NCBI RefSeq assembly: GCF_001426645.1 | Contig: NZ_LMEX01000004.1 | Location: 124,492 to 188,491, forward strand | Length of the DNA: 64,000 bases | DNA from: Rhodanobacter sp. Root480 | GTDB taxonomy: Bacteria; Pseudomonadota; Gammaproteobacteria; Xanthomonadales; Rhodanobacteraceae | Direction of reading: 5' to 3' | Part shown: positions 1-64,000 of the stretch, piece after piece | Layout: each line of letters opens with the position of its first letter | Position numbering within the stretch: position 1 is the first letter of the stretch | The notes under the pieces: generated by a model | Told to the model about the DNA's origin: nothing | The model's input: only the letters and a program-made list of their open reading frames with translations | Database searches by the model: none | Program-made: the position numbers and the translations under genes

Positions 1-666
1 AAAGTCGAACCCGAAGGCGGTGGCGGCTGGTTCGACTGGGGCCGTGACAAGACGATGGAGCCGACCTCGTTGATCGTGCATCTGCCGCGTTCCGCCTCCG
101 TGGATGTACACGTCGTCAGCGCGACATCGAGCATCGAAGGCATCGACGGCGGTGCCATCGCCGTGAACACGGTCAGCGGCAAAACCCGCATCAATGCCAT
201 GACCCCATCACTCAAGGTGGAAAGCGTCAGCGGCAACATCGAGCTGTCCGGCCACGCGCAGGATGCCGAGTTGCAGACCGTCAGTGGTGACATCCTGGCG
301 CCGGTGCTGGGCGGCAAGGTGAAGCTGCAGACCGTGTCCGGCGGGATCGAAGCCGCGGGTGGCCCCTGGCAAAGCTTTTCGCTCAGCACGGTGTCGGGCG
401 ATGTCCGCCTGAAAGGGGCTTTGGCCGAAGGTGGCGAGCTGGGCATCGACAGCATGAGCGGCGACGTGCAGTTGCAACTGCCAGCGGCCACCTCCGCAAC
501 GCTGCACGCCAGCACGTTCAGCGGGGACTTGCGCAGCGACTTCGGCAAGCCGGATGAAGCCAGCCACGGGCCGGGCAGCAGCCTGGAAACGCGTATCGGC
601 GGTGGTCGCGGCAGTATCACCGTCGAAACATTCAGCGGCGACCTGCGTATTCGCCAGCAGGATTGA
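1..666 (+). CDS. DUF4097-family protein, 5' end outside window
   Basis: The reading frame is open from base 1, so the true start lies upstream; 221 codons are visible and the stop is TGA at 664-666. The protein is built of short repeated beta-strand units, each carrying a T/S-V/M/F-S-G core (VESVSG, LQTVSG, LSTVSG, DSMSGD, STFSGD, VETFSGD), the pattern of DUF4097 'putative adhesin' proteins that fold as a right-handed beta-solenoid. No catalytic motif is visible. Proteins of this family are often encoded next to sigma factors or membrane stress genes, but the neighbours on that side are not in the window. Family assignment is fairly safe; the function is unknown. Confidence 0.75.
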   Translation, partial: KVEPEGGGGWFDWGRDKTMEPTSLIVHLPRSASVDVHVVSATSSIEGIDGGAIAVNTVSGKTRINAMTPSLKVESVSGNIELSGHAQDAELQTVSGDILAPVLGGKVKLQTVSGGIEAAGGPWQSFSLSTVSGDVRLKGALAEGGELGIDSMSGDVQLQLPAATSATLHASTFSGDLRSDFGKPDEASHGPGSSLETRIGGGRGSITVETFSGDLRIRQQD

Positions 667-685
667 GCACCGGATGCGCCGCCCA

Positions 686-711
686 CAAAAATGCCGTCGC
701 GAGGACGGCAT
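686..711 (-). terminator. Intrinsic terminator of the minus-strand gene at 742-1632
   Basis: ATGCCGTC (691-698) and GACGGCAT (704-711) form an 8-bp stem around a 5-nt loop. Read on the minus strand the stem is followed directly by TTTTT (from 690 downwards), as in a Rho-independent terminator. It lies between two convergent genes and may slow the plus-strand transcript too, but no T-run follows it on the plus strand. Confidence 0.7.
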
Positions 712-741
712 GATGCGTGGTGCCACTAGTCGAATGACGCC

Positions 742-1632
742 TTACAGATCCTGATGGTATTGCACGTACGGCGTGCGCGACTGATCTGGCTCCGGACCCA
801 CCGGCGTGTTCACCGGGTTGCCGGATGACCACAGGTTCTGTGCGCCGATGCTCAACGCACCCTGCCACGGCAGGCGCACGGTCACGCCGAGGTCGATGCT
901 GCTCCAGCGTTGATCCGCGCTCAGCGCGCCAGCGTTGCCAGCCAGCGGCTGCATGGTGCGGCCAACCAGGGTGCCGGAAAGCGGGCCGCTGTCCACGCCG
1001 AAGCTCAACGCCTTCTGGTCCAGCGTATCGATGCCCAACAGGTTGCCCGGCAACAGCCGGATACGCCCCACGCTGGCACCCAGGTCGATACCGGTGGTGC
1101 TGCCCAGGGCCACGCGGCCGTGTGCGTTCAATTGCTCGCTGCGGTCAAACGCGGACAAGCCATCCACACCCGGCGCCACACCCGGCAGCACGCGCGGCAA
1201 CACTGTGCGCTGCGGTGCCTCGCTGGCCCCCAGACTGAGCCCCACGCTGTAACGTCCGTTGTTGTACGTGGCGCCCACTTCACTGTCGATCAAACGTGCC
1301 GGATGGTTGACCCACGAACGCTGGCTGACATCGGCATGCGCCTGCACGCCGGGCGCCAACTGGTACTGAAGGCCGCTGCTGAACACGTTGCCCGGCGCCA
1401 AGCCGCGAAACGCCAGCGAGGCCGGCATGGTCGCATCCGAATGACTCGCCCGCAGGCTCAACCACTGACCGTGGTTGTTCCGCCACAGCGGTACGGCCGA
1501 GGTGTTTGCGGGACCGACCGCATCCTGCTGCTGCAGCAGGTACTGCGCCTGTGCATCGGCGCCAGGCGCGGACTCGCCCGCCGCCGTAAACGGCAGCAGG
1601 GAAATCAGCAACAGGGCGAACAAGCGATACAT
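742..1632 (-). CDS. Secreted or outer-membrane beta-barrel-like protein of unknown function
   Basis: 296 residues. The N-terminus has a short positive start followed by a hydrophobic stretch (LFALLLISLLPFTAAG) and a likely signal-peptidase site near residues 18-22. The mature part is rich in alternating polar/hydrophobic strands (for example GATYNNGRYSVGLSLGAS, GIDLGASVGRIRLLPGN, GALSIGAQNLW), typical of an outer-membrane barrel, and ends in a tail without the usual terminal Phe. I do not recognise a named family. It starts from the same intergenic region as the divergent GGDEF-EAL gene. A TTATATAG stretch about 20 nt upstream of the ATG could be its -10 element. Confidence 0.7.
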   Translation of the reverse strand: MYRLFALLLISLLPFTAAGESAPGADAQAQYLLQQQDAVGPANTSAVPLWRNNHGQWLSLRASHSDATMPASLAFRGLAPGNVFSSGLQYQLAPGVQAHADVSQRSWVNHPARLIDSEVGATYNNGRYSVGLSLGASEAPQRTVLPRVLPGVAPGVDGLSAFDRSEQLNAHGRVALGSTTGIDLGASVGRIRLLPGNLLGIDTLDQKALSFGVDSGPLSGTLVGRTMQPLAGNAGALSADQRWSSIDLGVTVRLPWQGALSIGAQNLWSSGNPVNTPVGPEPDQSRTPYVQYHQDL

Positions 1633-1873
1633 GGCGTGGCGTCGGCAACTCTATATAACGGCTACGGAGGATCATAGCGTGATTTACGTTTTACTAACAA
1701 CCGTGAAACACAAAAAACGCAAACCAGCGCACAGCGACATCCCTTGATATCCACAGATAGACCAGGCCCTGACCCGGGGGTTCCCGCCGCTGGAACTGGC
1801 GGCCATACTGCTGAACGGATATAAAACCCCTTTCGTCGTTGCTCCGGGATTGGCCGGATTCACAGCAAACCTG

Positions 1874-4774
1874 ATGAGTGCCTCGTTGACCTCCCGTCTG
1901 CCCGCGCCCATTCCCCTCCTCGGGGAACACAACCTGTCGCGCCGCGCGTTCGAGCAACTGCTCGAGGCTCCCGACGCGGCCAGCGTCATGGGCATCTGCG
2001 AGCTTATGCTGTCGGACCTCGGCATCGACGGTCAACTGTGCTGGCACCCGACGAACGAGCCCGCCAACAGCGCCACATCCGGCGGTATCGACCTGGCCGA
2101 AGACAGCCAGACCGCGCGGACACTGACCCTGCTGTCCCACGGGGCGCCGCTGTCCGACGCGGCCAACGCACAACTTGCCTGGCTCGGGCGCATCGCCGAC
2201 ACCCGGCTGCGCCAACTGGCTGAAACCAGCCGCCTCTACGACGCGATCTCGCGGCTGGCGCAGGCGGAGCGGCTGCAGCGGGCGCTTTACGCGATTGCCG
2301 AGCAGGCCGGCGCCGAACACGACATGCCCGAACTGATGCGCTCGCTGCACGGCATCCTGGGCAGCCTGATGTATGCGGAAAACTTCTACATCGTGCTGTA
2401 CGACGTCGCCACCGACAGCATTCGTTTTCCTTATTACGTCGACACGGTGGACGCCGAACCACCCGCGCCCGACGAGCAGATTCCGCTGAGCGACATGCCC
2501 AACAGCCTCACCTGGAACCTGCTGCAGGGCGGTCGCCCGCTGATGGGATCGATCGAGGAATTGTCGCAGCAGCTCACCGGCCATTTCGTGCCGGTGGGCC
2601 CTTATTGCGAGCACTGGCTCGGCGTGCCGCTGGTGCGCGACGACCGGGTGGTCGGCGGCATCGTGATGCAGAGCTATCGCGCCGATATCCATTATTCGCA
2701 GCGCGACCTGGAGCTGCTGAGCTACGTGGCCCAGCACGTGCAGACCGCGCTGGAAAGACACGGCGCCCATCTCGACCTGGAAAAGCGCGTCACCGACCGC
2801 ACCACCGCCCTGCGCGAAGCCAACCGCGTGCTGCGCCAACAGGTATTGCAGCGGCAGCGCGGCGAACGCCTGCAGGCGGCGCTGTTCCGCATCGCCGAAC
2901 TGGCCAACGCATCCGAAAGCCTGGAAAACTTCTACGCCGCCGTGCACCGGGCCGTGGGCGGCCTGCTGTACGCGCGAAACTTCTACATCGCTCTGGTCGA
3001 CGGCGACAAGAAGCAGTTGGTGTTTCCCTACTCGGTCGACGAGATCGACAGCACGCGCCCGCCGCGCACGCACGGGCGTGGCGCCACCGAATACGTATTG
3101 CGCCACGGCAAGCCGCTGCTGGTGGACGGCGCCGCCATCGACCAGCTGATCGCCGAAGGCGAGATCGAAAGTTTCGGCACCCGCGCCGTATGCTGGCTCG
3201 GCGTGCCGCTGGTGTGGAGCGAAAAAGTGATGGGCGTGCTGGCCGTGCAGAGCTATTCGCCACAGCACACCTATACCGAGCGCGACCAGGAATTGCTCAC
3301 CTTCGTGAGCTATCACATCGCCACCGCGCTGCAGCGCAAGCACGCCAGCGCCACGCTGAAACAGGCGTACGCCACGCTGGAGCGCCGCGTCACCGAGCGC
3401 ACCCATGCACTGGCCCTGGCCAACCGCGACCTGCGCGAGCAGATCGCCGAACGCGAGCGCGTCGAACGCCGGCTGAAGTACGAGACCCTGCACGACTCGC
3501 TCACCGGCCTGCCCAATCGCACCTTGTTCCTGCAGCGGCTGGAGCAGGCACTGCAACGCAACCTGGCCAACCCGCAGGATCTGTTCGCGGTGCTGTTCAT
3601 CGACCTGGACCGCTTCAAGGTCATCAACGATTCGGTCGGCCATCTGGTCGGTGATGACCTGCTGTTCCAGGTCGGCGGCCGCGTACGCGCCTGCCTCAAG
3701 ACCCGCGACGTGGTCGCCCGACTGGGCGGCGATGAGTTCGCGGTACTGCTGGAAGACATGGACGACGCCGCCACCGCCACCCAGGTCGCGGACCGCATCA
3801 TCAGTGCGTTGCAAACGCCGTTCCGGCTGGGCGTCAAGGAGATCTTCACCTCCGCCTCCATCGGCATCGCCCTGCCCGGTGCGCATTACCGCCAGCCGGA
3901 GGAGTTGCTGCGCGACGCCGATGCGGCGATGTACAACGCCAAGGACGGTGGCCGCCATCGCTCCGCCGTGTTCGATGACCGCCTGCGACGCGAAGCGCTG
4001 TCGCTGCTGGATATGGAGGGCGACCTGCGCCACGCACTGGTTCGCAACGAATTCGTGCCGTACTACCAGCCCATCGTGTCACTAGCCGATGGCCGCACCA
4101 TCGGCTACGAAGCGCTGCTGCGCTGGAACCATCCCGAGCGCGGGCTGCTGCTTCCGGCTGATTTCCTGCTGATTGCCGAGGAGACCGGCTGCGTCGAACT
4201 CATCGACTGGCAGATCTTCGAACAGGCTTGCGCGCAGGCCAACCGCCTGGTGGGCGAACACGGCTTCATCAGCATCAACGTCTCCGGCCGGCACTTCCGC
4301 ACCATCGATACGGACCAGCGCCTGCTCGAGCTGTTCGAGCGATACAACGTCCCCACCTCGCACATCCGCATCGAGGTGACCGAACACACGCTGCTGGAGA
4401 ATCCCGCGCAGGTCAAACGGATGCTGCAGAACCTGCGCGACCACGGCGCGGGCATCGCGCTGGACGACTTCGGCACGGGCTATTCCTCGCTCAGCTACCT
4501 GCACCAGTACCCGTTCGCCACATTGAAGATCGATCGCTCGTTCATCACCGCGCTACCCACCGACGGCGAAGAAACCCAGGGCCTGGCCGTGGTACGTGCG
4601 ATCCAGGCGCTGGCCGATTCGCTGCACATGCAGGTGATCGCCGAGGGTATCGAGGAAGAATCGCAACGGCAGGCGCTGCTGAAGATCGGCTGCCGTTTCG
4701 CCCAGGGCTTCCTGTTTGCCCGCCCGCAGCCGGCCGAAGCCTGGAAATCGCTGCAGGCGCCGCCCCTCAGCTGA
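1874..4774 (+). CDS. GAF-GAF-GGDEF-EAL cyclic-di-GMP signalling protein
   Basis: 966 residues from the ATG at 1874; the frame also allows a TTG at 1850, and neither has a clear Shine-Dalgarno, so the start is uncertain. Order: a poorly defined N-terminus (1-130), GAF 1 (about 134-297), a short coiled linker, GAF 2 (about 333-488), a second coiled linker, GGDEF (about 536-695) and EAL (about 717-960). The diguanylate cyclase signature GGDEF is intact at 618-622. The phosphodiesterase EAL motif (746-748, in GYEALLRW) and the DDFGTGYSS loop (from 864) are intact too, so both activities look possible. The inhibitory RxxD site before GGDEF reads KTRD, so product inhibition may be weak. No membrane helix is seen; it is probably a cytosolic sensor controlling motility or biofilm. 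Confidence 0.93.
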   Translation: MSASLTSRLPAPIPLLGEHNLSRRAFEQLLEAPDAASVMGICELMLSDLGIDGQLCWHPTNEPANSATSGGIDLAEDSQTARTLTLLSHGAPLSDAANAQLAWLGRIADTRLRQLAETSRLYDAISRLAQAERLQRALYAIAEQAGAEHDMPELMRSLHGILGSLMYAENFYIVLYDVATDSIRFPYYVDTVDAEPPAPDEQIPLSDMPNSLTWNLLQGGRPLMGSIEELSQQLTGHFVPVGPYCEHWLGVPLVRDDRVVGGIVMQSYRADIHYSQRDLELLSYVAQHVQTALERHGAHLDLEKRVTDRTTALREANRVLRQQVLQRQRGERLQAALFRIAELANASESLENFYAAVHRAVGGLLYARNFYIALVDGDKKQLVFPYSVDEIDSTRPPRTHGRGATEYVLRHGKPLLVDGAAIDQLIAEGEIESFGTRAVCWLGVPLVWSEKVMGVLAVQSYSPQHTYTERDQELLTFVSYHIATALQRKHASATLKQAYATLERRVTERTHALALANRDLREQIAERERVERRLKYETLHDSLTGLPNRTLFLQRLEQALQRNLANPQDLFAVLFIDLDRFKVINDSVGHLVGDDLLFQVGGRVRACLKTRDVVARLGGDEFAVLLEDMDDAATATQVADRIISALQTPFRLGVKEIFTSASIGIALPGAHYRQPEELLRDADAAMYNAKDGGRHRSAVFDDRLRREALSLLDMEGDLRHALVRNEFVPYYQPIVSLADGRTIGYEALLRWNHPERGLLLPADFLLIAEETGCVELIDWQIFEQACAQANRLVGEHGFISINVSGRHFRTIDTDQRLLELFERYNVPTSHIRIEVTEHTLLENPAQVKRMLQNLRDHGAGIALDDFGTGYSSLSYLHQYPFATLKIDRSFITALPTDGEETQGLAVVRAIQALADSLHMQVIAEGIEEESQRQALLKIGCRFAQGFLFARPQPAEAWKSLQAPPLS

Positions 4775-4798
4775 GCACGGCAATCATTGCGGCCGCTG

Positions 4799-5698
4799 TC
4801 ATTGTGGCGTTTGCGACTGGCCCGGCGCCGCGCTTTCGCTGAGCAGGTGCTCGGCATCGATGCGGTCGAAGTGGTACTGCTGGGCGCAGAACTCGCAGAT
4901 CACCTCGATTTCGCCATCACGCGCAGCCAATGCCGCCTCCACTTCGTCGCGACCGAGCGAGCGCAGCATCGCGCCGACCCGCTCGCGGCTGCAGGTGCAA
5001 CCGAACGCCAACGGCCGCGGCTCGAACATCCGCACCGACTCCTCGTGGAATAGCCGGTACAGCAACTGCTCCGGTGCCGTGGCCAGCATTTCCGCGCTGC
5101 CGAGCGTAGCGGTGAGGTGGGCCACCCGATTCCATGCGTCGTCGTCATGCGCGGCATCGCGGCCGCCTTCATCCGGCAGCTTCTGCAGCATCAGGCCCAC
5201 GGCATGTTCGCCATCGGCAGCCAGCACGATTCGCGCGGGCAACTGCTCCGACTGGACAAAATAATTTTCCAGCGCGCCCGCCAACTCGGCATGCTGCAAC
5301 GTCACAAGGCCCTGGTAGCGCTGGCCGCGCTCGACACTGCCGATGGTGATGGCCAGCACAGCGTCGCGCAGTGCATCCAGCGCCAGCGTGCGCGGCAGCG
5401 GATCGCTCCAGCGGGCCAGGCCGCGCAAGCGCCCCTGATCGGTGCATTCGGCAAACAGCAGGCGCAGGGCGTCCTGGCTTTTCAGTTCGATCGACAAGGC
5501 GCCATCGAGCTTGATGTTGCCGGTCAGCAGCGCGCTCGCCGCCAGCGTGTGGCCCAGCAACTCGCGCAATGGCGCCGGATAGTCGGCACGCGCGGCCACC
5601 TCGCGCCACGCCGGCCCCAGCCGCACCAGCACGCCGCGTACGCCGGCACGCTCAAGCAGGAAACGGTGAAGCACGTCGTCAGTGAAAGCGGTTTCCAT
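4799..5698 (-). CDS. hslO: Hsp33 redox-regulated chaperone
   Basis: 299 residues, the normal Hsp33 length. Hsp33 is a cytosolic holdase activated by oxidation: reduced protein binds Zn through four cysteines and is released as an active dimer by hypochlorite or peroxide plus heat. All four ligands are present as CTC (C234, C236) and CEFC (C268, C271) in the C-terminal redox switch. The N-terminal core has the expected ADYP.PLRELLGHTLAA and GNIKLDGALSIELKS segments. The gene is divergent from mtgA with 172 nt between the start codons, and convergent with the GGDEF-EAL gene, the stops being 24 nt apart. Confidence 0.96.
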   Translation of the reverse strand: METAFTDDVLHRFLLERAGVRGVLVRLGPAWREVAARADYPAPLRELLGHTLAASALLTGNIKLDGALSIELKSQDALRLLFAECTDQGRLRGLARWSDPLPRTLALDALRDAVLAITIGSVERGQRYQGLVTLQHAELAGALENYFVQSEQLPARIVLAADGEHAVGLMLQKLPDEGGRDAAHDDDAWNRVAHLTATLGSAEMLATAPEQLLYRLFHEESVRMFEPRPLAFGCTCSRERVGAMLRSLGRDEVEAALAARDGEIEVICEFCAQQYHFDRIDAEHLLSESAAPGQSQTPQ

Positions 5699-5870
5699 GG
5701 ATGGCGCATCTCTTGGTGGTCAAGCGCTTCAGATGGGGACGCAAGCGCGCGGGAGCAACGCCCGTATACTGAAAGAAACCGGTTTTCGCACGGTGGGTCG
5801 GGGGAGCCGCCAACGCCGCCGCCCGGCATCGCGGCCGCTGACCGTTCTGATTTGGGGTTCCGCACACCGC

Positions 5871-6611
5871 ATGCACAAGATGTTTCATCGCCCGTCACTG
5901 AAGACACTGCTGCGCTGGCTCGCCCTGTTCGTCGCAGGATGGATCGCCCTCAGCTGGCTGGCGGTCCTGCTTTTGCGCTTCGTCCCGCCGCTGACTTCCG
6001 CAATGATGCTGGAGCGCCAGGTGGGCGCCTGGCTGCATGGCGAAAAGGACTTCACCCTGCACTACCACTGGGTGTCGTGGGAGAAGACATCGCCACAGGT
6101 ACCGCTGGCCATGGTGGCCGGTGAGGATCAGCGCTTTCCGTACCACCACGGTTTCGATTTCGATGCCATCCAGACCGCACTCGATGCCCACGACGATGGC
6201 AAGCGGCTGCGCGGCGCCAGCACGATCAGCCAGCAGACCGCAAAAAACCTGTTCCTGTGGAACGGCCGCAGTTTCGTGCGCAAGGGGCTTGAGGCGTATT
6301 TCACCGTGTTGATCGAACTGACCTGGCCCAAGCAACGCATTCTCGAGGTGTACATGAACATCGCCGAGCTCGGCGACGGCATCTACGGTGTGGGCGCTGC
6401 CAGCAAGGCTTTTTTCCACGTCGCACCGGCCCGACTCTCCGCCGCGCAGTCGGCTCGACTGGCAGCGGTATTGCCCAGCCCGCGTCGATTCCACGCCGAC
6501 CGTCCCAGCGCGTACGTGCTGCGCCGCGCGCAATGGATCCAGCAACAGATGCGGCAACTGGGCGGGCCCGGTTACATCGATGGCGATGCACCGGAACGGC
6601 CGCCCCACTGA
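5871..6611 (+). CDS. mtgA: Monofunctional biosynthetic peptidoglycan transglycosylase
   Basis: 246 residues from the ATG at 5871 (a second in-frame ATG lies at 5880), matching the usual MtgA length; the frame is open further upstream but that part lacks family similarity. A single N-terminal membrane helix (about residues 12-37) anchors a periplasmic GT51 domain that polymerises lipid II into glycan strands. The GT51 motifs are visible: EDQRF containing the catalytic Glu, GASTISQQTAKNLF, and the WPKQRILEVYMNIAE block. There is no transpeptidase domain. It is divergent from hslO and followed 86 nt later by a CBS-domain gene on the same strand. Confidence 0.95.
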   Translation: MHKMFHRPSLKTLLRWLALFVAGWIALSWLAVLLLRFVPPLTSAMMLERQVGAWLHGEKDFTLHYHWVSWEKTSPQVPLAMVAGEDQRFPYHHGFDFDAIQTALDAHDDGKRLRGASTISQQTAKNLFLWNGRSFVRKGLEAYFTVLIELTWPKQRILEVYMNIAELGDGIYGVGAASKAFFHVAPARLSAAQSARLAAVLPSPRRFHADRPSAYVLRRAQWIQQQMRQLGGPGYIDGDAPERPPH

Positions 6612-6697
6612 GGTTCACACAACCGCTACACGCGACGCATCCGCGGACGCTAGACTCAACCCAACCGGCCCGCCGGGACCGGCAGGAGATTCCACGC

Positions 6698-7126
6698 ATG
6701 CGCCAGGTCAAACATCTGCTGGAAGGCAAAGGCAACAAGATCTTCTCCATCGAGCCCGATGTACCGGTGCTCGAAGCGATCAAGCGTATGGCCGAATACC
6801 GCATCGGCGCCCTGATGGTGATGCGTGGCAGCGCGCTGGTCGGCGTGATGTCCGAGCGTGACTACGCGCGCAAGGTACTGCTGCAGGGCCGCTCGTCCTC
6901 GCAAACGGCGGTATCGGACATCATGAGCGGCACCCCGATCACGGTGAGCCCGGATACCGACGTGTTCGACTGCATGCGCCTTTGCACCGACAGCCGCATC
7001 CGCCACCTGCCGGTGGTGGACGGTGAGCAGGTCGTGGGTGTGATCTCGATCGGCGATCTGGTGAAGGCGGTGATCGACGCGCAGGCCGAAGAGATCGAGC
7101 ATCTGCAGCGCTATATCACCAGTTAG
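6698..7126 (+). CDS. CBS-domain-pair protein
   Basis: 142 residues. Start at ATG 6698, which has a CAGGAG ribosome site 10 nt upstream. Two CBS motifs fill the protein: the first around residues 10-65 (VPVLEAIKRMAEYRIGALMV, GVMSERDYARKV) and the second around 75-135 (DIMSGTPITVSPDTDVFDCM, RIRHLPVVDGEQVVGVISIG). A pair of CBS domains (a Bateman module) usually binds adenosyl ligands such as AMP, ATP or SAM. Stand-alone CBS proteins of this size are common in proteobacteria and their partners are mostly unknown. No other domain is present. Confidence 0.9.
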   Translation: MRQVKHLLEGKGNKIFSIEPDVPVLEAIKRMAEYRIGALMVMRGSALVGVMSERDYARKVLLQGRSSSQTAVSDIMSGTPITVSPDTDVFDCMRLCTDSRIRHLPVVDGEQVVGVISIGDLVKAVIDAQAEEIEHLQRYITS

Positions 7127-7172
7127 CGGGGAATGGGGAATCGGCAAGCCGTAGCGACCGGACTCGCGCGGG

Positions 7173-8507
7173 TCACGTCTGCCTGTTGTCGTGCCCGGCA
7201 GGATTCTCCGGCGCAAGGTCGGGCGACCACCCCGCACGACGAGCCACCACGGTCGCCATGGCGGCCACGCCAGTGCCCAGCAGGGCGAGGCCACCGATAC
7301 CCCAGCCGAGCGTGCGCAGGCCACTCACGGCACTGGTCACCAACACATCGCCGAAACGCCACACCGCAGTCTCGACGAAGTTCTTGCCCTTGTAGCGCGT
7401 CTCCCGCGGGACGCGCGTATACAACGCATCCACCGCCGGCTTTGTCATGCCGTAGGCGAAGCCGCGGGTGACCACAAGCATCACCGACAGCATCGGCACC
7501 ACCGCGCCGAACAGCATCAGTGAACCGCCGCCCATCCATGCCACACCGGCCAGCAACACCGTGTTCACCACCGTCGGCACCACCAGCCCCCAGCCTGCAC
7601 CGCGGCGTATCAGCAACCAGCGCGTGAGTGTCAGCTGCATCACCGCGCCGAGCAGATTGGTGGCCAGATCCAGGTCGTTGTAGAACGCGGTGCGCGCCAC
7701 GGCATCGGAGAAATGCGCCTTCGCGTAGTCGGCCACCATCGCATAGGCCAGCGTGCCGATACCGTCGCCAAACAGCATCAGCAACGCCATGTAGCGCAGG
7801 AACGGTCGCGACCACAGCTCCTTGATGCCGGCCCACAGCGAGCCGCCGATGGCGACGTTGCCAGGATCCCCAGGCAGCTGGTCGTGCCGGGCCGACAGGC
7901 GCAGCAGCAGCGCCAGGGCAATGCCCAGCGCCAGCGCCGACACCAGCAGCAAGGGCGCCACACCGATCAGCTGCACCAGCAGCTTGGTCACCAGCGGCCC
8001 GAAAACCGCGCCCGCCATGCCGCCCAGCGCGATCAGCGAAAACACCCGTCGCGCCTGGCCGCTGTCGAAGATGTCGGCCATGAAGCTCCAGAACAGCGAC
8101 ACCACGAACAGGTTGAACACGCTGGCCCAGACGTAGAACACCAGCCCCAGCGAGCGAGCGCCGATCTGCTGCTGCGCCAGAAAGGCCGGCACGAAGGCCA
8201 GCAGGCACAGGATGAAAAAGCTGTAGCTCCAGCCGAGCAGGTGGCGCCGCTGGAAACGCGCCACCAGCACGCCGAACACCGGCGTCAGCAACAACATCAC
8301 CAGGAACACGACGCCGTAGATCAGCGGCAGCGACGCCGAACCCAGCGCGCCGATCAACTGGTCCCTGACCGGCCGGATGATGTAGTACGACGCCATCACG
8401 AAGAAGAACGCCAGCGCGGACCATAACGGCGCGGTGGTCGAGTCGACAGCGGGTTGGCGGGACAAACTCACGGATACATCCAGCGTGGGGCGCGGCAAGC
8501 CTAGCAT
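7173..8507 (-). CDS. MFS carrier related to ATP/ADP translocases (NTT-like)
   Basis: 444 residues with about 12 predicted membrane helices. The first helix carries the sequence SYYIIRPVRDQLIG, which is typical of the COG3202 group, the free-living relatives of the ATP/ADP translocases of intracellular bacteria and plastids. Its substrate in free-living bacteria is unknown; nucleotide exchange should not be assumed. The start at 8507 gives MLGLPRPTL, but later starts are possible because the conserved part begins only near residue 25. It lies 97 nt downstream of the M48 protease gene on the same strand, so co-transcription is possible. Confidence 0.75.
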   Translation of the reverse strand: MLGLPRPTLDVSVSLSRQPAVDSTTAPLWSALAFFFVMASYYIIRPVRDQLIGALGSASLPLIYGVVFLVMLLLTPVFGVLVARFQRRHLLGWSYSFFILCLLAFVPAFLAQQQIGARSLGLVFYVWASVFNLFVVSLFWSFMADIFDSGQARRVFSLIALGGMAGAVFGPLVTKLLVQLIGVAPLLLVSALALGIALALLLRLSARHDQLPGDPGNVAIGGSLWAGIKELWSRPFLRYMALLMLFGDGIGTLAYAMVADYAKAHFSDAVARTAFYNDLDLATNLLGAVMQLTLTRWLLIRRGAGWGLVVPTVVNTVLLAGVAWMGGGSLMLFGAVVPMLSVMLVVTRGFAYGMTKPAVDALYTRVPRETRYKGKNFVETAVWRFGDVLVTSAVSGLRTLGWGIGGLALLGTGVAAMATVVARRAGWSPDLAPENPAGHDNRQT

Positions 8508-8604
8508 GGCGCCTGGCCGGGTCAGTGCAGCATGGAACCCGCCCCATCAACGTCATCAACCAGCAACGCTGCGGTGCGTGTCGAACGGCCGCGCGCGAGC
8601 GTCC

Positions 8605-10488
8605 CTACAGCGGCAGCGGGCAATGCAGGCTGGCGCAGATCACGCGCAGCAACTCCGCTTCCGCGGTGGTGATCACCTCGTCGGCACGGATCGCGTGGAC
8701 CAGGCCTTGTATCAACAATTCCTTGGCCGGCGGTGACAGTTCGTCCAGCTGATCCAGCGCGTTGTCGAATGGTGTCTGCCATGCCGCGGGCGGTGCCTGC
8801 CAGGTCACGGTCTGGTTGGGGAAACATGACTGCATCGCCAGCAACCAGGCACGACGCGCCGCGGTTTCGTCGGCATTGCCATAAAGCGCCACCACCGCGC
8901 ACACCAGCGCCACGCTGTCGCGGCGCGCCGTCAGTTTTCCCGAGCCGTCCAGCGGTGCCTGGCGCGGACGTTGCGCTTCCTGCAGTTGCATCCGCAAAAG
9001 CCGGGTCAGGCCATATTCGTTCAGATCGACCTGGCCGTCCGCGCGCACCAGCGCGCCCAAGGTATCCAGCAGGGTTTTCTGCCGCCCCTCGGAAAGCTGC
9101 TTCAGGGCCGGGAAGGCCAGCGCCGCCAACGGCAGGCGCGACTCCGACACCAGCGACGCGACCTCGTGCGTCAGCGCGGTGACCGTGTCGAGCACATCGT
9201 CACCGAAGGCGTCGGCCACTTGCCGCTGTTGCAAACGCCGGATCTCCTCCTGCACGGACATCGCCAGCGCGAGCACCACAGCCAACGCGGACTCCGGCTG
9301 CCGCGTCGCATCGACCAACACCTGCGGCAGACTTCGCCGCACCGCGCCTGCGCGCTGGAAACCCGGCTGGCCCGCAGCCAGCGCGGCACCCATCAGCACG
9401 GGCAGAGGCGGCATGCCCATACCCGGCGCAGCGGTGGCAGGCGCTGGTGGCGGCGTGGCCAGCGGTGGCGCGGTGGCCGCTTCCATCGCGCTGGCCAATC
9501 GGGCCAGCTCCTCTTCACGAAAGCCGGGTTGCAGCGCCCGGATACGATCGAGCAGCGGTGGATGGGTGGCGAACAAGGCATTGAACCGGCCCGCCTCGCC
9601 GAACAGCATGTGCGCCACTTCCTGCTTGTTCGCTGCCTGCAGGGTGGAGCCTTCGCTGAGCACGGCGATCTTTTTCAGCGCACCGGCAATGCCATCCGTT
9701 TGCCGGGTGAACTGCACGGCCGAGGCATCCGCCAGCGATTCACGCGAACGCGCCACCGCCGCCTGGATCAGGCGCGCGAAAAAGTAACCGATGTAGCCCA
9801 CCACGATCAGCGCCAGCCCGATCATCCAGACCTGGTTGCCACCACCGTCGCGACGGCTGCTGCGTCCGCCGCCGAACCAGATCACGCGCTGGCCCACGAT
9901 GGCCAGCACCATGATGCCGAACAGCAACCCCATGAGGCGGATGTTGAGCCGCATGTCGCCGTTCAACACATGACTGAACTCATGCGCGATCACGCCCTGC
10001 AGTTCGTCGCGGCTCAATTGCTCCAGGCAGCCACGGGTCACGCATATCGCGGCGTCGGAGGCCGAGTAACCGGCGGCGAACGCGTTGATACCGGGCTCGT
10101 CGGGCATCAGGTAGATGTCCGGTACCGGCACGCCCGCGGCGATCGCCACCTCTTCGATCACGTTGCGCAGCTGGCGCAGCATGGGCTCGCGCGTATCCGG
10201 CGGCACCGGCACCGCGCCGAGGCTTTCGGCCACCTTCTTGCCGCCACCGGTCAGGCTCATGATGCGGAACAGCGAGCTGAGGCCGATGCCCATCAGCACC
10301 ACCACCGTGGTCGTCGCCAGCAAGGGCAGGTTCGACGGCGCGGGGCCGCCATCGACCGGGCGCTGCCCCATGGCGACCCACACCACCGCGTCGATCGCCA
10401 CCACGATGGCGACCACCGCCAGCGCGAACAGCACGACCAGTCGACGGCTGCTGCCGCGCACGCGCGCCTGTTGCGCAAAGAAATCCAT
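8605..10488 (-). CDS. M48-family membrane metalloprotease with long C-terminal extension
   Basis: 627 residues from the ATG at 10488 (MDFFAQQ); GGAG lies 5 nt upstream, which favours it over the in-frame GTG at 10494. Two N-terminal helices are followed by an M48 peptidase domain with the zinc site HEFSH and the downstream Glu in RESLADASAVQF; a second helix pair lies between them, as in HtpX. The region after about residue 340 is Pro/Ala-rich, then mostly helical. It contains two acidic stretches (LVRADGQVDLNEYGL and HAIRADEVITTAEAELL) resembling TerB-like metal-binding modules. It follows lemA by 50 nt; LemA with an M48 protease is a common proteobacterial pair acting in membrane protein quality control. 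Peptidase call is firm, TerB resemblance tentative. Confidence 0.9.
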   Translation of the reverse strand: MDFFAQQARVRGSSRRLVVLFALAVVAIVVAIDAVVWVAMGQRPVDGGPAPSNLPLLATTTVVVLMGIGLSSLFRIMSLTGGGKKVAESLGAVPVPPDTREPMLRQLRNVIEEVAIAAGVPVPDIYLMPDEPGINAFAAGYSASDAAICVTRGCLEQLSRDELQGVIAHEFSHVLNGDMRLNIRLMGLLFGIMVLAIVGQRVIWFGGGRSSRRDGGGNQVWMIGLALIVVGYIGYFFARLIQAAVARSRESLADASAVQFTRQTDGIAGALKKIAVLSEGSTLQAANKQEVAHMLFGEAGRFNALFATHPPLLDRIRALQPGFREEELARLASAMEAATAPPLATPPPAPATAAPGMGMPPLPVLMGAALAAGQPGFQRAGAVRRSLPQVLVDATRQPESALAVVLALAMSVQEEIRRLQQRQVADAFGDDVLDTVTALTHEVASLVSESRLPLAALAFPALKQLSEGRQKTLLDTLGALVRADGQVDLNEYGLTRLLRMQLQEAQRPRQAPLDGSGKLTARRDSVALVCAVVALYGNADETAARRAWLLAMQSCFPNQTVTWQAPPAAWQTPFDNALDQLDELSPPAKELLIQGLVHAIRADEVITTAEAELLRVICASLHCPLPL

Positions 10489-10538
10489 GGGCACTCCGAA
10501 CCAGGCGCGTCACGGCGGGTGCCGTGACGCGATGACGA

Positions 10539-11126
10539 TCAGCTGAAGGAAACCTTCGGCACGTCGCGCACGGCCGGGTCTTCGACCTTCAGCGGCTCGG
10601 CCGCCACGAAGCCGAAGCTGTTGGCCACCACCGACGCCGGAAAGACTTCGCGCTTGTTGTTGTAGGTCAGCACCGAATCGTTGAACGCCTGCCGCGCGAA
10701 CGCCACACGGTTTTCCGTGGAGGTGAGCTCCTCGGACAACTGCATCATGGTCTGGTTGGCCTTCAGGTCGGGGTACGCTTCCTGCAACGCGAACAGATGC
10801 CCCAGGGTCTGCGTCAACGCGTTCTCGCTGCCGGCCAACTGCTGCATCGCGGCGGGGTCGCCGGGGTTGGCCTTGGCGCCGGCCAAACCGTTCACGGCCG
10901 CATTGCGCGCCTGCACCACGGCCTCCAGCGTGCCGCGTTCGTGGGCAAGGTAGCCCTTGGCCGTTTCCACAAGGTTGGGAATCAGATCGTGTCGGCGCGT
11001 AAGCTGCACGTCTATCTGCGCGAAAGCGTTCTTGTAGCTGTTGCGCGAGGTAACCAGTCCGTTGTAGATCGCCACGAAGTACAAGACAATCAAAACGACT
11101 ACTACCAGCAAAATAATCAGGCTCAT
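10539..11126 (-). CDS. lemA: LemA-family membrane protein
   Basis: 195 residues. One N-terminal membrane helix (residues 2-23) is followed by the helical LemA domain, with the conserved YNGLVTSRNSYKNAFAQIDVQL and RRHDLIPNLVETAKGY segments. The start is supported by a strong AGGAGG site 8 nt upstream of the ATG. It is the first gene of a lemA-M48 protease operon and is divergent from a serine hydrolase gene. The molecular role of LemA is not settled; it is thought to scaffold or present partner proteins at the inner membrane. Confidence 0.93.
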   Translation of the reverse strand: MSLIILLVVVVLIVLYFVAIYNGLVTSRNSYKNAFAQIDVQLTRRHDLIPNLVETAKGYLAHERGTLEAVVQARNAAVNGLAGAKANPGDPAAMQQLAGSENALTQTLGHLFALQEAYPDLKANQTMMQLSEELTSTENRVAFARQAFNDSVLTYNNKREVFPASVVANSFGFVAAEPLKVEDPAVRDVPKVSFS

Positions 11127-11181
11127 CGGTATCGCCTCCTCTCCCCAGCACGTGTTCGCGCCGCAACGAAATCAGAATAAC

Positions 11182-12489
11182 ATGCCGTTTCGAAAGATAT
11201 TTTTGGTCGCCGCCGGTGCACTCTCCCTGGCTTGCGCACCGCTTGACACAAGTAACGCCGCGCCCGTCGCCCCGGCTTCGGCCACCCCCGCCCCTGGCGT
11301 GCAGAAGCTGCCGCCGGCGCGCGTCAAGGCCACGCTCGACGACTATCGCCAATGGCTGAATACGCTGGGCAAGCGTGATGCCGTGGCCGGCCTGGCCACG
11401 GCCGTCGTGATCGGCGACAAGGTGGTGTTCGAGGGGACGGTCGGCTACGCCGACGCGGCGACGAAGGAGCCGGTCACGCCGAAGACGGTCTTCCGGCTGG
11501 CGTCATTGTCAAAGGCCTTCGCCACCGCGATCACCGGCTTGCTGGTCGACGACGGAAAGCTCGGCTGGGATACCCGGCTCATCGACGTGCTGCCGTACTT
11601 CAAGCTGAAGGATGCGCACGCTTCCGATCAGGCCACGGTCGGTGACATCCTCGGCCAGCGGCTGGGCTTGCCACGCAACACCTACGACAACCTGCTCGAA
11701 GGCGACGTGCCGTACCAGGAGCTGGTGCGCAAGCTGGACGAAGTCGACATGACCTGCGGCATCGGCCAGTGCTACGGCTACCAGAACGTGGCGTTCGGCA
11801 TGATCGGCGACGTGCTGTTCGCGCGCACGGGCGACTTCTTCTATCACCTTGTCGACAAGCGGTTGTTCTACCCGCTGGGCATGACCACGGCCAGCTACGG
11901 GTTGGCCGCGTTGGAAACCAGCAAGAGCTGGGCGCGCCCGCATCACGCCAGCCGCCGCGGCTGGATCCCGTTCACGCCCAACGAAACCTATTACCGCGTG
12001 GCGCCGGCAGCCGGCGTCAACGCCAGCCTGCGCGACATGGAGAAATGGCTGGTCGCACAAATGGGCGGCCGTCCCGATGTGCTGTCGCCCTCCTTGCTCA
12101 AGGTGCTGCACGCCCCCGGCGTGGCCACCCCGAGTGAACTGCATGCCACGCCGTGGCGCCGCGGCCGCCTCACCGCGGCGCATTACGCACTAGGCTGGCG
12201 CGTGTACGACTACGGCGGCGAAACGCTGATCTACCACGCCGGTGCAGTGGCCGGTTACCGCACCATGATCGGCTTCTTCCCCAAGTATCAGGTCGGTGTG
12301 GTCACCTTGTGGAATTCCACCGGACCCACGCCCAGCGGCCTGATGCCGATGGTGCTGGACGGCCTGCTGGGATTGCCGCACGTCGACTGGGCCGGTCTCG
12401 AACACGCACCGCCACCTTCCCGCCCGGTGCGCAAGGCGGCGCCGAAGCACAAGAAAGCCGTCAGGCACCGGAAGCCCAGCCATCATTGA
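11182..12489 (+). CDS. Secreted serine hydrolase, class C beta-lactamase fold
   Basis: 435 residues from the ATG at 11182; the frame is open ten codons further but MPFRKIFLVAAGALSLACAP is a good signal sequence. The Cys after SLA is not in a canonical lipobox, so lipoprotein status is open. The class C/penicillin-binding-protein fold motifs are visible: SLSK (S-x-x-K, nucleophile Ser), YQN (Y-x-N) and HAG in place of the KTG box. Members of this family include esterases, D-amino peptidases and beta-lactamases, so the substrate cannot be told. The C-terminal 30 residues are Lys/Arg/Pro/His-rich (KKAVRHRKPSHH), an unusual basic tail that may bind cell wall or nucleic acid. It is divergent from lemA. 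Confidence 0.88.
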   Translation: MPFRKIFLVAAGALSLACAPLDTSNAAPVAPASATPAPGVQKLPPARVKATLDDYRQWLNTLGKRDAVAGLATAVVIGDKVVFEGTVGYADAATKEPVTPKTVFRLASLSKAFATAITGLLVDDGKLGWDTRLIDVLPYFKLKDAHASDQATVGDILGQRLGLPRNTYDNLLEGDVPYQELVRKLDEVDMTCGIGQCYGYQNVAFGMIGDVLFARTGDFFYHLVDKRLFYPLGMTTASYGLAALETSKSWARPHHASRRGWIPFTPNETYYRVAPAAGVNASLRDMEKWLVAQMGGRPDVLSPSLLKVLHAPGVATPSELHATPWRRGRLTAAHYALGWRVYDYGGETLIYHAGAVAGYRTMIGFFPKYQVGVVTLWNSTGPTPSGLMPMVLDGLLGLPHVDWAGLEHAPPPSRPVRKAAPKHKKAVRHRKPSHH

Positions 12490-12580
12490 GCCGGAAGCGC
12501 GGCATGCGGTACCGCGCGTCGGTGATGCAAAGGTTGAAGGACATGCAAGCTCAACGAACCTGCATGCCCCGGGGCTTCAC

Positions 12581-13588
12581 TCAGCGCAACTTGAACTCGA
12601 TGCGCTGCTGCTGCTTGCTGGCCGTCGGCACGCCACCTCGCGTCGCCGGGGTGAACACATAACGGCTCACGGCTTCTATCGCGGCACGGTCGAAGACACG
12701 ACGAGGTTCCGAACTCACCACGTCGATGTGGCTGGTCCTGCCATCGGGATCGATCATGAAGGACACGATGACCCAGCCTTCCTGCTGCGCCCGCATCGCC
12801 GATGGGGGATAGCGCGCCGCCGCGCCCTTGACCAGCACGGCCTCGGTGATTGCGGCATTGTCTTGCGCACTCGGGGCCGGCGCGGTATCAGCCGCTGTCG
12901 TCCTTTGCGGCGTACGTGTCGGCTGCGCTTTCTGCTGAGCCGCCACCTGCGCGGCCTGGGCCGCCTGCTGCTCGGCCGCCAGCTTGTCCGCCGCCGCTTT
13001 CTGCTGCGCAAGCTCCTGCGCCTTCTGCTGGTCGAGCACCAGTTGCTGCTGCTTGTCCAGCACCTTGCGCTGCGCATCGAGTTTCGAGCGCAGGATGGTC
13101 AAGGTGAAATTCGTCGGGTCCGCCTTGGCGAGCAAGTCGATCTGCCGCTGTGCTTCACCGAAGTCACTTCGGTTGATGACCTGTTCCGCCGACGTGGCCG
13201 CGAACGGAAACGTCTCACGCAACGCATCAGTCGCCACCTGGTTGCCCGGCTGCTTCTCAAGCACGCGCAGGTAGAACTCGAACGCATTGTTGCCGGCCGG
13301 CGCCAGCAATCGTTGCTCCCTTACCGCCTTGCCCGCTTCGGAAAGGAGCTCGCTGGTACCCATCGCCTGCACGTTGGCTGGCGGTGGCGCGGCGTTGGAC
13401 GTGGTGGCTGCCACCGGTGTGGAAGGATGACCACCCGCATCAGCCAGCACTTGCGCCTGGTACGGGCGCACGATCAGGAACCATGCGGCAATGGCCAGCA
13501 AACCGATGACGACCAGAATGGCAATGGCCACGGGCCTGAACGCACCGCGCGAACGCCGGCGCGAATGAAGTGTATTTCGGGTATCCAT
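12581..13588 (-). CDS. TonB-like periplasm-spanning protein
   Basis: 335 residues from the ATG at 13588 (MDTRNTLHSRR). The frame is open for 44 more codons, but those lack family features. A basic N-terminus is followed by one membrane helix (about 21-41), a Pro/Ala linker, a helical repeat-like region (about 75-165), an Ala/Gln/Lys-rich coiled-coil (about 165-225) and a TonB C-terminal domain (about 250-335) with YPPSAMRAQQEGWVIVSFMID and FTPAT. TonB domains pass proton-motive energy from an ExbB-ExbD complex to outer-membrane receptors. No exbB, exbD or receptor gene is adjacent. The long coiled coil is unusual for a classical TonB, so an envelope-structural role is an alternative. Confidence 0.82.
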   Translation of the reverse strand: MDTRNTLHSRRRSRGAFRPVAIAILVVIGLLAIAAWFLIVRPYQAQVLADAGGHPSTPVAATTSNAAPPPANVQAMGTSELLSEAGKAVREQRLLAPAGNNAFEFYLRVLEKQPGNQVATDALRETFPFAATSAEQVINRSDFGEAQRQIDLLAKADPTNFTLTILRSKLDAQRKVLDKQQQLVLDQQKAQELAQQKAAADKLAAEQQAAQAAQVAAQQKAQPTRTPQRTTAADTAPAPSAQDNAAITEAVLVKGAAARYPPSAMRAQQEGWVIVSFMIDPDGRTSHIDVVSSEPRRVFDRAAIEAVSRYVFTPATRGGVPTASKQQQRIEFKLR

Positions 13589-13980
13589 AGTCTCTCGCTG
13601 AGTGTCGATAGATACCCGCGCTTTTTTCCCCCTGTAGATCCAGGAGCGACCGGTCCCCTGACAGGCCGCAGCGCGGATGTGCGACAAGGTAACCCCAAAC
13701 GAAGTGGCACGGCAAATCAACGTTCAACGTATCGTTTGCGCGGGCGGCGGCAGGGCCGGCGTGGACGGCGACGTCCTGCGAACGAGCCGTGCGGCGAGGG
13801 CAATCCGGAGAAAACGGCGGTCCGGCAGTTTTGCGTCCCGCGCATAAAACCGGGAGCCCGGAAACGAAGCGTCCCGGCCAGGCCGGGACGAAGACTTTCG
13901 AAGTGCTCTCCCCGCGCTGGGCACCGCGGGGAGAGAAAACAACGATGAATGCGACAACGTACAGCGTGTTTCTTGGGTGC
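13589..13980. other. Intergenic region with two strong GC hairpins
   Basis: 392 nt without a convincing gene, between the start of the TonB-like gene and the stop of the metJ-like gene. It should hold the TonB-like promoter. Two near-perfect inverted repeats are present: CGTCCCGGCC (13870-13879) with GGCCGGGACG (13881-13890), and CTCTCCCCGCG (13906-13916) with CGCGGGGAGAG (13925-13935) around an 8-nt loop. Neither is followed by a T-run on the minus strand, so they are better read as 3'-end stabilisers or Rho-associated structures of the metJ-like mRNA than as classical terminators. Confidence 0.5.
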
Positions 13981-14562
13981 TTATTTCTTCGCTTTTGCCT
14001 TGGCGGTCTTGGTGGCCTTGACCACCCGAGCCGGTGCAGCTTTCTTGACGGCGGCTTTCTTCGGCGCCGCTTTCTTCGCGGCAACCTTCTTCACCGCAAC
14101 CTTCTTCACGGCGGCTTTCTTGGCGGCCGCCGGTTTCTTGGCGGCAGCTTTCTTCGGAGCCGCTTTCTTCGCGGCAACCTTCTTCACCGCAACCTTCTTG
14201 GCAGCGGCTTTCTTCGCGACCGGCTTCTTCGCTACCGGCTTCTTGGCAGCAACCTTCTTCGCGGTGGATTTCTTGGCGGCCTTCTTGGCGGCCGGTTTCT
14301 TTGCAGCAGGTTTTTTGGCAGTGGCCATGGTTCGTCTCAGCTCCTCATCAGTTGGCAGTGGTTGCCCAGTAAAAGCGTGAAGGAACGCTTCGACCAACAA
14401 GTCGCTGTTGGTAGCGTGCCGAAGATTGTTGACCTGGCGATACGTGCGCAGATCGGACAGCTTGTGCAGTACGTGAAGCGGAATCGAGACGGTGATCTTG
14501 CGTACGGCTGCCGCCTTCTCACCGTGCTCTACATAAGGCTTGATAAATTTTGATGTCGCCAT
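13981..14562 (-). CDS. MetJ-type ribbon-helix-helix repressor fused to histone-H1-like tail
   Basis: 193 residues. Residues 1-78 closely follow Escherichia coli MetJ, the SAM-responsive repressor of methionine genes. They include the DNA-contacting beta-strand RKITVSIP with K22 and T24, the [12 protein letters not shown] turn and [13 protein letters not shown], which lies in the SAM-binding part of MetJ. At residue 79 the protein changes abruptly to [11 protein letters not shown] and continues to the end as an AKK/AAPKK-rich tail (79-193) of the histone-H1/AlgP type. The last part of normal MetJ is replaced by this tail. Start supported by GGGGA 8 nt upstream of the ATG and by a TTGACA promoter. 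Met boxes lie upstream. I infer a SAM-dependent repressor with strong non-specific DNA affinity; an internal start at residue 79 could also release the tail alone. Confidence 0.9.
14066..14199 (-). repeat. In-frame direct duplication in the H1-like tail
   Basis: A 41-nt sequence occurs at 14066-14106 and again, identically, at 14159-14199. The offset is 93 nt, that is 31 codons, and the surrounding codons show the same period at protein level ([19 protein letters not shown] occurs twice). This indicates that the basic tail grew by in-frame tandem duplication and can vary in length. Confidence 0.8.
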
Positions 14563-14589
14563 GGCAACGTTCCCCGTTATCTGATGCGA

Positions 14590-14618
14590 AAGCTAGCCCC
14601 GAAGATTTCACCTGTCAA
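14590..14618 (-). promoter_or_regulatory. Probable sigma-70 promoter of the metJ-like gene
   Basis: Read on the minus strand: TTGACA (14618-14613), a 17-nt spacer, then TAGCTT (14595-14590). The -35 is a perfect consensus and the -10 is weak (3 of 6). The ATG is at 14562, so the leader would be about 20-25 nt. Confidence 0.6.
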
Positions 14619-14642
14619 TGGATTTTAGGCATGAAATCCATT
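14617..14642. promoter_or_regulatory. Palindromic operator candidate overlapping the metJ-like -35
   Basis: AATGGATTT (14617-14625) and AAATCCATT (14634-14642) form a perfect 9-bp inverted repeat with an 8-nt spacer. Its proximal edge overlaps the TTGACA element by two bases. It does not match the met box. A regulator bound here would probably act on the metJ-like gene. Confidence 0.45.
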
Positions 14643-14715
14643 CGGTTGAAAGGCACCTGGAAGGACTGAAAACCCGTTGTAGCCCGGGTCGCCCCGCCAA
14701 GTACCCTTGCATGTC

Positions 14716-14735
14716 ATGGACGTCTATACGTCCAT
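14716..14735. promoter_or_regulatory. Tandem met-box operator (MetJ site)
   Basis: ATGGACGT (14716-14723), CTAT, ACGTCCAT (14728-14735) is a perfect palindrome. It contains two adjacent 8-bp boxes, GGACGTCT (14718-14725) and ATACGTCC (14726-14733), against the MetJ consensus AGACGTCT. MetJ of E. coli binds at least two tandem boxes. The site is about 98 nt upstream of the TTGACA of the metJ-like gene, so it could mediate autoregulation at a distance or serve an unseen promoter. Confidence 0.65.
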
Positions 14736-15064
14736 TCCATATTTCACTGAAATTGCAAAAAAGCGCTGTATTGCGCTGGATACGCGCAATAAGGCGCAAT
14801 AAAAGAAATTCGACCGCCGTGCCTGCCGTTGTGACAAGCATGGCAGGCAACCGCTCTTTTTGGTGCTGCGCATATGAACAGAACGCCACTGAAAGTTCGT
14901 CGCGGCGTCGATCACAAGCTGAAAAATAATTCTGCCTGGTCGATCCTGGCGTGACGAAAACGCGACGAAGCGGGTTGTTCGGCACGCAGAAGGCGAAGCG
15001 CAACGCGTCCTCGTCGACCGCGTTTTCGCACACACCGATCGCCGATCTGCATCATCGACGAGTC

Positions 15065-15094
15065 AAAAAAACGACGGCCGCATAGGCGGCCGTC
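15065..15094 (-). terminator. Intrinsic terminator after gcvH
   Basis: GACGGCCGC (15073-15081), loop ATAG, GCGGCCGTC (15086-15094): a perfect 9-bp GC-rich stem. On the minus strand it is followed by G then TTTTTT-rich sequence (15071-15065). It lies 22 nt past the gcvH stop. Confidence 0.9.
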
Positions 15095-15116
15095 ATTCGT
15101 TCCGGACACGTCGCGC

Positions 15117-15512
15117 TCAATGATCTTCGTTTTCGATCAGGGCTTCGTAGTCGTGGGCGTCGAGCAGTTCGTCGAGTTCGGCGCGGTCGCTGGGACGCAC
15201 CAGGAACATCCATCCATCGCCGTAGGCGTCTTCGTTGATCGTCTCGGGCTTGTCGCCGAGCAGCTCATTGATCTCGACCACCTCGCCGGAGATCGGCGAA
15301 TAGATATCCGATGCGGCCTTCACCGATTCGACCACGGCCGTGCCGGCACCGGCCACGACGCTGGCGCCGACCTCCGGCAATTCCACATAGACCAGGTCGC
15401 CGAGCTGCTCCTGCGCGTGCTCGGAGATGCCCACGCGGACCAGGCCATCGTCTTCGGCGCGTGCCCATTCGTGGGACTTCAGGAACTTCAGATCACCGGG
15501 TATTTCGCTCAT
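15117..15512 (-). CDS. gcvH: Glycine cleavage system H protein
   Basis: 131 residues, the standard H-protein length. It carries the lipoyl arm that shuttles the aminomethyl group between the P, T and L proteins of the glycine cleavage complex. The lipoylated lysine is K65 in [13 protein letters not shown], and the [26 protein letters not shown] start is typical. It follows gcvT by 97 nt on the same strand and is closed by a strong terminator. No gcvP is in the window. Confidence 0.97.
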
Positions 15513-15609
15513 GGTCGGATCCAGTCAGTAAGAGGTTGGGCAGAGTAACGGCGGCAATTCTAGACGCAACCGTTGTGTACAAACCGTGCCATGGGCGCGG
15601 TGAAAACGC

Positions 15610-16710
<1,101 letters not shown>

Positions 16711-16739
16711 GGGGAAACGGCTTGAAAGGAAGTGGCTGC

Positions 16740-16768
16740 ATTATCCCCAGCGCAGGCACGCAATCCAA
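16740..16768 (-). promoter_or_regulatory. Sigma-70 promoter of gcvT-gcvH
   Basis: On the minus strand: TTGGAT (16768-16763), a 17-nt spacer, GATAAT (16745-16740). Both boxes match 4-5 of 6 consensus bases and the spacing is optimal. The start codon of gcvT is 29 nt past the -10 box. Confidence 0.65.
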
Positions 16769-16819
16769 GCGCGCCTCTGGCACTGGACTTCCGCCACAAC
16801 GCGCGCCATGCACGGAGTA

Positions 16820-17440
16820 TCAGCGCGGTTCGATCCAGCGGAAGGTGAGGTTGATGCGCGGGCCCACGGCGACGCGCGTCTTCGGCAGATCGTGCCGATA
16901 CAGCCGCTGGGTGGCGCCAGCCATGCGCAGCACGCTGCCCGGCGGCAACAGGAGGTTCACCGTATCGGCGGGCGATGGCTTGAGCGTGCGCGGCAGGCGC
17001 CGCCGCAGGCGAAAGCGCCGTTCCGCGCCCAGGCTCAACGATGCGATCAATGGCTGGGCGCCAAGCTCGGGTTCGTCGTCGCTGTGCCAACCCATCGAAT
17101 CACGGCCATCGCGATAGAGATTGGCGAGCACACTGTTGAACCGGGCATCGCAGGTCTGCTGCAGGCGTTCGCGCAGTTCGGCCAGCAAGGGTGGCCAGGG
17201 GCGAGGCTCGAAGCGGGTGCCGGAATAGGCATAGCTGGTGTGTGGATCGCCGATCCAGCAGCTCAACCGCGGCGCAGCCACCTCACGACCGAACAGGCGC
17301 AGGCGATGGGTTTCCCACGGGATGGCCGCGTACAGCGCAGTGAAGGTGGCCGCGGCTTCCTGCGACCCCAGCCATTGCGGCAACAGCGCCACGTCGGCAC
17401 CGGCCTGCAGATCCACGCGCTGCCATTCGGTCATCGTCAT
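16820..17440 (-). CDS. alkB: AlkB-type 2-oxoglutarate/Fe(II) dioxygenase
   Basis: 206 residues from the ATG at 17440 (MTMTEWQ; a second ATG two codons on is also possible). The family repairs 1-methyladenine and 3-methylcytosine by oxidative demethylation. Fe ligands appear as the H-x-D of GWHSDDEPELG and the later His in RLYRHDLPKT, and the oxoglutarate-binding Arg in RINLTFRW. N-terminal YSGTRFEPRPWP and NLYRDGRDSMGWHSD match the short AlkB homologues common in proteobacteria. It lies downstream of cysNC, separated by a REP element, and 51 nt before the gcvT promoter, so it may have its own regulation. No Ada gene is nearby. Confidence 0.92.
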   Translation of the reverse strand: MTMTEWQRVDLQAGADVALLPQWLGSQEAAATFTALYAAIPWETHRLRLFGREVAAPRLSCWIGDPHTSYAYSGTRFEPRPWPPLLAELRERLQQTCDARFNSVLANLYRDGRDSMGWHSDDEPELGAQPLIASLSLGAERRFRLRRRLPRTLKPSPADTVNLLLPPGSVLRMAGATQRLYRHDLPKTRVAVGPRINLTFRWIEPR

Positions 17441-17470
17441 GGCGCGATTATCCGGCAGGCGATGATCCAA

Positions 17471-17550
17471 CTGTAGGAGCGACTTCAGTCGCGATGCTCT
17501 TGCCTTGGAATTCCAGAGCAGAAGCGTCGCGACTGAAGTCGCTCCTACAG
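17471..17550. repeat. REP-like inverted element, copy 1
   Basis: Outer arms of 24 nt (17471-17494 and 17527-17550) begin CTGTAGGAGCGACTTCAGTC and are exact reverse complements. Each arm contains its own small palindrome GCGACT-TC-AGTCGC. It lies between the stop of cysNC and the start of alkB. Related copies are at 28973, 52091 and 53631. Confidence 0.88.
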
Positions 17551-17562
17551 AAGGGTGGTGGA

Positions 17563-19470
17563 TCAGTCGACGTCGGGAGCGTTCAACCGCGCCAGCAGTT
17601 GCTGGGTAACCTGCTCGGCCAGTTGTTCCGCCCGCTGCCCGGCCGTGACCAGATGGATATCCGGCGCCTCGGGCTTTTCGTACGGCGAGTCGATACCGGT
17701 GAAGTTGCGGATCTCGCCCGCACGCGCCTTCTGGTAGAGGCCCTTCGGATCGCGCGCTTCGCATTCGGCCAGCGTGGTGTCCACGAACACTTCCAGGAAC
17801 TCGCCGGTGTCGAACAGTTCGCGTGCCGAGCGGCGCTCGCTCTGGTACGGCGAGATCACGCTGACCAGCACGATCAATCCGGCGTCCACCATCAGGTGCG
17901 CCACCTCGGCCACGCGGCGGATGTTCTCCACGCGAGCCTCCGGGGTGAAGCCCAGGTCCTTGTTGATGCCGTGGCGCACGTTGTCGCCATCCAGCAGGTA
18001 GGTGTGATAGCCGAGCACGTGCAAGCGCCGCTCCACCAGGTTCGCGATGGTGGATTTGCCGGCGCCGGACAAGCCGGTAAACCACAGGCACGTCGGCTGC
18101 TGGCCCTTGCTGGAGCCACGCACGGACTTGTCGATATCCATGTGCTGCCAATGCACGTTGGACGAACGGTCCAGCGCGAAATCCAGCATGCCGCAGGCGA
18201 CCGTGGCGTTGCTCTGCCGATCGATCAGGATGAAGCCGCCCAGCGTGCGGTTGGCGGTATAGGCCTCGAACGCGATGGCGTCGTCCAGACCCACCGTGCA
18301 ATAGCCCACCTCGTTGAGATCCAGGTGGCGCGCAGCCAGCTTGGCCTGGCTGTTCACATCCACCTTGTGCTTGATCGACATCACCCGCGCATTGACGGTG
18401 CGGGTGCCGATCTTCATCCAGTAGGTGCGGTTGGGCAACAGGGTGGTGTCGCCCATCCACAGCAGGTGGCAGGTGAACTGGTCGGCTACCGGCGCCGGGC
18501 GCAGCGCATCGGCGATCACGTCGCCGCGGCTGGCGTCGATCTCGCGGTCGAAGCAAAGCGTGACCGCCTGCCCTTCGACGGCGCTGTCCAGATCACCATC
18601 GGCGGTGACGATGCGATCGATGCGCGCGCGCTGCACGCCCGGCTGCACCACGATCTCGTCACCGCGCGAAACGCGGCCACCACTGATGGTGCCGGCGTAA
18701 CCCCGGAACGATTGATCCGGGCGGTTTACCCATTGCACCGGCATGCGGAAATCGTCGGCATGTACTGTCGCCACATCGACCGTTTCCAGCACTTCCAGCA
18801 GGCTTTCGCCCTGGTACCACGGCATGCGCGGCGAACGGCTGCCCACGTTGTCGCCGGTAAGCGCCGCCACCGGCAGGCAATGCACATCGGTGATACCCAG
18901 ATCCTGCGCCAGTTGCCGGTACTGGGTGGCGATGGTTTCGTAGGTGGCCTGGTCGTAATCGACCAGATCCATCTTGTTCACCGCCAGCACCACGTGGCGG
19001 ATGCCCAGCAGGCCACATATATAAGTGTGACGGCGCGTCTGCGGCAGCAGGCCCTTGCGCGCATCGACCAGTACCACGGCCAGCTCGGCATTGGAGGCGC
19101 CGGTGGCCATGTTGCGGGTGTACTGCTCGTGTCCGGGGCAATCGGCCACGATCAGGCTGCGCCGCGCGGTGTGGAAGTAGCGGTACGCCACGTCGATGGT
19201 GATGCCCTGCTGGCGCTCGGCATCCAGGCCGTCGGTGAGCAGGGAGAAGTCCAGTACGTCGCTGCCGTCACCGCGCTGGCGCTTGCTTTCGCGCGCCAGG
19301 GTGTCGAGCTGGTCGTCCGACAGCATGCCGGCGTCATACAGCAGGCGGCCCAGCAAGGTGCTCTTGCCGTCGTCCACGCTGCCGCAGGTGATGAAACGCA
19401 GCAGGCTCTTGGAAGCCGTGGCCGCGGCCACGGCGGCCGTATCGACGACGATGTCAGGTTGTGCATTCAT
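17563..19470 (-). CDS. cysNC: Bifunctional ATP sulfurylase large subunit / APS kinase
   Basis: 635 residues, the size of the fused CysN/CysC proteins of Xanthomonas. The N-terminal part (about 1-430) is an EF-Tu-like GTPase that drives sulfate adenylylation with CysD: P-loop [17 protein letters not shown] and NKMD boxes are visible. The C-terminal part (about 450-635) is adenylylsulfate kinase, which makes PAPS: P-loop GLSGAGKST and [13 protein letters not shown] are visible. Its ATG overlaps the cysD stop by one base (TGATG), so the two are translationally coupled. The PAPS reductase and sulfite reductase genes are not in the window. Confidence 0.97.
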
Positions 19471-20402
19471 CAGAAATAACCCTCCTGCTTCTTGCGTTCC
19501 ATCGAGGCGGTGGGGTCCTGGTCGATCACCCGCCCCTGTCGCTCGGAACTGCGCGAGGTGGCCATTTCCTCGATGATGCTTTCCAGCGTGGTGGCGGAGG
19601 ATTCCACCGCCCCGGTCAACGGGTAACAGCCCAGCGTGCGGAAGCGCACCTCCCGCATCTGCACGGTTTCACCATCGCGCAAGGTGAAGCGCTCGTCGTC
19701 GACCATGATCAACGCACCATCGCGCTCGACAATCGGCCGCGGCTTGGCGAAATACAGCGGTACCACCGGGATGTTCTCGCGCTGGATGTACAGCCACACA
19801 TCCATTTCGGTCCAGTTGGACATCGGGAACACCCGCACGCTTTCGCCCTTGCGGATATGCGTGTTGTAGGTGTGCCACAGCTCGGGACGCTGGTTTTTCG
19901 GGTCCCAGCGATGCTGCGCGTTGCGGAACGAGAAGACGCGCTCCTTCGCGCGCGACTTTTCCTCATCGCGCCGCGCCCCGCCGATGGCCGCATCGAAGCC
20001 GTACTTGTCCAGTGCCTGCTTCAACGCCTGGGTTTTCATCACATCGGTATGCACGGTGGCGCCATGCGTCAGCGGGGAAATACCCTGGCGCACGCCCTCT
20101 TGATTGGTGTACACGAGTACGTCTACATCACCTGCTGCCGCCACCTCGTTGCGGAAAGCGATCATCTCGCGGAACTTCCAGGTGGTATCCACGTGCAGCA
20201 GCGGGATCGGCGACTTGCCTGGATAGAAGGCCTTGCGCAGCAGATGCAGCAATACCGACGAATCCTTGCCGATCGAATACAGCATGACCGGCTTCTGGAA
20301 GCTGGCCATCACCTCGCGAAAAATGTGGATGCTTTCCGCCTCGAGGTCATCGAGGTGCGTACGCGGTGCTGCAGGGATGGTCATCAGTGGGAAGCTCGAC
20401 AT
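19470..20402 (-). CDS. cysD: Sulfate adenylyltransferase small subunit
   Basis: 310 residues. It makes adenylylsulfate from ATP and sulfate together with CysN. The PP-loop motif [12 protein letters not shown] and the conserved segments [33 protein letters not shown] and [12 protein letters not shown] are present. The annotated ATG (20402) has no good Shine-Dalgarno; a second ATG (20384) is equally weak. It is the first gene of a cysD-cysNC operon and its promoter carries two tandem met boxes. Confidence 0.97.
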
Positions 20403-20459
20403 CGGGTGGCATCGGGAAACACGCCAACAGACCCAACTGATACGCGTCCCGGGGCACTC

Positions 20460-20497
20460 ATCTTAGGCCAATTTCATGAATAGACGTCCAGACGTCT
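20460..20497 (-). promoter_or_regulatory. cysD promoter with tandem met boxes
   Basis: Plus-strand AGACGTCC (20482-20489) and AGACGTCT (20490-20497) are two adjacent 8-bp boxes, one identical to the MetJ consensus and one with a single change. On the minus strand a TAAGAT -10 element is at 20465-20460, which puts the first box where the -35 should be; no TTGACA-like -35 is visible. A bound repressor would block RNA polymerase. The cysD ATG is 58 nt downstream. Confidence 0.75.
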
Positions 20498-20544
20498 TTT
20501 CATATCTTAATAACACGCGGCCATATGGACAGCCGCCACGGGGG

Positions 20545-20670
20545 CGCCCTTCGACTCCAGCCTGCGGCCTACGCTCGGGGTGACCGGCTGGGCGGGACCC
20601 TGGCCAACTCCGCCGAACACAAGCCCCCTGAACCGATCACCCTGAGCGTAGCGCAGCGGAGCCGAAGGGC
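20545..20670. repeat. Large imperfect inverted repeat, family 2 copy 1
   Basis: Left arm blocks GCCCTTCGACTCC (20545) and GGCCTACGCTCGGGGTGA (20566-20583) pair with right arm blocks TCACCCTGAGCGTAGC (20637-20652) and GGAGCCGAAGGGC (20658-20670), with a loop of about 53 nt. It lies between the amidase stop and the cysD promoter. A related copy is at 60142-60259. Confidence 0.75.
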
Positions 20671-20685
20671 CACCGCCCGCCAACG

Positions 20686-22083
20686 CTAGGCAATCACCGG
20701 GTACGTCGGCGCCGTATCCAGCGTAGCCGCGCACACTGATGCCAGCTCCAGCAGCCGTAGATCCGAACCCCTGGCGCCCACCAGCTGCAACCCCACCGGC
20801 AGCCCGTTGGGCAGATGGCCCATCGGCAGGCTCACGGCCGGGCAGCCGGCCAGGCTGGCAAAACTGGTGAGATCGGCCTGGGAGTCGGGTACCGGGCCAT
20901 CCAGCGGGAAAGCACCCTGCGGCGTGGTGGGCAGCACCAGCACGTCGACCTGGGCGAACAGGCGGCGCATCTTCAAGGTGGCGGCATCGAGCACGCGGTC
21001 GGCGATGGCGTAGTCGGCGGCACTCTTCTTCGCGGCAAAGTCGAGCATGCCGCGGAAGCGCGCGGACACCGGCTTGTCGGTATGGGCCAGGTCGCTGGCG
21101 AACGTGCCCAGCATCTCGGCCTCCATCAACAGCAGGCCGGCGCGGCGGGTGCGGCTGAAATTCCAGTCGGCGAAATCGACGGTGCGACGGTCGCTGAGGG
21201 CGTGCGGCAGTTTCGCCATCGCCGCCTCGAAGACCTCGATCACCTCGGACTCCACGCCTACGGCGGCCAGGTTCGGCAGCAGGCCCACGCGCAGGTGGCC
21301 CGGCTCCCAGTCCGGCAAGGCGAACGCCACCCGGCGGCGGCGCGAGCGTGCATCGTCGGCGTCGTAACCGGCCAGCACCTGCAGCAGCACGGTGAGGTCG
21401 TCGGCGCTGCGCGCCAGCAGGCCGACCGCATCGAGCCGACGCGCGGCCGTCACCATGCCGCGGGCGGAGATTTCGCCATGGGTGGGCTTGAGCCCGTAGA
21501 CGCCGCAATAACTGGCCGGGATACGCACCGACCCCAGGCTGTCCGACGCCACCGCGGCCACCGCCAGCCCCGCCGCCACGGCCGCCGCCGCGCCGCCGGA
21601 CGAACCGCCCGCGGTGTAACCGTGCCGGTGCGGATTGTGGGTGGCGCCAAAATGCGGGTTGTCGGTGGCGGCGCCCAACGCGCCTTCATCCATATTGGTC
21701 TTGCCGATCAGCAAGGCGCCGGCCGCGCGCAACCGGGCGGTGACGTGGGCGTCGTCCTGTACCGGCGTGTTGCGATCGGGCAGGCCCGCCCGGGTCGGCC
21801 AGCCAGCGACGTCGAAGTTGTCTTTCACCGCCAGCGGAATCCCGTCGAGCCGGCCGATCACGCCGTCGCGGCGGCGGCGATCCGCCATTTGCGCCTGGTC
21901 GTGCAGCAAACCGGCGCGCACATCCACGTAACTGTTGAGTTGCGGGTCGATCCGCTCGATCGCGCTCAGGTAGGCATCGGCCAGCGCCTGCGGCTGGACC
22001 CTGCCGACGGCCAGCCAGTGCAGCAATTGGCACAGGCTGGCCCGGCGCAGTTCGAAATCGGCGATCGGTGGCGTTTGATTCAT
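20686..22083 (-). CDS. Amidase-signature family hydrolase
   Basis: 465 residues from the second ATG (22083, MNQTPP); AAGGGA lies a good distance upstream of it, whereas the ATG two codons earlier is too close to that site. The Ser-cisSer-Lys triad of the amidase-signature family can be placed: Lys in GIPLAVKDNFDV, cis-Ser in AGGSSGG, and nucleophile Ser in the block following it (SDSLGSVRIPASYCG). GTNMDE-like text (GKTNMDEGALG) is also typical. The fold covers GatA, allophanate hydrolases, and aryl and fatty amide hydrolases; without GatB or GatC nearby it is not a GatA. Substrate unknown. No signal peptide is seen. It is divergent from the ETF-QO gene. Confidence 0.88.
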   Translation of the reverse strand: MNQTPPIADFELRRASLCQLLHWLAVGRVQPQALADAYLSAIERIDPQLNSYVDVRAGLLHDQAQMADRRRRDGVIGRLDGIPLAVKDNFDVAGWPTRAGLPDRNTPVQDDAHVTARLRAAGALLIGKTNMDEGALGAATDNPHFGATHNPHRHGYTAGGSSGGAAAAVAAGLAVAAVASDSLGSVRIPASYCGVYGLKPTHGEISARGMVTAARRLDAVGLLARSADDLTVLLQVLAGYDADDARSRRRRVAFALPDWEPGHLRVGLLPNLAAVGVESEVIEVFEAAMAKLPHALSDRRTVDFADWNFSRTRRAGLLLMEAEMLGTFASDLAHTDKPVSARFRGMLDFAAKKSAADYAIADRVLDAATLKMRRLFAQVDVLVLPTTPQGAFPLDGPVPDSQADLTSFASLAGCPAVSLPMGHLPNGLPVGLQLVGARGSDLRLLELASVCAATLDTAPTYPVIA

Positions 22084-22294
22084 GAGCATTCCCTTCGGAT
22101 CGTGCCCTGATTATCGCCATTGAACGCAAGTCGATTGCAAGCGCCGGTGCGTCTTCACACACATATCACGACACCGCCAACGGTCGCGTGTTTCCGCCTG
22201 CGTTGCCGCGCAGCACGCGAAACCGGACAATACGCAGTGGTATCGCGCATCCTTGGCGCCATGCCGCCCTTCCCACCTGCTGCCGGAGTCCGCG

Positions 22295-23902
22295 ATGAGC
22301 GAACGCGAAACCATGGAATACGACGTTGTCGTGGTCGGCGCGGGGCCGGCCGGGCTGTCGTTTGCCATCCGGCTGAAGCAGCTCAAGCCCGACGTCAACG
22401 TCTGCGTGATCGAGAAGGCCTCGACCATCGGCGCGCACATCCTGTCCGGCGCCGTGATCGAGCCGCAGCCGCTGGATGCGCTGCTGCCGGGCTGGCGCGA
22501 CAACCCGCCGCCGATCTGCATCCCGGCCGGCGAGGACCAGTTTTTCCTGCTCAGCAAGACCGGCGCGCGCAAGCTGCCGCTGCCGCCGGGCATGCACAAC
22601 CACGGCAACTTCATCGTGTCGCTGGGCGCGCTGTGCGCCTGGCTGGCGCCGCAGGCCGAGGCGCTGGGTGTCGACGTGTTCCCCGGCTTCGCCGCCGCCG
22701 ACAACATTTACAACGAGGATGGCTCGGTCGCCGGCGTGCGCATCGGTGACATGGGCGTAGCCAAGGACGGCACGCACAAGCCCGGCTACACCGAAGGCAT
22801 CGACATCAAGGCCAAGGTCACCGTGCTGGCCGAGGGCGCGCGCGGCAGCCTCACCAAGCAGCTCGTCAAGCGCTTCAAGCTGGATGCGGACAGCGACCCG
22901 CAGGGCTATTCCATCGGCATCAAGGAGCTGTGGCAGGTGCCCGCCGGCCGCGCCACGCCCGGCAAGATCGTGCACAGCTTCGGCTGGCCGGCCGACACGC
23001 GCACCTATGGCGGCGGCTTCATCTATCACCTCGATGGCGACCGCATCGCGCTGGGTTACGTCAGCGGCCTCGACTACAGCGACCCCGAATACAAGCCGTG
23101 GGAAGCGTTCCAGCAATGGAAGCACCACCCGCTGATCAAGCCCCTGCTGGAAGGCGGCAGCATCCTCTCCGCCGGCGCGCGCGCGATGGCCACCGGCGGC
23201 TTCCAGTCCCTGCCCAAGGTGGAAATGCCCGGCGCACTGCTGATCGGCGACACCGCCGGCCTGCTCAACGTGCCCAAGATCAAGGGCACGCACCAGGCCA
23301 TCAAGAGCGGCATGCTGGCCGCCGAGCACGTGGCCGAAACACTCGATACCCGCGGCTTCGACGCGCGCCTGCGCGGGTCGGACGTGATGGCCGAACTGAA
23401 AAAAGTGCGCAACGTGAAGCCCGGCTTCAAGAAAGGCCTGTGGTTCGGCATGGCCAATGCGGCCTGGGAAACCGTCACCGGCGGCGCCTCGCCGTGGACG
23501 CTGAAGAACAAGGCGGACTGGTCATCGCTGCACAAGCTCGGCGAATACGACGAGCCCGAGCGCGACTACGTGCAACGCACCCTGCCCCCGCGCGACCGCC
23601 TGGCCAGCGTCTACTTCGCCGCCACCGAACACGACGAAGACCAGCCCATCCACCTGCACGTGGCCGACACCGACATCTGCGCGACCAAGTGCGTCGAGGA
23701 ATACGACAACCCCTGCACCCGCTTCTGCCCGGCCAACGTCTACGAGATGGTGGCCGACGAAACCCAGCCACACGGCAAGCGCCTGCAGATCAACTCAGCC
23801 AACTGCGTGCACTGCAAGACCTGCGACATCAAGGACCCGTACGAGATCATCACCTGGGTCACGCCCGAGGGTGGCTCGGGGCCGAATTACCAGAATCTCT
23901 GA
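22295..23902 (+). CDS. Electron transfer flavoprotein-ubiquinone oxidoreductase
   Basis: 535 residues from ATG 22295, preceded by CGGAG at 7-nt spacing; the frame opens 14 codons earlier without support. The enzyme passes electrons from reduced ETF (fatty-acid and amino-acid dehydrogenases) to ubiquinone. The FAD-binding site VVVVGAGPAGLSF starts at residue 11. The C-terminal 4Fe-4S cluster has its ligands in FCPANVYE (C478) and CVHCKTC (C504, C507, C510). It is in the same direction as etfB and etfA, but two polysaccharide genes lie between them. Its TGA is followed immediately by the GTG of the next gene. Confidence 0.96.
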   Translation: MSERETMEYDVVVVGAGPAGLSFAIRLKQLKPDVNVCVIEKASTIGAHILSGAVIEPQPLDALLPGWRDNPPPICIPAGEDQFFLLSKTGARKLPLPPGMHNHGNFIVSLGALCAWLAPQAEALGVDVFPGFAAADNIYNEDGSVAGVRIGDMGVAKDGTHKPGYTEGIDIKAKVTVLAEGARGSLTKQLVKRFKLDADSDPQGYSIGIKELWQVPAGRATPGKIVHSFGWPADTRTYGGGFIYHLDGDRIALGYVSGLDYSDPEYKPWEAFQQWKHHPLIKPLLEGGSILSAGARAMATGGFQSLPKVEMPGALLIGDTAGLLNVPKIKGTHQAIKSGMLAAEHVAETLDTRGFDARLRGSDVMAELKKVRNVKPGFKKGLWFGMANAAWETVTGGASPWTLKNKADWSSLHKLGEYDEPERDYVQRTLPPRDRLASVYFAATEHDEDQPIHLHVADTDICATKCVEEYDNPCTRFCPANVYEMVADETQPHGKRLQINSANCVHCKTCDIKDPYEIITWVTPEGGSGPNYQNL

Positions 23903-25990
23903 GTGGCCGAGGGCAATCCGCTGATCGGCCAATTGTCATGGCGACTGAAACGCCTCGGGTACCTGCTGCAGCGCACGCGCGGCAGCTTCGCGCTGCGCGG
24001 CATACGCGGCACGCTGGCGCGCATGCGCCAGGAATTCGAGTCACGCCCCGAGCGCGATGAGGCACTGGCGCTGCTGCCGCTGGACGAACCGTTCACCCCC
24101 TTCGCCCTGCCGGTCAGCAACCAGCCGCAGGTATCGGTGATCATTCCGGTCCACGGCAAGCTCGCCTATACCCTGGCCTGCCTGCGCTCGCTGGCGCGCC
24201 ACGGCGCACAGGCGCCCTTCGAAGTCATCGTGGTCGACGACGCCTCTCCCGACGACAGCGCCACCACACTGGCGCAGATCGATGGCGTACAGCTGCTGCG
24301 CAACCCGGCGAATCTCGGCTTCATCGGCAGCAGCAACGCGGGCGCGGCGCAGGCGCGCGGCGAATTCCTGCTGTTCCTCAACAACGACACGCAGGTCACG
24401 CCGGGCTGGCTGGATGCGCTGCTGCGTTGCTTCGCCGAGCGCGCGGACTGCGGTATCGCCGGCAGCCGGCTGGTCTACCCCGATGGCCGCCTGCAGGAAG
24501 CCGGTGGCCTGGTGTTCGCCGACGGCAGTTGCTGGACCACCGGCCGTTTCGAGCGGCGCGATGCATCAGCATTCCGCTACCGTCGTGAGACCGACTATGT
24601 CTCCGGCGCCTCATTGATGATCCGACGCGAGGTGTTCCAGCGCCTCGGCGGCTTCGACGCGCGCTACGCACCGGCTTACTACGAAGACACCGACCTCGCC
24701 TTCGCCGTGCGCCACATCGGTCTGCGCGTGTATTACGAACCCGCCAGCCTGGTGATCCACTGCGAAGGCATCAGTGCGGGCACCGACCTCGGCAGCGGCA
24801 TGAAGCGGTACCAGTCGATCAACCAGGCGAAGTTCATCGACAAGTGGGCGACCCAGCTGGCAGCGCAGCCGCCCGCCGGCACCGCGCTGGAGCGCGCGAT
24901 CCGCTGGCGCAAGCGCGGTCGCGTGCTGGTGGTGGATGCGATGACGCCGGAGCCCACCCGCGATTCCGGGTCGTTGCGCCTGCACGCGATCCTGCAACTG
25001 CTGGACGCGCAAGGCTGGAGCACCAGCTTCATTCCCGACGACGGCCGCGCAAGCAGCCGTGAAATCGCCGCCCTCGGCGAACTCGGCTGTGAAACCTCGC
25101 TGGAGAGCGTGCCCGCCTGGCTGCGCCGGCATGGCCACGAACTGCACGCGGTGATCCTGTGCCGGCACACCGTGGCCGGCCAGTATGCGGAGCTGGTGCG
25201 TCGCGATGCGCCGAAAGCGAAGCTGCTGTTCGACACCGTGGATCTGCACTTTCTGCGCGAGCAGCGCGCGGCCGAACACGGCGGCAGCAGCATGCTGGCG
25301 CACCAGGCCGCCGCCTCGCAGCGCAGCGAGCTCGCCCTGATCGCGCGCAGTGATGTCAGCTTCGTGGTCAGCCCGCACGAGAAGGCGCTGCTGGCAGAGC
25401 TGGTGCCGCAGGCGCAGGTCGAGCTGCTGTCCAACATCCACCCGGTTCACGGTTGCGGGCAGCCTTTCGCCGGGCGCGCCGACCTGCTTTTCATCGGCGG
25501 TTACGGCCACCCGCCCAACAGCGACGCCATCCGCTGGATCGCCAGCGAGATCCTGCCGCGACTGCGCCAGGTCATGCCAGACATCCGCCTGCACGTCTTC
25601 GGCGACATGCCGGATACCGCACGACGCGAGCTCGACACACCCGGCCTCGAACTGCACGGGCGCGTCGCCGACCTGACGCCGTGGATGGACAGCTGCCTGG
25701 CTTCGCTGGCGCCGCTGCGTTTCGGCGCCGGCGTCAAGGGCAAGATCAACCTGTCGATGAGCCACGGCCTGCCGGTGATCGCCACCACCATCGCCGTGGA
25801 AGGCATGCAGCTGGGCGACGGCACCAACGTGCTGGTGGCTGACGATGCCGCCGCCTTCACCGACGCCGTGCAACGGCTCGCGCACGACGAAGCGCTGTGG
25901 CGGCAATTGTCCGAACAAGGGCTGGACAACGTGCGCCAGCACTTCTCCGCCGACGCCGCCGACGCCGCCCTGCATCGCGTGCTGGATTGA
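23903..25990 (+). CDS. Two-domain glycosyltransferase (GT2 plus GT4)
   Basis: 695 residues if the GTG at 23903, directly after the ETF-QO stop codon, is used; an in-frame ATG is at residue 41. Residues about 70-310 form a GT2 domain: VSVIIPVHGKLAYTLACL, VVDDASPDDS, FLNNDTQVTPGW carrying the DxD-like metal site, then YYEDTDLAF. Residues about 335-690 form a GT4-like domain of the kind seen after GT2 in rhamnan or O-antigen synthases, with LFIGGYGHPPNSDAI, HVFGDMP and SLAPLRFGAGVKGKINLSMSHGLPVIAT. It has no membrane helices and should work on the cytosolic face of the inner membrane. Likely co-transcribed with ETF-QO, although functionally it belongs to the O-antigen locus. Confidence 0.9.
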   Translation: MAEGNPLIGQLSWRLKRLGYLLQRTRGSFALRGIRGTLARMRQEFESRPERDEALALLPLDEPFTPFALPVSNQPQVSVIIPVHGKLAYTLACLRSLARHGAQAPFEVIVVDDASPDDSATTLAQIDGVQLLRNPANLGFIGSSNAGAAQARGEFLLFLNNDTQVTPGWLDALLRCFAERADCGIAGSRLVYPDGRLQEAGGLVFADGSCWTTGRFERRDASAFRYRRETDYVSGASLMIRREVFQRLGGFDARYAPAYYEDTDLAFAVRHIGLRVYYEPASLVIHCEGISAGTDLGSGMKRYQSINQAKFIDKWATQLAAQPPAGTALERAIRWRKRGRVLVVDAMTPEPTRDSGSLRLHAILQLLDAQGWSTSFIPDDGRASSREIAALGELGCETSLESVPAWLRRHGHELHAVILCRHTVAGQYAELVRRDAPKAKLLFDTVDLHFLREQRAAEHGGSSMLAHQAAASQRSELALIARSDVSFVVSPHEKALLAELVPQAQVELLSNIHPVHGCGQPFAGRADLLFIGGYGHPPNSDAIRWIASEILPRLRQVMPDIRLHVFGDMPDTARRELDTPGLELHGRVADLTPWMDSCLASLAPLRFGAGVKGKINLSMSHGLPVIATTIAVEGMQLGDGTNVLVADDAAAFTDAVQRLAHDEALWRQLSEQGLDNVRQHFSADAADAALHRVLD

Positions 25991-26040
25991 CCCCGGCCAC
26001 CTCAACCGCGATGCTCCGGCATCACTCCCGATAGGCCGTC

Positions 26041-28101
26041 ATGTCACCCCGCGACCTTGCCAAACGCTATCTGTTCACCGTGCTGCGCACGGGTTTTCGG
26101 CTGACCCCGATGCCTGTGGCCACACGCGACCGGCTGCGCCAGCGTTTCCTGGAACGGCATGCCGAACTGGTGCCGCAAGGGCCGCGTGGACAGATCGCCG
26201 ACGTGTCGCTGGCCGCGCGTCGCCCCCGTCGTCACGCCGCGGGACGCGCGATCGGTTACATGCCCCATCGCGTCGGCACCCTGCCCGCACCACTACCCGC
26301 CACCGTGGTGGCGTTCTACCTGCCGCAGTTCCATCCGATCCCGGAGAACGACGCGTGGTGGGGCGCTGGCTTCACCGAATGGCATAACGTGACTCGGGCG
26401 CTGCCGCAATTCGAAGGCCACGCGCAGCCGCGCCTGCCTGGCGAGCTGGGTTTCTACGACCTGCGCCTGCCCGACGCGATGCGCCGGCAGATGCAACTGG
26501 CGCGCGAGTACGGCATCGGCGCGTTCTGCAGCTATTTCTACTGGTTCGCCGGCAAGACCCTGCTCGAACAACCGCTGCGGCAATGGCTGGCCGACCCATC
26601 GCTAGACCTGCCGCTGTGCCTGTGCTGGGCCAACGAAAACTGGTCGCGACGCTGGGATGGCCGCGCCGACGACATCCTGATCGGCCAGCAGCACAGCGCC
26701 GACGACGACCTCGCCTTCATCGAATACATCGCGCCCTATCTCGCCGACCCACGCTACCTGCGCGTGGATGGCCAGCCGCTGCTGCTGATCTACCGGCCCG
26801 GCCTGCTGCCGGAGCCGCGCAAGACGGCGGAACGTTGGCGCGAGTGGTGCCGCAGCCACGGTATCGGCGAGATCCGGCTCGCCTACGTGCAGAGTTTCGA
26901 CCGCGTCGATCCGCGCGACATCGGCTTCGATGCCGCGGTCGAATTCCCGCCCAACAACATCTCGCCCTCGCCCATCACCGCGCGCCAGCACCTGCTCAAT
27001 CCCAACTACAGCGGTGACGTACACGACTGGCGCGAACTGGTGCGGCAATCCGTCGCGCAAGCCGATCCCGCCTATCCGCGCTATCCCGCAGTCAATCCGG
27101 GCTGGGACAACGAACCGCGCCGCAGCGGCCGCGGCCGCGTGTTCGCGCACGCCTCGCCACGCGGCTATCGCGACTGGTTGCGCCACGCTGTCGACACTGC
27201 GCAGCGACGGTTTCCCACGCAGCCGATGGTCTTCGTCAACGCATGGAACGAATGGGCGGAAGGCGCCGTGCTGGAACCGGATACTCGGCTCGGCCACGCC
27301 TGGCTCGACGCCACCCGCACGGCGCTGCGCCCGGTGCCGGCCACGGACTCGCGCCCCTGCGCGGTGCTGCATATCTGGTATCCGGACCTGCTGGACGAAC
27401 TGGCCGCCGCCTTGCGCGCCAGCCGCGTCGACTGGCGCATCATCATCACCACTGCCCACGAACGCGAGCAGCAAGTTCGCGAGCGCGCCGCGCAGCTCGG
27501 CATCGATGCGGAGATCGAGGTCTTCGAGAACCGCGGGCGCGACATCCTGCCCTTCCTTCACGTCGCCAACCGCCTGCTCGATGAAGGCGTGGACGTGGTG
27601 CTGAAACTGCACAGCAAGCGCTCGACCCATCGCGAAAACGGCGACGCGTGGCGCACCGACCTGCTCGGCAAGCTGCTGGCGCCCGAGCGGGTCGGCCGCA
27701 TTCTCTCCGCGTTTGCCGACGATCCAGCCCTGGGCATTGTCCACGCCGAGGGCCACCTGCAGCCGCTGGACCACTACTGGGGCCAGAACCGGGCCAACGT
27801 GGATTACCTCTGTCGCCGCGCCGGCATACCAATGCCCGAAGCCGGGTACGGCAGTTTCGTGGCTGGCACCATGTTCTGGTTGCGCCCCACCGCGTTGCGG
27901 CTGTTGCTCGACGCCCATCTCGACGTGCTGGATTTCGAAGCCGAGGCGGCCCAGCGCGACGGCACCCTAGCGCACGCGGTGGAGCGCACGTTCAACCTCG
28001 CCGCCTCCGAAAGCGGATTTGCCACCAGGAGCATTGCCTCGCTGATGGGCCTGGAAGAAGGCAAGGCGACCACCTACCCGTACGCGCAGCGCAGCGGCTG
28101 A
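26041..28101 (+). CDS. WbsX-like GH99-type protein fused to RgpF-like domain
   Basis: 686 residues. Residues about 85-425 match WbsX-type proteins of LPS loci, a GH99-like barrel: VVAFYLPQFHPIPENDAWWG, FTEWHNVTRALPQF, FCSYFYWFAGKTLL, LCWANENWSRRWDG and FVNAWNEWAEGAVLEPD are all recognisable. Residues about 440-680 match the RgpF family of rhamnan-assembly proteins (VFENRGRDILPFLHVANRL, LKLHSKRSTHRENG). Both domains are found in surface-polysaccharide loci, where they are thought to cleave, transfer or trim sugars; the exact reaction is not established. It is 50 nt after the GT2-GT4 gene, in the same orientation, and precedes etfB. Confidence 0.88.
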   Translation: MSPRDLAKRYLFTVLRTGFRLTPMPVATRDRLRQRFLERHAELVPQGPRGQIADVSLAARRPRRHAAGRAIGYMPHRVGTLPAPLPATVVAFYLPQFHPIPENDAWWGAGFTEWHNVTRALPQFEGHAQPRLPGELGFYDLRLPDAMRRQMQLAREYGIGAFCSYFYWFAGKTLLEQPLRQWLADPSLDLPLCLCWANENWSRRWDGRADDILIGQQHSADDDLAFIEYIAPYLADPRYLRVDGQPLLLIYRPGLLPEPRKTAERWREWCRSHGIGEIRLAYVQSFDRVDPRDIGFDAAVEFPPNNISPSPITARQHLLNPNYSGDVHDWRELVRQSVAQADPAYPRYPAVNPGWDNEPRRSGRGRVFAHASPRGYRDWLRHAVDTAQRRFPTQPMVFVNAWNEWAEGAVLEPDTRLGHAWLDATRTALRPVPATDSRPCAVLHIWYPDLLDELAAALRASRVDWRIIITTAHEREQQVRERAAQLGIDAEIEVFENRGRDILPFLHVANRLLDEGVDVVLKLHSKRSTHRENGDAWRTDLLGKLLAPERVGRILSAFADDPALGIVHAEGHLQPLDHYWGQNRANVDYLCRRAGIPMPEAGYGSFVAGTMFWLRPTALRLLLDAHLDVLDFEAEAAQRDGTLAHAVERTFNLAASESGFATRSIASLMGLEEGKATTYPYAQRSG

Positions 28102-28214
28102 TTCCCCCACGCCACGGAAGTCCCCGCGGATTCATTTCGTACGACGGTTTGATGCCGGTTAGAATGGGTGTTCACGCGTCCCGACAGGGGCAGCCAACGA
28201 AGTAGGAATCTCCG

Positions 28215-28961
28215 ATGAAAATTCTGGTCGGCTACAAGCGCGTCGTGGATTACAACGTGCGCATCCAGGTCAAACCCGACGGCAGTGGTGTGGTGACCGA
28301 TGGCGTCAAGCTGTCCGCCAATCCATTCGACGACATCGCGCTGGAAGAAGCCCTGCGCCTGCGCGAGAAAGGCGTCGCCGAGGAAGTGATCGTGGTCGGC
28401 ATCGGCCCGGCCAACCTCACCGCCCACCTGCGCAATGGCCTGGCGATGGGCGCCAACCGCGCCATCCACGTGACCACCGAAGACGCGGTGCAGCCGCTGA
28501 CCGCCGCTCGCGTCTTCCTGAAGCTGATCGAGAAAGAGCAGCCCGGCCTGGTGATCCTGGGCAAGCAGGCCATCGACGACGACGCCAACCAGACCGGCCA
28601 GATGCTGGCGGCCCTGTGGGATCGCCCGCAGGCCACGTTTGCCGGCAAGGTGGAGATCGCCGACGGCAAGGCCACGGTAACGCGCGAAGTCGACGCCGGC
28701 CTGGAAGTGATCGAGGCCGACCTGCCCGCCGTGATCACCACCGACCTGCGCCTCAACGAGCCGCGCTTCATCAAGCTGCCCGACATCATGAAGGCCAAGT
28801 CCAAGCCGATCGACGTGATCGAATTCGGCTCACTCGGCGTTGAGGCGCACGACCACCTGAAAACCACGCATTACGCCGCGCCCGCCAAACGCAGCAAGGG
28901 CGTGATGGTGAAGGACGCCGCCGAACTGGTCGCCGCACTGAAGCAGAAAGGCCTGCTGTAA
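28215..28961 (+). CDS. etfB: Electron transfer flavoprotein beta subunit
   Basis: 248 residues, the usual length. With EtfA it forms the FAD/AMP heterodimer that collects electrons from acyl-CoA and other dehydrogenases. Typical segments: KILVGYKRVVDYNVRI at the N-terminus, NPFDDIALEEALRLRE and the ETF-beta signature region VIEADLPAVITTDLRLNEPRF. AGGAA stands 8 nt before the ATG. A REP element separates it from etfA by 103 nt. Confidence 0.97.
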   Translation: MKILVGYKRVVDYNVRIQVKPDGSGVVTDGVKLSANPFDDIALEEALRLREKGVAEEVIVVGIGPANLTAHLRNGLAMGANRAIHVTTEDAVQPLTAARVFLKLIEKEQPGLVILGKQAIDDDANQTGQMLAALWDRPQATFAGKVEIADGKATVTREVDAGLEVIEADLPAVITTDLRLNEPRFIKLPDIMKAKSKPIDVIEFGSLGVEAHDHLKTTHYAAPAKRSKGVMVKDAAELVAALKQKGLL

Positions 28962-28972
28962 CCCCTCATACC

Positions 28973-29045
28973 TGTAGGAGCCCACCCTGTGGGCGACGCT
29001 TTTCAATAACCACAAAGAGCATCGCCCACAGCGCGGGCTCCTACA
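28973..29045. repeat. REP-like inverted element, copy 2
   Basis: Arms 28973-28996 (starting TGTAGGAGCCCACCCTGTGG) and 29022-29045 (ending GGGCTCCTACA) are imperfect reverse complements. This copy shares the TGTAGGAGC end with the other three but has a different inner stem (CCCAC/GTGGG). It sits inside the etfB-etfA operon. Confidence 0.85.
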
Positions 29046-29064
29046 TGAAGCTTCGGAGACACTC

Positions 29065-30009
29065 ATGAGCAAGATTCTCGTCATCGCCGAACACCTCGGC
29101 GGCAAGCTGAACTCATCCACCGCGCGCGCCGTCAGCGCTGCCGCCGCCATCAAGGGCGATGCCATCGACGTGCTGGTGCTGTCCGACGCCCCCGACGCCA
29201 TCGCCGCGGAAGCCGCGAAGATCGAAGGCGTGAGCCGCGTGCTGACCGTCGCCAAGCCTGAGAACGCGCATCCGCTGGCTGCCGTGCTGGCACCGCAGAT
29301 CGCCAAGGCCGCCGATGGCTACAGCCATGTGTTTGCGCCTTCCACCACGTTCGGTAAGGACATCGCCCCGCGCGTGGCTGCGCTGCTGGGTGTGGCCCAA
29401 GTCAGCGACGTGATGAGCGTCGAGGCCGCTCACACGTTCAACCGTCCCATCTACGCCGGCAACGCCATCATCACCGTCGAAGCCGATGCCAATCACACCG
29501 TGGTCGCCACCATCCGCACCGCCTCGTGGTCGGCGGCCGCCTCGGGCGCCAATACCGCGCCGGTCGAAGCACTGACCATCGACGTTCCGCTGCCCACCCA
29601 CACCCGCTTCGTGGAACTGAACCAGGGCAGCAGCGACCGCCCCGACCTGCAAAGCGCCGCCAAAGTTGTCTCTGGTGGCCGTGGTGTCGGCTCGAAGGAA
29701 AACTTCGACATCATCTACAAATTCGCGGACAAGATCGGCGCTGCCGTCGGCGCCTCGCGCGCCGCCGTCGACGCCGGCTACTGCCCCAACGAAATGCAGG
29801 TCGGCCAGACCGGCAAGATCATCGCCCCCGAGCTGTACATGGCCATCGGCATCTCCGGCGCCATCCAGCACCTCACCGGCATCAAGGACGCCGGCACCAT
29901 CGTGGCGATCAACAAGGATGGCGAGGCGCCGATCTTCGAGGTGGCGGACTTCGGACTGGTGGGGGATCTGTTCAAGATCATTCCAGAGCTGGAAGCGGCG
30001 TTAGGCTGA
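29065..30009 (+). CDS. etfA: Electron transfer flavoprotein alpha subunit
   Basis: 314 residues. The FAD-binding C-terminal domain is clear: [57 protein letters not shown] and [22 protein letters not shown] lies 7 nt before the ATG. The gene marks the left border of the O-antigen locus, as etfA does in Xanthomonas. Confidence 0.98.
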
Positions 30010-30109
30010 GCGGTCGAGGCCGCTTCAGCACTCCAGGCGGCCGGTCACGCCTCGGGCCGGGTGATGGTTTAGCATTAGCGCTCATTCCATCCAGGTTCGG
30101 GAATTATCA

Positions 30110-30214
30110 ATGGAGCAACACGGTCTCGTACCGCGAGGATCAACTTCTTTGCGTGTCCTTACCGTGCCAGTTCGGGCAGGCGCCGCAGCGGACCTCCCAA
30201 AGGAGATCCTCTGA
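30110..30214 (+). CDS. Possible 34-residue leader ORF coupled to the next gene
   Basis: A short frame (ATG 30110, 34 codons) ends in TGATG, its stop overlapping the ATG of the methyltransferase by one base. The peptide (starting MEQHGLVPRG, ending ADLPKEIL) has no known features and its own ribosome site is weak. The AAAGGAG inside it clearly serves the methyltransferase. It may be a coupling leader, the remnant of an older gene, or chance. Confidence 0.3.
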   Translation: MEQHGLVPRGSTSLRVLTVPVRAGAAADLPKEIL

Positions 30215-30951
30215 TGGGCTTGCTACATGAATGCGCACGGATACTCAGGCGCACCCCCATTCACCCCCAGTGGCTATTGGGTAAACGTCAGGTACCACAA
30301 GGTCTGACCAGCGCCACAGGCGTAATTCTCGATATAGGCGCCGCCGACCGGTGGATTGCGGCCCATCTGCCGAAGGCAGTCAATTACATTGCCCTGGATT
30401 ATCCGGCAACCGGTAACGAGTTCTACGATGCCCGCCCGGATATTTTTGCCGACGCCTGTATTCTTCCCATCGCCGACCAATGCGTCGATGGCGTGGTCTG
30501 CTTTGAAGTCATTGAGCACGTCCCCGATCCGGCGCTTGCGCTGAAGGAAATCGCGCGCGTGCTCAGGCCCGGTGGCCGGGCCTGGATCTCCATGCCGTTT
30601 CTATACCCTCTGCACAACGAGCCTTTCGACTTCCAGCGATTTACGGAATTCGGCCTGCGCCGCGATGCGGCACGAGCGTCTTTGGAAGTCGTTTCGCTGC
30701 ACCGATCCGGGCATGCGATCCGCGCCGCCGGCTTGATCATGTGTCTCGCTATCGCAGGTGGCGTGGATGCCAAGAAGGGGGTTCTGAAAATTCTTCTGTT
30801 ACCCATCGCATTGCTGGCGATCGTTCTTACCAATGCGGTGACCTGGTTGATGTCGCAGCTATGGCCGGACTGGAAAAACATTGCCACCGGGCATTTCCTG
30901 GAACTCCGCAAGGGCACGGAACCGGCAACTGGCGATGGGCCTAAAACATGA
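30214..30951 (+). CDS. Class I SAM-dependent methyltransferase
   Basis: 245 residues. Methyltransferase type 11 motifs: VILDIGAADRWIAAHL (SAM-binding motif I), DACILPIADQCVDGVVCFEVIEHV (motif IV region) and EIARVLRPGGRAWISMPF. A hydrophobic segment near residues 190-215 may associate with the membrane. AAAGGAG lies 7 nt upstream of the ATG. It is the first confident gene of the O-antigen locus on this strand; its stop overlaps the next start by 4 nt (ATGA). The acceptor is unknown, probably a sugar of the O-chain. Confidence 0.85.
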   Translation: MGLLHECARILRRTPIHPQWLLGKRQVPQGLTSATGVILDIGAADRWIAAHLPKAVNYIALDYPATGNEFYDARPDIFADACILPIADQCVDGVVCFEVIEHVPDPALALKEIARVLRPGGRAWISMPFLYPLHNEPFDFQRFTEFGLRRDAARASLEVVSLHRSGHAIRAAGLIMCLAIAGGVDAKKGVLKILLLPIALLAIVLTNAVTWLMSQLWPDWKNIATGHFLELRKGTEPATGDGPKT

Positions 30952-32069
30952 AGGTTTTTTTCGTCAGCACCATGTATCCGCGCGATGCAGCCGGATACCG
31001 CGGCGTGTTCATCAGGAACATGGTGTTCGGTCTTTCTCGCGCCCCTTCGATCGAGCTGAGCGTATGGGCGCCCCCCGGCGAATTGCCTGAAGGCGTCGCG
31101 AAAGCAACCACACCGTCGGACAGTGATTGGCTGGGCAAGCTCGTCGATCTCGGCGGCATCTCGCACATGATGCGCAGCGGCGGCGTGCGCGCCCTGCTTT
31201 CGCCCGTTCGCTTGTTGCGGATACTGGCCGCGGCATACAGGCGGCAGCGCGATGTCGATGTCTACCACATCAACTGGTTGCAATCGGCCCTGCCGTTGCC
31301 GCGCGATGGCAAGCCCGCACTGATCACTGTTCTAGGCAATGATCTCCGTTTGCTCGGGCTTCCATTCATGCGGCCGCTGTTGAGACGCGTGATGCGCCAC
31401 AGACGGGTAGCCATCTGTCCCAATGCCGAATGGATGTGCGAACCATTGCAGCAGGCCTTTGGCGATATTGCCGAGATCCAGCCGATCTCGTTCGGCATTG
31501 ATCCGGTCTGGTACGCAATCCAGCGCAAGCCTTTGGACCAGAGCCCGAAACGGTGGTTGGTCGTCGCCCGACTCACGGCGGAAAAAATGGGGCCCCTGTT
31601 CGAATGGTCCCGATCACTCTTTGAAGATGGGTCGCGGGAACTACACCTCTTTGGTCCCATGGAACAGGCCATCGACGTGCCGTCGTGGGTGCACTATCAC
31701 GGTCCGGCCGCGCCGAAACAGCTCGCCAGGGAATGGTTTCCGCAAGCCTGCGGACTCATCACGCTGAGCCGCCATGCGGAAGGGCGCCCCCAGGTCATGC
31801 TGGAAGCGATGGCTGCGGGTATGCCGATCATCGCATCGCGGATGCCTGCGCACGCCACGGTGGTCATCGATGGGGAAACCGGCTTGTTGTGCGACTCACC
31901 GCAAAGCTATGGCGATGCTCTGGCACGCCTGGAGGATGCCGCGACCAATCAGCAATTCGGAGAAGCCGCTCGTCGTCGAGTGAACGACGAATTGGGTACA
32001 TGGGACGATTGCGCACAACGCTATATCCGGGTTTACAACCACCTGCGCGGAGATTCGCACGGTGGCTGA
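30948..32069 (+). CDS. Glycosyltransferase family 4
   Basis: 373 residues. GT-B fold: N-terminal KVFFVSTMYPRDAAGYRGVFIRNM with an acceptor-side domain, ALITVLGNDLRLLG, then the nucleotide-sugar domain with RWLVVARLTAEKMG, LHLFGPM and the E-x7-E block EGRPQVMLEAMAAGMPIIAS. No membrane helix. Overlaps the upstream methyltransferase by 4 nt and the downstream epimerase by 8 nt, so the three are tightly coupled. The sugar transferred is not predictable. Confidence 0.9.
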   Translation: MKVFFVSTMYPRDAAGYRGVFIRNMVFGLSRAPSIELSVWAPPGELPEGVAKATTPSDSDWLGKLVDLGGISHMMRSGGVRALLSPVRLLRILAAAYRRQRDVDVYHINWLQSALPLPRDGKPALITVLGNDLRLLGLPFMRPLLRRVMRHRRVAICPNAEWMCEPLQQAFGDIAEIQPISFGIDPVWYAIQRKPLDQSPKRWLVVARLTAEKMGPLFEWSRSLFEDGSRELHLFGPMEQAIDVPSWVHYHGPAAPKQLAREWFPQACGLITLSRHAEGRPQVMLEAMAAGMPIIASRMPAHATVVIDGETGLLCDSPQSYGDALARLEDAATNQQFGEAARRRVNDELGTWDDCAQRYIRVYNHLRGDSHGG

Positions 32070-32988
32070 TTCCATTCTGGTTCTCGGGGCCAGCGGGTTC
32101 ATTGGCCGCAACCTCACCCGATCCTTGGCGGAACGAGGGATACCGGTGATCGCGGTAAGCCGAAACGGCGACGTCCCCCACCATGCGCTGATCGAGCAGG
32201 TGATCGGCGACCTCCGCGAGCCCGAACAACTCGACCCATTGCTGCAACGCAGCCGGGCCGTCGTGCATCTGGCGACGACGTCCACGCCCGGTACCTCTGC
32301 CGCACGACCGCTGCATGAGGTCGAGACCAACCTCCATCTCACTGCCGCCTTGTTACAGGCTCTCCACGAGCATCCGCAGGTCGACTTGCTGTACATGTCT
32401 TCAGGAGGGTCGCTGTACGCCGATACGACCACGCAGCCGTCCAGCGAATCGGCGCGGCTTCAGCCGCGCTCTTACCATGGCGCAACCAAGCTGGCCTCCG
32501 AGACATTCATCGCGGCCTGGTGCAGCCAGTCTGGCGGCAAGGCGACCATCCTGCGCCCATCCAATGTCTATGGCCCAGGCCAGCCGGAACGCAAGGGATT
32601 CGGTGTGATCCCTGCAGCGTTCGGCACGATGTTGCGCGGCGAGACACTGCATGTGTGGGGCGACGGATCCGCACAACGCGACTACGTCTACATTGATGAC
32701 CTGGTCGAGCTGTGCGCACTTGTGCTGACCAACCCGATGCCGGCAGGGGTGCGTACCTTCAACGCCTGCAGTGGAACAAGCGTCAGCCTCAACGAGCTCT
32801 TTGGCATCATGGAATCAGTTGCCGGCCAGCCTCTGCAACGCAGTTACGAACCTGGGCGGGTGGTTGATGCCTCATGCATCGCCATGGATCCCACCTTGGC
32901 GGCACAGGCATACGGGTGGCAACACGGAACATCGCTGGAAGCCGGGATCAGGCAAACATGGGAGCATTTCCGCCGTGCGACCCACTGA
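32062..32988 (+). CDS. NAD-dependent nucleotide-sugar epimerase/dehydratase (extended SDR)
   Basis: 308 residues, starting at a GTG that overlaps the upstream gene. The Rossmann site LVLGASGFIGRNL is clear and the fold is that of UDP-hexose 4-epimerases. The usual catalytic Y-x-x-x-K is altered: the sequence reads SYHGATKLASE, so the Lys is in place, a His occupies the normal Tyr position and the Tyr is displaced by one residue. NVYGPGQPERKGFGVIP, QRDYVYIDDL and the C-terminal substrate region are normal. It probably makes a rare sugar nucleotide for the O-chain, but activity needs testing. Confidence 0.85.
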   Translation: MADSILVLGASGFIGRNLTRSLAERGIPVIAVSRNGDVPHHALIEQVIGDLREPEQLDPLLQRSRAVVHLATTSTPGTSAARPLHEVETNLHLTAALLQALHEHPQVDLLYMSSGGSLYADTTTQPSSESARLQPRSYHGATKLASETFIAAWCSQSGGKATILRPSNVYGPGQPERKGFGVIPAAFGTMLRGETLHVWGDGSAQRDYVYIDDLVELCALVLTNPMPAGVRTFNACSGTSVSLNELFGIMESVAGQPLQRSYEPGRVVDASCIAMDPTLAAQAYGWQHGTSLEAGIRQTWEHFRRATH

Positions 32989-33066
32989 GCATCGTGTTAC
33001 CGATTGTCCAATCGCGGGCGCTCCTGTTGCGGCTCGATCTCATGCGAGTCGGCAGCAACGCACCCG

Positions 33067-34023
33067 ATGATGAAACACATCTTCAAGGCCCTCGGTATTC
33101 TGCTGGCGCTCGCGGCCGGCGCGTATTTCGTGCTGTACGCCCATCAGGCGCTTGCCGGCAAGGATTTATCCGCCCTGCTCGATGGCAAGGTGATGCTTGC
33201 GGGAGCCTCCCTGACACTGCTCTACGCTTCGTCCATCATTACGACGGCGATTGCCTGGACACTGCTGCTTCGATCCATGAATCAGCAAGCCAGGTTCGGC
33301 CGCCTGCTCCCCATTCTCGCTACGACGCAATTCGGCAAATACCTTCCAGGTAACGTGGCTCAGCATATTGGCCGTATCGCACTCGCACGTGGGGCCAACG
33401 TGCAGCTCCCCGCAGCTGTCTTTTCCGTAGCTTACGAACTGCTGCTGGCGCTCGTCGCAAGCGCACACATCGGCGCTCTTACGCTCCTGTGGTCGCCACC
33501 CGCAGCCCTGCTGACGTGGAGAATCACCGAATATCGGCTGCCACTGCTGGCGGCCGTCACCGCCTTTGCAGTGGCAGCCCTGTGGCTGGCGCCACGTTTC
33601 GCTGTCTTGTTGGGTCGCCTGAGGGGAGGTCAACACCCGGAGGAAGAATCCGGACTCACGCGCCTTCACCTCGACCCCACTACGGTGGTCGCCTGCTATG
33701 CGCTTTATGCCAGCAGCTTTGTGATGATCGGAGCCGGCCTGTGGCTGGTCGCGCACACACTGGTCGATCCGACTTCGCAGGTTCCTGGCGTACTGTTTTT
33801 CGTAGGCGCATTTGCGAGCAGTTGGATACTTGGCTTTGTCGCACCAGGTGCACCGGCGGGATTGGGCATCCGTGAAGCCCTGCTCAGTGCCTGGCTAAGC
33901 GGCGTCATGGCACCTGTCGACGTAGTACTGGTCGTGGTGACGTTGCGCATCGCCACCACACTGGGTGATCTGTTGAACTTTGCGTTGGGCAGCGTGTTCA
34001 TGCTGCGCCGACCCGTCAACTAA
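33067..34023 (+). CDS. Flippase-like integral membrane protein (LPG-synthase TM/AglD-like)
   Basis: 318 residues from the ATG at 33067 (MMKHIFKALGI); the frame opens 21 codons earlier without support. About eight membrane helices, with the family features LLRSMNQQARFGRLLPILATTQFGKYLPGNVAQHIGRI near the middle and GFVAPGAPAGLGIREALL towards the end. Members of this fold are proposed lipid or polyprenyl-linked-sugar flippases. It is followed 233 nt later by a polyprenyl-phosphate sugar transferase gene on the same strand and then a convergent YfhO-like gene, so a role in flipping a lipid-linked sugar is likely. Confidence 0.82.
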   Translation: MMKHIFKALGILLALAAGAYFVLYAHQALAGKDLSALLDGKVMLAGASLTLLYASSIITTAIAWTLLLRSMNQQARFGRLLPILATTQFGKYLPGNVAQHIGRIALARGANVQLPAAVFSVAYELLLALVASAHIGALTLLWSPPAALLTWRITEYRLPLLAAVTAFAVAALWLAPRFAVLLGRLRGGQHPEEESGLTRLHLDPTTVVACYALYASSFVMIGAGLWLVAHTLVDPTSQVPGVLFFVGAFASSWILGFVAPGAPAGLGIREALLSAWLSGVMAPVDVVLVVVTLRIATTLGDLLNFALGSVFMLRRPVN

Positions 34024-34256
34024 TCGAATCTCGGAACTGCATGCACAATCGGAAAGCCCATTCGCCCAAGTCCGCTTGAGGCGAAGGATCAATCACCAGG
34101 ACCAGACTCACCCGTTGCCCAGCAACCGCCGCAATATCACAAGACGATCAGCGGCAGGCAGAGAACTACGGGAGGCGCGGAGAGCACGCCATCCAACAAC
34201 AGAACCATGCAGAACCTGTTTCGAACCGAACGACACTCAAGCATCAAGGTGAACCC

Positions 34257-35225
34257 ATGAAACTCATCATCCAGATCCCCTGCCTCAATGAGTCCGAGAC
34301 ACTGGCTATCGCGTTGGCTGACCTGCCCCGTGAAGTCGCTGGCTTCGACGCGGTGGAATGGCTGATCATCGATGACGGATCGACCGACAATACGGCGGAG
34401 GTCGCACGCCAGAACGGCGTTCACCATGTGGTGCGCCATCCGGTGAACCGCGGCCTGGCGGTTGGCTTCATGTCCGGACTCGATGCGTGCCTGCGGTTGG
34501 GCGCCGATGTCATCGTCAACACTGATGCAGACAATCAATACTGCGGCGCCGACATCCCCAAGCTCACTGCACCGGTATTGGCGCATGAGGCGGACATTGT
34601 CATTGGTACGCGGCCGATCGACGACACGGAGCACTTTTCCTGGATCAAGAAGAAACTGCAGCGCCTCGGCAGTTGGGCGGTGCGGGTAGCGAGCAAGACC
34701 GACGTTGCCGACGCTCCCAGCGGCTTCCGCGCCATGTCGCGCGAAGCGGCGCTGCGCCTGAATGTGTTCAACGCCTATACCTACACCCTGGAAACAATCA
34801 TTCAGGCCGGCCAGAGCAACCTGACCATTCTCTCTGTTCCAATCCGTACCAACGGCGACCTTCGGCCGTCACGGTTGGTCAAAAGCATATCCAGCTACGT
34901 GAAGCGCTCGTTGGTGACGATTCTTCGCGTATTCGTGATCTATCGGCCGCTTGCACTGTTTTTCTATGTTGGCTCGGTTTTCTGGCTGATCGGATTGGCC
35001 GCGGGCGGACGTTTTCTGTACCACTACTTCGACGGTAGCGGTGCGGGCCATATCCAATCGGTGATTCTTGCCTCGCTATGCATCACGCTAGGCATGCTTT
35101 TGTACATGATGGGTTTGATCGGCGACCTGATTGCCACCAATCGAAAGCTCTCGGAGCGCATTCTTCTCCGCGTCAGGCAACTCGAACTCAAGCGTGATTC
35201 GCGTCAAAACGATTCCACACCATAA
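34257..35225 (+). CDS. Polyprenyl-phosphate sugar transferase (GT2, DPM/GtrB-like)
   Basis: 322 residues. The N-terminal GT2 domain (1-220) has LIIQIPCLNESETLAIAL, LIIDDGSTDNTAE and VNTDADNQY (the D-x-D metal site), with the DAPSGFRAMSREAALRL loop typical of dolichyl-phosphate mannosyltransferase-like enzymes. Two C-terminal membrane helices (about 235-260 and 275-298) are also typical of GtrB/CsbB. It probably charges undecaprenyl phosphate with one sugar on the cytosolic face. Neighbours are a flippase-like gene upstream and a YfhO-like membrane protein convergent 5 nt downstream. Confidence 0.9.
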   Translation: MKLIIQIPCLNESETLAIALADLPREVAGFDAVEWLIIDDGSTDNTAEVARQNGVHHVVRHPVNRGLAVGFMSGLDACLRLGADVIVNTDADNQYCGADIPKLTAPVLAHEADIVIGTRPIDDTEHFSWIKKKLQRLGSWAVRVASKTDVADAPSGFRAMSREAALRLNVFNAYTYTLETIIQAGQSNLTILSVPIRTNGDLRPSRLVKSISSYVKRSLVTILRVFVIYRPLALFFYVGSVFWLIGLAAGGRFLYHYFDGSGAGHIQSVILASLCITLGMLLYMMGLIGDLIATNRKLSERILLRVRQLELKRDSRQNDSTP

Positions 35226-35230
35226 CCCGA

Positions 35231-37735
35231 TCAAACGTTGGTGTTCGGAGACGCCCCCCTGCGACGCCTTGCAAAAAAAGCCCACCCCGACAAAAGTCCC
35301 AACAGAGTGATCAGGGATATCCAGGTGCCATAGCGTAGTGAATTCGGGCGATAGCTGAATTCCAGCGTGGTCGGCCCATTCACGGAGAATGCTGGTAATC
35401 CACCGAGATACCATTCGGGAAAGACTTCGGTGCCATCCATGCGAACCAGCCAGTCTTTCTTCGGAAAGTTCATTGGCACCACAACAAAACCAGGACGGGT
35501 GCCGAGGTATTCCAATGTGAAATCCGTTTCGTCTCGACCCAGCAGTCGCACCTCATTTGAGCTCTCGCGACCTGGCCACGCACTTAGCGTTGGCAGAAAA
35601 TAGGGCCCGGACGGGACGTTGGTATTTTCCATCAGGTGCATGCCGTTGTCCGAGGCAACCGGCACGAATGTCCCGGCGTCATCGCGGGGCGCAGCCAGGT
35701 CAAACTCGATACAACCTGATATTGGATTGCCATCCACCCGCAGCGAGCAATTTTCTGCGGCCGCTGGCGTATACCACGCAGTGATACGGTCTGTGGCGCC
35801 CGCATGTTGATAGGAAAATATGAACCGATAATTCCCCGGTGCAAGGACAAGTGTCTTTGGAAGCTGGAAAACCGCCATGTGGTTATCCAACACTGTTGAT
35901 GCATCAACAACACTACGAGCTATCGGTTCAGCCTCACCGTCCCTGTACAAGGTCATCACAACCTCGCCAACCAGGTCCGCCCTCGAATAAGTAGCCAGAC
36001 GTACCAGCATCGCCTGTGGATGATAGCTGCTGACCAGATTGAGCGACTGCACCCATTCGTGGCCCGGCATGGGCGGAAGCGGTTTGTGCACGGGAATCTC
36101 TACGTCCTGACCAAAGTTGGGTCGCAGGCCAGCAAACGCCACTTCAGCGCCACCCAATACATAGCGCACCCCCAACGCGGACATGGCCGGACTATTCATC
36201 CGTATGTCTTTCGCCATTACGAGAGTCGCTGTTGGCGTGGTAAATGGATCGTCAATAACCCTATCCAGCACCGATTTTATTGCGGTGCTCTTGAAGGCAT
36301 GTGCGAACCACTCCGGGATGCCATAGTAGCCAAGCGTTCCCGATATCAGAAAATTCCTGTCCGTTATTACACTTTGGAATGGCCGGATGTTTTTATTTAT
36401 TTTCGTCAGCAAAGTATTTTCAGGATAAAAAAAGGTTACCGGGACAGGACCGTTGAACTGTCGAAAGAGTGACGCCAGATCCACCGCCTGGTAAGCAATC
36501 AAGGAAACGAATACGGACTGAACGAGAAGCTTCCACCGTATTCTCGTCAACATTTCATTGAGGAGAAACGCCGAAGCAACAGCCAACGCAATATCGAGAA
36601 TAATGATGCTTCGGGACCAGGGATTGTGTGCCAAGCCGGGCACCCAGCTCAGATAGGGAGCCGGAATGATTTCAAACACCAGTGTTGCTGCCACAGCCCC
36701 CAGCAACAGTGAATAGAGCCCGAGGACGCTGACCTTACCGCGTCGCCACAATATGAAACCGAACGCCAATAAGCCAAGCACGAGTCCAAGCAGACCTACA
36801 TACATGGTGGATTCGACGCGTGGCATCAGCTTCGCGAAATGGGGCAGCAAAAACCTGGCATCGTCAGGCAAGTGCAGCGAGCTCCCGCCGGAACGGTAGC
36901 TGACGTCAAATCCGGCGAACCAGGTAAGAAATGAAATGAGCGGTATGGCGCAGAGCAACATCGCCACGATCCAGGCCACGCCGAATCCACCGACGCGCAT
37001 GAATGCACGGGGCTGGTTGTCCACGGCACACAAGCAGAGAAGATAGAGCGCCGCGCTTCCCGCGCCGAGCAAGACAACGAATGGAAACCCACCAAGCAGA
37101 AGCAAGACGCTAAAACCCACCATCGATATAAAACGCCCATAACTGGGAGTCTTCCACCAACGGTCGATCGACCAAAGCAGCCAACCTATCCAGATGGAGG
37201 TCAGGGTATGTGGCCAGTACAGCCATGCTGTATGAAAACCACAAAGCATGATGGTGACGGCACCGAAGATCGAGGGCAGCAGGGTTGCTCGACGGCGTAA
37301 CCAGAGATGAGCCCCCCAACCCGCCATGGCCAGATTGAAAAGCGTTGCCAGATAGAAACCGAGTGCCGCATTCGGCGCCATGGAAAATATTGCAAACGCG
37401 GGAGTCAACTCCGCGTTTGAGAGATCTTGAATGCCGGGCCGCCCTCCTGCCGGAAGCGGATTCCAGGCGGATAAATGCCCCTTGCGGATTTCATCCCGTT
37501 GGTAGACCCAACTCGGTAGCAGGCTATCGAGCACATCCGAGCGCTCCCGGCTCCGCACTGTCACCGGCTCATCGGGCACCGTCCAGCCAGCTTGTGCCAC
37601 GAGCAGGTCGAAGGGCCCAACAGTCTCCCCAGCAAAAGGGTTTGCGCCGATCACACCTATCGCAAAAGCAAGGTAACCCAGTAGCGGCAACAATCTTACG
37701 CCAACGCGTGCACCTGACCCGGAGATGAAATTCAT
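35231..37735 (-). CDS. YfhO-like polytopic membrane protein, probable GT-C
   Basis: 834 residues from the ATG at 37735 (MNFISGSG), which has an AGAGAGG site; the frame extends 23 codons further without support. About a dozen membrane helices fill the first 440 residues, followed by a large periplasmic domain rich in beta-strand and one helix near the C-terminus. The acidic loop near the start (ANPFAGETVGPFDLLVAQ and SAWNPLPAGGRPGIQDLSNAE) and the overall plan resemble YfhO, which works with the GT2 protein CsbB in Gram-positive teichoic-acid glycosylation. I infer transfer of the lipid-linked sugar to LPS in the periplasm. The gene is visibly AT-richer than the flanking chromosome. Similarity call moderate. 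Confidence 0.75.
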   Translation of the reverse strand: MNFISGSGARVGVRLLPLLGYLAFAIGVIGANPFAGETVGPFDLLVAQAGWTVPDEPVTVRSRERSDVLDSLLPSWVYQRDEIRKGHLSAWNPLPAGGRPGIQDLSNAELTPAFAIFSMAPNAALGFYLATLFNLAMAGWGAHLWLRRRATLLPSIFGAVTIMLCGFHTAWLYWPHTLTSIWIGWLLWSIDRWWKTPSYGRFISMVGFSVLLLLGGFPFVVLLGAGSAALYLLCLCAVDNQPRAFMRVGGFGVAWIVAMLLCAIPLISFLTWFAGFDVSYRSGGSSLHLPDDARFLLPHFAKLMPRVESTMYVGLLGLVLGLLAFGFILWRRGKVSVLGLYSLLLGAVAATLVFEIIPAPYLSWVPGLAHNPWSRSIIILDIALAVASAFLLNEMLTRIRWKLLVQSVFVSLIAYQAVDLASLFRQFNGPVPVTFFYPENTLLTKINKNIRPFQSVITDRNFLISGTLGYYGIPEWFAHAFKSTAIKSVLDRVIDDPFTTPTATLVMAKDIRMNSPAMSALGVRYVLGGAEVAFAGLRPNFGQDVEIPVHKPLPPMPGHEWVQSLNLVSSYHPQAMLVRLATYSRADLVGEVVMTLYRDGEAEPIARSVVDASTVLDNHMAVFQLPKTLVLAPGNYRFIFSYQHAGATDRITAWYTPAAAENCSLRVDGNPISGCIEFDLAAPRDDAGTFVPVASDNGMHLMENTNVPSGPYFLPTLSAWPGRESSNEVRLLGRDETDFTLEYLGTRPGFVVVPMNFPKKDWLVRMDGTEVFPEWYLGGLPAFSVNGPTTLEFSYRPNSLRYGTWISLITLLGLLSGWAFFARRRRGASPNTNV

Positions 37736-37946
37736 TGTGCCTCTCTCTTTGCTTATGCATGCCAAAGCCGCATTGGCAGCGACTACTGTCTTTGGTATGT
37801 GCAATTGTTAAAGATCTTGGATGAAGAGGATCGCCGTTAACCCACTGTCAAATCCGCCGGCACAGCTAGGTCTGCGGGTAAGCCAGCATACCTTTGAGTA
37901 GACGTCATGTGAGGCCGGGAAATATATGGGATGTAGGCGCCCCAAA

Positions 37947-39857
37947 TCAGTCAACTTTGAAGATGTGATTGTCTTTTTCGACTCCATAATACTGACGCAC
38001 CACGTTTATCTCGCAGTCGAACTGATCTTTCAATTCCGCAGGGATCTCATCCCTTCCGAATACGCCATCCTTAGTCGTCATGTAGTACCAGCGACCCAAC
38101 GATGAAATGCCTATCGGAAAGTTGCGTGGTTCAAACAGGGAGTGGCCAAGGAAGCTGTTGGCCACGATACGTTTGCCAATCAGTTGAAGCACGGTAGGCG
38201 CCAGATCCAACGAATTTCGACCCCGTGCATCGAACTTACCCGATATGCCATGGATAGGATCATATATAAGCAGCGGAATTCGGTCGACAAAATACGGCTT
38301 CAAATCCTTCCCCGCCACTTCTTTGAATAAAGGCTCGGGATACGTCGAATGATCGGAAGTAAAAACGAGGATGGTATTCTCGGCGAATGGGCTCGTATAG
38401 AAGTAGTTTAGGAAAGAACCGACTGATGCATCCAAGTTGTGAACTTTGTTGAGGAATTCTTGCGAGCCATCCCCATATGCGACGTCACCTTGGGGATTAA
38501 TATTGATAAAAGCATGGGTGCCGATGTTGTATGTGGCTATAAAGAATGGCTTGCCACCAGGTGACGCAGCGCGCTGGCGAAGAAACTCGGTCAGACCAGC
38601 AAAGAGGCTCTCATCATCCAGCGCGCCCGTATTATGGCGTACCACATACTTCCCCCTCAGAAGGTCATCTCCAATCGATTGATAGGTATATACCTCATCG
38701 AAACCCAGCGACCGTAACATGAGCGTAAAAGGCCGCTCTGATTTATGAGGGGAGAAAAAGTAACTCTGATAACCAGACTCGCTCATGATTCGAGGAAGCG
38801 TCTGACGCCGAATCTCACTGAGCGAAGATTTGTTGGCACCCGATTCCCAGCCCGCCCCCCCTCCGCCGCCGGCAGCCGAATAACCCGACGACAGCTGACC
38901 AATGAGTCCTCGATAAGTGGCTGCCGTATGGTTGAAGTAGTTCTCAACCTGCATCGATTTCTTCGCCAGGCCATCGATGTTGGGTGTCAGTTTTTTGTAA
39001 TGACCACCATAAGAACCCAACAAGCGGGTCGAGGTGCCTTCGGAAAAAATGACTATAACGTTTGGCGACGATCCCTTAAGTTCAATTCGCGGCGCGAATG
39101 GCAGCGGATATGTGTAGGCCTCGCTCTTCTGGAATGGATAGTTGGCCACAGCGGACGCGGCGCGAGGGTAGCTGAAGCAATGCCCGCCGACGCCTTTAAC
39201 CGCAATCTCCTCATCGACATCGAGATCGAACTTGGCCACAACAAAGTTGTGCACAAAGTTGGCCATCGGAACCTGCCAGAAGGCAGCTTCAAGTCGATGA
39301 TTCTTCTTTTTCTGAAGGGCTAGCACCGCGCAATTAATTAGGATGACCGCCACAAGCAAACCCATTAGCCTCCCCCGGGAATAGCCTACAAAGCTGGTCA
39401 TCGGGGAGCTGGTTGTCGGATAAAATTCCTTGGTCAACCCATACAAAAAAAACAGCAGCCAGGCCAAAGCCAGAGCGGCGAACTTGACCACCACCAAAGA
39501 AGTTACAAAACCAGAAGATTCCGTATTTTTCAGCGCGAGAACACTAATGAAATTATCGGAGAGATACACCGAATATATCTGCGCAATATAGATGATATAA
39601 ACGACCGACACCGCAGACCCTGCCAACACGAGCCATGGCAGCTTTCGCCCATGACGAGACGCATGCAGACACGCAACACAAATCAAACTGAGCAGCGATA
39701 GTTCCAAAAGAGGCAGGACAAGCCGCACCAAATCATGGCCTACGTCCCCTATATCGCTAGGCTCGGAGCGAAGGAGGAGAACGTACAAATACAGCACATA
39801 CATCGAAAGCAAGAAAGCCATTTGATGCCATCGACTAAAATTTGCCTGAAGTTTCAT
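37947..39857 (-). CDS. Sulfatase-fold membrane enzyme (LTA-synthase/phosphoethanolamine-transferase type)
   Basis: 636 residues. Four or five N-terminal helices (about 1-185) are followed by a periplasmic alkaline-phosphatase-fold domain (about 265-610). Motifs: NVIVIFSEGTSTRLLG with the first metal ligand (the Glu), NHTAATYRG containing the likely Thr nucleophile, FFSPHKS, and FTSDHSTYP, which supplies the last metal ligands (Asp, His). This is the architecture of LtaS, OpgB and phosphoethanolamine transferases, which transfer phospho-substituents onto glycans or lipids outside the membrane. Its place in the O-antigen locus suggests modification of LPS, for example with phosphoglycerol or phosphoethanolamine. 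AT-rich like its neighbour. Confidence 0.83.
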   Translation of the reverse strand: MKLQANFSRWHQMAFLLSMYVLYLYVLLLRSEPSDIGDVGHDLVRLVLPLLELSLLSLICVACLHASRHGRKLPWLVLAGSAVSVVYIIYIAQIYSVYLSDNFISVLALKNTESSGFVTSLVVVKFAALALAWLLFFLYGLTKEFYPTTSSPMTSFVGYSRGRLMGLLVAVILINCAVLALQKKKNHRLEAAFWQVPMANFVHNFVVAKFDLDVDEEIAVKGVGGHCFSYPRAASAVANYPFQKSEAYTYPLPFAPRIELKGSSPNVIVIFSEGTSTRLLGSYGGHYKKLTPNIDGLAKKSMQVENYFNHTAATYRGLIGQLSSGYSAAGGGGGAGWESGANKSSLSEIRRQTLPRIMSESGYQSYFFSPHKSERPFTLMLRSLGFDEVYTYQSIGDDLLRGKYVVRHNTGALDDESLFAGLTEFLRQRAASPGGKPFFIATYNIGTHAFININPQGDVAYGDGSQEFLNKVHNLDASVGSFLNYFYTSPFAENTILVFTSDHSTYPEPLFKEVAGKDLKPYFVDRIPLLIYDPIHGISGKFDARGRNSLDLAPTVLQLIGKRIVANSFLGHSLFEPRNFPIGISSLGRWYYMTTKDGVFGRDEIPAELKDQFDCEINVVRQYYGVEKDNHIFKVD

Positions 39858-40191
39858 TCAATTCCCATACACGCAATCGCACAAGTATCCCCGGCGAAGC
39901 CGGGCTGTAGTTTGTACCGCTCGAAGCGGTCCATGCGCCCCTCTGGTGACCAATCTATGGTGATTGGCCCACCTCAACAGCTGCAACTACTCCCATCTTC
40001 GATTTCCCGCCTCTTGCGGATAGACGCTCGGATCATTCGTCTGCCAGAGCCTGGTGAAATCTCTAGTTGGTTCAGGAGCCGCCCCGCCCTCGATCAGAAT
40101 AAATACCGCGTCGGTCGCAGCCAATCGAACGACCTATGCCATGACTGCCGAAGATTAAACGCCGATCGCCTAGCGCCAGAATACGCTCTCG
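39858..40191. other. Intergenic region inside the O-antigen locus
   Basis: 334 nt without a recognisable gene. It contains a small hairpin CCCGGC-GAA-GCCGGG at 39890-39904 and should hold the promoter of the sulfatase-fold gene. Codon pattern is absent in all frames and the composition is lower in GC than the flanks; it may be the scar of an earlier recombination. Confidence 0.4.
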
Positions 40192-41037
40192 CTATTTTGC
40201 ACAAGCCTCGCTCATGACCTTCCAGCTCATTACTGCAGCACCCCGATCAGCCGTTGGCCTCAGGCCGACAAAAAACTCCATGGTCATCGGCGCTGTATCG
40301 AAAAACTGCGTGCATTCAAAAACGGCCAATCCATGGCTCACGAGGTCAACCATGAGATCGGCAAAGGTGGATGGGGTAAAAACCCAACAATGCACGTCGT
40401 GGTAGACGCCATCCATGGCCTGTGCCGCGCAGGCCATGGCATGCGCCAGAGAATGGTGACGCTCAAGCGTCTCGGCCTGCAACGCGCCCCTCCACGCCGC
40501 GCCGCCGTCGACCTTGACCACGTTCAGCACGTAATCGAGCACGATGTGGGGCAAAGGCGTACGCGCACGCATCATGTGCGCATAGACCACATCGTTCAAT
40601 CGCGTTTCCCTGCGCAGATAGTCGAACGTGAAGCGCCGATCCGGAATTGCCAACCGTATTTCACCGCCCGGCCTCAGAATAGACGCCAGTTCACCGAGCC
40701 ATGAAATGAGATCGGGCACATGTTCGACCACGTGGGATGCCACCACGTAATCGACGCGCTCCTCCAGCGCCTCGGCCAATGGCCGCTCTCCCCACACCGC
40801 GTCGACATCAACCAGCGCATCCAGATCCACATCGGGATCGGCTCGATATTTCTCACGCAATGTCGCGGTATCGGCATGATCGACATAGAACACACGACCA
40901 TCCTGGCGTGTGACGAGCGGCCGGCAGAGGGCGCCAATTTCCACCCCTGCACACTTTGCAACATCTATGTTGCAAAGAAGCCTTTCTCTTCGATTCACCG
41001 CGATTCGTGATCGTCGGAAAAAAGTGCTTAATTTCAC
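40192..41037 (-). CDS. Class I SAM-dependent methyltransferase (type 11)
   Basis: 281 residues. Methyltransferase features: VDYVVASHVVEHVPDLISWL (motif IV), LASILRPGGEIRLAIPDRRFTFDYL and a His-rich later part (ETLERHHSLAHAMA) found in LPS-locus methyltransferases. SAM-binding motif I is less clear (VEIGALCRPLVT). It is 171 nt from the large glycosyltransferase gene upstream in the same orientation. The substrate is probably an O-chain sugar. The start at 41037 fits a low-GC leader. Confidence 0.85.
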   Translation of the reverse strand: MKLSTFFRRSRIAVNRRERLLCNIDVAKCAGVEIGALCRPLVTRQDGRVFYVDHADTATLREKYRADPDVDLDALVDVDAVWGERPLAEALEERVDYVVASHVVEHVPDLISWLGELASILRPGGEIRLAIPDRRFTFDYLRRETRLNDVVYAHMMRARTPLPHIVLDYVLNVVKVDGGAAWRGALQAETLERHHSLAHAMACAAQAMDGVYHDVHCWVFTPSTFADLMVDLVSHGLAVFECTQFFDTAPMTMEFFVGLRPTADRGAAVMSWKVMSEACAK

Positions 41038-41208
41038 TTTTTATTGGCACTCATCATATGGGCCAAGGCAGGAAAACTGAGGCTGGAAGAACTTGACCAC
41101 GCGCGAGGAGATTGAGATCTAAAATGCCTTGGAGTCACCCCTCCTTCCGAGGACGGAGCGCCTACCGCGGTACGACGTTCGACAAAAGTCTCCGGAATGT
41201 GCAGGCCA

Positions 41209-44200
41209 TTATAAAATTTGATCTCCGCGGATATGTTTCAATCGCGGGGGGAATGCCAGCTCGAACGGCGTCCCTATTAGCGTGAGATTGAGACTGTAAA
41301 CCGGATCAGCGGACAGTTCACGCGGCCATTTCTGCTGCATCGATTCGACCTCACTCGCAAAGCGGGCCTTCTTCTCAGGTGAATCTTCGTAGCCTCGAGT
41401 GGCCGATTCGTGGTGATACAGCTCCGCAAAAGGGGTCCACAAATTGCGATAGCCCCGCTGTTGTACGCGCAGGCAGAAGTCAATATCGTTGAACGCCACC
41501 TGCAAGGACTCGTCCAGGCCGTTCACTTCGTCGAATACCGCACGCCGGATAAGCAGACAAGCAGCGGTCACCGCGCTCATGTTCTGGACAAGTCTGGCTC
41601 GCCCCATCTGTCCGGGGTAACCACGTGGCTTGCCGCAGTACGCATGTGCCGCCACGCCATGCACGCCAAGCACGACGCCGGCATGCTGGATGGTATCGTT
41701 GGGGTAGTACAGCATCGCGCCAACGGCTCCGATCTCCGGCCTCATGGCATGCCCAGCCATCTCCTGCAGCCAATCAGGAGAAATCGCCTCGATGTCGTTG
41801 TTGACCAGCCCGACAAGCTCACCGCGGGTCTGCCGAACCGCGTAATTGTTCAGCGCCGAGTAGTTGAACGGCTTGTCGTACGCAAGCACGCTCACCCGCG
41901 GATCGGCCACGACGTCGCGCAAGTACTGCAACGTGGCGGGATCACTCGACTGGTTGTCGACGATGATGATTTCGTAGTTGTCGTAGGTGGTCAGCGTGAG
42001 AATCGAATCGATGCAACGCTGGAGCAAGTGAAGCCCGTCGCGAGTTGGAATGATCAGGCTGATTTTTGGGGACGGTGCAGGCAAGGCGTAACTGACACGG
42101 AAATTTCCGGGTCGCCCGTCGATTTCCTTCACCTCGGCGTTGGCGTTCACACGCTCAAGGTGCTCGGCGATGGCCTTCATGCCGGCCGTGCGCGCGTAGC
42201 TCTTCTCGTCGACGGCCACGGCGGTGGAGCCGGGAATCGCACGCCAGTGGTAGAGCACGCGGGGGATATGCCCGATGTCTGCCGGCGTCAGCCGCTCGAT
42301 ACAACGCAGGGCAAGGTCCCAGTCTTGGCTACCTTCGTAACCTTCACGAAAACCACCCACGTCGAGCATGAGCTGGCGCTGGTATATGCCGAGATGACTG
42401 ATGCAATTCTGTGAAAGCAGCAGATCGTAGTTCCAGTCCGGCTTCATGTATGGGTCGTAACGTCGCCCATCCTGATCGATCTTGTCTTCGTCGCTGTAGA
42501 CAAGCTTCCACGAGCGATGAGACTGCAACGCCTTGACCACTTCGAACAGGGCCAACGGATGAAGCTCGTCATCGTGATCGAGCAGCGCAACGTACTCACC
42601 GGTTGCTAAAGCCAGGGCGCTGTTGGAGGTGGCCGAGATATGTCCATTCTGAGGGCGCCGCACGACCCGGATCCGGCCATCTTTTGCGGCATATTCATTC
42701 AATATCCGGGTGACATGCGATGCCGGGGAGGCGTCGTCCGCCAGACACAGCTCCCAATGCGGATAGGCCTGGGCCTGGACACTCTCGATGCAACGGCGCA
42801 GCCACTTCTCTTCGGTGTTGTAAACAGGCACGAGAACCGAAACCAGCGGCTGGAATTCCCAGGCAGCACTCAGTGAACGCGCCTGCTCGACAGCCTGTGG
42901 CGTGACGCTGTCGTAGTTCTCCAACCATGCGTCATACGTATTCGCAATGCCGACGGGCCGTGTATATGACGCGTAGAGCGCCTTCCACATGCCGCGGAAG
43001 CCGACCGAACGAAACTTGTTGAGCACCATGCGCGGGCTGATCCCTTTCCCGCCCGGCTGACTGGTGGAAATTCGGGTTGCCTGCAGCAACGCCAACCCCG
43101 CCCGCAACTTGCTCACACGCTTGATGATGAGTCGGCGCACGGACAACTGACAGGGAGACGTGGCCGGATCGAATCGCAAGCCATGCAGAGGATGGGTAAA
43201 ACACACAAGACCACGATGTGATGACTGGCCCGGTTTGACGAACGACAGATTGATGCCTTGCATATCCGACGGTACGCCGGGGCCGTAGTCCGGGTACAGC
43301 ACTGCCTGCACGGGGCTGCCATCATGCTGCTGCATGTCCAGACTGACCATGTACCAGCCCGGCGCAAGCGGAAAATTGTCACTTCCGCAGGCAAACATCG
43401 GATCGTTGCCCGTCACTTGCCAGCGCCTGTCCGCGGGGTCCAGTGCACCCAGGTGCTGCAGAGGCATCAACCGGAACTCGGTTCGCGAAAGCCGCAGGCG
43501 CAACCGCGACAGCAAACTGCGCCGCTGAAGCAGGCTGCGCAAGACCGCCTCCTGGCGGGCCAGCCCTTGTAGCAGCGGCTCTACAGCAACAATCACATGC
43601 TGATCGATATCGTTCGTACGTTTCTGCAGTGCCGCCAAGCCTTGTCGCAAAGGGCCGACAACAGCGGTCAGATGCTGATCAATGGCGCTCAGCCGCCGTT
43701 GCAATTCAGCCTCTCCCTGCATGATTCGCTCATCCAGGGTCTGCGCCATGTGCCGCTGGGCATGATCCAGCCGTTCCACGCTTCGACCCACGGTACGCAA
43801 GGCGATTTGCCCCGCAGCCGCTTGCCGGATCTCGCCTAACGCCTTGGCCTGCGTTGCAGTCAACTCCCACGCAGCGGGCTCGTTGAGCACGACCTCAATC
43901 GTCAACTCCAGACGAAGGGTCAGCGCGCCAGCCGACGGCAGGTCAGCCACGAGATCGCCAATCTCGATCTCCACGTAGGGATCGCGTTCAAGCGAGACGA
44001 TGCGCAGCTCGCTGGCCACCTCCGCCGGGCAAACGTCGCAATGCAGAAAACCCAGCCGGGCATGGATATCCGGCATCGCCACCTCATGCGAAGCGTCGCC
44101 TTCGATAGCCAGACGGATCGCGCCCAGGCGAAACACGCCGGGTGCTTCGCCTGGGTCCAGCCGGATAAAGTCCGGGCGCACGCCCGATGGCAACAGAAAT

Positions 44201-45039
44201 TCGATCGCCCGTTTGCCCGTGGTGACATCAAGCTTCGCGCTGAGCAACCGCTCTTCGCTGAAGTGTCCGTCGCGTTGCCGGTAGAAAAGGCTGCAGACCA
44301 GATCCGGTGTGGTGACCTCCACGCGCGTTGGCGCCCCACCGTCCGCATGGACAATGGTCTGACCCAACTGGCTGAAGCATTCACGCATGCGTTCGGGTTC
44401 GGCCTGCGCAGCCTGCATGAAAGCCTTGAATTCCTCAGGCGCGTGCGCGCCGACCTGCACTACGCCCAATCCATTGCTGTGGGCAAAGTCGAACGTCGGG
44501 TAGTGTCCGGCCAACTCCTCGATCAGACGGTAAACACCGAACCCGCGATCGCGCACCTGGGTGTCATGAAAAAGCACGACGGCGCGATCACTCAGCTTCG
44601 GGAGCCAGGTCTCGAAATCATTCCGCACGGCTTCATAGGAATGCAATCCATCAATATGAAGCAGATCGATACTTCCATCAGCAAAATCAGCCACTGCGTC
44701 TTCGAAGAACGCGCGCTTCAAATACGAAAAACTTCCATACAGCGGGTCGTGATATGCCTTCAGGCCAAGATACACATCGTCCGCGTATTTTCGCGCATGT
44801 GCATCGCCTTCCCACGAATCGATTGCGGTGCAATGGGTTTCTGCACCCAGGTGACGAATCGCCTGGCAGAAGGCCAGATACGAATTGCCGGAATCGGTAC
44901 CCAGCTCGACCAGGCTGCGTGGACGCAGCAAGTCGATCAGCAAATACGCAAACGGGATATGTCCAGCCCAGGCGAATGGAAACGAAAGCCGCGGCCGCAG
45001 AAAAGCGACCGGATGATCGTCAAGGCGAAATGGTTTCAT
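41209..45039 (-). CDS. Methyltransferase / coiled-coil / double-GT2 fusion protein
   Basis: 1276 residues from the ATG at 45039 (MKPFRLDDHP), 4 nt after the wzt stop. Order: class I methyltransferase (about 20-215; SLVELGTDSGNSYLAF, HIDGLHSYEAV, FHDTQV); a beta-rich region (about 225-400); an amphipathic helical region (about 427-505) with a 25-residue repeat (AIDQHLTAVVGPLRQGLAAL then DIDQHVIVAVEPLLQGLARQ); a second beta-rich region (about 525-650); GT2 domain A (about 731-985; VSVLVPVYNTEE, LDHDDELHP) and GT2 domain B (about 990-1240; KISLIIPTRDG, NNDIEAISPDW). It is probably an O-chain polymerase with a built-in terminal methyltransferase. Long double-GT2 proteins occur in Xanthomonas LPS loci; this combination deserves attention. 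Confidence 0.88.
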   Translation of the reverse strand: MKPFRLDDHPVAFLRPRLSFPFAWAGHIPFAYLLIDLLRPRSLVELGTDSGNSYLAFCQAIRHLGAETHCTAIDSWEGDAHARKYADDVYLGLKAYHDPLYGSFSYLKRAFFEDAVADFADGSIDLLHIDGLHSYEAVRNDFETWLPKLSDRAVVLFHDTQVRDRGFGVYRLIEELAGHYPTFDFAHSNGLGVVQVGAHAPEEFKAFMQAAQAEPERMRECFSQLGQTIVHADGGAPTRVEVTTPDLVCSLFYRQRDGHFSEERLLSAKLDVTTGKRAIEFLLPSGVRPDFIRLDPGEAPGVFRLGAIRLAIEGDASHEVAMPDIHARLGFLHCDVCPAEVASELRIVSLERDPYVEIEIGDLVADLPSAGALTLRLELTIEVVLNEPAAWELTATQAKALGEIRQAAAGQIALRTVGRSVERLDHAQRHMAQTLDERIMQGEAELQRRLSAIDQHLTAVVGPLRQGLAALQKRTNDIDQHVIVAVEPLLQGLARQEAVLRSLLQRRSLLSRLRLRLSRTEFRLMPLQHLGALDPADRRWQVTGNDPMFACGSDNFPLAPGWYMVSLDMQQHDGSPVQAVLYPDYGPGVPSDMQGINLSFVKPGQSSHRGLVCFTHPLHGLRFDPATSPCQLSVRRLIIKRVSKLRAGLALLQATRISTSQPGGKGISPRMVLNKFRSVGFRGMWKALYASYTRPVGIANTYDAWLENYDSVTPQAVEQARSLSAAWEFQPLVSVLVPVYNTEEKWLRRCIESVQAQAYPHWELCLADDASPASHVTRILNEYAAKDGRIRVVRRPQNGHISATSNSALALATGEYVALLDHDDELHPLALFEVVKALQSHRSWKLVYSDEDKIDQDGRRYDPYMKPDWNYDLLLSQNCISHLGIYQRQLMLDVGGFREGYEGSQDWDLALRCIERLTPADIGHIPRVLYHWRAIPGSTAVAVDEKSYARTAGMKAIAEHLERVNANAEVKEIDGRPGNFRVSYALPAPSPKISLIIPTRDGLHLLQRCIDSILTLTTYDNYEIIIVDNQSSDPATLQYLRDVVADPRVSVLAYDKPFNYSALNNYAVRQTRGELVGLVNNDIEAISPDWLQEMAGHAMRPEIGAVGAMLYYPNDTIQHAGVVLGVHGVAAHAYCGKPRGYPGQMGRARLVQNMSAVTAACLLIRRAVFDEVNGLDESLQVAFNDIDFCLRVQQRGYRNLWTPFAELYHHESATRGYEDSPEKKARFASEVESMQQKWPRELSADPVYSLNLTLIGTPFELAFPPRLKHIRGDQIL

Positions 45040-45043
45040 GAAA

Positions 45044-46372
45044 TCATTCACGGTCAAGGGTAATGTCGTGCATAGGCAGGCCAATAATGCCTGCGGGAGC
45101 CTGGGTGCCCTGCGATTTGAACATCAAAGCCTCATGAACCCAGCTCTGGATGACATGGTCGTCCTGGCTACCCTCGGCGACTCCGGCTGTAATGAAATAA
45201 TCGCCCGCCTGGAGGCGTGGCATGTCGAAGTGGAATCGAGCACGAAAGGTTTCCCCGGCGGCCACCGAAAAACCTTCATCCAGATAACTGAGATAGGTGT
45301 TGTCGCCGAACAGCAGCTGGCCGAGCCTGTCTTTCACATAGAAACCCACGATCACACTGTCCAGCGGCTCATCCGCTTCGGCGGTGAGCTCCAACACCAC
45401 ACTTTCACCGCCAACAACCCAGGCCAACTGCGCATCGTTCTCGTCGAGAATGGCCACGTCAGTCACGCGCGCCTTCAATTCGCCAAAGCTCCCGGCGTCA
45501 GGATGGAACGGTGAAATATGGATATCGTTGCGAAGCGAGGAGCGGTCAATCAGCTCCTGACGGGCATCCTTGCGTCGCGGTGGCAGCACGCGTTTCGCTG
45601 CCCCAACCGTCTCGCGCCGCAAGGCTCCGCCCTGACGCTCGGCCATGAACGCCTCCAGATACGCATGCACCACTTCCTTGGCCGTACCGCACGCCTGTTG
45701 CGTCCCATGATCCAGCCAGACGGCGCGCTCGCATAACCCGGTTACTGCCGAACTGTCGTGACTGACGAAAAGCAAGGTGCCCTTCGTCTTGAATTCGCGC
45801 AGGTAACGCATGCATTTCTGCGTAAAGAACGCATCACCCACCGCAAGCGCCTCATCGATAATCAGGATGTCTGCATCGACATGGGCCATCACGGAAAACG
45901 CCAACCTCATGGCCATGCCGCTTGAGTAGTTCTTGACGGGTTGGTCGATGAAATCACCAATGTCGGCAAATGCCGTGATCTCGTCAAAACGCTTGTCGAT
46001 CTCGCTGCGCGACAAGCCCAACACGGACCCGTTCAGATATACGTTTTCGCGGCCAGTGAACTCGGGATTGAAGCCCGCACCAAGTTCCAGCAATGCGGCA
46101 ACCCGCCCCCGCACGCGAACGTCGCCGGTCGACGGCGCCAAAGTGCCGCAAATAATCTGCAGCAAGGTCGATTTGCCCGAGCCGTTGCGGCCGACAATGC
46201 CCACCGTCTCACCGCGCTGAACAGTGAAATTGATGTCGCGCAGGGCTTCGAACTCGCGATACCAGCGTCGATTTCCACCCACCAGCATCTGCATCAGTCG
46301 GTGATGCGGCTTGTCATATATCGGATAAACCTTGCCCATGCCCCGCACTTCAATGACTGGCTCAGAGGACAT
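45044..46372 (-). CDS. wzt: O-antigen ABC transporter ATP-binding protein
   Basis: 442 residues from the ATG at 46372, which overlaps the wzm stop by 11 nt; a TTG two codons earlier is also open. The ATPase domain has Walker A GRNGSGKST, signature YSSGM and Walker B DILIIDEALAVGD. The C-terminal domain (about 290-442) is the Wzt_C carbohydrate-binding module (VVLELTAEADEPLDSVIVGFYVKD, FHFDMPRLQAGDYFI), which recognises the modified non-reducing end of the finished O-chain before export. Such a domain implies that the chain is terminated by methylation or phosphorylation. Confidence 0.96.
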   Translation of the reverse strand: MSSEPVIEVRGMGKVYPIYDKPHHRLMQMLVGGNRRWYREFEALRDINFTVQRGETVGIVGRNGSGKSTLLQIICGTLAPSTGDVRVRGRVAALLELGAGFNPEFTGRENVYLNGSVLGLSRSEIDKRFDEITAFADIGDFIDQPVKNYSSGMAMRLAFSVMAHVDADILIIDEALAVGDAFFTQKCMRYLREFKTKGTLLFVSHDSSAVTGLCERAVWLDHGTQQACGTAKEVVHAYLEAFMAERQGGALRRETVGAAKRVLPPRRKDARQELIDRSSLRNDIHISPFHPDAGSFGELKARVTDVAILDENDAQLAWVVGGESVVLELTAEADEPLDSVIVGFYVKDRLGQLLFGDNTYLSYLDEGFSVAAGETFRARFHFDMPRLQAGDYFITAGVAEGSQDDHVIQSWVHEALMFKSQGTQAPAGIIGLPMHDITLDRE

Positions 46373-47219
46373 CGGCAAACCCCCGTTGCGTCGTCACGAA
46401 CCAGGCATGCCCGAGCCACGCCACCAATAGTCCACCCACCGTCGCGAACGCGAGCGCCCCCCAGTTAGGCCACTCGCCCATGAGCACCACCATACGGGCC
46501 TCGTCGATGAAGAACGTCAGCGGATTGAGATGAAACAGCGTCTGCAGATTCTGCGGCAGGATGCTGACCGGAATGATTGCCGACGACAGAAACAACATGG
46601 CCGTCACAAATACCGGCATTACCTGGCTGATATCACGAAAATAGACACCGACCGACGCCAGGAACCAGCACAAGCCCATCGTCAACAGCAGCAGCGGAAT
46701 GAAGATCAGAGGCAGCAGCAGCAGCGTCGGATGCAACCGATGTTCCAAGGCCAACATGAGCAGTGCGAGCACAATGACATTCATGAGTGCGTGGAACAGC
46801 GCCGAAAACATCATCGGCCATGGCAATACGTCGAGGGGGAATACCACCCGCTTCACGAAGTTGGGGTTACCCACTACAAGAGTGGTGGCACGCGACGCAC
46901 ATTCGCCAAAGAAACCGTGGACGATCAATCCGACGAACAGGATTACCGCGTAAGAATGGTCCCCGCCCGCCTCTTGCGGCCAACGACTTTTCATTACCGT
47001 GCCGAACGCAAAAGCATAGACACACAACATCATGAAGGGGCTGATGACCGACCACGCCAATCCGAAACTGGCGCCGCGGTAACGCCCCAGCACCTCGCGC
47101 TTGCTGAGTTCCCAAGCCAATGATTTATTACGAATCAGCGACGCAAAGGGGCTTTCCCAACGCCGACGATCCTGCAACGTCGTGGCGTCGCTGCGCCCCA
47201 GCTGTGGTGCCGAACTCAT
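46362..47219 (-). CDS. wzm: O-antigen ABC transporter permease
   Basis: 285 residues with six membrane helices in the ABC2 family pattern (LAWELSKREVLGRYRGASFGLAWSVISPFMMLCVYAF at the N-terminus and PVSILPQNLQTLFHLNPLTFFIDEAR near the end). With Wzt it exports undecaprenyl-linked O-polysaccharide across the inner membrane. Its ATG overlaps the metB stop (ATGA), so the exporter is translated from the metB transcript. Confidence 0.96.
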   Translation of the reverse strand: MSSAPQLGRSDATTLQDRRRWESPFASLIRNKSLAWELSKREVLGRYRGASFGLAWSVISPFMMLCVYAFAFGTVMKSRWPQEAGGDHSYAVILFVGLIVHGFFGECASRATTLVVGNPNFVKRVVFPLDVLPWPMMFSALFHALMNVIVLALLMLALEHRLHPTLLLLPLIFIPLLLLTMGLCWFLASVGVYFRDISQVMPVFVTAMLFLSSAIIPVSILPQNLQTLFHLNPLTFFIDEARMVVLMGEWPNWGALAFATVGGLLVAWLGHAWFVTTQRGFADVL

Positions 47220-48382
47220 CGCAGCGCGTACTCCAGCTCCGCGCGCAAATCAGCAATATCCTCCACACCCACCGACAGACGGATCAGCCCGTCACTGATA
47301 CCCAGCCGCTTGCGGTTGGCGGCCGGTACCGAGGCGTGGGTCATGATCGCCGGATGCTCGATCAGGCTTTCGACGCCGCCGAGGGATTCGGCCAGGGAAA
47401 ACAGTTCGCAGCGTTCCAGCATGCGCCTGGCCTTCCTCAGGCCGCCCTTGACCTCGATGGTGATGATACCGCCGAAACCGTGCATCTGGCGCTTCGCCAG
47501 CGCGTGTTGCGGGTGGCTCTTCAGGCCCGGATAGATCACCCGCTCCACCGCGGGATGCTTTTCCAGCCACTTCGCCAACTCCAGTGCGCTGGCGCAATGC
47601 GCCTTCATGCGCAGGTGGAGGGTTTTCAAGCCACGCATGGCCAGGAAGGCATCGAATGGACCGGCGATGGCGCCCACCGAATTCTGCAGAAAGCCCATCT
47701 GCTGGGCCAGATCCTTGTTGCCGGCAACCACGATGCCGCCAACCATGTCGGAGTGACCATTGATGTACTTGGTGGCCGAATGCAGCACCAGGTCCGCCCC
47801 GTATTCCAGCGGGCGCTGGACCATCGGTGAGCAGAACGTATTGTCGACCACCAGAATCAGACCGTGTTTCTTGGCGAATGCGGCCACCTTGGCCAGGTCG
47901 ACCAGCTTCAGCATGGGATTGGTGGGCGTCTCGGCCCAGATCATCCGCGTGTTTGGCTGCAGGGCGGCTTTCATCGCCGCGGTGTCGTTCAGGTCGACGA
48001 AGCTGAAGTCCAGCCCGGCCGAACGGCGGCGCACCTTCTCGAACAACCGATAGCTGCCGCCGTAAAGGTCGTCCATCGCGATCACGTGGCTGCCCGAGTC
48101 GAGCAGGTCCAGCACGGTGGATGCCGCGGCCAGGCCGGATGCAAACGCGAAGCCGGCTACGCCGCCCTCGAGGTCGGCCACGCAGCGCTCGTAGGCCATC
48201 CGGGTCGGATTTTGCGAACGTGAGTACTCATAGCCCTTGTGCTTGCCGGGGCTTTGCTGCACGTAGGTCGAGGTGGCGTAGATCGGCGTCATGATGGCGC
48301 CAGTGGAAGGATCCGGGTGCTGCCCGGCATGAATCGCCCGGGTCCCCATGCCGTGTCCGTTTTGCTTCGTGCCAGTTTTCAT
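47216..48382 (-). CDS. metB: Cystathionine gamma-synthase or related PLP enzyme of sulfur metabolism
   Basis: 388 residues from the ATG at 48382 ([11 protein letters not shown]); an upstream TTG is less likely. Cys/Met-metabolism PLP fold: [33 protein letters not shown], the PLP lysine in [12 protein letters not shown], and [18 protein letters not shown], cystathionine gamma-lyase and O-acetylhomoserine sulfhydrylase are hard to tell apart by eye; synteny with the metB-bordered LPS locus of Xanthomonas favours metB. It heads a metB-wzm-wzt-glycosyltransferase transcription unit and is divergent from rfbB. No clear met box was found in the 236 nt before it. Confidence 0.85.
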
Positions 48383-48618
48383 CGACCTCAACAACCCGCG
48401 GGGCGGGTCCCGTCATTGTGAAGTCCGCCATCTTACCTTCTTATGGGGGTAGTTCTGGTTGGTGTGGATGCGCGACGTTCATCCAGGGGGCGGCAAAATT
48501 GCGCTCTTTTCAACGCCGTTCCAAGCCGCCCAACCCTTCGCGCTTGGTTGACGAGGCGGGAAAAGGCATCATTTGCCATCCCCTCGGCAAGCAAGTCGCC
48601 GTATCCACCCGTCGAACC

Positions 48619-49701
48619 ATGGACGTATTGATGACTTCTTCATCCGCAAGGATCACCACCTTACTCGTCACCGGCGGCGCCGGGTTCATTGGCGCCAACT
48701 TCGTGCTGCAGGCCATCGCCGATGGCCTGCGCGTCGTCAACCTGGACAAGCTCACCTACGCCGGCAACCCGGACACGCTGGCCTCGCTGGACGGCAACGC
48801 CCGCCACGTGTTCGTGCAGGGCGACATTGGTGACCGGGAGCTGGTGGCGAAACTGCTGGCCGAACACCGTCCCGACGCCATCGTCAACTTTGCGGCCGAA
48901 TCGCATGTGGACCGGTCCATCGATGGCCCGGCCGAGTTCGTGCAGACCAATGTGGTGGGCACGCTGGCCTTGCTGGAAGCCGCCCGCGACTACTGGCGCG
49001 GCCTCGACGACGGGGTGCGCGACGCGTTCCGTTTCCTGCATGTGTCGACCGACGAGGTCTATGGCTCGCTGGGCGCCGAGGGCAAGTTCACCGAGCAGAC
49101 CGCTTACGCGCCCAACTCGCCCTACTCCGCCTCCAAGGCGGCCTCCGACCACCTGGTACGTGCGTTCCACCACACCTACGGGCTGCCGGTACTGACCACC
49201 AACTGCTCGAACAATTACGGGCCGTACCAGTTCCCCGAGAAGCTCATCCCGCTGATCATCCAGAAGGCGCTGGCCGGTGAGGCCTTGCCGGTGTACGGCG
49301 ACGGAAAGAACATCCGCGACTGGCTGTTCGTGGGCGATCACTGCAGCGCCATCCGCCGCGTTCTCGACGCCGGCCGGGTTGGCGAAACCTACAACGTGGG
49401 CGGCAATGCCGAGCGCGAGAACATCCAGGTAGTGAAGGCCATCTGCGTCCTGCTCGACGCGCGCCAGCCGCTGGCCGACGGGCGCGCGCGCGAATCGCTG
49501 ATCACCTATGTGAAGGATCGTCCCGGACACGATCGCCGCTATGCGATCGACTCCAGCAAGCTGCAGGGCGAGCTGGGCTGGCGGCCGTCGCAAACCTTCG
49601 AAACCGGCATCGCGCAGACGGTGGACTGGTATCTCGCCAACCAGTCGTGGAGCCAGCGCGTGCTCGACGGCAGCTATCGCATGGAGCGGCTCGGATCATG
49701 A
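48619..49701 (+). CDS. rfbB: dTDP-glucose 4,6-dehydratase
   Basis: 360 residues from ATG 48619 (or 356 from the ATG at 48631); the open frame before this has no similarity. Second step of dTDP-L-rhamnose synthesis. Rossmann site VTGGAGFIG, catalytic pair DEVYG, and the [12 protein letters not shown] active-site motif, with [17 protein letters not shown] and DWLFVGDH, are all normal. It is the first gene of rfbBACD, whose members overlap by 4 nt each. Confidence 0.98.
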
Positions 49702-50585
49702 CGACCACCAAGGGCATCATCCTGGCCGGCGGCTCGGGCACCCGCCTGCATCCGATCACCCGCGCAACCAGCAAGCAGCTGCTGCCGGTGTACGACAAGC
49801 CGATGATCTACTACCCGCTGGCGACGCTGATGCTGGCCGGTATCCGCGAAGTGCTGGTGATCAACACGCCACACGAGCAGGAAATGTTCCAGCGCCTGCT
49901 CGGCGACGGTTCGCAGTGGGGCATCGACATTCGCTATGCCGTGCAACCCTCGCCGGACGGGCTGGCCCAGGCCTTCACCATCGGCCGTGATTTCATCGAT
50001 GGCAAGCCGAGCTGCCTGGTGCTGGGCGACAATATTTTCTACGGCCACGGCTTTACTGACCGCCTCAAGCACGCCGCGACGCGCGAGCGTGGCGCCACGG
50101 TGTTCGGTTATTGGGTAAAGGACCCGGAGCGCTACGGCGTGGCCGAGTTCGATGCCGCCGGCAAGGTGATCGGGCTGGTGGAGAAGCCGGCCCAGCCGAA
50201 ATCGCACTACGCGGTGACCGGCCTGTATTTCTATGACGAACGCGTCTGCGACTACGCCGCGGCGCTGAAACCCTCGCCGCGCGGCGAGCTGGAAATCACC
50301 GACCTCAACCGCTGCTACCTCGACGACAACTCGCTGCACCTGGAGCAACTGGGCCGCGGCTTCGCCTGGCTCGATACCGGCACGCACGAGTCGCTGATGG
50401 AAGCAGGCAATTACATCCAGACGATCGAAAACCGCCAGGGCCTCAAGGTGTGCTGCCCCGAGGAGATCGCCTATCTCAACGGCTGGATCGACACCGATCA
50501 ATTGCTGGCGCTGGCCGCACCGCTGGCCAAGACCGGTTACGGCCAATACCTGCAGCAATTGCCGAAGCAGGGCCTGGCACGATGA
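49698..50585 (+). CDS. rfbA: Glucose-1-phosphate thymidylyltransferase
   Basis: 295 residues. It forms dTDP-glucose, the first step to dTDP-rhamnose. The nucleotide-binding signature [16 protein letters not shown] and the [17 protein letters not shown] region are unmistakable; further conserved residues include [13 protein letters not shown] and DTGTHESL. The ATG overlaps the rfbB stop (ATGA). Confidence 0.98.
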
Positions 50586-51139
50586 AGGTGATCGAGACCG
50601 CTCTTCCCGGCGCACTTGTCCTCGAACCGCAGGTGTTCGGCGACGCCCGTGGCTTTTTCTACGAGAGCTACAACGAGGCGAAGTACCGCGACGCCGGCAT
50701 CGACCGGCGTTTCGTGCAATCCAACGTTTCACGTTCCGCCAAGGGCGTGTTGCGCGGGCTGCATTACCAGTGGCCGAATCCGCAGGGCAAGCTGGTCAGC
50801 GTGCTTGAAGGCGAGGTGTACGACGTGGCGGTGGACATCCGCCGCGGCTCGCCCAATTTCGGCAAGTCGGCGGGCGTGCTGCTGACCGCCGAGAACCACC
50901 GTCATTTCTGGGTGCCGGAGGGCTTTGCCCACGGCTTCTGCGTGTTGTCCGAGTTCGCCACCTTCAGCTATCAGTGCACCGCGTTGTATGACCCGAAGGC
51001 GGATGCCGGCATCCGCTGGAACGATGCGGCGCTGGGTATCGACTGGCCGGTCAGCGCGCCGCTGCTGTCGGACAAGGACGGCAAGACCCCGCTGCTCGAA
51101 GATGTGCCACCCGAGCGGCTGCCGGTCTACGCCCCGTGA
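50582..51139 (+). CDS. rfbC: dTDP-4-dehydrorhamnose 3,5-epimerase
   Basis: 185 residues, cupin fold. It makes dTDP-4-dehydro-L-rhamnose. [27 protein letters not shown], the catalytic His in GLHYQ and the Tyr/His region [16 protein letters not shown] are present. Start overlaps rfbA (ATGA) and stop overlaps the GTG of rfbD. Confidence 0.97.
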
Positions 51140-52074
51140 GGGCTCTGCTGCTGGGTGCCAACGGCCAGCTCGGCCGTACCTTCCTCGATCATGGGGCCCT
51201 GGCTGCCCACACCGATCTGGTCTCCGCCAGCCGCGACGGTGTGTTGACCGCCGGCGGCACTGGCGAAGTGGCCGACCTGTCGATGCCCGAATCGCTGCCC
51301 GCCCTGCTGGATCGCGTGCAGCCGGACGTGATCGTCAACGCCGCCGCCTATACCGCGGTCGATCGCGCTGAACAGGAAGAGGCGCTGGCCACCCGCGTCA
51401 ATGGCGAGGCGGTCGGCGTGCTCGGCCAGTGGGCCGCCGCCCACGGCGCGCTGGTAATCCACTATTCCACCGACTACGTTTTCGACGGCAGCCAGGCCAA
51501 GCCTTATGCGGTGGATGCGCCGACCGCGCCGGTAAACGCGTACGGCCGCAGCAAGCTGGCCGGCGAGGAAGCGCTGCGCCGCAGCGGCGCCGATCACCTG
51601 ATCTTCCGCACGGCGTGGGTCTACGCCGCGCACGGCCACAACTTCCTGCGTACCATGCTGCGCCTGGGTGCGGAGCGCGACGAGTTGCGGGTGGTGGCCG
51701 ACCAGCATGGCGCGCCCACCGATACCGGCCTGATCGTGGATGCCACGCTGGCAGCGCTGGCACGCTGGCAGCAGGCCAGTGCGACCGAGCGCCAGTCGCT
51801 GCGCGGCACGCACCACCTCGTGGCCAGCGGCGCGACCACCTGGCACGGCTTCGCCACCGCGATTTTCGAACAGGCCGTAGCGCATGGCTTGCTGCCACGC
51901 GCGCCGCGCGTGCTGCCAATCGCCAGTGGCGAATTCCCCACCCCTGCCCCGCGGCCCGCATGGTCGGTGCTGGACAACACGCTGCTGCAGACGCGGTTCG
52001 GCCTGACGTTGCCGGACTGGCGCGATGGCCTGGGTAATGTGGTCGGCGAAATGGCCCGCTCCGCGCGCGGGTGA
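51136..52074 (+). CDS. rfbD: dTDP-4-dehydrorhamnose reductase
   Basis: 312 residues, starting at GTG 51136 which overlaps the rfbC stop (GTGA). Last step of dTDP-L-rhamnose synthesis. SDR site LLGANGQLGR, active-site STDYVFDG and YGRSKLAGE, and AWVYAAHGHNFLRTMLRL are visible. Rhamnose is a common O-antigen sugar in this order, consistent with the adjacent LPS locus. Confidence 0.97.
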   Translation: MRALLLGANGQLGRTFLDHGALAAHTDLVSASRDGVLTAGGTGEVADLSMPESLPALLDRVQPDVIVNAAAYTAVDRAEQEEALATRVNGEAVGVLGQWAAAHGALVIHYSTDYVFDGSQAKPYAVDAPTAPVNAYGRSKLAGEEALRRSGADHLIFRTAWVYAAHGHNFLRTMLRLGAERDELRVVADQHGAPTDTGLIVDATLAALARWQQASATERQSLRGTHHLVASGATTWHGFATAIFEQAVAHGLLPRAPRVLPIASGEFPTPAPRPAWSVLDNTLLQTRFGLTLPDWRDGLGNVVGEMARSARG

Positions 52075-52090
52075 AGCCCCACCGCAAGAC

Positions 52091-52167
52091 TGTGGGAGCG
52101 GCTTCAGCCGCGATGCTCTTGTGCCGGACCTCGGAGCAGGAGCATCGCGACTGAAGTCGCTCCCACA
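52091..52167. repeat. REP-like inverted element, copy 3
   Basis: Left arm starts TGTGGGAGCGGCTTCAGCCG at 52091; right arm ends GACTGAAGTCGCTCCCACA at 52167. The left arm palindrome is GCGGCT-TC-AGCCGC and the right arm palindrome GCGACT-GA-AGTCGC, each self-complementary. It lies between rfbD and xanB. Confidence 0.88.
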
Positions 52168-52206
52168 ATGGAGTGCGCCGGCCCTGGTTGGCATTATGAT
52201 CAGCGA

Positions 52207-53616
52207 ATGTTGATTCCCCTCATTCTCAGCGGCGGCAGCGGTACCCGGCTTTGGCCGGTGTCGCGCAAGAACCTGCCCAAGCAATTCCTGGCCCTGGCTG
52301 GCCAAGGCACGCTGTTTCAGCAGGCGATCGCGCGCACGCGGCAGTTGCCGCAAGTGGCGGCGCCGATCGTGGTGGCCAGCGACGACCACCGCTTCCTTGC
52401 CGCCGACCAGTTGCTGGAAGCCGGCATCGACGACGCCACCATCGTGCTGGAGCCACTGGCGCGCAACACCGCGCCGGCGATTGCGCTGGGCGCGCTGCAG
52501 GCGATCGATCGCGATGCCGACGCGGTGTTGCTGGTGCTGCCGGCCGACCATCTCATCGGCGACACCGCCGCGTTTGCCGCGGCGGTGGAAAAGGCGTTGC
52601 CACTGGCCCGGCAGGGTTGGCTGGTGACGTTCGGTATCCGCCCCGACCGGCCGGAAACCGGCTTCGGCTACATCCGCCATGGCGAGGCGGTCGGCGACGG
52701 CTACCACGTGGACCAGTTCGTCGAGAAACCGGATCTCGCCACCGCGAAATCCTATGTTGACGACGGCGGCTACGACTGGAACTCGGGCATGTTCCTGTTC
52801 AAGGCGTCGCGCTACCTGGAAGAACTGGCGGCGCATGCGCCGGCGATGCTGGCCGCGGTGCGCGAGGCGCATGCGAAGGCCTCGGTCGATCTGGATTTCG
52901 TGCGTGTCGACCGTGATGCGTTTGCTCGCGTGCCGGACGATTCAATCGATTACGCGGTAATGGAAAAGACCCGCCGCGCGGCGGTGATCCCGGTCAGTTG
53001 CGCGTGGAGCGATATCGGCTCGTGGTCGGCGCTGTGGCAGACCTCGGCGCACGATGCGCAAGGCAATGCCCACGACGGCGACACGCTGGCGATCGATACC
53101 CGCAACTCGCTGTTGCGCTCGCATGACCGCCACCTTCTGGCCACCGTCGGTGTGGACGACCTGATCGTGGTGACCACGCCGGATGCCACCCTGGTGGCGC
53201 ATCGCGATGCCGCGCAGGACGTGAAGAAGATCGTCGAGAAGTTGAAGGCCGCCGGTCGCAGCGAGCATTCGCTGCACCGCGTGGTGCATCGTCCGTGGGG
53301 CAAGTACGACTCGCTGGAGGAAGGCGAGCGTTTCCAGGTGAAACGCATCGTGGTCAAGCCCGGCGCCAGCCTCAGCCTGCAGAAACACCACCACCGCGCC
53401 GAGCACTGGATCGTGGTTTCCGGCACGGCCGAGGTCACCTGCGATGACAAGGTGTTTCTGCTGGGCGAAAACCAGAGCACCTATATTCCGCTGGGCAGCA
53501 AGCATCGCCTGCGCAATCCCGGCAAGCTGCCGCTGGAGTTGATCGAGGTGCAGTCGGGAAGTTATCTGGGCGAAGACGACATCGTGCGGTTTGACGATGT
53601 TTACGGGCGCGCCTGA
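52207..53616 (+). CDS. xanB: Mannose-1-phosphate guanylyltransferase / mannose-6-phosphate isomerase
   Basis: 469 residues from the ATG at 52207 (MLIPLILSGGSGTRLWP), the usual start of the family; the frame opens 13 codons earlier inside the REP. The N-terminal nucleotidyltransferase (to about 280) makes GDP-mannose; LSGGSGTRLWPVSR, LPADHLIGD, FVEKPD and WNSGMFLFKA are typical. The C-terminal type II PMI cupin (about 335-469) has HRPWGKYDSLEEGERFQVKR and HHHRAEHWIVVSGTAEV. In Xanthomonas it supplies GDP-mannose for LPS and exopolysaccharide. It follows rfbD after the REP element. Confidence 0.96.
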   Translation: MLIPLILSGGSGTRLWPVSRKNLPKQFLALAGQGTLFQQAIARTRQLPQVAAPIVVASDDHRFLAADQLLEAGIDDATIVLEPLARNTAPAIALGALQAIDRDADAVLLVLPADHLIGDTAAFAAAVEKALPLARQGWLVTFGIRPDRPETGFGYIRHGEAVGDGYHVDQFVEKPDLATAKSYVDDGGYDWNSGMFLFKASRYLEELAAHAPAMLAAVREAHAKASVDLDFVRVDRDAFARVPDDSIDYAVMEKTRRAAVIPVSCAWSDIGSWSALWQTSAHDAQGNAHDGDTLAIDTRNSLLRSHDRHLLATVGVDDLIVVTTPDATLVAHRDAAQDVKKIVEKLKAAGRSEHSLHRVVHRPWGKYDSLEEGERFQVKRIVVKPGASLSLQKHHHRAEHWIVVSGTAEVTCDDKVFLLGENQSTYIPLGSKHRLRNPGKLPLELIEVQSGSYLGEDDIVRFDDVYGRA

Positions 53617-53630
53617 TTCCCGACATCCCA

Positions 53631-53700
53631 TGTAGGAGCGGCTTCAGCCGCGACCCGGGTGTGCCTCGTAGCCCCGGTCGCGACTGAAGTCGCTCCTACA
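53631..53700. repeat. REP-like inverted element, copy 4
   Basis: Left arm TGTAGGAGCGGCTTCAGCCG starts at 53631; right arm GACTGAAGTCGCTCCTACA ends at 53700. The inner palindromes are the same pair of variants as in copy 3. The element lies in the convergent gap between xanB and the GH95 gene and overlaps the end of the latter. Confidence 0.88.
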
Positions 53701-56107
53701 GGAAATCGGCAGGGTGCAACTTGTAGGTCTGACCCGCCTTCGTCGATAGCGACACCTGTCGCCCGCCATAGCGCACCACGCAATCGCCGCCGCGCAGTGA
53801 GCGCACGCTGGCTTCGACCAGCTTGCCTTTCGCCCAGCGCATGTCGATCACGAAACCGCCGCGCGCGTGCAGGCCGCGCACGTCGCCTTGCGACCACGCA
53901 TCGGGCAAGGCGGGCAATAGGTCGAGCTGGCCGGGTTCGCTTTGCATCAGCATTTCCACCATGCCCGAGGTGGCGCCGAAGTTGCCGTCGATCTGGAACG
54001 GCGGGCCGGCGTTGAACAGGTTCGGGTAGGTGCCGGCCCATTCGTGGCCCAGCCGCGTGTCACGCGATGCCGGCTTGAACAACACGTCCAGCAGGTGCAG
54101 CGCGCGGTTGCCGTCGCCCAGGTGCGCCCACAGGTTCATCTTGTAGGCTTCCGACCAGCCGGTGGAGTCGTCACCGCGCACGTCCAGCGAGCGCGCTGCC
54201 GCGGCGGCGAGCTTCGGCGTTTCGGCCAGGTCGATCTGGTTGCCGGGGAACAAGCCCCACAGGTGCGATACGTGGCGGTGGTGTACCTCCACCTCGCGAT
54301 AGGGTTTCAGGTATTCCTGGATGCGGCCGTCGGGGCTGATCTGGATCGGCGCCAGCTTCGCGCGCTTGGCTTTCAGCTCGCGGCGGAAATCGGCATCCAC
54401 CTGCAGATCCTGCGAGGCCTCGATCACTGCGCCGAACAGGAAGCGGATCAGCTCCTCGTCCATCGTCGGGCCCATCACGATTGCGGCCTTGCCACCGTCA
54501 TCCATGTAGACGGTGTTCTCCGGCGAGCTGGAGGGTGCGGTCACCAGCCAGTGGTGACTGGGTTCCTCGATCAGCACGTCGGCGTAGAAGCGGGCGGCGC
54601 CGCGCAGCACGGGATAGTAGCGGCGCAGGAAATCGCGGTCGCCGGTGTAGCGGTAGTGATCCCAGATATGGAAGCTGAGCCAGGCTGGCGCGCCCTGCCA
54701 CACGCCCCAGCTGGCCTCGGCGCCGGGCGCGGTGAAGCCCCACAGGTTGGTCAGCGTGTGCACCACCCAGCCGCGCGCGCCGTAATAGCGCTGCGCGGTT
54801 TTGGCGCCGGGCTGTTGCAGCGAGGCGGTCAGCGCGAACAGCGGCTGCACCAGCTCGCCCAGGCCGGTGGGTTCGGCCGGCCAGTAGTTCATTTCGATGT
54901 TGACGTTGGTGTGGTAATCGCCATTCCACGGCGTGCTGGTGCCTTCGGCCCACAAGCCCTGCAGGTTGGATGGCAGGCCGCCGGGTCGCGAGGAGGAAAT
55001 CAGCAGGTAGCGCGCGTACTGGAAATACAACGCGGCGAAGCCGGGATCGTTGCCATCGGCGTAGGCGTCGAGGCGTGCCCGCGTGGACATCGCTTCGCGC
55101 GCGCTGTCGACGCTGCCCAGTTGCAGCGAGAAGCGGTCGAACCATGAACGGAAATCGGCTACGTGCACCGCATGCAGTTGCGCCACGGAGCGGCTCGCCA
55201 CCCGCTGCAGATCGGCGGCGCTGGCGGCGACAGGGTCGGCGCTGTGGCGTCCGGCGAAACCGTCGTAGTCGGTGGCTTCGCTGATCAGCACGGTGACGTC
55301 GGTGCCGTGTTCGACGCGTATGCCGTGCGCATCCGCGTGCACGCTGGCGCCGGGTGCGATCACCCGCACCCGCGCCGCGAAAGTCAGGCCCTTGCCGCTG
55401 CCACCGCTGTCCAGTTCGCCCTGCATCAGCAGGCCGTCGGTACCATCGCCCTTGACGGTGGCGCGTTCGGCGCGGTCGAGCTTCGCCACGAAGTTCAAGG
55501 CACCGGTACGATCGGCGCTGAGGTGCAGCACCATCACCTGGTCGGGTGCGCTGACGAACATCTCGCGCCGGTAGCGCACGCCGTCTTGCGTGTAGCGCAC
55601 TTCGCTGGTGGCGCTGGGGATGTCCAGGCGGCGGCGGTAATCGCTGACCGGTGCCGCGTTCGCGGCGAAATCCAGTGTCAGCGTGCCCAAGCCCTGATAG
55701 GTGCCGTAGTGCGCGTTGGCGCCCTCGCCGCTCCAGGTGAAGTGCTGGTTGGTCAGTTGCTCGGCATCGACGTTGCGGCCTTCCAGCAGCAACTGGCGGA
55801 TCTTCGGCAGGTAGTTCACCGCGTCATCGCGATCGGCGCCGTCGTAGCGCGAGCCGGAAAACATGGTGATTTCGCTGAGCGAATAGCGCGCTTGCTGCAC
55901 GCCGCCATAGACCATCACGCCCATGCGCCCGTTGCCCAGCGGCAGCGCTTCGTTGAAGGTGTTGGCCGGTGCGTCGTAATGCAGTTGCAGGTTCTGGGCG
56001 GCGAGCGACGCACCGGAAAACAAGCCCAGCACGGCAGCGACGACCGCCAGCATCAAGTAGACGCGCGCCTTGCCACGGCGGCGCGCGGGCGGGTTGGGTA
56101 TGAGCAT
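53696..56107 (-). CDS. GH95 family glycoside hydrolase (alpha-L-fucosidase type), secreted
   Basis: 803 residues. The N-terminus has a twin-Arg-like basic start, a hydrophobic helix and a likely signal-peptidase site at about 36 (GASLAAQN). The rest follows GH95: LPLGNGRMGVMVYGGV near the N-terminus, SLSEITMFSGSRYDGADRD, TNVNIEMNYWPAEPTGLGEL, the catalytic-centre region AYKMNLWAHLGDGNRAL and NLFNAGPPFQIDGNFGATSGMVEMLMQS. GH95 enzymes remove terminal alpha-1,2-fucose or galactose from xyloglucan and mucin glycans. The last codons and the TAG stop lie within REP copy 4, so the C-terminus has been shaped by the repeat. Confidence 0.93.
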   Translation of the reverse strand: MLIPNPPARRRGKARVYLMLAVVAAVLGLFSGASLAAQNLQLHYDAPANTFNEALPLGNGRMGVMVYGGVQQARYSLSEITMFSGSRYDGADRDDAVNYLPKIRQLLLEGRNVDAEQLTNQHFTWSGEGANAHYGTYQGLGTLTLDFAANAAPVSDYRRRLDIPSATSEVRYTQDGVRYRREMFVSAPDQVMVLHLSADRTGALNFVAKLDRAERATVKGDGTDGLLMQGELDSGGSGKGLTFAARVRVIAPGASVHADAHGIRVEHGTDVTVLISEATDYDGFAGRHSADPVAASAADLQRVASRSVAQLHAVHVADFRSWFDRFSLQLGSVDSAREAMSTRARLDAYADGNDPGFAALYFQYARYLLISSSRPGGLPSNLQGLWAEGTSTPWNGDYHTNVNIEMNYWPAEPTGLGELVQPLFALTASLQQPGAKTAQRYYGARGWVVHTLTNLWGFTAPGAEASWGVWQGAPAWLSFHIWDHYRYTGDRDFLRRYYPVLRGAARFYADVLIEEPSHHWLVTAPSSSPENTVYMDDGGKAAIVMGPTMDEELIRFLFGAVIEASQDLQVDADFRRELKAKRAKLAPIQISPDGRIQEYLKPYREVEVHHRHVSHLWGLFPGNQIDLAETPKLAAAAARSLDVRGDDSTGWSEAYKMNLWAHLGDGNRALHLLDVLFKPASRDTRLGHEWAGTYPNLFNAGPPFQIDGNFGATSGMVEMLMQSEPGQLDLLPALPDAWSQGDVRGLHARGGFVIDMRWAKGKLVEASVRSLRGGDCVVRYGGRQVSLSTKAGQTYKLHPADFL

Positions 56108-56198
56108 GTGATCACTCCAAACTTGTGAAGAAAGCCACGTGCTGGGGGTTTCTTCTATCGCGCGTGCGGTGCGCGCGCCCTCTTCCGCCCTTCGGGCA

Positions 56199-56222
56199 CC
56201 TTCTCCCGCAAGCGGGAGAAGG
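56199..56222. repeat. Perfect hairpin repeat between GH95 and dgoK
   Basis: CCTTCTCCCGC (56199-56209), AA, GCGGGAGAAGG (56212-56222) is a perfect 11-bp inverted repeat. A second small stem, GCCC-TTC-GGGC, lies immediately before it. It is 9 nt past the dgoK stop and could attenuate transcription into GH95, though no T-run follows. Confidence 0.6.
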
Positions 56223-56230
56223 AACAGCTT

Positions 56231-57193
56231 TCACGACCGGCCTGCCTGGCTGGACTCGACGTACGGCGGTATCAACCCCGCGGCGCGCGCGATCTGCCAC
56301 AGACCCAGTGCGGCGGCGCCGCGCGGCGGCAACGCCATGCCCAGCTCGAAGCAGGAGGCGGCCACCGCGTAGCGCCGGCACAGGGCGGGGTTGCCGATAA
56401 GTTGCAGCGGGGTGGAGGTGTTGACGCGGCCGGCGGCGATCGCGCTGCGCAACTCCTCGCCGATCAGCAGGCCGGAGAGGTAATCGGGTACGGCCGGCAA
56501 TGCCAGCTCGCCGGTGAGCACCAGCACGCGGCTGGAAAACAGCCGGCTCAGCGCACCCGCCGCGCCGCTGTCGCGCGCGCTTTGCGCGCCACGCAGAAAG
56601 GCGTCCTGGTCGAACGGCGTGTCGTCCTCGCCGAGGCCCGCACCCAGAATGCTGTGGTGACGTAGCGCCGTGTACAGCTCGCCGGTCATCGCCGTGGCGA
56701 AATCCACCACGCGCCCGTGCAACACGTTGACCCATTTGCTGTGGGTGCCCGGCAGCAACAGCGCCGAGCGTCCCGCCAGCACCGGCTGCAGCGCCAGCGC
56801 GCCGAAGATCTCCGTCTCCTCGCCACGCATCACGTCGGCGACGACCGTATTGCGCAGACCCGGCACCAGATGCACGCGACGGCCGCTGACGCTGTCGACG
56901 GAACCCAGCGCCACCACCACCGCGTCGATGGTGGCGGGCAGCTCCACGTAGGGCACTTCACGCCAGCCACCACGGCTGCCGACCATGCCGGAGGCCAGCA
57001 CCGGCAGGTCGGGCCAGTCGGCCACGATGCCGTCCAGTGCCGCATCGAAACCGCCGGCAGGCAGGTGCTGGATGCCCCACGGACGCTCGCGGGATTCCAG
57101 CACGCGGCCACCCTCGCCCATCAGGTAGGCGCGCAGGCCGGTGGTGCCCCAGTCGAGGCCGATCAAGCACGGCCGTGGCGTACTTTCGTTCAT
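56231..57193 (-). CDS. dgoK: 2-dehydro-3-deoxygalactonokinase
   Basis: 320 residues. DgoK phosphorylates 2-keto-3-deoxygalactonate in the De Ley-Doudoroff route of galactose/galactonate breakdown. Family features: LIGLDWGTTGLRAYLM at the N-terminus, SGMVGSRGGWREVPY, GLRNTVVADVMRGEETEIFGAL, LPGTHSKWVNV and GELYTALRHHSIL. Its ATG overlaps the GH31 stop by 4 nt, so the two are coupled. Its presence beside a beta-galactosidase suggests that the released galactose is oxidised rather than sent to the Leloir pathway. Confidence 0.92.
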   Translation of the reverse strand: MNESTPRPCLIGLDWGTTGLRAYLMGEGGRVLESRERPWGIQHLPAGGFDAALDGIVADWPDLPVLASGMVGSRGGWREVPYVELPATIDAVVVALGSVDSVSGRRVHLVPGLRNTVVADVMRGEETEIFGALALQPVLAGRSALLLPGTHSKWVNVLHGRVVDFATAMTGELYTALRHHSILGAGLGEDDTPFDQDAFLRGAQSARDSGAAGALSRLFSSRVLVLTGELALPAVPDYLSGLLIGEELRSAIAAGRVNTSTPLQLIGNPALCRRYAVAASCFELGMALPPRGAAALGLWQIARAAGLIPPYVESSQAGRS

Positions 57194-60093
57194 TGTTTCG
57201 ACGCGTCCTTGTGTACGGTGATGGCGGTGCCGTCGTAGTGCACGCTCTGCGCCGCTTTCGCCTCGAAATCGGTGGCGGTGGGCGTGGGGCCGGAGATCCA
57301 GCGGATGTTGAACGTGCGCTGCGCGGGCATGCCCGGATAGCTGCCTTCGCGCTTGCCGATGGTCAGCGTAGCACTGGCCTCGTCATAGCTGAACGGCACG
57401 CGGGCGAACGCGCCGTGCTCGTAGTCGTAGGTGGTGCCCTGGTCCTTGTACATCGAGAACGTGCCGTTGGCGCCGGTGTAGACGAACAGCGTGATCGGCG
57501 CGTCGGGCTTCTCGTTGGTGTACTGGATGGCCGGGCCTACCGGCACGATGGCGCCGGCGCGCACGAACAACGGCATCCGATCCAGCGGCGCCTCCGCCTT
57601 GATCGTCTGGCCACCCTCGTACTGTTTACCCGTGTAGAAGTCGTACCAGTTGCTGCCCTGGGGCAGGTAGACGTCGCGGCTACGCGCCTGGTATTCGGTG
57701 ACGGGCGCCACCAGGAACGACGGACCGAACAGGTACTCGTCGTTGATCTCGCGCACCTTGGCATCATTCGGGAAATCCATCACCAGGCCACGCATGATGG
57801 TGCCGTCCTTGAAATACGTATCGGCCGCCAGCGTGTAGATGTACGGCATCAGGCGATAGCGCAGCTTGTCGTACCAGGCCAGCGTGTTGTAGACGTCCGA
57901 ACCGACCGGGGCGATGTTGTAGATCTCACGCAGCGGCGCCTGCCCGTGCGAGCGGAACAGCGGGCTGAACGCGCCGAACTGGAACCAGCGCACGTTGAGT
58001 TCGCGCCACTCTTTCAGGTCCTTCGCGTTCGGCTTTTCGTAGCGCGGCTCCAGCGCGAAGCCGCCAATGTCGGTGGTCCAGTTGGGGATGCCCGACAGCG
58101 AGAAGTTCACGCCCGCGGAAATCTGGTCGAGCAGGTTGCTCCAGCGCGACACCACGTCGCCGCTCCAGCTGGCCGCGCCGTTGCGCTGCTGACCGGCAAA
58201 CGCCGAGCGGGTGAGGATGAACACGCGCTGGTCCGGGTACGACTTGCGGCTGCCCTGGTACACCGCGGTGGTGGTCATCAACGGGTACGAGTTGAAGAAC
58301 GCGGCGCCCGGCCCCTGCGCGGTCGGGCCCATGCGCAGCTTGCGCTCGTCGATGCTGATGTTGGACTGGATGTCCGGCTCGGTGGCGTCCATCCACCACG
58401 CGTCCATGCCCAGCTTGCCCAGGTTGTCGTTGATCTGGCGCCAGTAGATCGCGCGTGCCTCCTCGCTGTACGGGTCGTAGAACGAGTTGAGGTAGCCCTT
58501 GCCGACCCAGTCCTTCTGGCCCAGCTCGACATTGCGCTTGTACATGTAGCCCTTGGCGTCGAGCTCCTTGTAATTGGCCGTGGTGGGGTAGAACTTCGGC
58601 CACACCGAAATCATGAAATGTGCATGCAGGCCGTGCAGCGTGTCGACCAGTTTCTGCGGGTCGGGATAGCGCGCGGGGTCGAACTGCTGCGAGCCCCAGG
58701 CGTCCTCTTTCCAGTAGAACCAGTCCTGCACGATGTTGTCGAGCGGCAGGCCCAGCTTGCGGTATTCCTTCACCGTGCTGATCAGATCATCGCTGGAGGC
58801 ATAGTGCTCGCGGCTCTGCCAGAAGCCATACGCCCAGCGCGGCAGCATCACCGCCTTGCCGGTGACGTCGCGGTAGCCGGCGATCACGTCGTCGAGGTTG
58901 TCGCCGCCGATGAAGTAGTAATTGATCGCGTGGCCCAGCTCGGAGAACAGCGACAGCTCGCTCTGCTCGGCGGCGGGCAGCGGGTCCAGGTGATCGAGCG
59001 CGATGTAGCCCGATTGCGGCGTCCAGTCGAGGCGGATGGCGTGTTTCTCGCCGGGTTTCATTGCCACGGTGAAGTCGCGGTACCAGGGGTTCCAGTTCTG
59101 GCGCCAGTCATCCAGCACCAGCTTGTCGTCGATGTACAGCTTGAAATAGCCGCTGGCGTACAGCCGGAACTTGTGCAGGCCAGCCACGTCGGAGCCCAGC
59201 GAACCTTTCCATTCCACCGTCTGCCCCGGTCCGCCGGGGAGGGGGTTGCCCTGGAAATCGACACCTTGCAGCGACTTGGGCCAGTTTTTCAGATCCTTGT
59301 TGTATTCGTAATTGATCTGCGATTCGACCCGGCTGAGCTTGAGCTTGCCGTCCACGTAGTAGTCGGCGGTGAGGCCGCCGGGCTTGCCGTCTGCGTCGAA
59401 CACCTTCAGTTGCTTGTCGATCATCTGGTACGGGCGCGGGTCGCCGAAACGGGTGATCGAGTTGTTGTCCCACAGCACGCCGTAGTTGCGGCTGGAGACC
59501 ACGAACGGAATGGCGATGTCGATGTTGTGCTGGGCCAGCTCCACGTCCTTGCCCTTGTAGTTCATCGTGCCTTTCTGGTGCTGGCCCAGGCCGTAGAACG
59601 CTTCGTCATCGGGCGAGGCAAATTCCTGGCGCACGGCGTAGAACGGCTTGCCGTCCACCTTCACCGGCGTGAAGCTGCGCCCGTCCGGCTGCTCGGCCAG
59701 AATCACCTTGCCGCTGGCGTCGAGGAAGCGCACCGCACCGGTTTTTGTCGCCACTTCGGCGGTGACCTTGGGCGTTTTCAGCAGCACGTGGCCGGCGTCG
59801 GTGGCGACGGAGAACTGCTTGTCGCCACCGGTCTTCAGCGCCATCAGGCTCTTGGGCAGGTCGAAGCCGCCGGTGGGTACGGCGGTGACGTGGATGATCG
59901 AATCGTCCACCACCTGCAGGCGCACTTTCTCGTCGGCGCCCACGTCCACGATGACGCCGTCGGCGATCTGCTGGAACGCGGCCTTGGTCGATGCGGCGCT
60001 GCTGTCAGCGGATGGCGTGGCGCTGCTACTGCAGCCGGACAGGAGTCCGATCAGCAGGCATCCGACCAGCGGGTTCAGGGGAATGCGGTACAT
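57190..60093 (-). CDS. GH31 lipoprotein (alpha-xylosidase/alpha-glucosidase) with inserted PA14 domain
   Basis: 967 residues from the ATG at 60093; GGAG lies 6 nt upstream, and the earlier in-frame TTG forms part of that site. A lipoprotein signal is clear (LLIGLLSGC, Cys about 21), so it is probably anchored in the outer membrane facing the periplasm. An N-terminal beta-sandwich (to about 270) is interrupted by a PA14 domain (about 280-375; GLHKFRLYASGYFKLYIDDKLVLDDW). The GH31 barrel follows, with VQDWFYWKEDAWGSQQFDP and the nucleophile Asp in WWMDATEPD. PA14-bearing GH31 proteins include xyloglucan-active alpha-xylosidases. It is coupled to dgoK. Confidence 0.93.
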   Translation of the reverse strand: MYRIPLNPLVGCLLIGLLSGCSSSATPSADSSAASTKAAFQQIADGVIVDVGADEKVRLQVVDDSIIHVTAVPTGGFDLPKSLMALKTGGDKQFSVATDAGHVLLKTPKVTAEVATKTGAVRFLDASGKVILAEQPDGRSFTPVKVDGKPFYAVRQEFASPDDEAFYGLGQHQKGTMNYKGKDVELAQHNIDIAIPFVVSSRNYGVLWDNNSITRFGDPRPYQMIDKQLKVFDADGKPGGLTADYYVDGKLKLSRVESQINYEYNKDLKNWPKSLQGVDFQGNPLPGGPGQTVEWKGSLGSDVAGLHKFRLYASGYFKLYIDDKLVLDDWRQNWNPWYRDFTVAMKPGEKHAIRLDWTPQSGYIALDHLDPLPAAEQSELSLFSELGHAINYYFIGGDNLDDVIAGYRDVTGKAVMLPRWAYGFWQSREHYASSDDLISTVKEYRKLGLPLDNIVQDWFYWKEDAWGSQQFDPARYPDPQKLVDTLHGLHAHFMISVWPKFYPTTANYKELDAKGYMYKRNVELGQKDWVGKGYLNSFYDPYSEEARAIYWRQINDNLGKLGMDAWWMDATEPDIQSNISIDERKLRMGPTAQGPGAAFFNSYPLMTTTAVYQGSRKSYPDQRVFILTRSAFAGQQRNGAASWSGDVVSRWSNLLDQISAGVNFSLSGIPNWTTDIGGFALEPRYEKPNAKDLKEWRELNVRWFQFGAFSPLFRSHGQAPLREIYNIAPVGSDVYNTLAWYDKLRYRLMPYIYTLAADTYFKDGTIMRGLVMDFPNDAKVREINDEYLFGPSFLVAPVTEYQARSRDVYLPQGSNWYDFYTGKQYEGGQTIKAEAPLDRMPLFVRAGAIVPVGPAIQYTNEKPDAPITLFVYTGANGTFSMYKDQGTTYDYEHGAFARVPFSYDEASATLTIGKREGSYPGMPAQRTFNIRWISGPTPTATDFEAKAAQSVHYDGTAITVHKDASKQ

Positions 60094-60141
60094 GTCAGTC
60101 TCCAATCGGTGAATCGGTTGAGAGTGGTGGGTGGCTTCAAT

Positions 60142-60259
60142 CCGTTCGCCCTGAGCGTAGGCCGAAGGCCGGAGTCGAAGGGCACGCCGGCGATGGATTG
60201 CTCGCGCTTGGCGGCGCTTCGACTCCGCCCGCTGCGCGGGCTACGCTCAGCGCGAACGG
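60142..60259. repeat. Large imperfect inverted repeat, family 2 copy 2
   Basis: Left arm CCGTTCGCCCTGAGCGTAG (60142-60160) and GGAGTCGAAGGGC (60171-60183) pairs with right arm GCTTCGACTCC (60216-60226) and GGCTACGCTCAGCGCGAACGG (60239-60259). It occupies the gap between GH35 and GH31. The CCCTTCGACTCC and CCTACGCTC blocks are shared with the copy at 20545-20670. Confidence 0.75.
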
Positions 60260-60303
60260 TGGAGGGCTGGGCAGCATGTCAGGAAGCGACATCGGATCAG
60301 GGC

Positions 60304-61941
60304 TCAATACGTCGCCAACTTCACCCGCAGCACCTGCGGTTGGCTGGTGAGGTTGAGGCCGTAGTCGGTCTGGTCGCCGTTCCATTCGCGGATGAAATGC
60401 CACTGGCCGTTTTCGTCGTAGCGGCCTTCCTGCACTTTTTCCAGCAGGAAATGCTGGCCGTCGTGGCCCTTGGGCGGCATGAAGTTCACCCGCGCGTGAT
60501 AGCCGGCCACCAGGTATTCGTTGGTGGCCAGTTGCACGATCACCACGCCGCCCAGCTTCTGCTCGTTGCCCTTGGGCGGGTCCATGCCGAACTGCGGCCG
60601 GCCGTAGCTCACCTGCACGCGCCAGTCGCCCAGGTCCAGGGTTTCCTCGTGGGTGTCATCCGGCTCGGACGCGCCCCACACCTTGCCTTCGAAACTCTGC
60701 TTGGCGATCAACCCGGCCAGCGGCGCCAGCAGCTCGTAGTTGGCGGCGAACGGCTGGATGGTTTCCGGCGTGATCGCCTTGGCGCCCAGCGGCCAGTTGG
60801 AGTACCTGGTGTAATCCATGCCGAACGGCGAGAAGCCGATACCCTGGTGGCCCAGCGTGGCGAACACGTAGCGCGCATAGGCCGTGTCGTTGCCGGTCTC
60901 GGCCACGAACAGCGCGTTGTCGGGGCGGCTGTAGCGATCGAGCACGGCGGTGTATTTCTTGTACTCGCGCATGTAGATGTCGGGCGACACGAAAGCCAGC
61001 GAGGGCGCCGCGGCGCGCCAGATATCGATCACGTTGTCGGTGGGGCCACCGCTGGAATAGCCGCCGGGCGGACCGGGGTTGAACGGATCACGCAGCGCCG
61101 CGTTGGCGTACATCGGCAGGTTGTAGACGGCTTTGCCCGCGGCCGCCACTTGCTCGATGTAGTGCGCGATGGCCCAGGCGTAGGAGTATTCCGCCGCATC
61201 CTTGCCGAACACCTGGCTCCAGCTGCCGGCGGATTTGCCGGTCTTCTTCAGCACCGCGGCGGGCACCGGTGACTGCAGCAGCTTGTCGCCCGCGGCCGAG
61301 TAATCGCGATCACTGCCGTAGGTGCCCGACTCGTTTTCCACCTGCACCATGATCACCGTGTGGCGGTCGCCATCGATCTGGCGCAGGTGCTTCATCAGCG
61401 CCACGAAGGCGTTGCGGTCGGCTTCCAGCGTGGCGGTGCCCAGCGGCGACAGCGAGCCCAGCGTGGAGCCGTCCTTCTTCACCACGCGCGGGTAGCGCTT
61501 GTTGTCCAGCTTCACCCACGAGGGCGCGTAGTTCGGGCCGTTGTTTTTCCAGGTGGCGAACCACAGCAGCACCAGCCGCACATCGTGCTCGCGCGCTTGC
61601 GTCACCAGCGTGTCGAGGAAGCTGAAATCGAACTGGCCCCGGGTCGGTTCCACCTGGCCCCAGCCGATCGGCACCTGCACGGTATTGGCGTGCAGCGCCT
61701 CGATCGCCGGCCACACCGCCGGCAGCATCTGCGGCCAGCCGCTGGAGTTGTTCACCTGCGCGCCGAGGATCAGGTACGGCTTGCCATCCACCTGCAGCTG
61801 GTGGCGGCCGTCGGCGGTGACCACGCGCGGCAACGGCGTGGACGCCGCCTGCACCGTGCTGGCGAGGCCTAGCGTGGCCACGCCCATGCAGAGCAGCGGC
61901 AGCAGCAGGTGACGAAGGGATCGGCGTGCGGAAATGATCAT
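60304..61941 (-). CDS. GH35 beta-galactosidase, secreted
   Basis: 545 residues from the ATG at 61941, 4 nt after the acetylesterase stop; an in-frame TTG further upstream is not needed. A signal peptide with a cleavage near residue 34 (STVQAAS) is followed by a GH35 barrel: LILGAQVNNSSGWPQMLPAVWP, VPIGWGQVEPTRGQFDF, the acid/base region MVQVENESGTYG and the nucleophile region LFVAETGND. The C-terminal part is the DUF5597-type beta domain (AGYHARVNFMPPKGHDGQ, REWNGDQTDYGLNL). Such GH35 enzymes release galactose from xyloglucan side chains. Translationally linked to the upstream acetylesterase. Confidence 0.92.
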   Translation of the reverse strand: MIISARRSLRHLLLPLLCMGVATLGLASTVQAASTPLPRVVTADGRHQLQVDGKPYLILGAQVNNSSGWPQMLPAVWPAIEALHANTVQVPIGWGQVEPTRGQFDFSFLDTLVTQAREHDVRLVLLWFATWKNNGPNYAPSWVKLDNKRYPRVVKKDGSTLGSLSPLGTATLEADRNAFVALMKHLRQIDGDRHTVIMVQVENESGTYGSDRDYSAAGDKLLQSPVPAAVLKKTGKSAGSWSQVFGKDAAEYSYAWAIAHYIEQVAAAGKAVYNLPMYANAALRDPFNPGPPGGYSSGGPTDNVIDIWRAAAPSLAFVSPDIYMREYKKYTAVLDRYSRPDNALFVAETGNDTAYARYVFATLGHQGIGFSPFGMDYTRYSNWPLGAKAITPETIQPFAANYELLAPLAGLIAKQSFEGKVWGASEPDDTHEETLDLGDWRVQVSYGRPQFGMDPPKGNEQKLGGVVIVQLATNEYLVAGYHARVNFMPPKGHDGQHFLLEKVQEGRYDENGQWHFIREWNGDQTDYGLNLTSQPQVLRVKLATY

Positions 61942-61945
61942 GGTT

Positions 61946-63898
61946 TCACCAGGGTCGGGTTTCAAAGGGCGAGGCCGGCAGGCCGTCGCGATTGATCAGG
62001 GTGGCGTGCACCGGGTTGTCGCTCCAGCCGTAGCGCACCGCGATCGGCACGCTGACGTCGGCGCTTGATACCACCACGGTGTCGCCCTCGATGCGTGCCT
62101 CGGCGGGGTGGAACTGCCGATCGGCCCCGGCCACCTGGAAGCCGCCCAGCTTGCCGCCGCGCGCGGCCAGCGGGCTGCCTTGCGTGTCGAACGAGAGGAT
62201 GGCGCGCGGGCCATCGATGCGGATCGCGGTGTAACGCGGCCCGGCATACACCAGCGTGTCGCCGTACACCACGTGCCGCGCCGCCAGCGCCAGCCGATGG
62301 CCGACGTCCTGCTTGTCGACCGGGTGGATATCGTCGGGATTGCCGATGTCGATGGTCACCGCCTGCCCCGTGGCCGGCAGGCTCAACGCAGCCGATTGCG
62401 AGGCGCGCAGTTGTGCCCACGGACTCGATTGCGCGGTGTCCTGGCCGGAAATCCAGTTGGCCAGTTGCACCCACAGGAACGGCAGCCGCGGTTGCTGCCA
62501 GTCCGCGCGCCACGCCTTGATCATGGTGGCGAACTGGTCGCGATAACGGCTCGCATCGCCGGGGCCGGCGTTCGCCTCGCCCTGGTACCACAGCACGCCG
62601 CGCAGCGGGTAGCGGATCAGCGGGTGGATCATCTTGTTGTAGAGCAGCGTGGCCAGCTGGTTCTTGTCGTCCAGCGTGGTGATGGTCACCGTCGCCGGTA
62701 CCGGGCGGAACTGCCAGTCGCCGGCCAGCGGGTGGCGCTTGCCGCCTTGCGCCTGCACGTAGAGCATGTCGGCGTCGCCATAGATGCCGCCGTAGCCGCC
62801 TTCATCGGTGACCTGCAACGCGATGGTGTTGCGCCCCGCATGCAGCAGCGCCGGTGCCACGTGGTAGACGCGGGCGACGTTCCATTCGTCGCTTTCCGCG
62901 GTTACGCGCTTGCCGTTGACCCATGCCTGCGCGGTGTCGTCGAACTTGCCCAGGCCCAGCTGCACGCCATGCGCGGCTTCGGCCGCATCGAGGGTGAAGC
63001 TGGTGCGATACCAGGCCACGCCGTCCATGCCGAAATAACCGGCCTTTTCCCAGTACGCGGGCACCGCCATGGATGCCCAATCGCCGGTATCCAGCGTCGC
63101 CGCAGCCCATGATGGTTCGCCGCTGGCGTCCATCACCGGACCCTTCGCTCCGGCCCCGGCCTCGAGCCGCTTCCACGTAGCCTGCGTCTTGCGTCGATCC
63201 TCCGCCGCCAGGCCGGCGGCCTGCGCGCTCACCACCGACGGCGAAACGCCAGTGCTGGCGGCATCCATCCACGCCTCGATGCGGCTGCCGCCCCAGCTGC
63301 TGTGGATCATGCCGATGGGCACGCCGGTGCGCTTGCGGATCTCGCGCGCGAAGAACCAGCACACGGCGGAAAAGTCGCCCGCCGTCTGCGGCGTGGCGTG
63401 CTGCCAGCTGCCACCGGCGAGATGCTCGGACGGCTCGCCCGACCATGACTTGGGCACGGTGAAACCGCGGATGCCGGCATCGTTGGCGCGGGCGATCTCC
63501 ACCTTGGCGTTCTGCGCCTGCGACAGCTTGAACTCCATGTTCGACTGGCCCGAACAGAGCCACACGTCGCCCACCATCACGTCGCGTGCCATTTTCTTCT
63601 GCGCGCCGTCGGCGATCGTCAAGGCATACGGACCACCCGCGCCATGGGCTGGCAAGGTGGCTTTCCATTCGCCCTTCGCGCTGGCGGTGGCTTGCGTCGA
63701 TTTGCCGTCGAAGGCCACCCGCACCACGCTGCCCGGCGCAGCCCAGCCCCACACGTTCAGCGGCTGGTCGCGCTGCAGTACCGCGCCGTCGGTAAACAGC
63801 AACGGGACATCGAGCGAGGCCGCTGGCGCCGTCGCGGCGCAGGCCAGCGGGCTGCACAACAACGCGAGCCACGCCATGTGATTCAGACGGCTATTCAT
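61946..63898 (-). CDS. Sialate-O-acetylesterase/CE20-like SGNH esterase, secreted
   Basis: 650 residues with a signal peptide (MNSRLNHMAWLALLCSPLACAATAP is one stretch; cleavage near 22-26). SGNH hydrolase motifs: catalytic Ser in LCSGQSNMEF (block I), GSRIEAW, and the Asp-His pair in DIHPVDKQDVGHRLAL. A jelly-roll domain (about 270-395; DTGDWASMAVPAYW, LGKFDDTAQAWVNGK) is inserted into the esterase, as described for the xyloglucan acetylesterase family CE20. Deacetylation would open xyloglucan side chains to GH35 and GH95. Stop lies 4 nt before the GH35 start; its ATG overlaps the stop of the upstream gene. Confidence 0.9.
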   Translation of the reverse strand: MNSRLNHMAWLALLCSPLACAATAPAASLDVPLLFTDGAVLQRDQPLNVWGWAAPGSVVRVAFDGKSTQATASAKGEWKATLPAHGAGGPYALTIADGAQKKMARDVMVGDVWLCSGQSNMEFKLSQAQNAKVEIARANDAGIRGFTVPKSWSGEPSEHLAGGSWQHATPQTAGDFSAVCWFFAREIRKRTGVPIGMIHSSWGGSRIEAWMDAASTGVSPSVVSAQAAGLAAEDRRKTQATWKRLEAGAGAKGPVMDASGEPSWAAATLDTGDWASMAVPAYWEKAGYFGMDGVAWYRTSFTLDAAEAAHGVQLGLGKFDDTAQAWVNGKRVTAESDEWNVARVYHVAPALLHAGRNTIALQVTDEGGYGGIYGDADMLYVQAQGGKRHPLAGDWQFRPVPATVTITTLDDKNQLATLLYNKMIHPLIRYPLRGVLWYQGEANAGPGDASRYRDQFATMIKAWRADWQQPRLPFLWVQLANWISGQDTAQSSPWAQLRASQSAALSLPATGQAVTIDIGNPDDIHPVDKQDVGHRLALAARHVVYGDTLVYAGPRYTAIRIDGPRAILSFDTQGSPLAARGGKLGGFQVAGADRQFHPAEARIEGDTVVVSSADVSVPIAVRYGWSDNPVHATLINRDGLPASPFETRPW

Positions 63899-64000
63899 CG
63901 TTTACCCCCGACCCGATCGAACACGATGGCGGCGGCCTGGTAGTCGCCCTTCAGGGCCAGGTCGATGCCGTGATTCATCCAGTAGGCGCCGCTGGCTTCG
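63895..64000 (-). CDS. C-terminal fragment of an unidentified protein, cut by window edge
   Basis: The last 34 codons of a minus-strand gene, ending at TGA 63895-63897 which overlaps the ATG of the acetylesterase. The visible tail (GAYWMNHGIDLALKGDYQAA, then VFDRVGGKR) looks like the end of a beta-sandwich domain of a glycoside hydrolase, but I cannot name the family. Position at the head of the cluster suggests another glycan-degrading enzyme. Confidence 0.6.
   Translation of the reverse strand, partial: EASGAYWMNHGIDLALKGDYQAAAIVFDRVGGKR

Follow-up and report, generated by a model that had tools for sequence, protein, structure and literature searches.

We examined a gene, metJ-H1, lying on the minus strand of the window (the whole 64,000-nucleotide stretch of DNA analysed here) downstream of gcvT and gcvH, which are on the same strand, with a gap of ~550 bp between gcvH and metJ (gene names by eye). 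Its product joins a methionine repressor domain to a long, repetitive tail resembling histone H1:

13981–14562, minus strand: metJ-H1 fusion gene, 193 amino acids plus stop (open reading frame call, profile matches and recurrence in the family)
14329–14562, minus strand: MetJ ribbon-helix-helix repressor domain, residues 1–78 (Pfam, NCBIfam and alignment with E. coli MetJ)
13984–14328, minus strand: H1-like AKK/AAPKK tail, residues 79–193 (composition; HC2 below its cut-off in hmmscan)

An initial annotation made from the sequence alone had read residues 1–78 as MetJ, and profile searches bear this out: the Pfam MetJ model matched residues 5–86 at 118.2 bits (1.6e-34; cut-off 25), the NCBIfam MetJ equivalog scored 122.7 bits (cut-off 110), and E. 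coli MetJ structures matched by sequence at 7.6e-30. The same annotation held that the DNA-contact residues are kept, and indeed K22 and T24, which we take to be the DNA-contacting lysine and threonine of the beta strand, align with K23 and T25 of E. coli and are both invariant across a 37-sequence alignment. For the tail, PF07382 (HC2) reached 31.3 bits by hmmscan (cut-off 40) and 44.7 bits in a genome search, the latter over a stretch containing one stop, and the NCBIfam H1-like model reached 40.2 bits (cut-off 80). Because the HC2 score lies under its cut-off or comes from a match across a stop, we use 'H1-like' in the sense of compositional likeness. The alignment with E. coli MetJ ends before the C-terminal helix C of that protein, and an AlphaFold model computed on 37 sequences had a mean pLDDT of 50.8, at which the SAM pocket is not readable.

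Retention of the fusion across the family

Our sample of the order comprised 398 genomes, 125 of them from the window's family (f1), and MetJ was present in 145, that is in 125 of 125 genomes of the window's family and in 20 from three sister families. The open frames of the window's family run to 137–399 amino acids, except in G380, where a contig boundary truncates the gene; in G390 (L084), one in-frame TGA falls within the MetJ part with the tail frame still open, reflecting either a draft error or a natural loss. The junction and at least 25 further residues were read in 90 genomes of the family and in Dyella choica. The fusion that had been proposed from a single gene is thus a family-wide feature with nearly all frames long, and since junction and tail recur across the family, we rule out sequencing error, frameshift and chance joining as its source.

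MetJ of the sister families f8, f9 and f12 is tailless, at 65–97 amino acids (one of 65, the others 79–97, with starts set by script; 19 of the 20 genomes were read), and ends near the point where the tail of the fusion begins, likewise without the E. coli C-terminal helix. Loss of that helix therefore probably predates the fusion, and the earlier statement that the tail replaces the normal C-terminus needs dividing: the E. coli C-terminus is gone, but its loss is not peculiar to the fusion. None of the 19 sister-family loci scanned has an H1-like gene beside the tailless metJ. A class-wide draw found MetJ in 5 of 369 genomes, two in the window's family and three outside, the latter all unfused with frames of 112–118 amino acids; with so few MetJ genomes, this survey says little about how rare the fusion is. 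As one part of the overall explanation that we judge to be probable, the H1-like tail would have been gained by MetJ in an ancestor of the window's family.

Synonymous constraint and a conserved ATG at the domain junction

The point where the two domains meet carries a signal at the nucleotide level, comprising three features:

14329–14376, minus strand: 48-nt coding stretch, residues 63–78, strongly constrained at synonymous sites and ending at the internal ATG (36-nt core, 14335–14370)
14341–14346, minus strand: SD-like GAGGAG, 12 nt before the internal ATG
14326–14328, minus strand: internal ATG (M79), a candidate second start codon, Met in 90 of 91 genomes

Across 70 family sequences, synonymous codons vary up to residue 62 and are then nearly frozen (GCT TTT ACT GGG CAA CCA CTG CCA ACT GAT GAG GAG CTG AGA CGA ACC, then ATG), with the codons of D72, L75, R77 and T78 varying more within the stretch. 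The ratio of observed to expected codon diversity was 0.23 over all 16 junction codons, compared to 0.77 over 61 upstream codons, and neither 100,000 random codon sets nor 46 contiguous windows taken upstream (lowest value 0.68) gave a ratio as low. A choice of 13 codons that left out three variable ones beside the ATG gave 0.14; we use the figure for all 16. Two cut or interrupted genes (L023 and L084) were excluded from the codon-diversity counts and from the folding counts below. Allowing up to three mismatches, the 36-nt junction pattern occurred in 124 of the 125 genomes of the window's family and in 0 of the 273 other genomes of the order, once per genome except in G380, which has two. 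Tailless relatives, compared by eye, are without the synonymous freeze at the same place. In the window, third-position GC drops from 0.68 to 0.38 within the stretch.

Of 91 genomes examined (90 of the 125 in the family, plus Dyella choica), 90 retain the internal Met, the next residue being Ala in 89 and Val in the other. GAGGAG precedes the ATG by 12 nt in 83 of the 91 and by 9 nt in 7; a spacing of 12 nt is longer than usual for an SD motif. In the folding test, which took in all 70 sequences, each of the 69 that have the internal ATG showed less mRNA structure around it than synonymously randomised versions; the median z was 2.10, with 39 sequences exceeding 2 and 68 exceeding 1 (a smaller picked set of 11 had given 8 of 10 above z 2). 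The low structure follows in part from the stretch being poor in GC. The exception, in one genus, is G238 (L073): GTC GTG stands in place of the internal ATG, the junction element is absent and the degree of folding exceeds that of the random versions (z about −2.5). The fusion is kept in G238, so it can persist without the junction element.

A conserved start codon, an SD-like motif, albeit at long spacing, and low structure all coincide at the junction, and translation of a tail-only H1-like protein probably begins there. Two observations speak against a start site: four codons near the ATG vary, and the constraint extends 48 nt upstream, beyond the need of a simple ribosome site. The constraint being tighter far from the ATG than close to it, like the long spacing in most genomes, would sit more easily with a different reading, in which the fusion protein is the only product, the frozen stretch acts as a different kind of signal, for example as an mRNA site bound by a small RNA or protein or as a site of pausing, and the Met is a relic start codon from an H1-like gene that once lay downstream of metJ. 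We consider this account somewhat unlikely, as it is at odds with the low structure found in every sequence that has the ATG, with the joint loss of element and ATG in G238, with the Ala or Val after the Met, which looks like a start site, and with the loci of tailless metJ scanned above, where no neighbouring H1-like gene was seen. Nor did Rfam return a known RNA family at the junction, its sole weak match (E 0.96) falling within the tail.

Three other candidates at the junction were rejected. A CUGAUGAG..CGAA string resembles a hammerhead ribozyme core, but the GAA is not kept (several sequences have CGC GAT) and no stem II was seen. An open antisense frame, read by eye as a possible overlapping peptide, shares its wobble positions with metJ and so cannot explain the constraint. 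Several single folds show a small GGCA/UGCC hairpin, but genera g6 and g14 have other bases there, and a conserved RNA hairpin was dismissed.

Met boxes and the region upstream of metJ

Four further features lie upstream of metJ-H1 and of cysD:

14718–14733, minus strand: tandem Met box GGACGTATAGACGTCC upstream of metJ-H1 (pattern match and family conservation)
20482–20497, minus strand: Met box AGACGTCTGGACGTCT upstream of cysD (no pattern mismatch; window genome only)
14590–14618, minus strand: promoter-like TTGACA-N17-TAGCTT, kept in the genus (read by eye)
14618–14641, minus strand: 24-bp palindrome at the metJ −35 edge, a possible operator of another regulator (by eye)

Genomes were scanned with a degenerate Met-box pattern, RGACGTMYRKACGTCY, derived from metJ upstream regions, at up to one mismatch and with the reversed pattern as control. 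The window genome gave 42 matches vs 2 for the control, 26 genomes of its genus gave 659 vs 51 (summed), and 22 other genomes of its family gave 307 vs 45, G012 and G110 lying lowest at 1 and 2. Across 20 genomes of a MetJ-less family there were 6 matches in all, with 35 for the control. Among genomes with tailless MetJ, four from f12 gave 34 matches vs 8, and eight from f9 gave 7 vs 12, no excess over the control.

Particular operators are conserved too. Part of the analysis used 30 entries hand-chosen to spread genera; the names metX, metE, cysB, cysG, cysD and those of other targets are our reading of the sequences by eye. At up to two mismatches, a metX operator was present in 23 of 25 genomes of the window's family and 0 of 5 from the MetJ-less family, the remaining two of the 25, the window genome among them, standing at three mismatches. 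By eye, the metX octamer array directly adjoins the −35 TTGAC in 25 of 25 genomes of the window's family, and in the MetJ-less family TTGACA at metX is preceded by different sequence in 5 of 5. With the same threshold, cysB had an operator in 17 of 20 genomes within the family and 0 of 5 outside (two mismatches in the window genome; 5 genomes whose best CysB match was another LysR protein were left out of the scan), and metE in 8 of 12 within and 0 of 3 outside. The reversed pattern did not reach two mismatches at any metX, cysB or metE region. At metJ itself, 63 of 71 family sequences match at least 11 of the 16 consensus bases at 150–200 nt before the gene, compared to 3 of 71 for the control.

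The initial annotation had taken Met boxes nearby as a sign that the MetJ half is active. The conserved boxes at metX, cysB, metE and metJ support an active MetJ half tied to a conserved Met-box regulon, as far as operator conservation can indicate, but the site at 20482 adds little: none of 21 cysD upstream regions in other genomes of the family has a box at up to two mismatches (weak or second CysD matches, L233–L235, were left out), and this lack of conservation makes the site weak evidence. Further Met boxes precede an aspartokinase-like gene in another genus, TonB receptors and leuA. In a co-culture proteome of Rhodanobacter thiooxydans, MetJ is reported to go up with nitrate and four methionine enzymes down (PMC12146267), and the portion of that paper available to us mentions no tail on MetJ. 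For the four Xanthomonadales that it covered, a 2014 regulon study names SamR but reports no MetJ, which fits a MetJ-less family without boxes at metX (PMC4239095).

Using crude gene calls, we placed 41 of the window genome's Met-box matches (L128, L167–L202), the 42nd being metJ's own box; 23 of the 41 lie inside predicted genes, for which a plain promoter-repressor model does not account, and 18 are intergenic. The intragenic boxes of the window genome could point to intragenic or nucleoid-type binding, and the MetJ-less family has its 6 matches spread over 20 genomes.

A Met box in the cysG/cysB divergent promoter was seen in three f9 loci with tailless MetJ (L279, L280, L282) and in one locus of the window's family with the tailed form (L275), which suggests that this box may be an old MetJ target, the loci having been picked for having a box. 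In G238 (L205), the metX and cysB boxes are weak, at 3 and 4 mismatches.

A scan for consensus sigma-70 promoters over 13700–15200 reported none, and the promoter-like sequence listed above was read by eye. The two arms of the adjoining 24-bp palindrome differ together in the window genome, and L049 departs from it. By eye, the arrangement of palindrome and TTGACA at metJ looks like what precedes metX in genomes of the MetJ-less family, and on account of this resemblance we propose that a SamR-like regulator may control metJ through the palindrome at 14618–14641. Farther upstream, at 14762–15098 on the minus strand in the gcvH–metJ gap, two terminator-like hairpins flank a conserved CCGTTCAT-type block, a region that perhaps encodes a small RNA or short transcript.

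Ligand sensing, tail function and related systems

The region implicated in SAM binding had been described as kept, which is true of helix B; where E. coli has Glu39 and Arg42, however, the window protein has L38 and Y41. We surveyed these positions in 92 sequences, of which 87 were matched (the window twice, as L001; L084, L086, L087, L088 and L090 were missed). Leu combined with His, Tyr or Glu occupies them in the window's genus and in four genera (g7, g10, g18 and g22), G238 has Glu and His, and all other matched sequences have Glu and Arg. Dyella choica (Rhodanobacteraceae), which has the fusion and the junction element, shows the same helix-A change and is closest to the loci of genus g7; its metJ locus has no good Met box, the best being at three mismatches. 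The partners of the Arg43–Glu59 salt bridge are invariant in the alignment. In a molecular dynamics simulation, the adenosyl group is reported to interact strongly with Glu39 and Arg42, and their mutation is predicted to lower SAM activity (PMC2775130). With two reported SAM contacts replaced in this clade, SAM sensing is not to be assumed, and what the replacement lowers is the earlier claim of a SAM-responsive repressor, not the homology to MetJ.

A SAM-I riboswitch was found in the metX leader in 6 of 6 cases scanned (L283, L286, L295, L303, L311 and L305), L305 belonging to the MetJ-less family and being without Met boxes, and the metE leader of the window genome has a cobalamin riboswitch (L236). 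Judged from these elements, metabolic control of the methionine genes is layered, with Met boxes and riboswitches together. It is conceivable, but in our estimate unlikely, that MetJ-H1 no longer responds to SAM in the manner of E. coli, being either constitutive with help from its tail or responsive to another ligand, and that the riboswitches handle SAM. The change in the window's genus and four genera at two residues named as strong adenosyl contacts would speak for such a shift, as would the SAM-I riboswitch also present at metX; the invariant salt-bridge partners speak against it, as do the numerous Met boxes in the window's genus and the occurrence of the metX riboswitch also in a MetJ-less-family genome and in genera that retain Glu and Arg.

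Overall, we consider it probable that MetJ-H1 is a Met-box repressor carrying a DNA-affine H1-like tail, with a probable tail-only product from the internal start. The MetJ dimer would recognise tandem Met boxes beside the promoters of metX, cysB, metE and metJ and block them. The Lys/Ala tail, probably disordered, would most likely add non-specific DNA affinity, keeping the repressor on the nucleoid and aiding weak sites, and GAGGAG-N12-ATG, within the frozen, unstructured stretch, would give rise to the tail-only H1-like protein alongside the fusion. Non-specific affinity is to be expected of the tail because of its likeness to the KPAA-type tails of AlgP and PhaF, which are said to bind DNA (PMC9239181), and to the lysine repeats of actinobacterial topoisomerase I, on which they confer processivity (PMC7398561).

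Counting against this model are the replacement of Glu39 and Arg42, the few Met boxes of G012 and G110, the lack of an excess in f9 and the wide variation in tail length, from 41 to 310 residues with a median of 100 over the 69 sequences measured. The variation in length would favour the view that the tail has no function and is a neutral leftover of read-through, which we regard as very improbable, given that K, A, R, P, V or T make up at least 88% of every one of the 69 tails and that the junction is under strong constraint. Somewhat less remote, yet still quite improbable, is a tail that binds polyphosphate, RNA or granules in place of chromosomal DNA and so governs where or when the repressor works. 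The KPAA domain of AlgP is indeed reported to be needed for even spacing of polyphosphate granules, but the same paper also describes DNA binding by KPAA peptides and by a fragment of the AlgP tail (PMC9239181), and the fusion partner here is a DNA-binding domain.

Returning to a DNA-affine tail, we tentatively suggest that one methionine-controlled gene could yield two chromatin-related products, a tailed Met-box repressor and a free H1-like tail from the internal start. If this held true, sulfur metabolism would be coupled to nucleoid state family-wide, with the intragenic Met boxes as nucleation points. The frozen junction predicts a hidden tail-only protein. An in-frame second product from an internal start has a precedent in gene products such as Cas11, where it is reported (PMC11899642), whereas here the tail-only product is inferred.

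In the textbook case, the MetJ repressor is a small, free-standing protein. The window protein shares with E. coli MetJ the ribbon-helix-helix family, the DNA-contact residues and tandem 8-bp Met boxes, and differs in having no C-terminal helix, a 115-amino-acid H1-like tail, L/Y at the Glu39/Arg42 positions, a conserved putative internal start signal and targets of its own (metX, cysB and metE). To our knowledge, the N-terminal domains of AlgP and PhaF are not sequence-specific repressors, unlike MetJ-H1; these Pseudomonas proteins otherwise share its layout, with a folded domain at the N-terminus and, after it, a long tail, which in them is of KPAA type (PMC9239181). Actinobacterial topoisomerase I likewise combines a DNA-acting domain with lysine repeats but is an enzyme (PMC7398561). 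SamR of the Xanthomonadaceae resembles MetJ in that it is reported to regulate methionine genes in bacteria lacking MetJ (PMC4239095), but it is SahR-like, has no relation to MetJ and uses a different operator. Our literature search found no paper joining MetJ with histone H1-like proteins and one that names MetJ together with Rhodanobacter, and the main text of a gammaproteobacterial MetJ regulon paper mentions no xanthomonad, Rhodanobacter, histone or tail (PMC3228920). A whole bacterial family appears to control methionine and sulfur genes with a MetJ tied to a histone-like tail, offering a natural test of the effect of a non-specific tail on a specific repressor.

As a separate observation, the DNA topoisomerase I of the window genome also has an AKK tail at its end, and a separate H1-like protein is also encoded in this genome (L204 and L203; names by eye).
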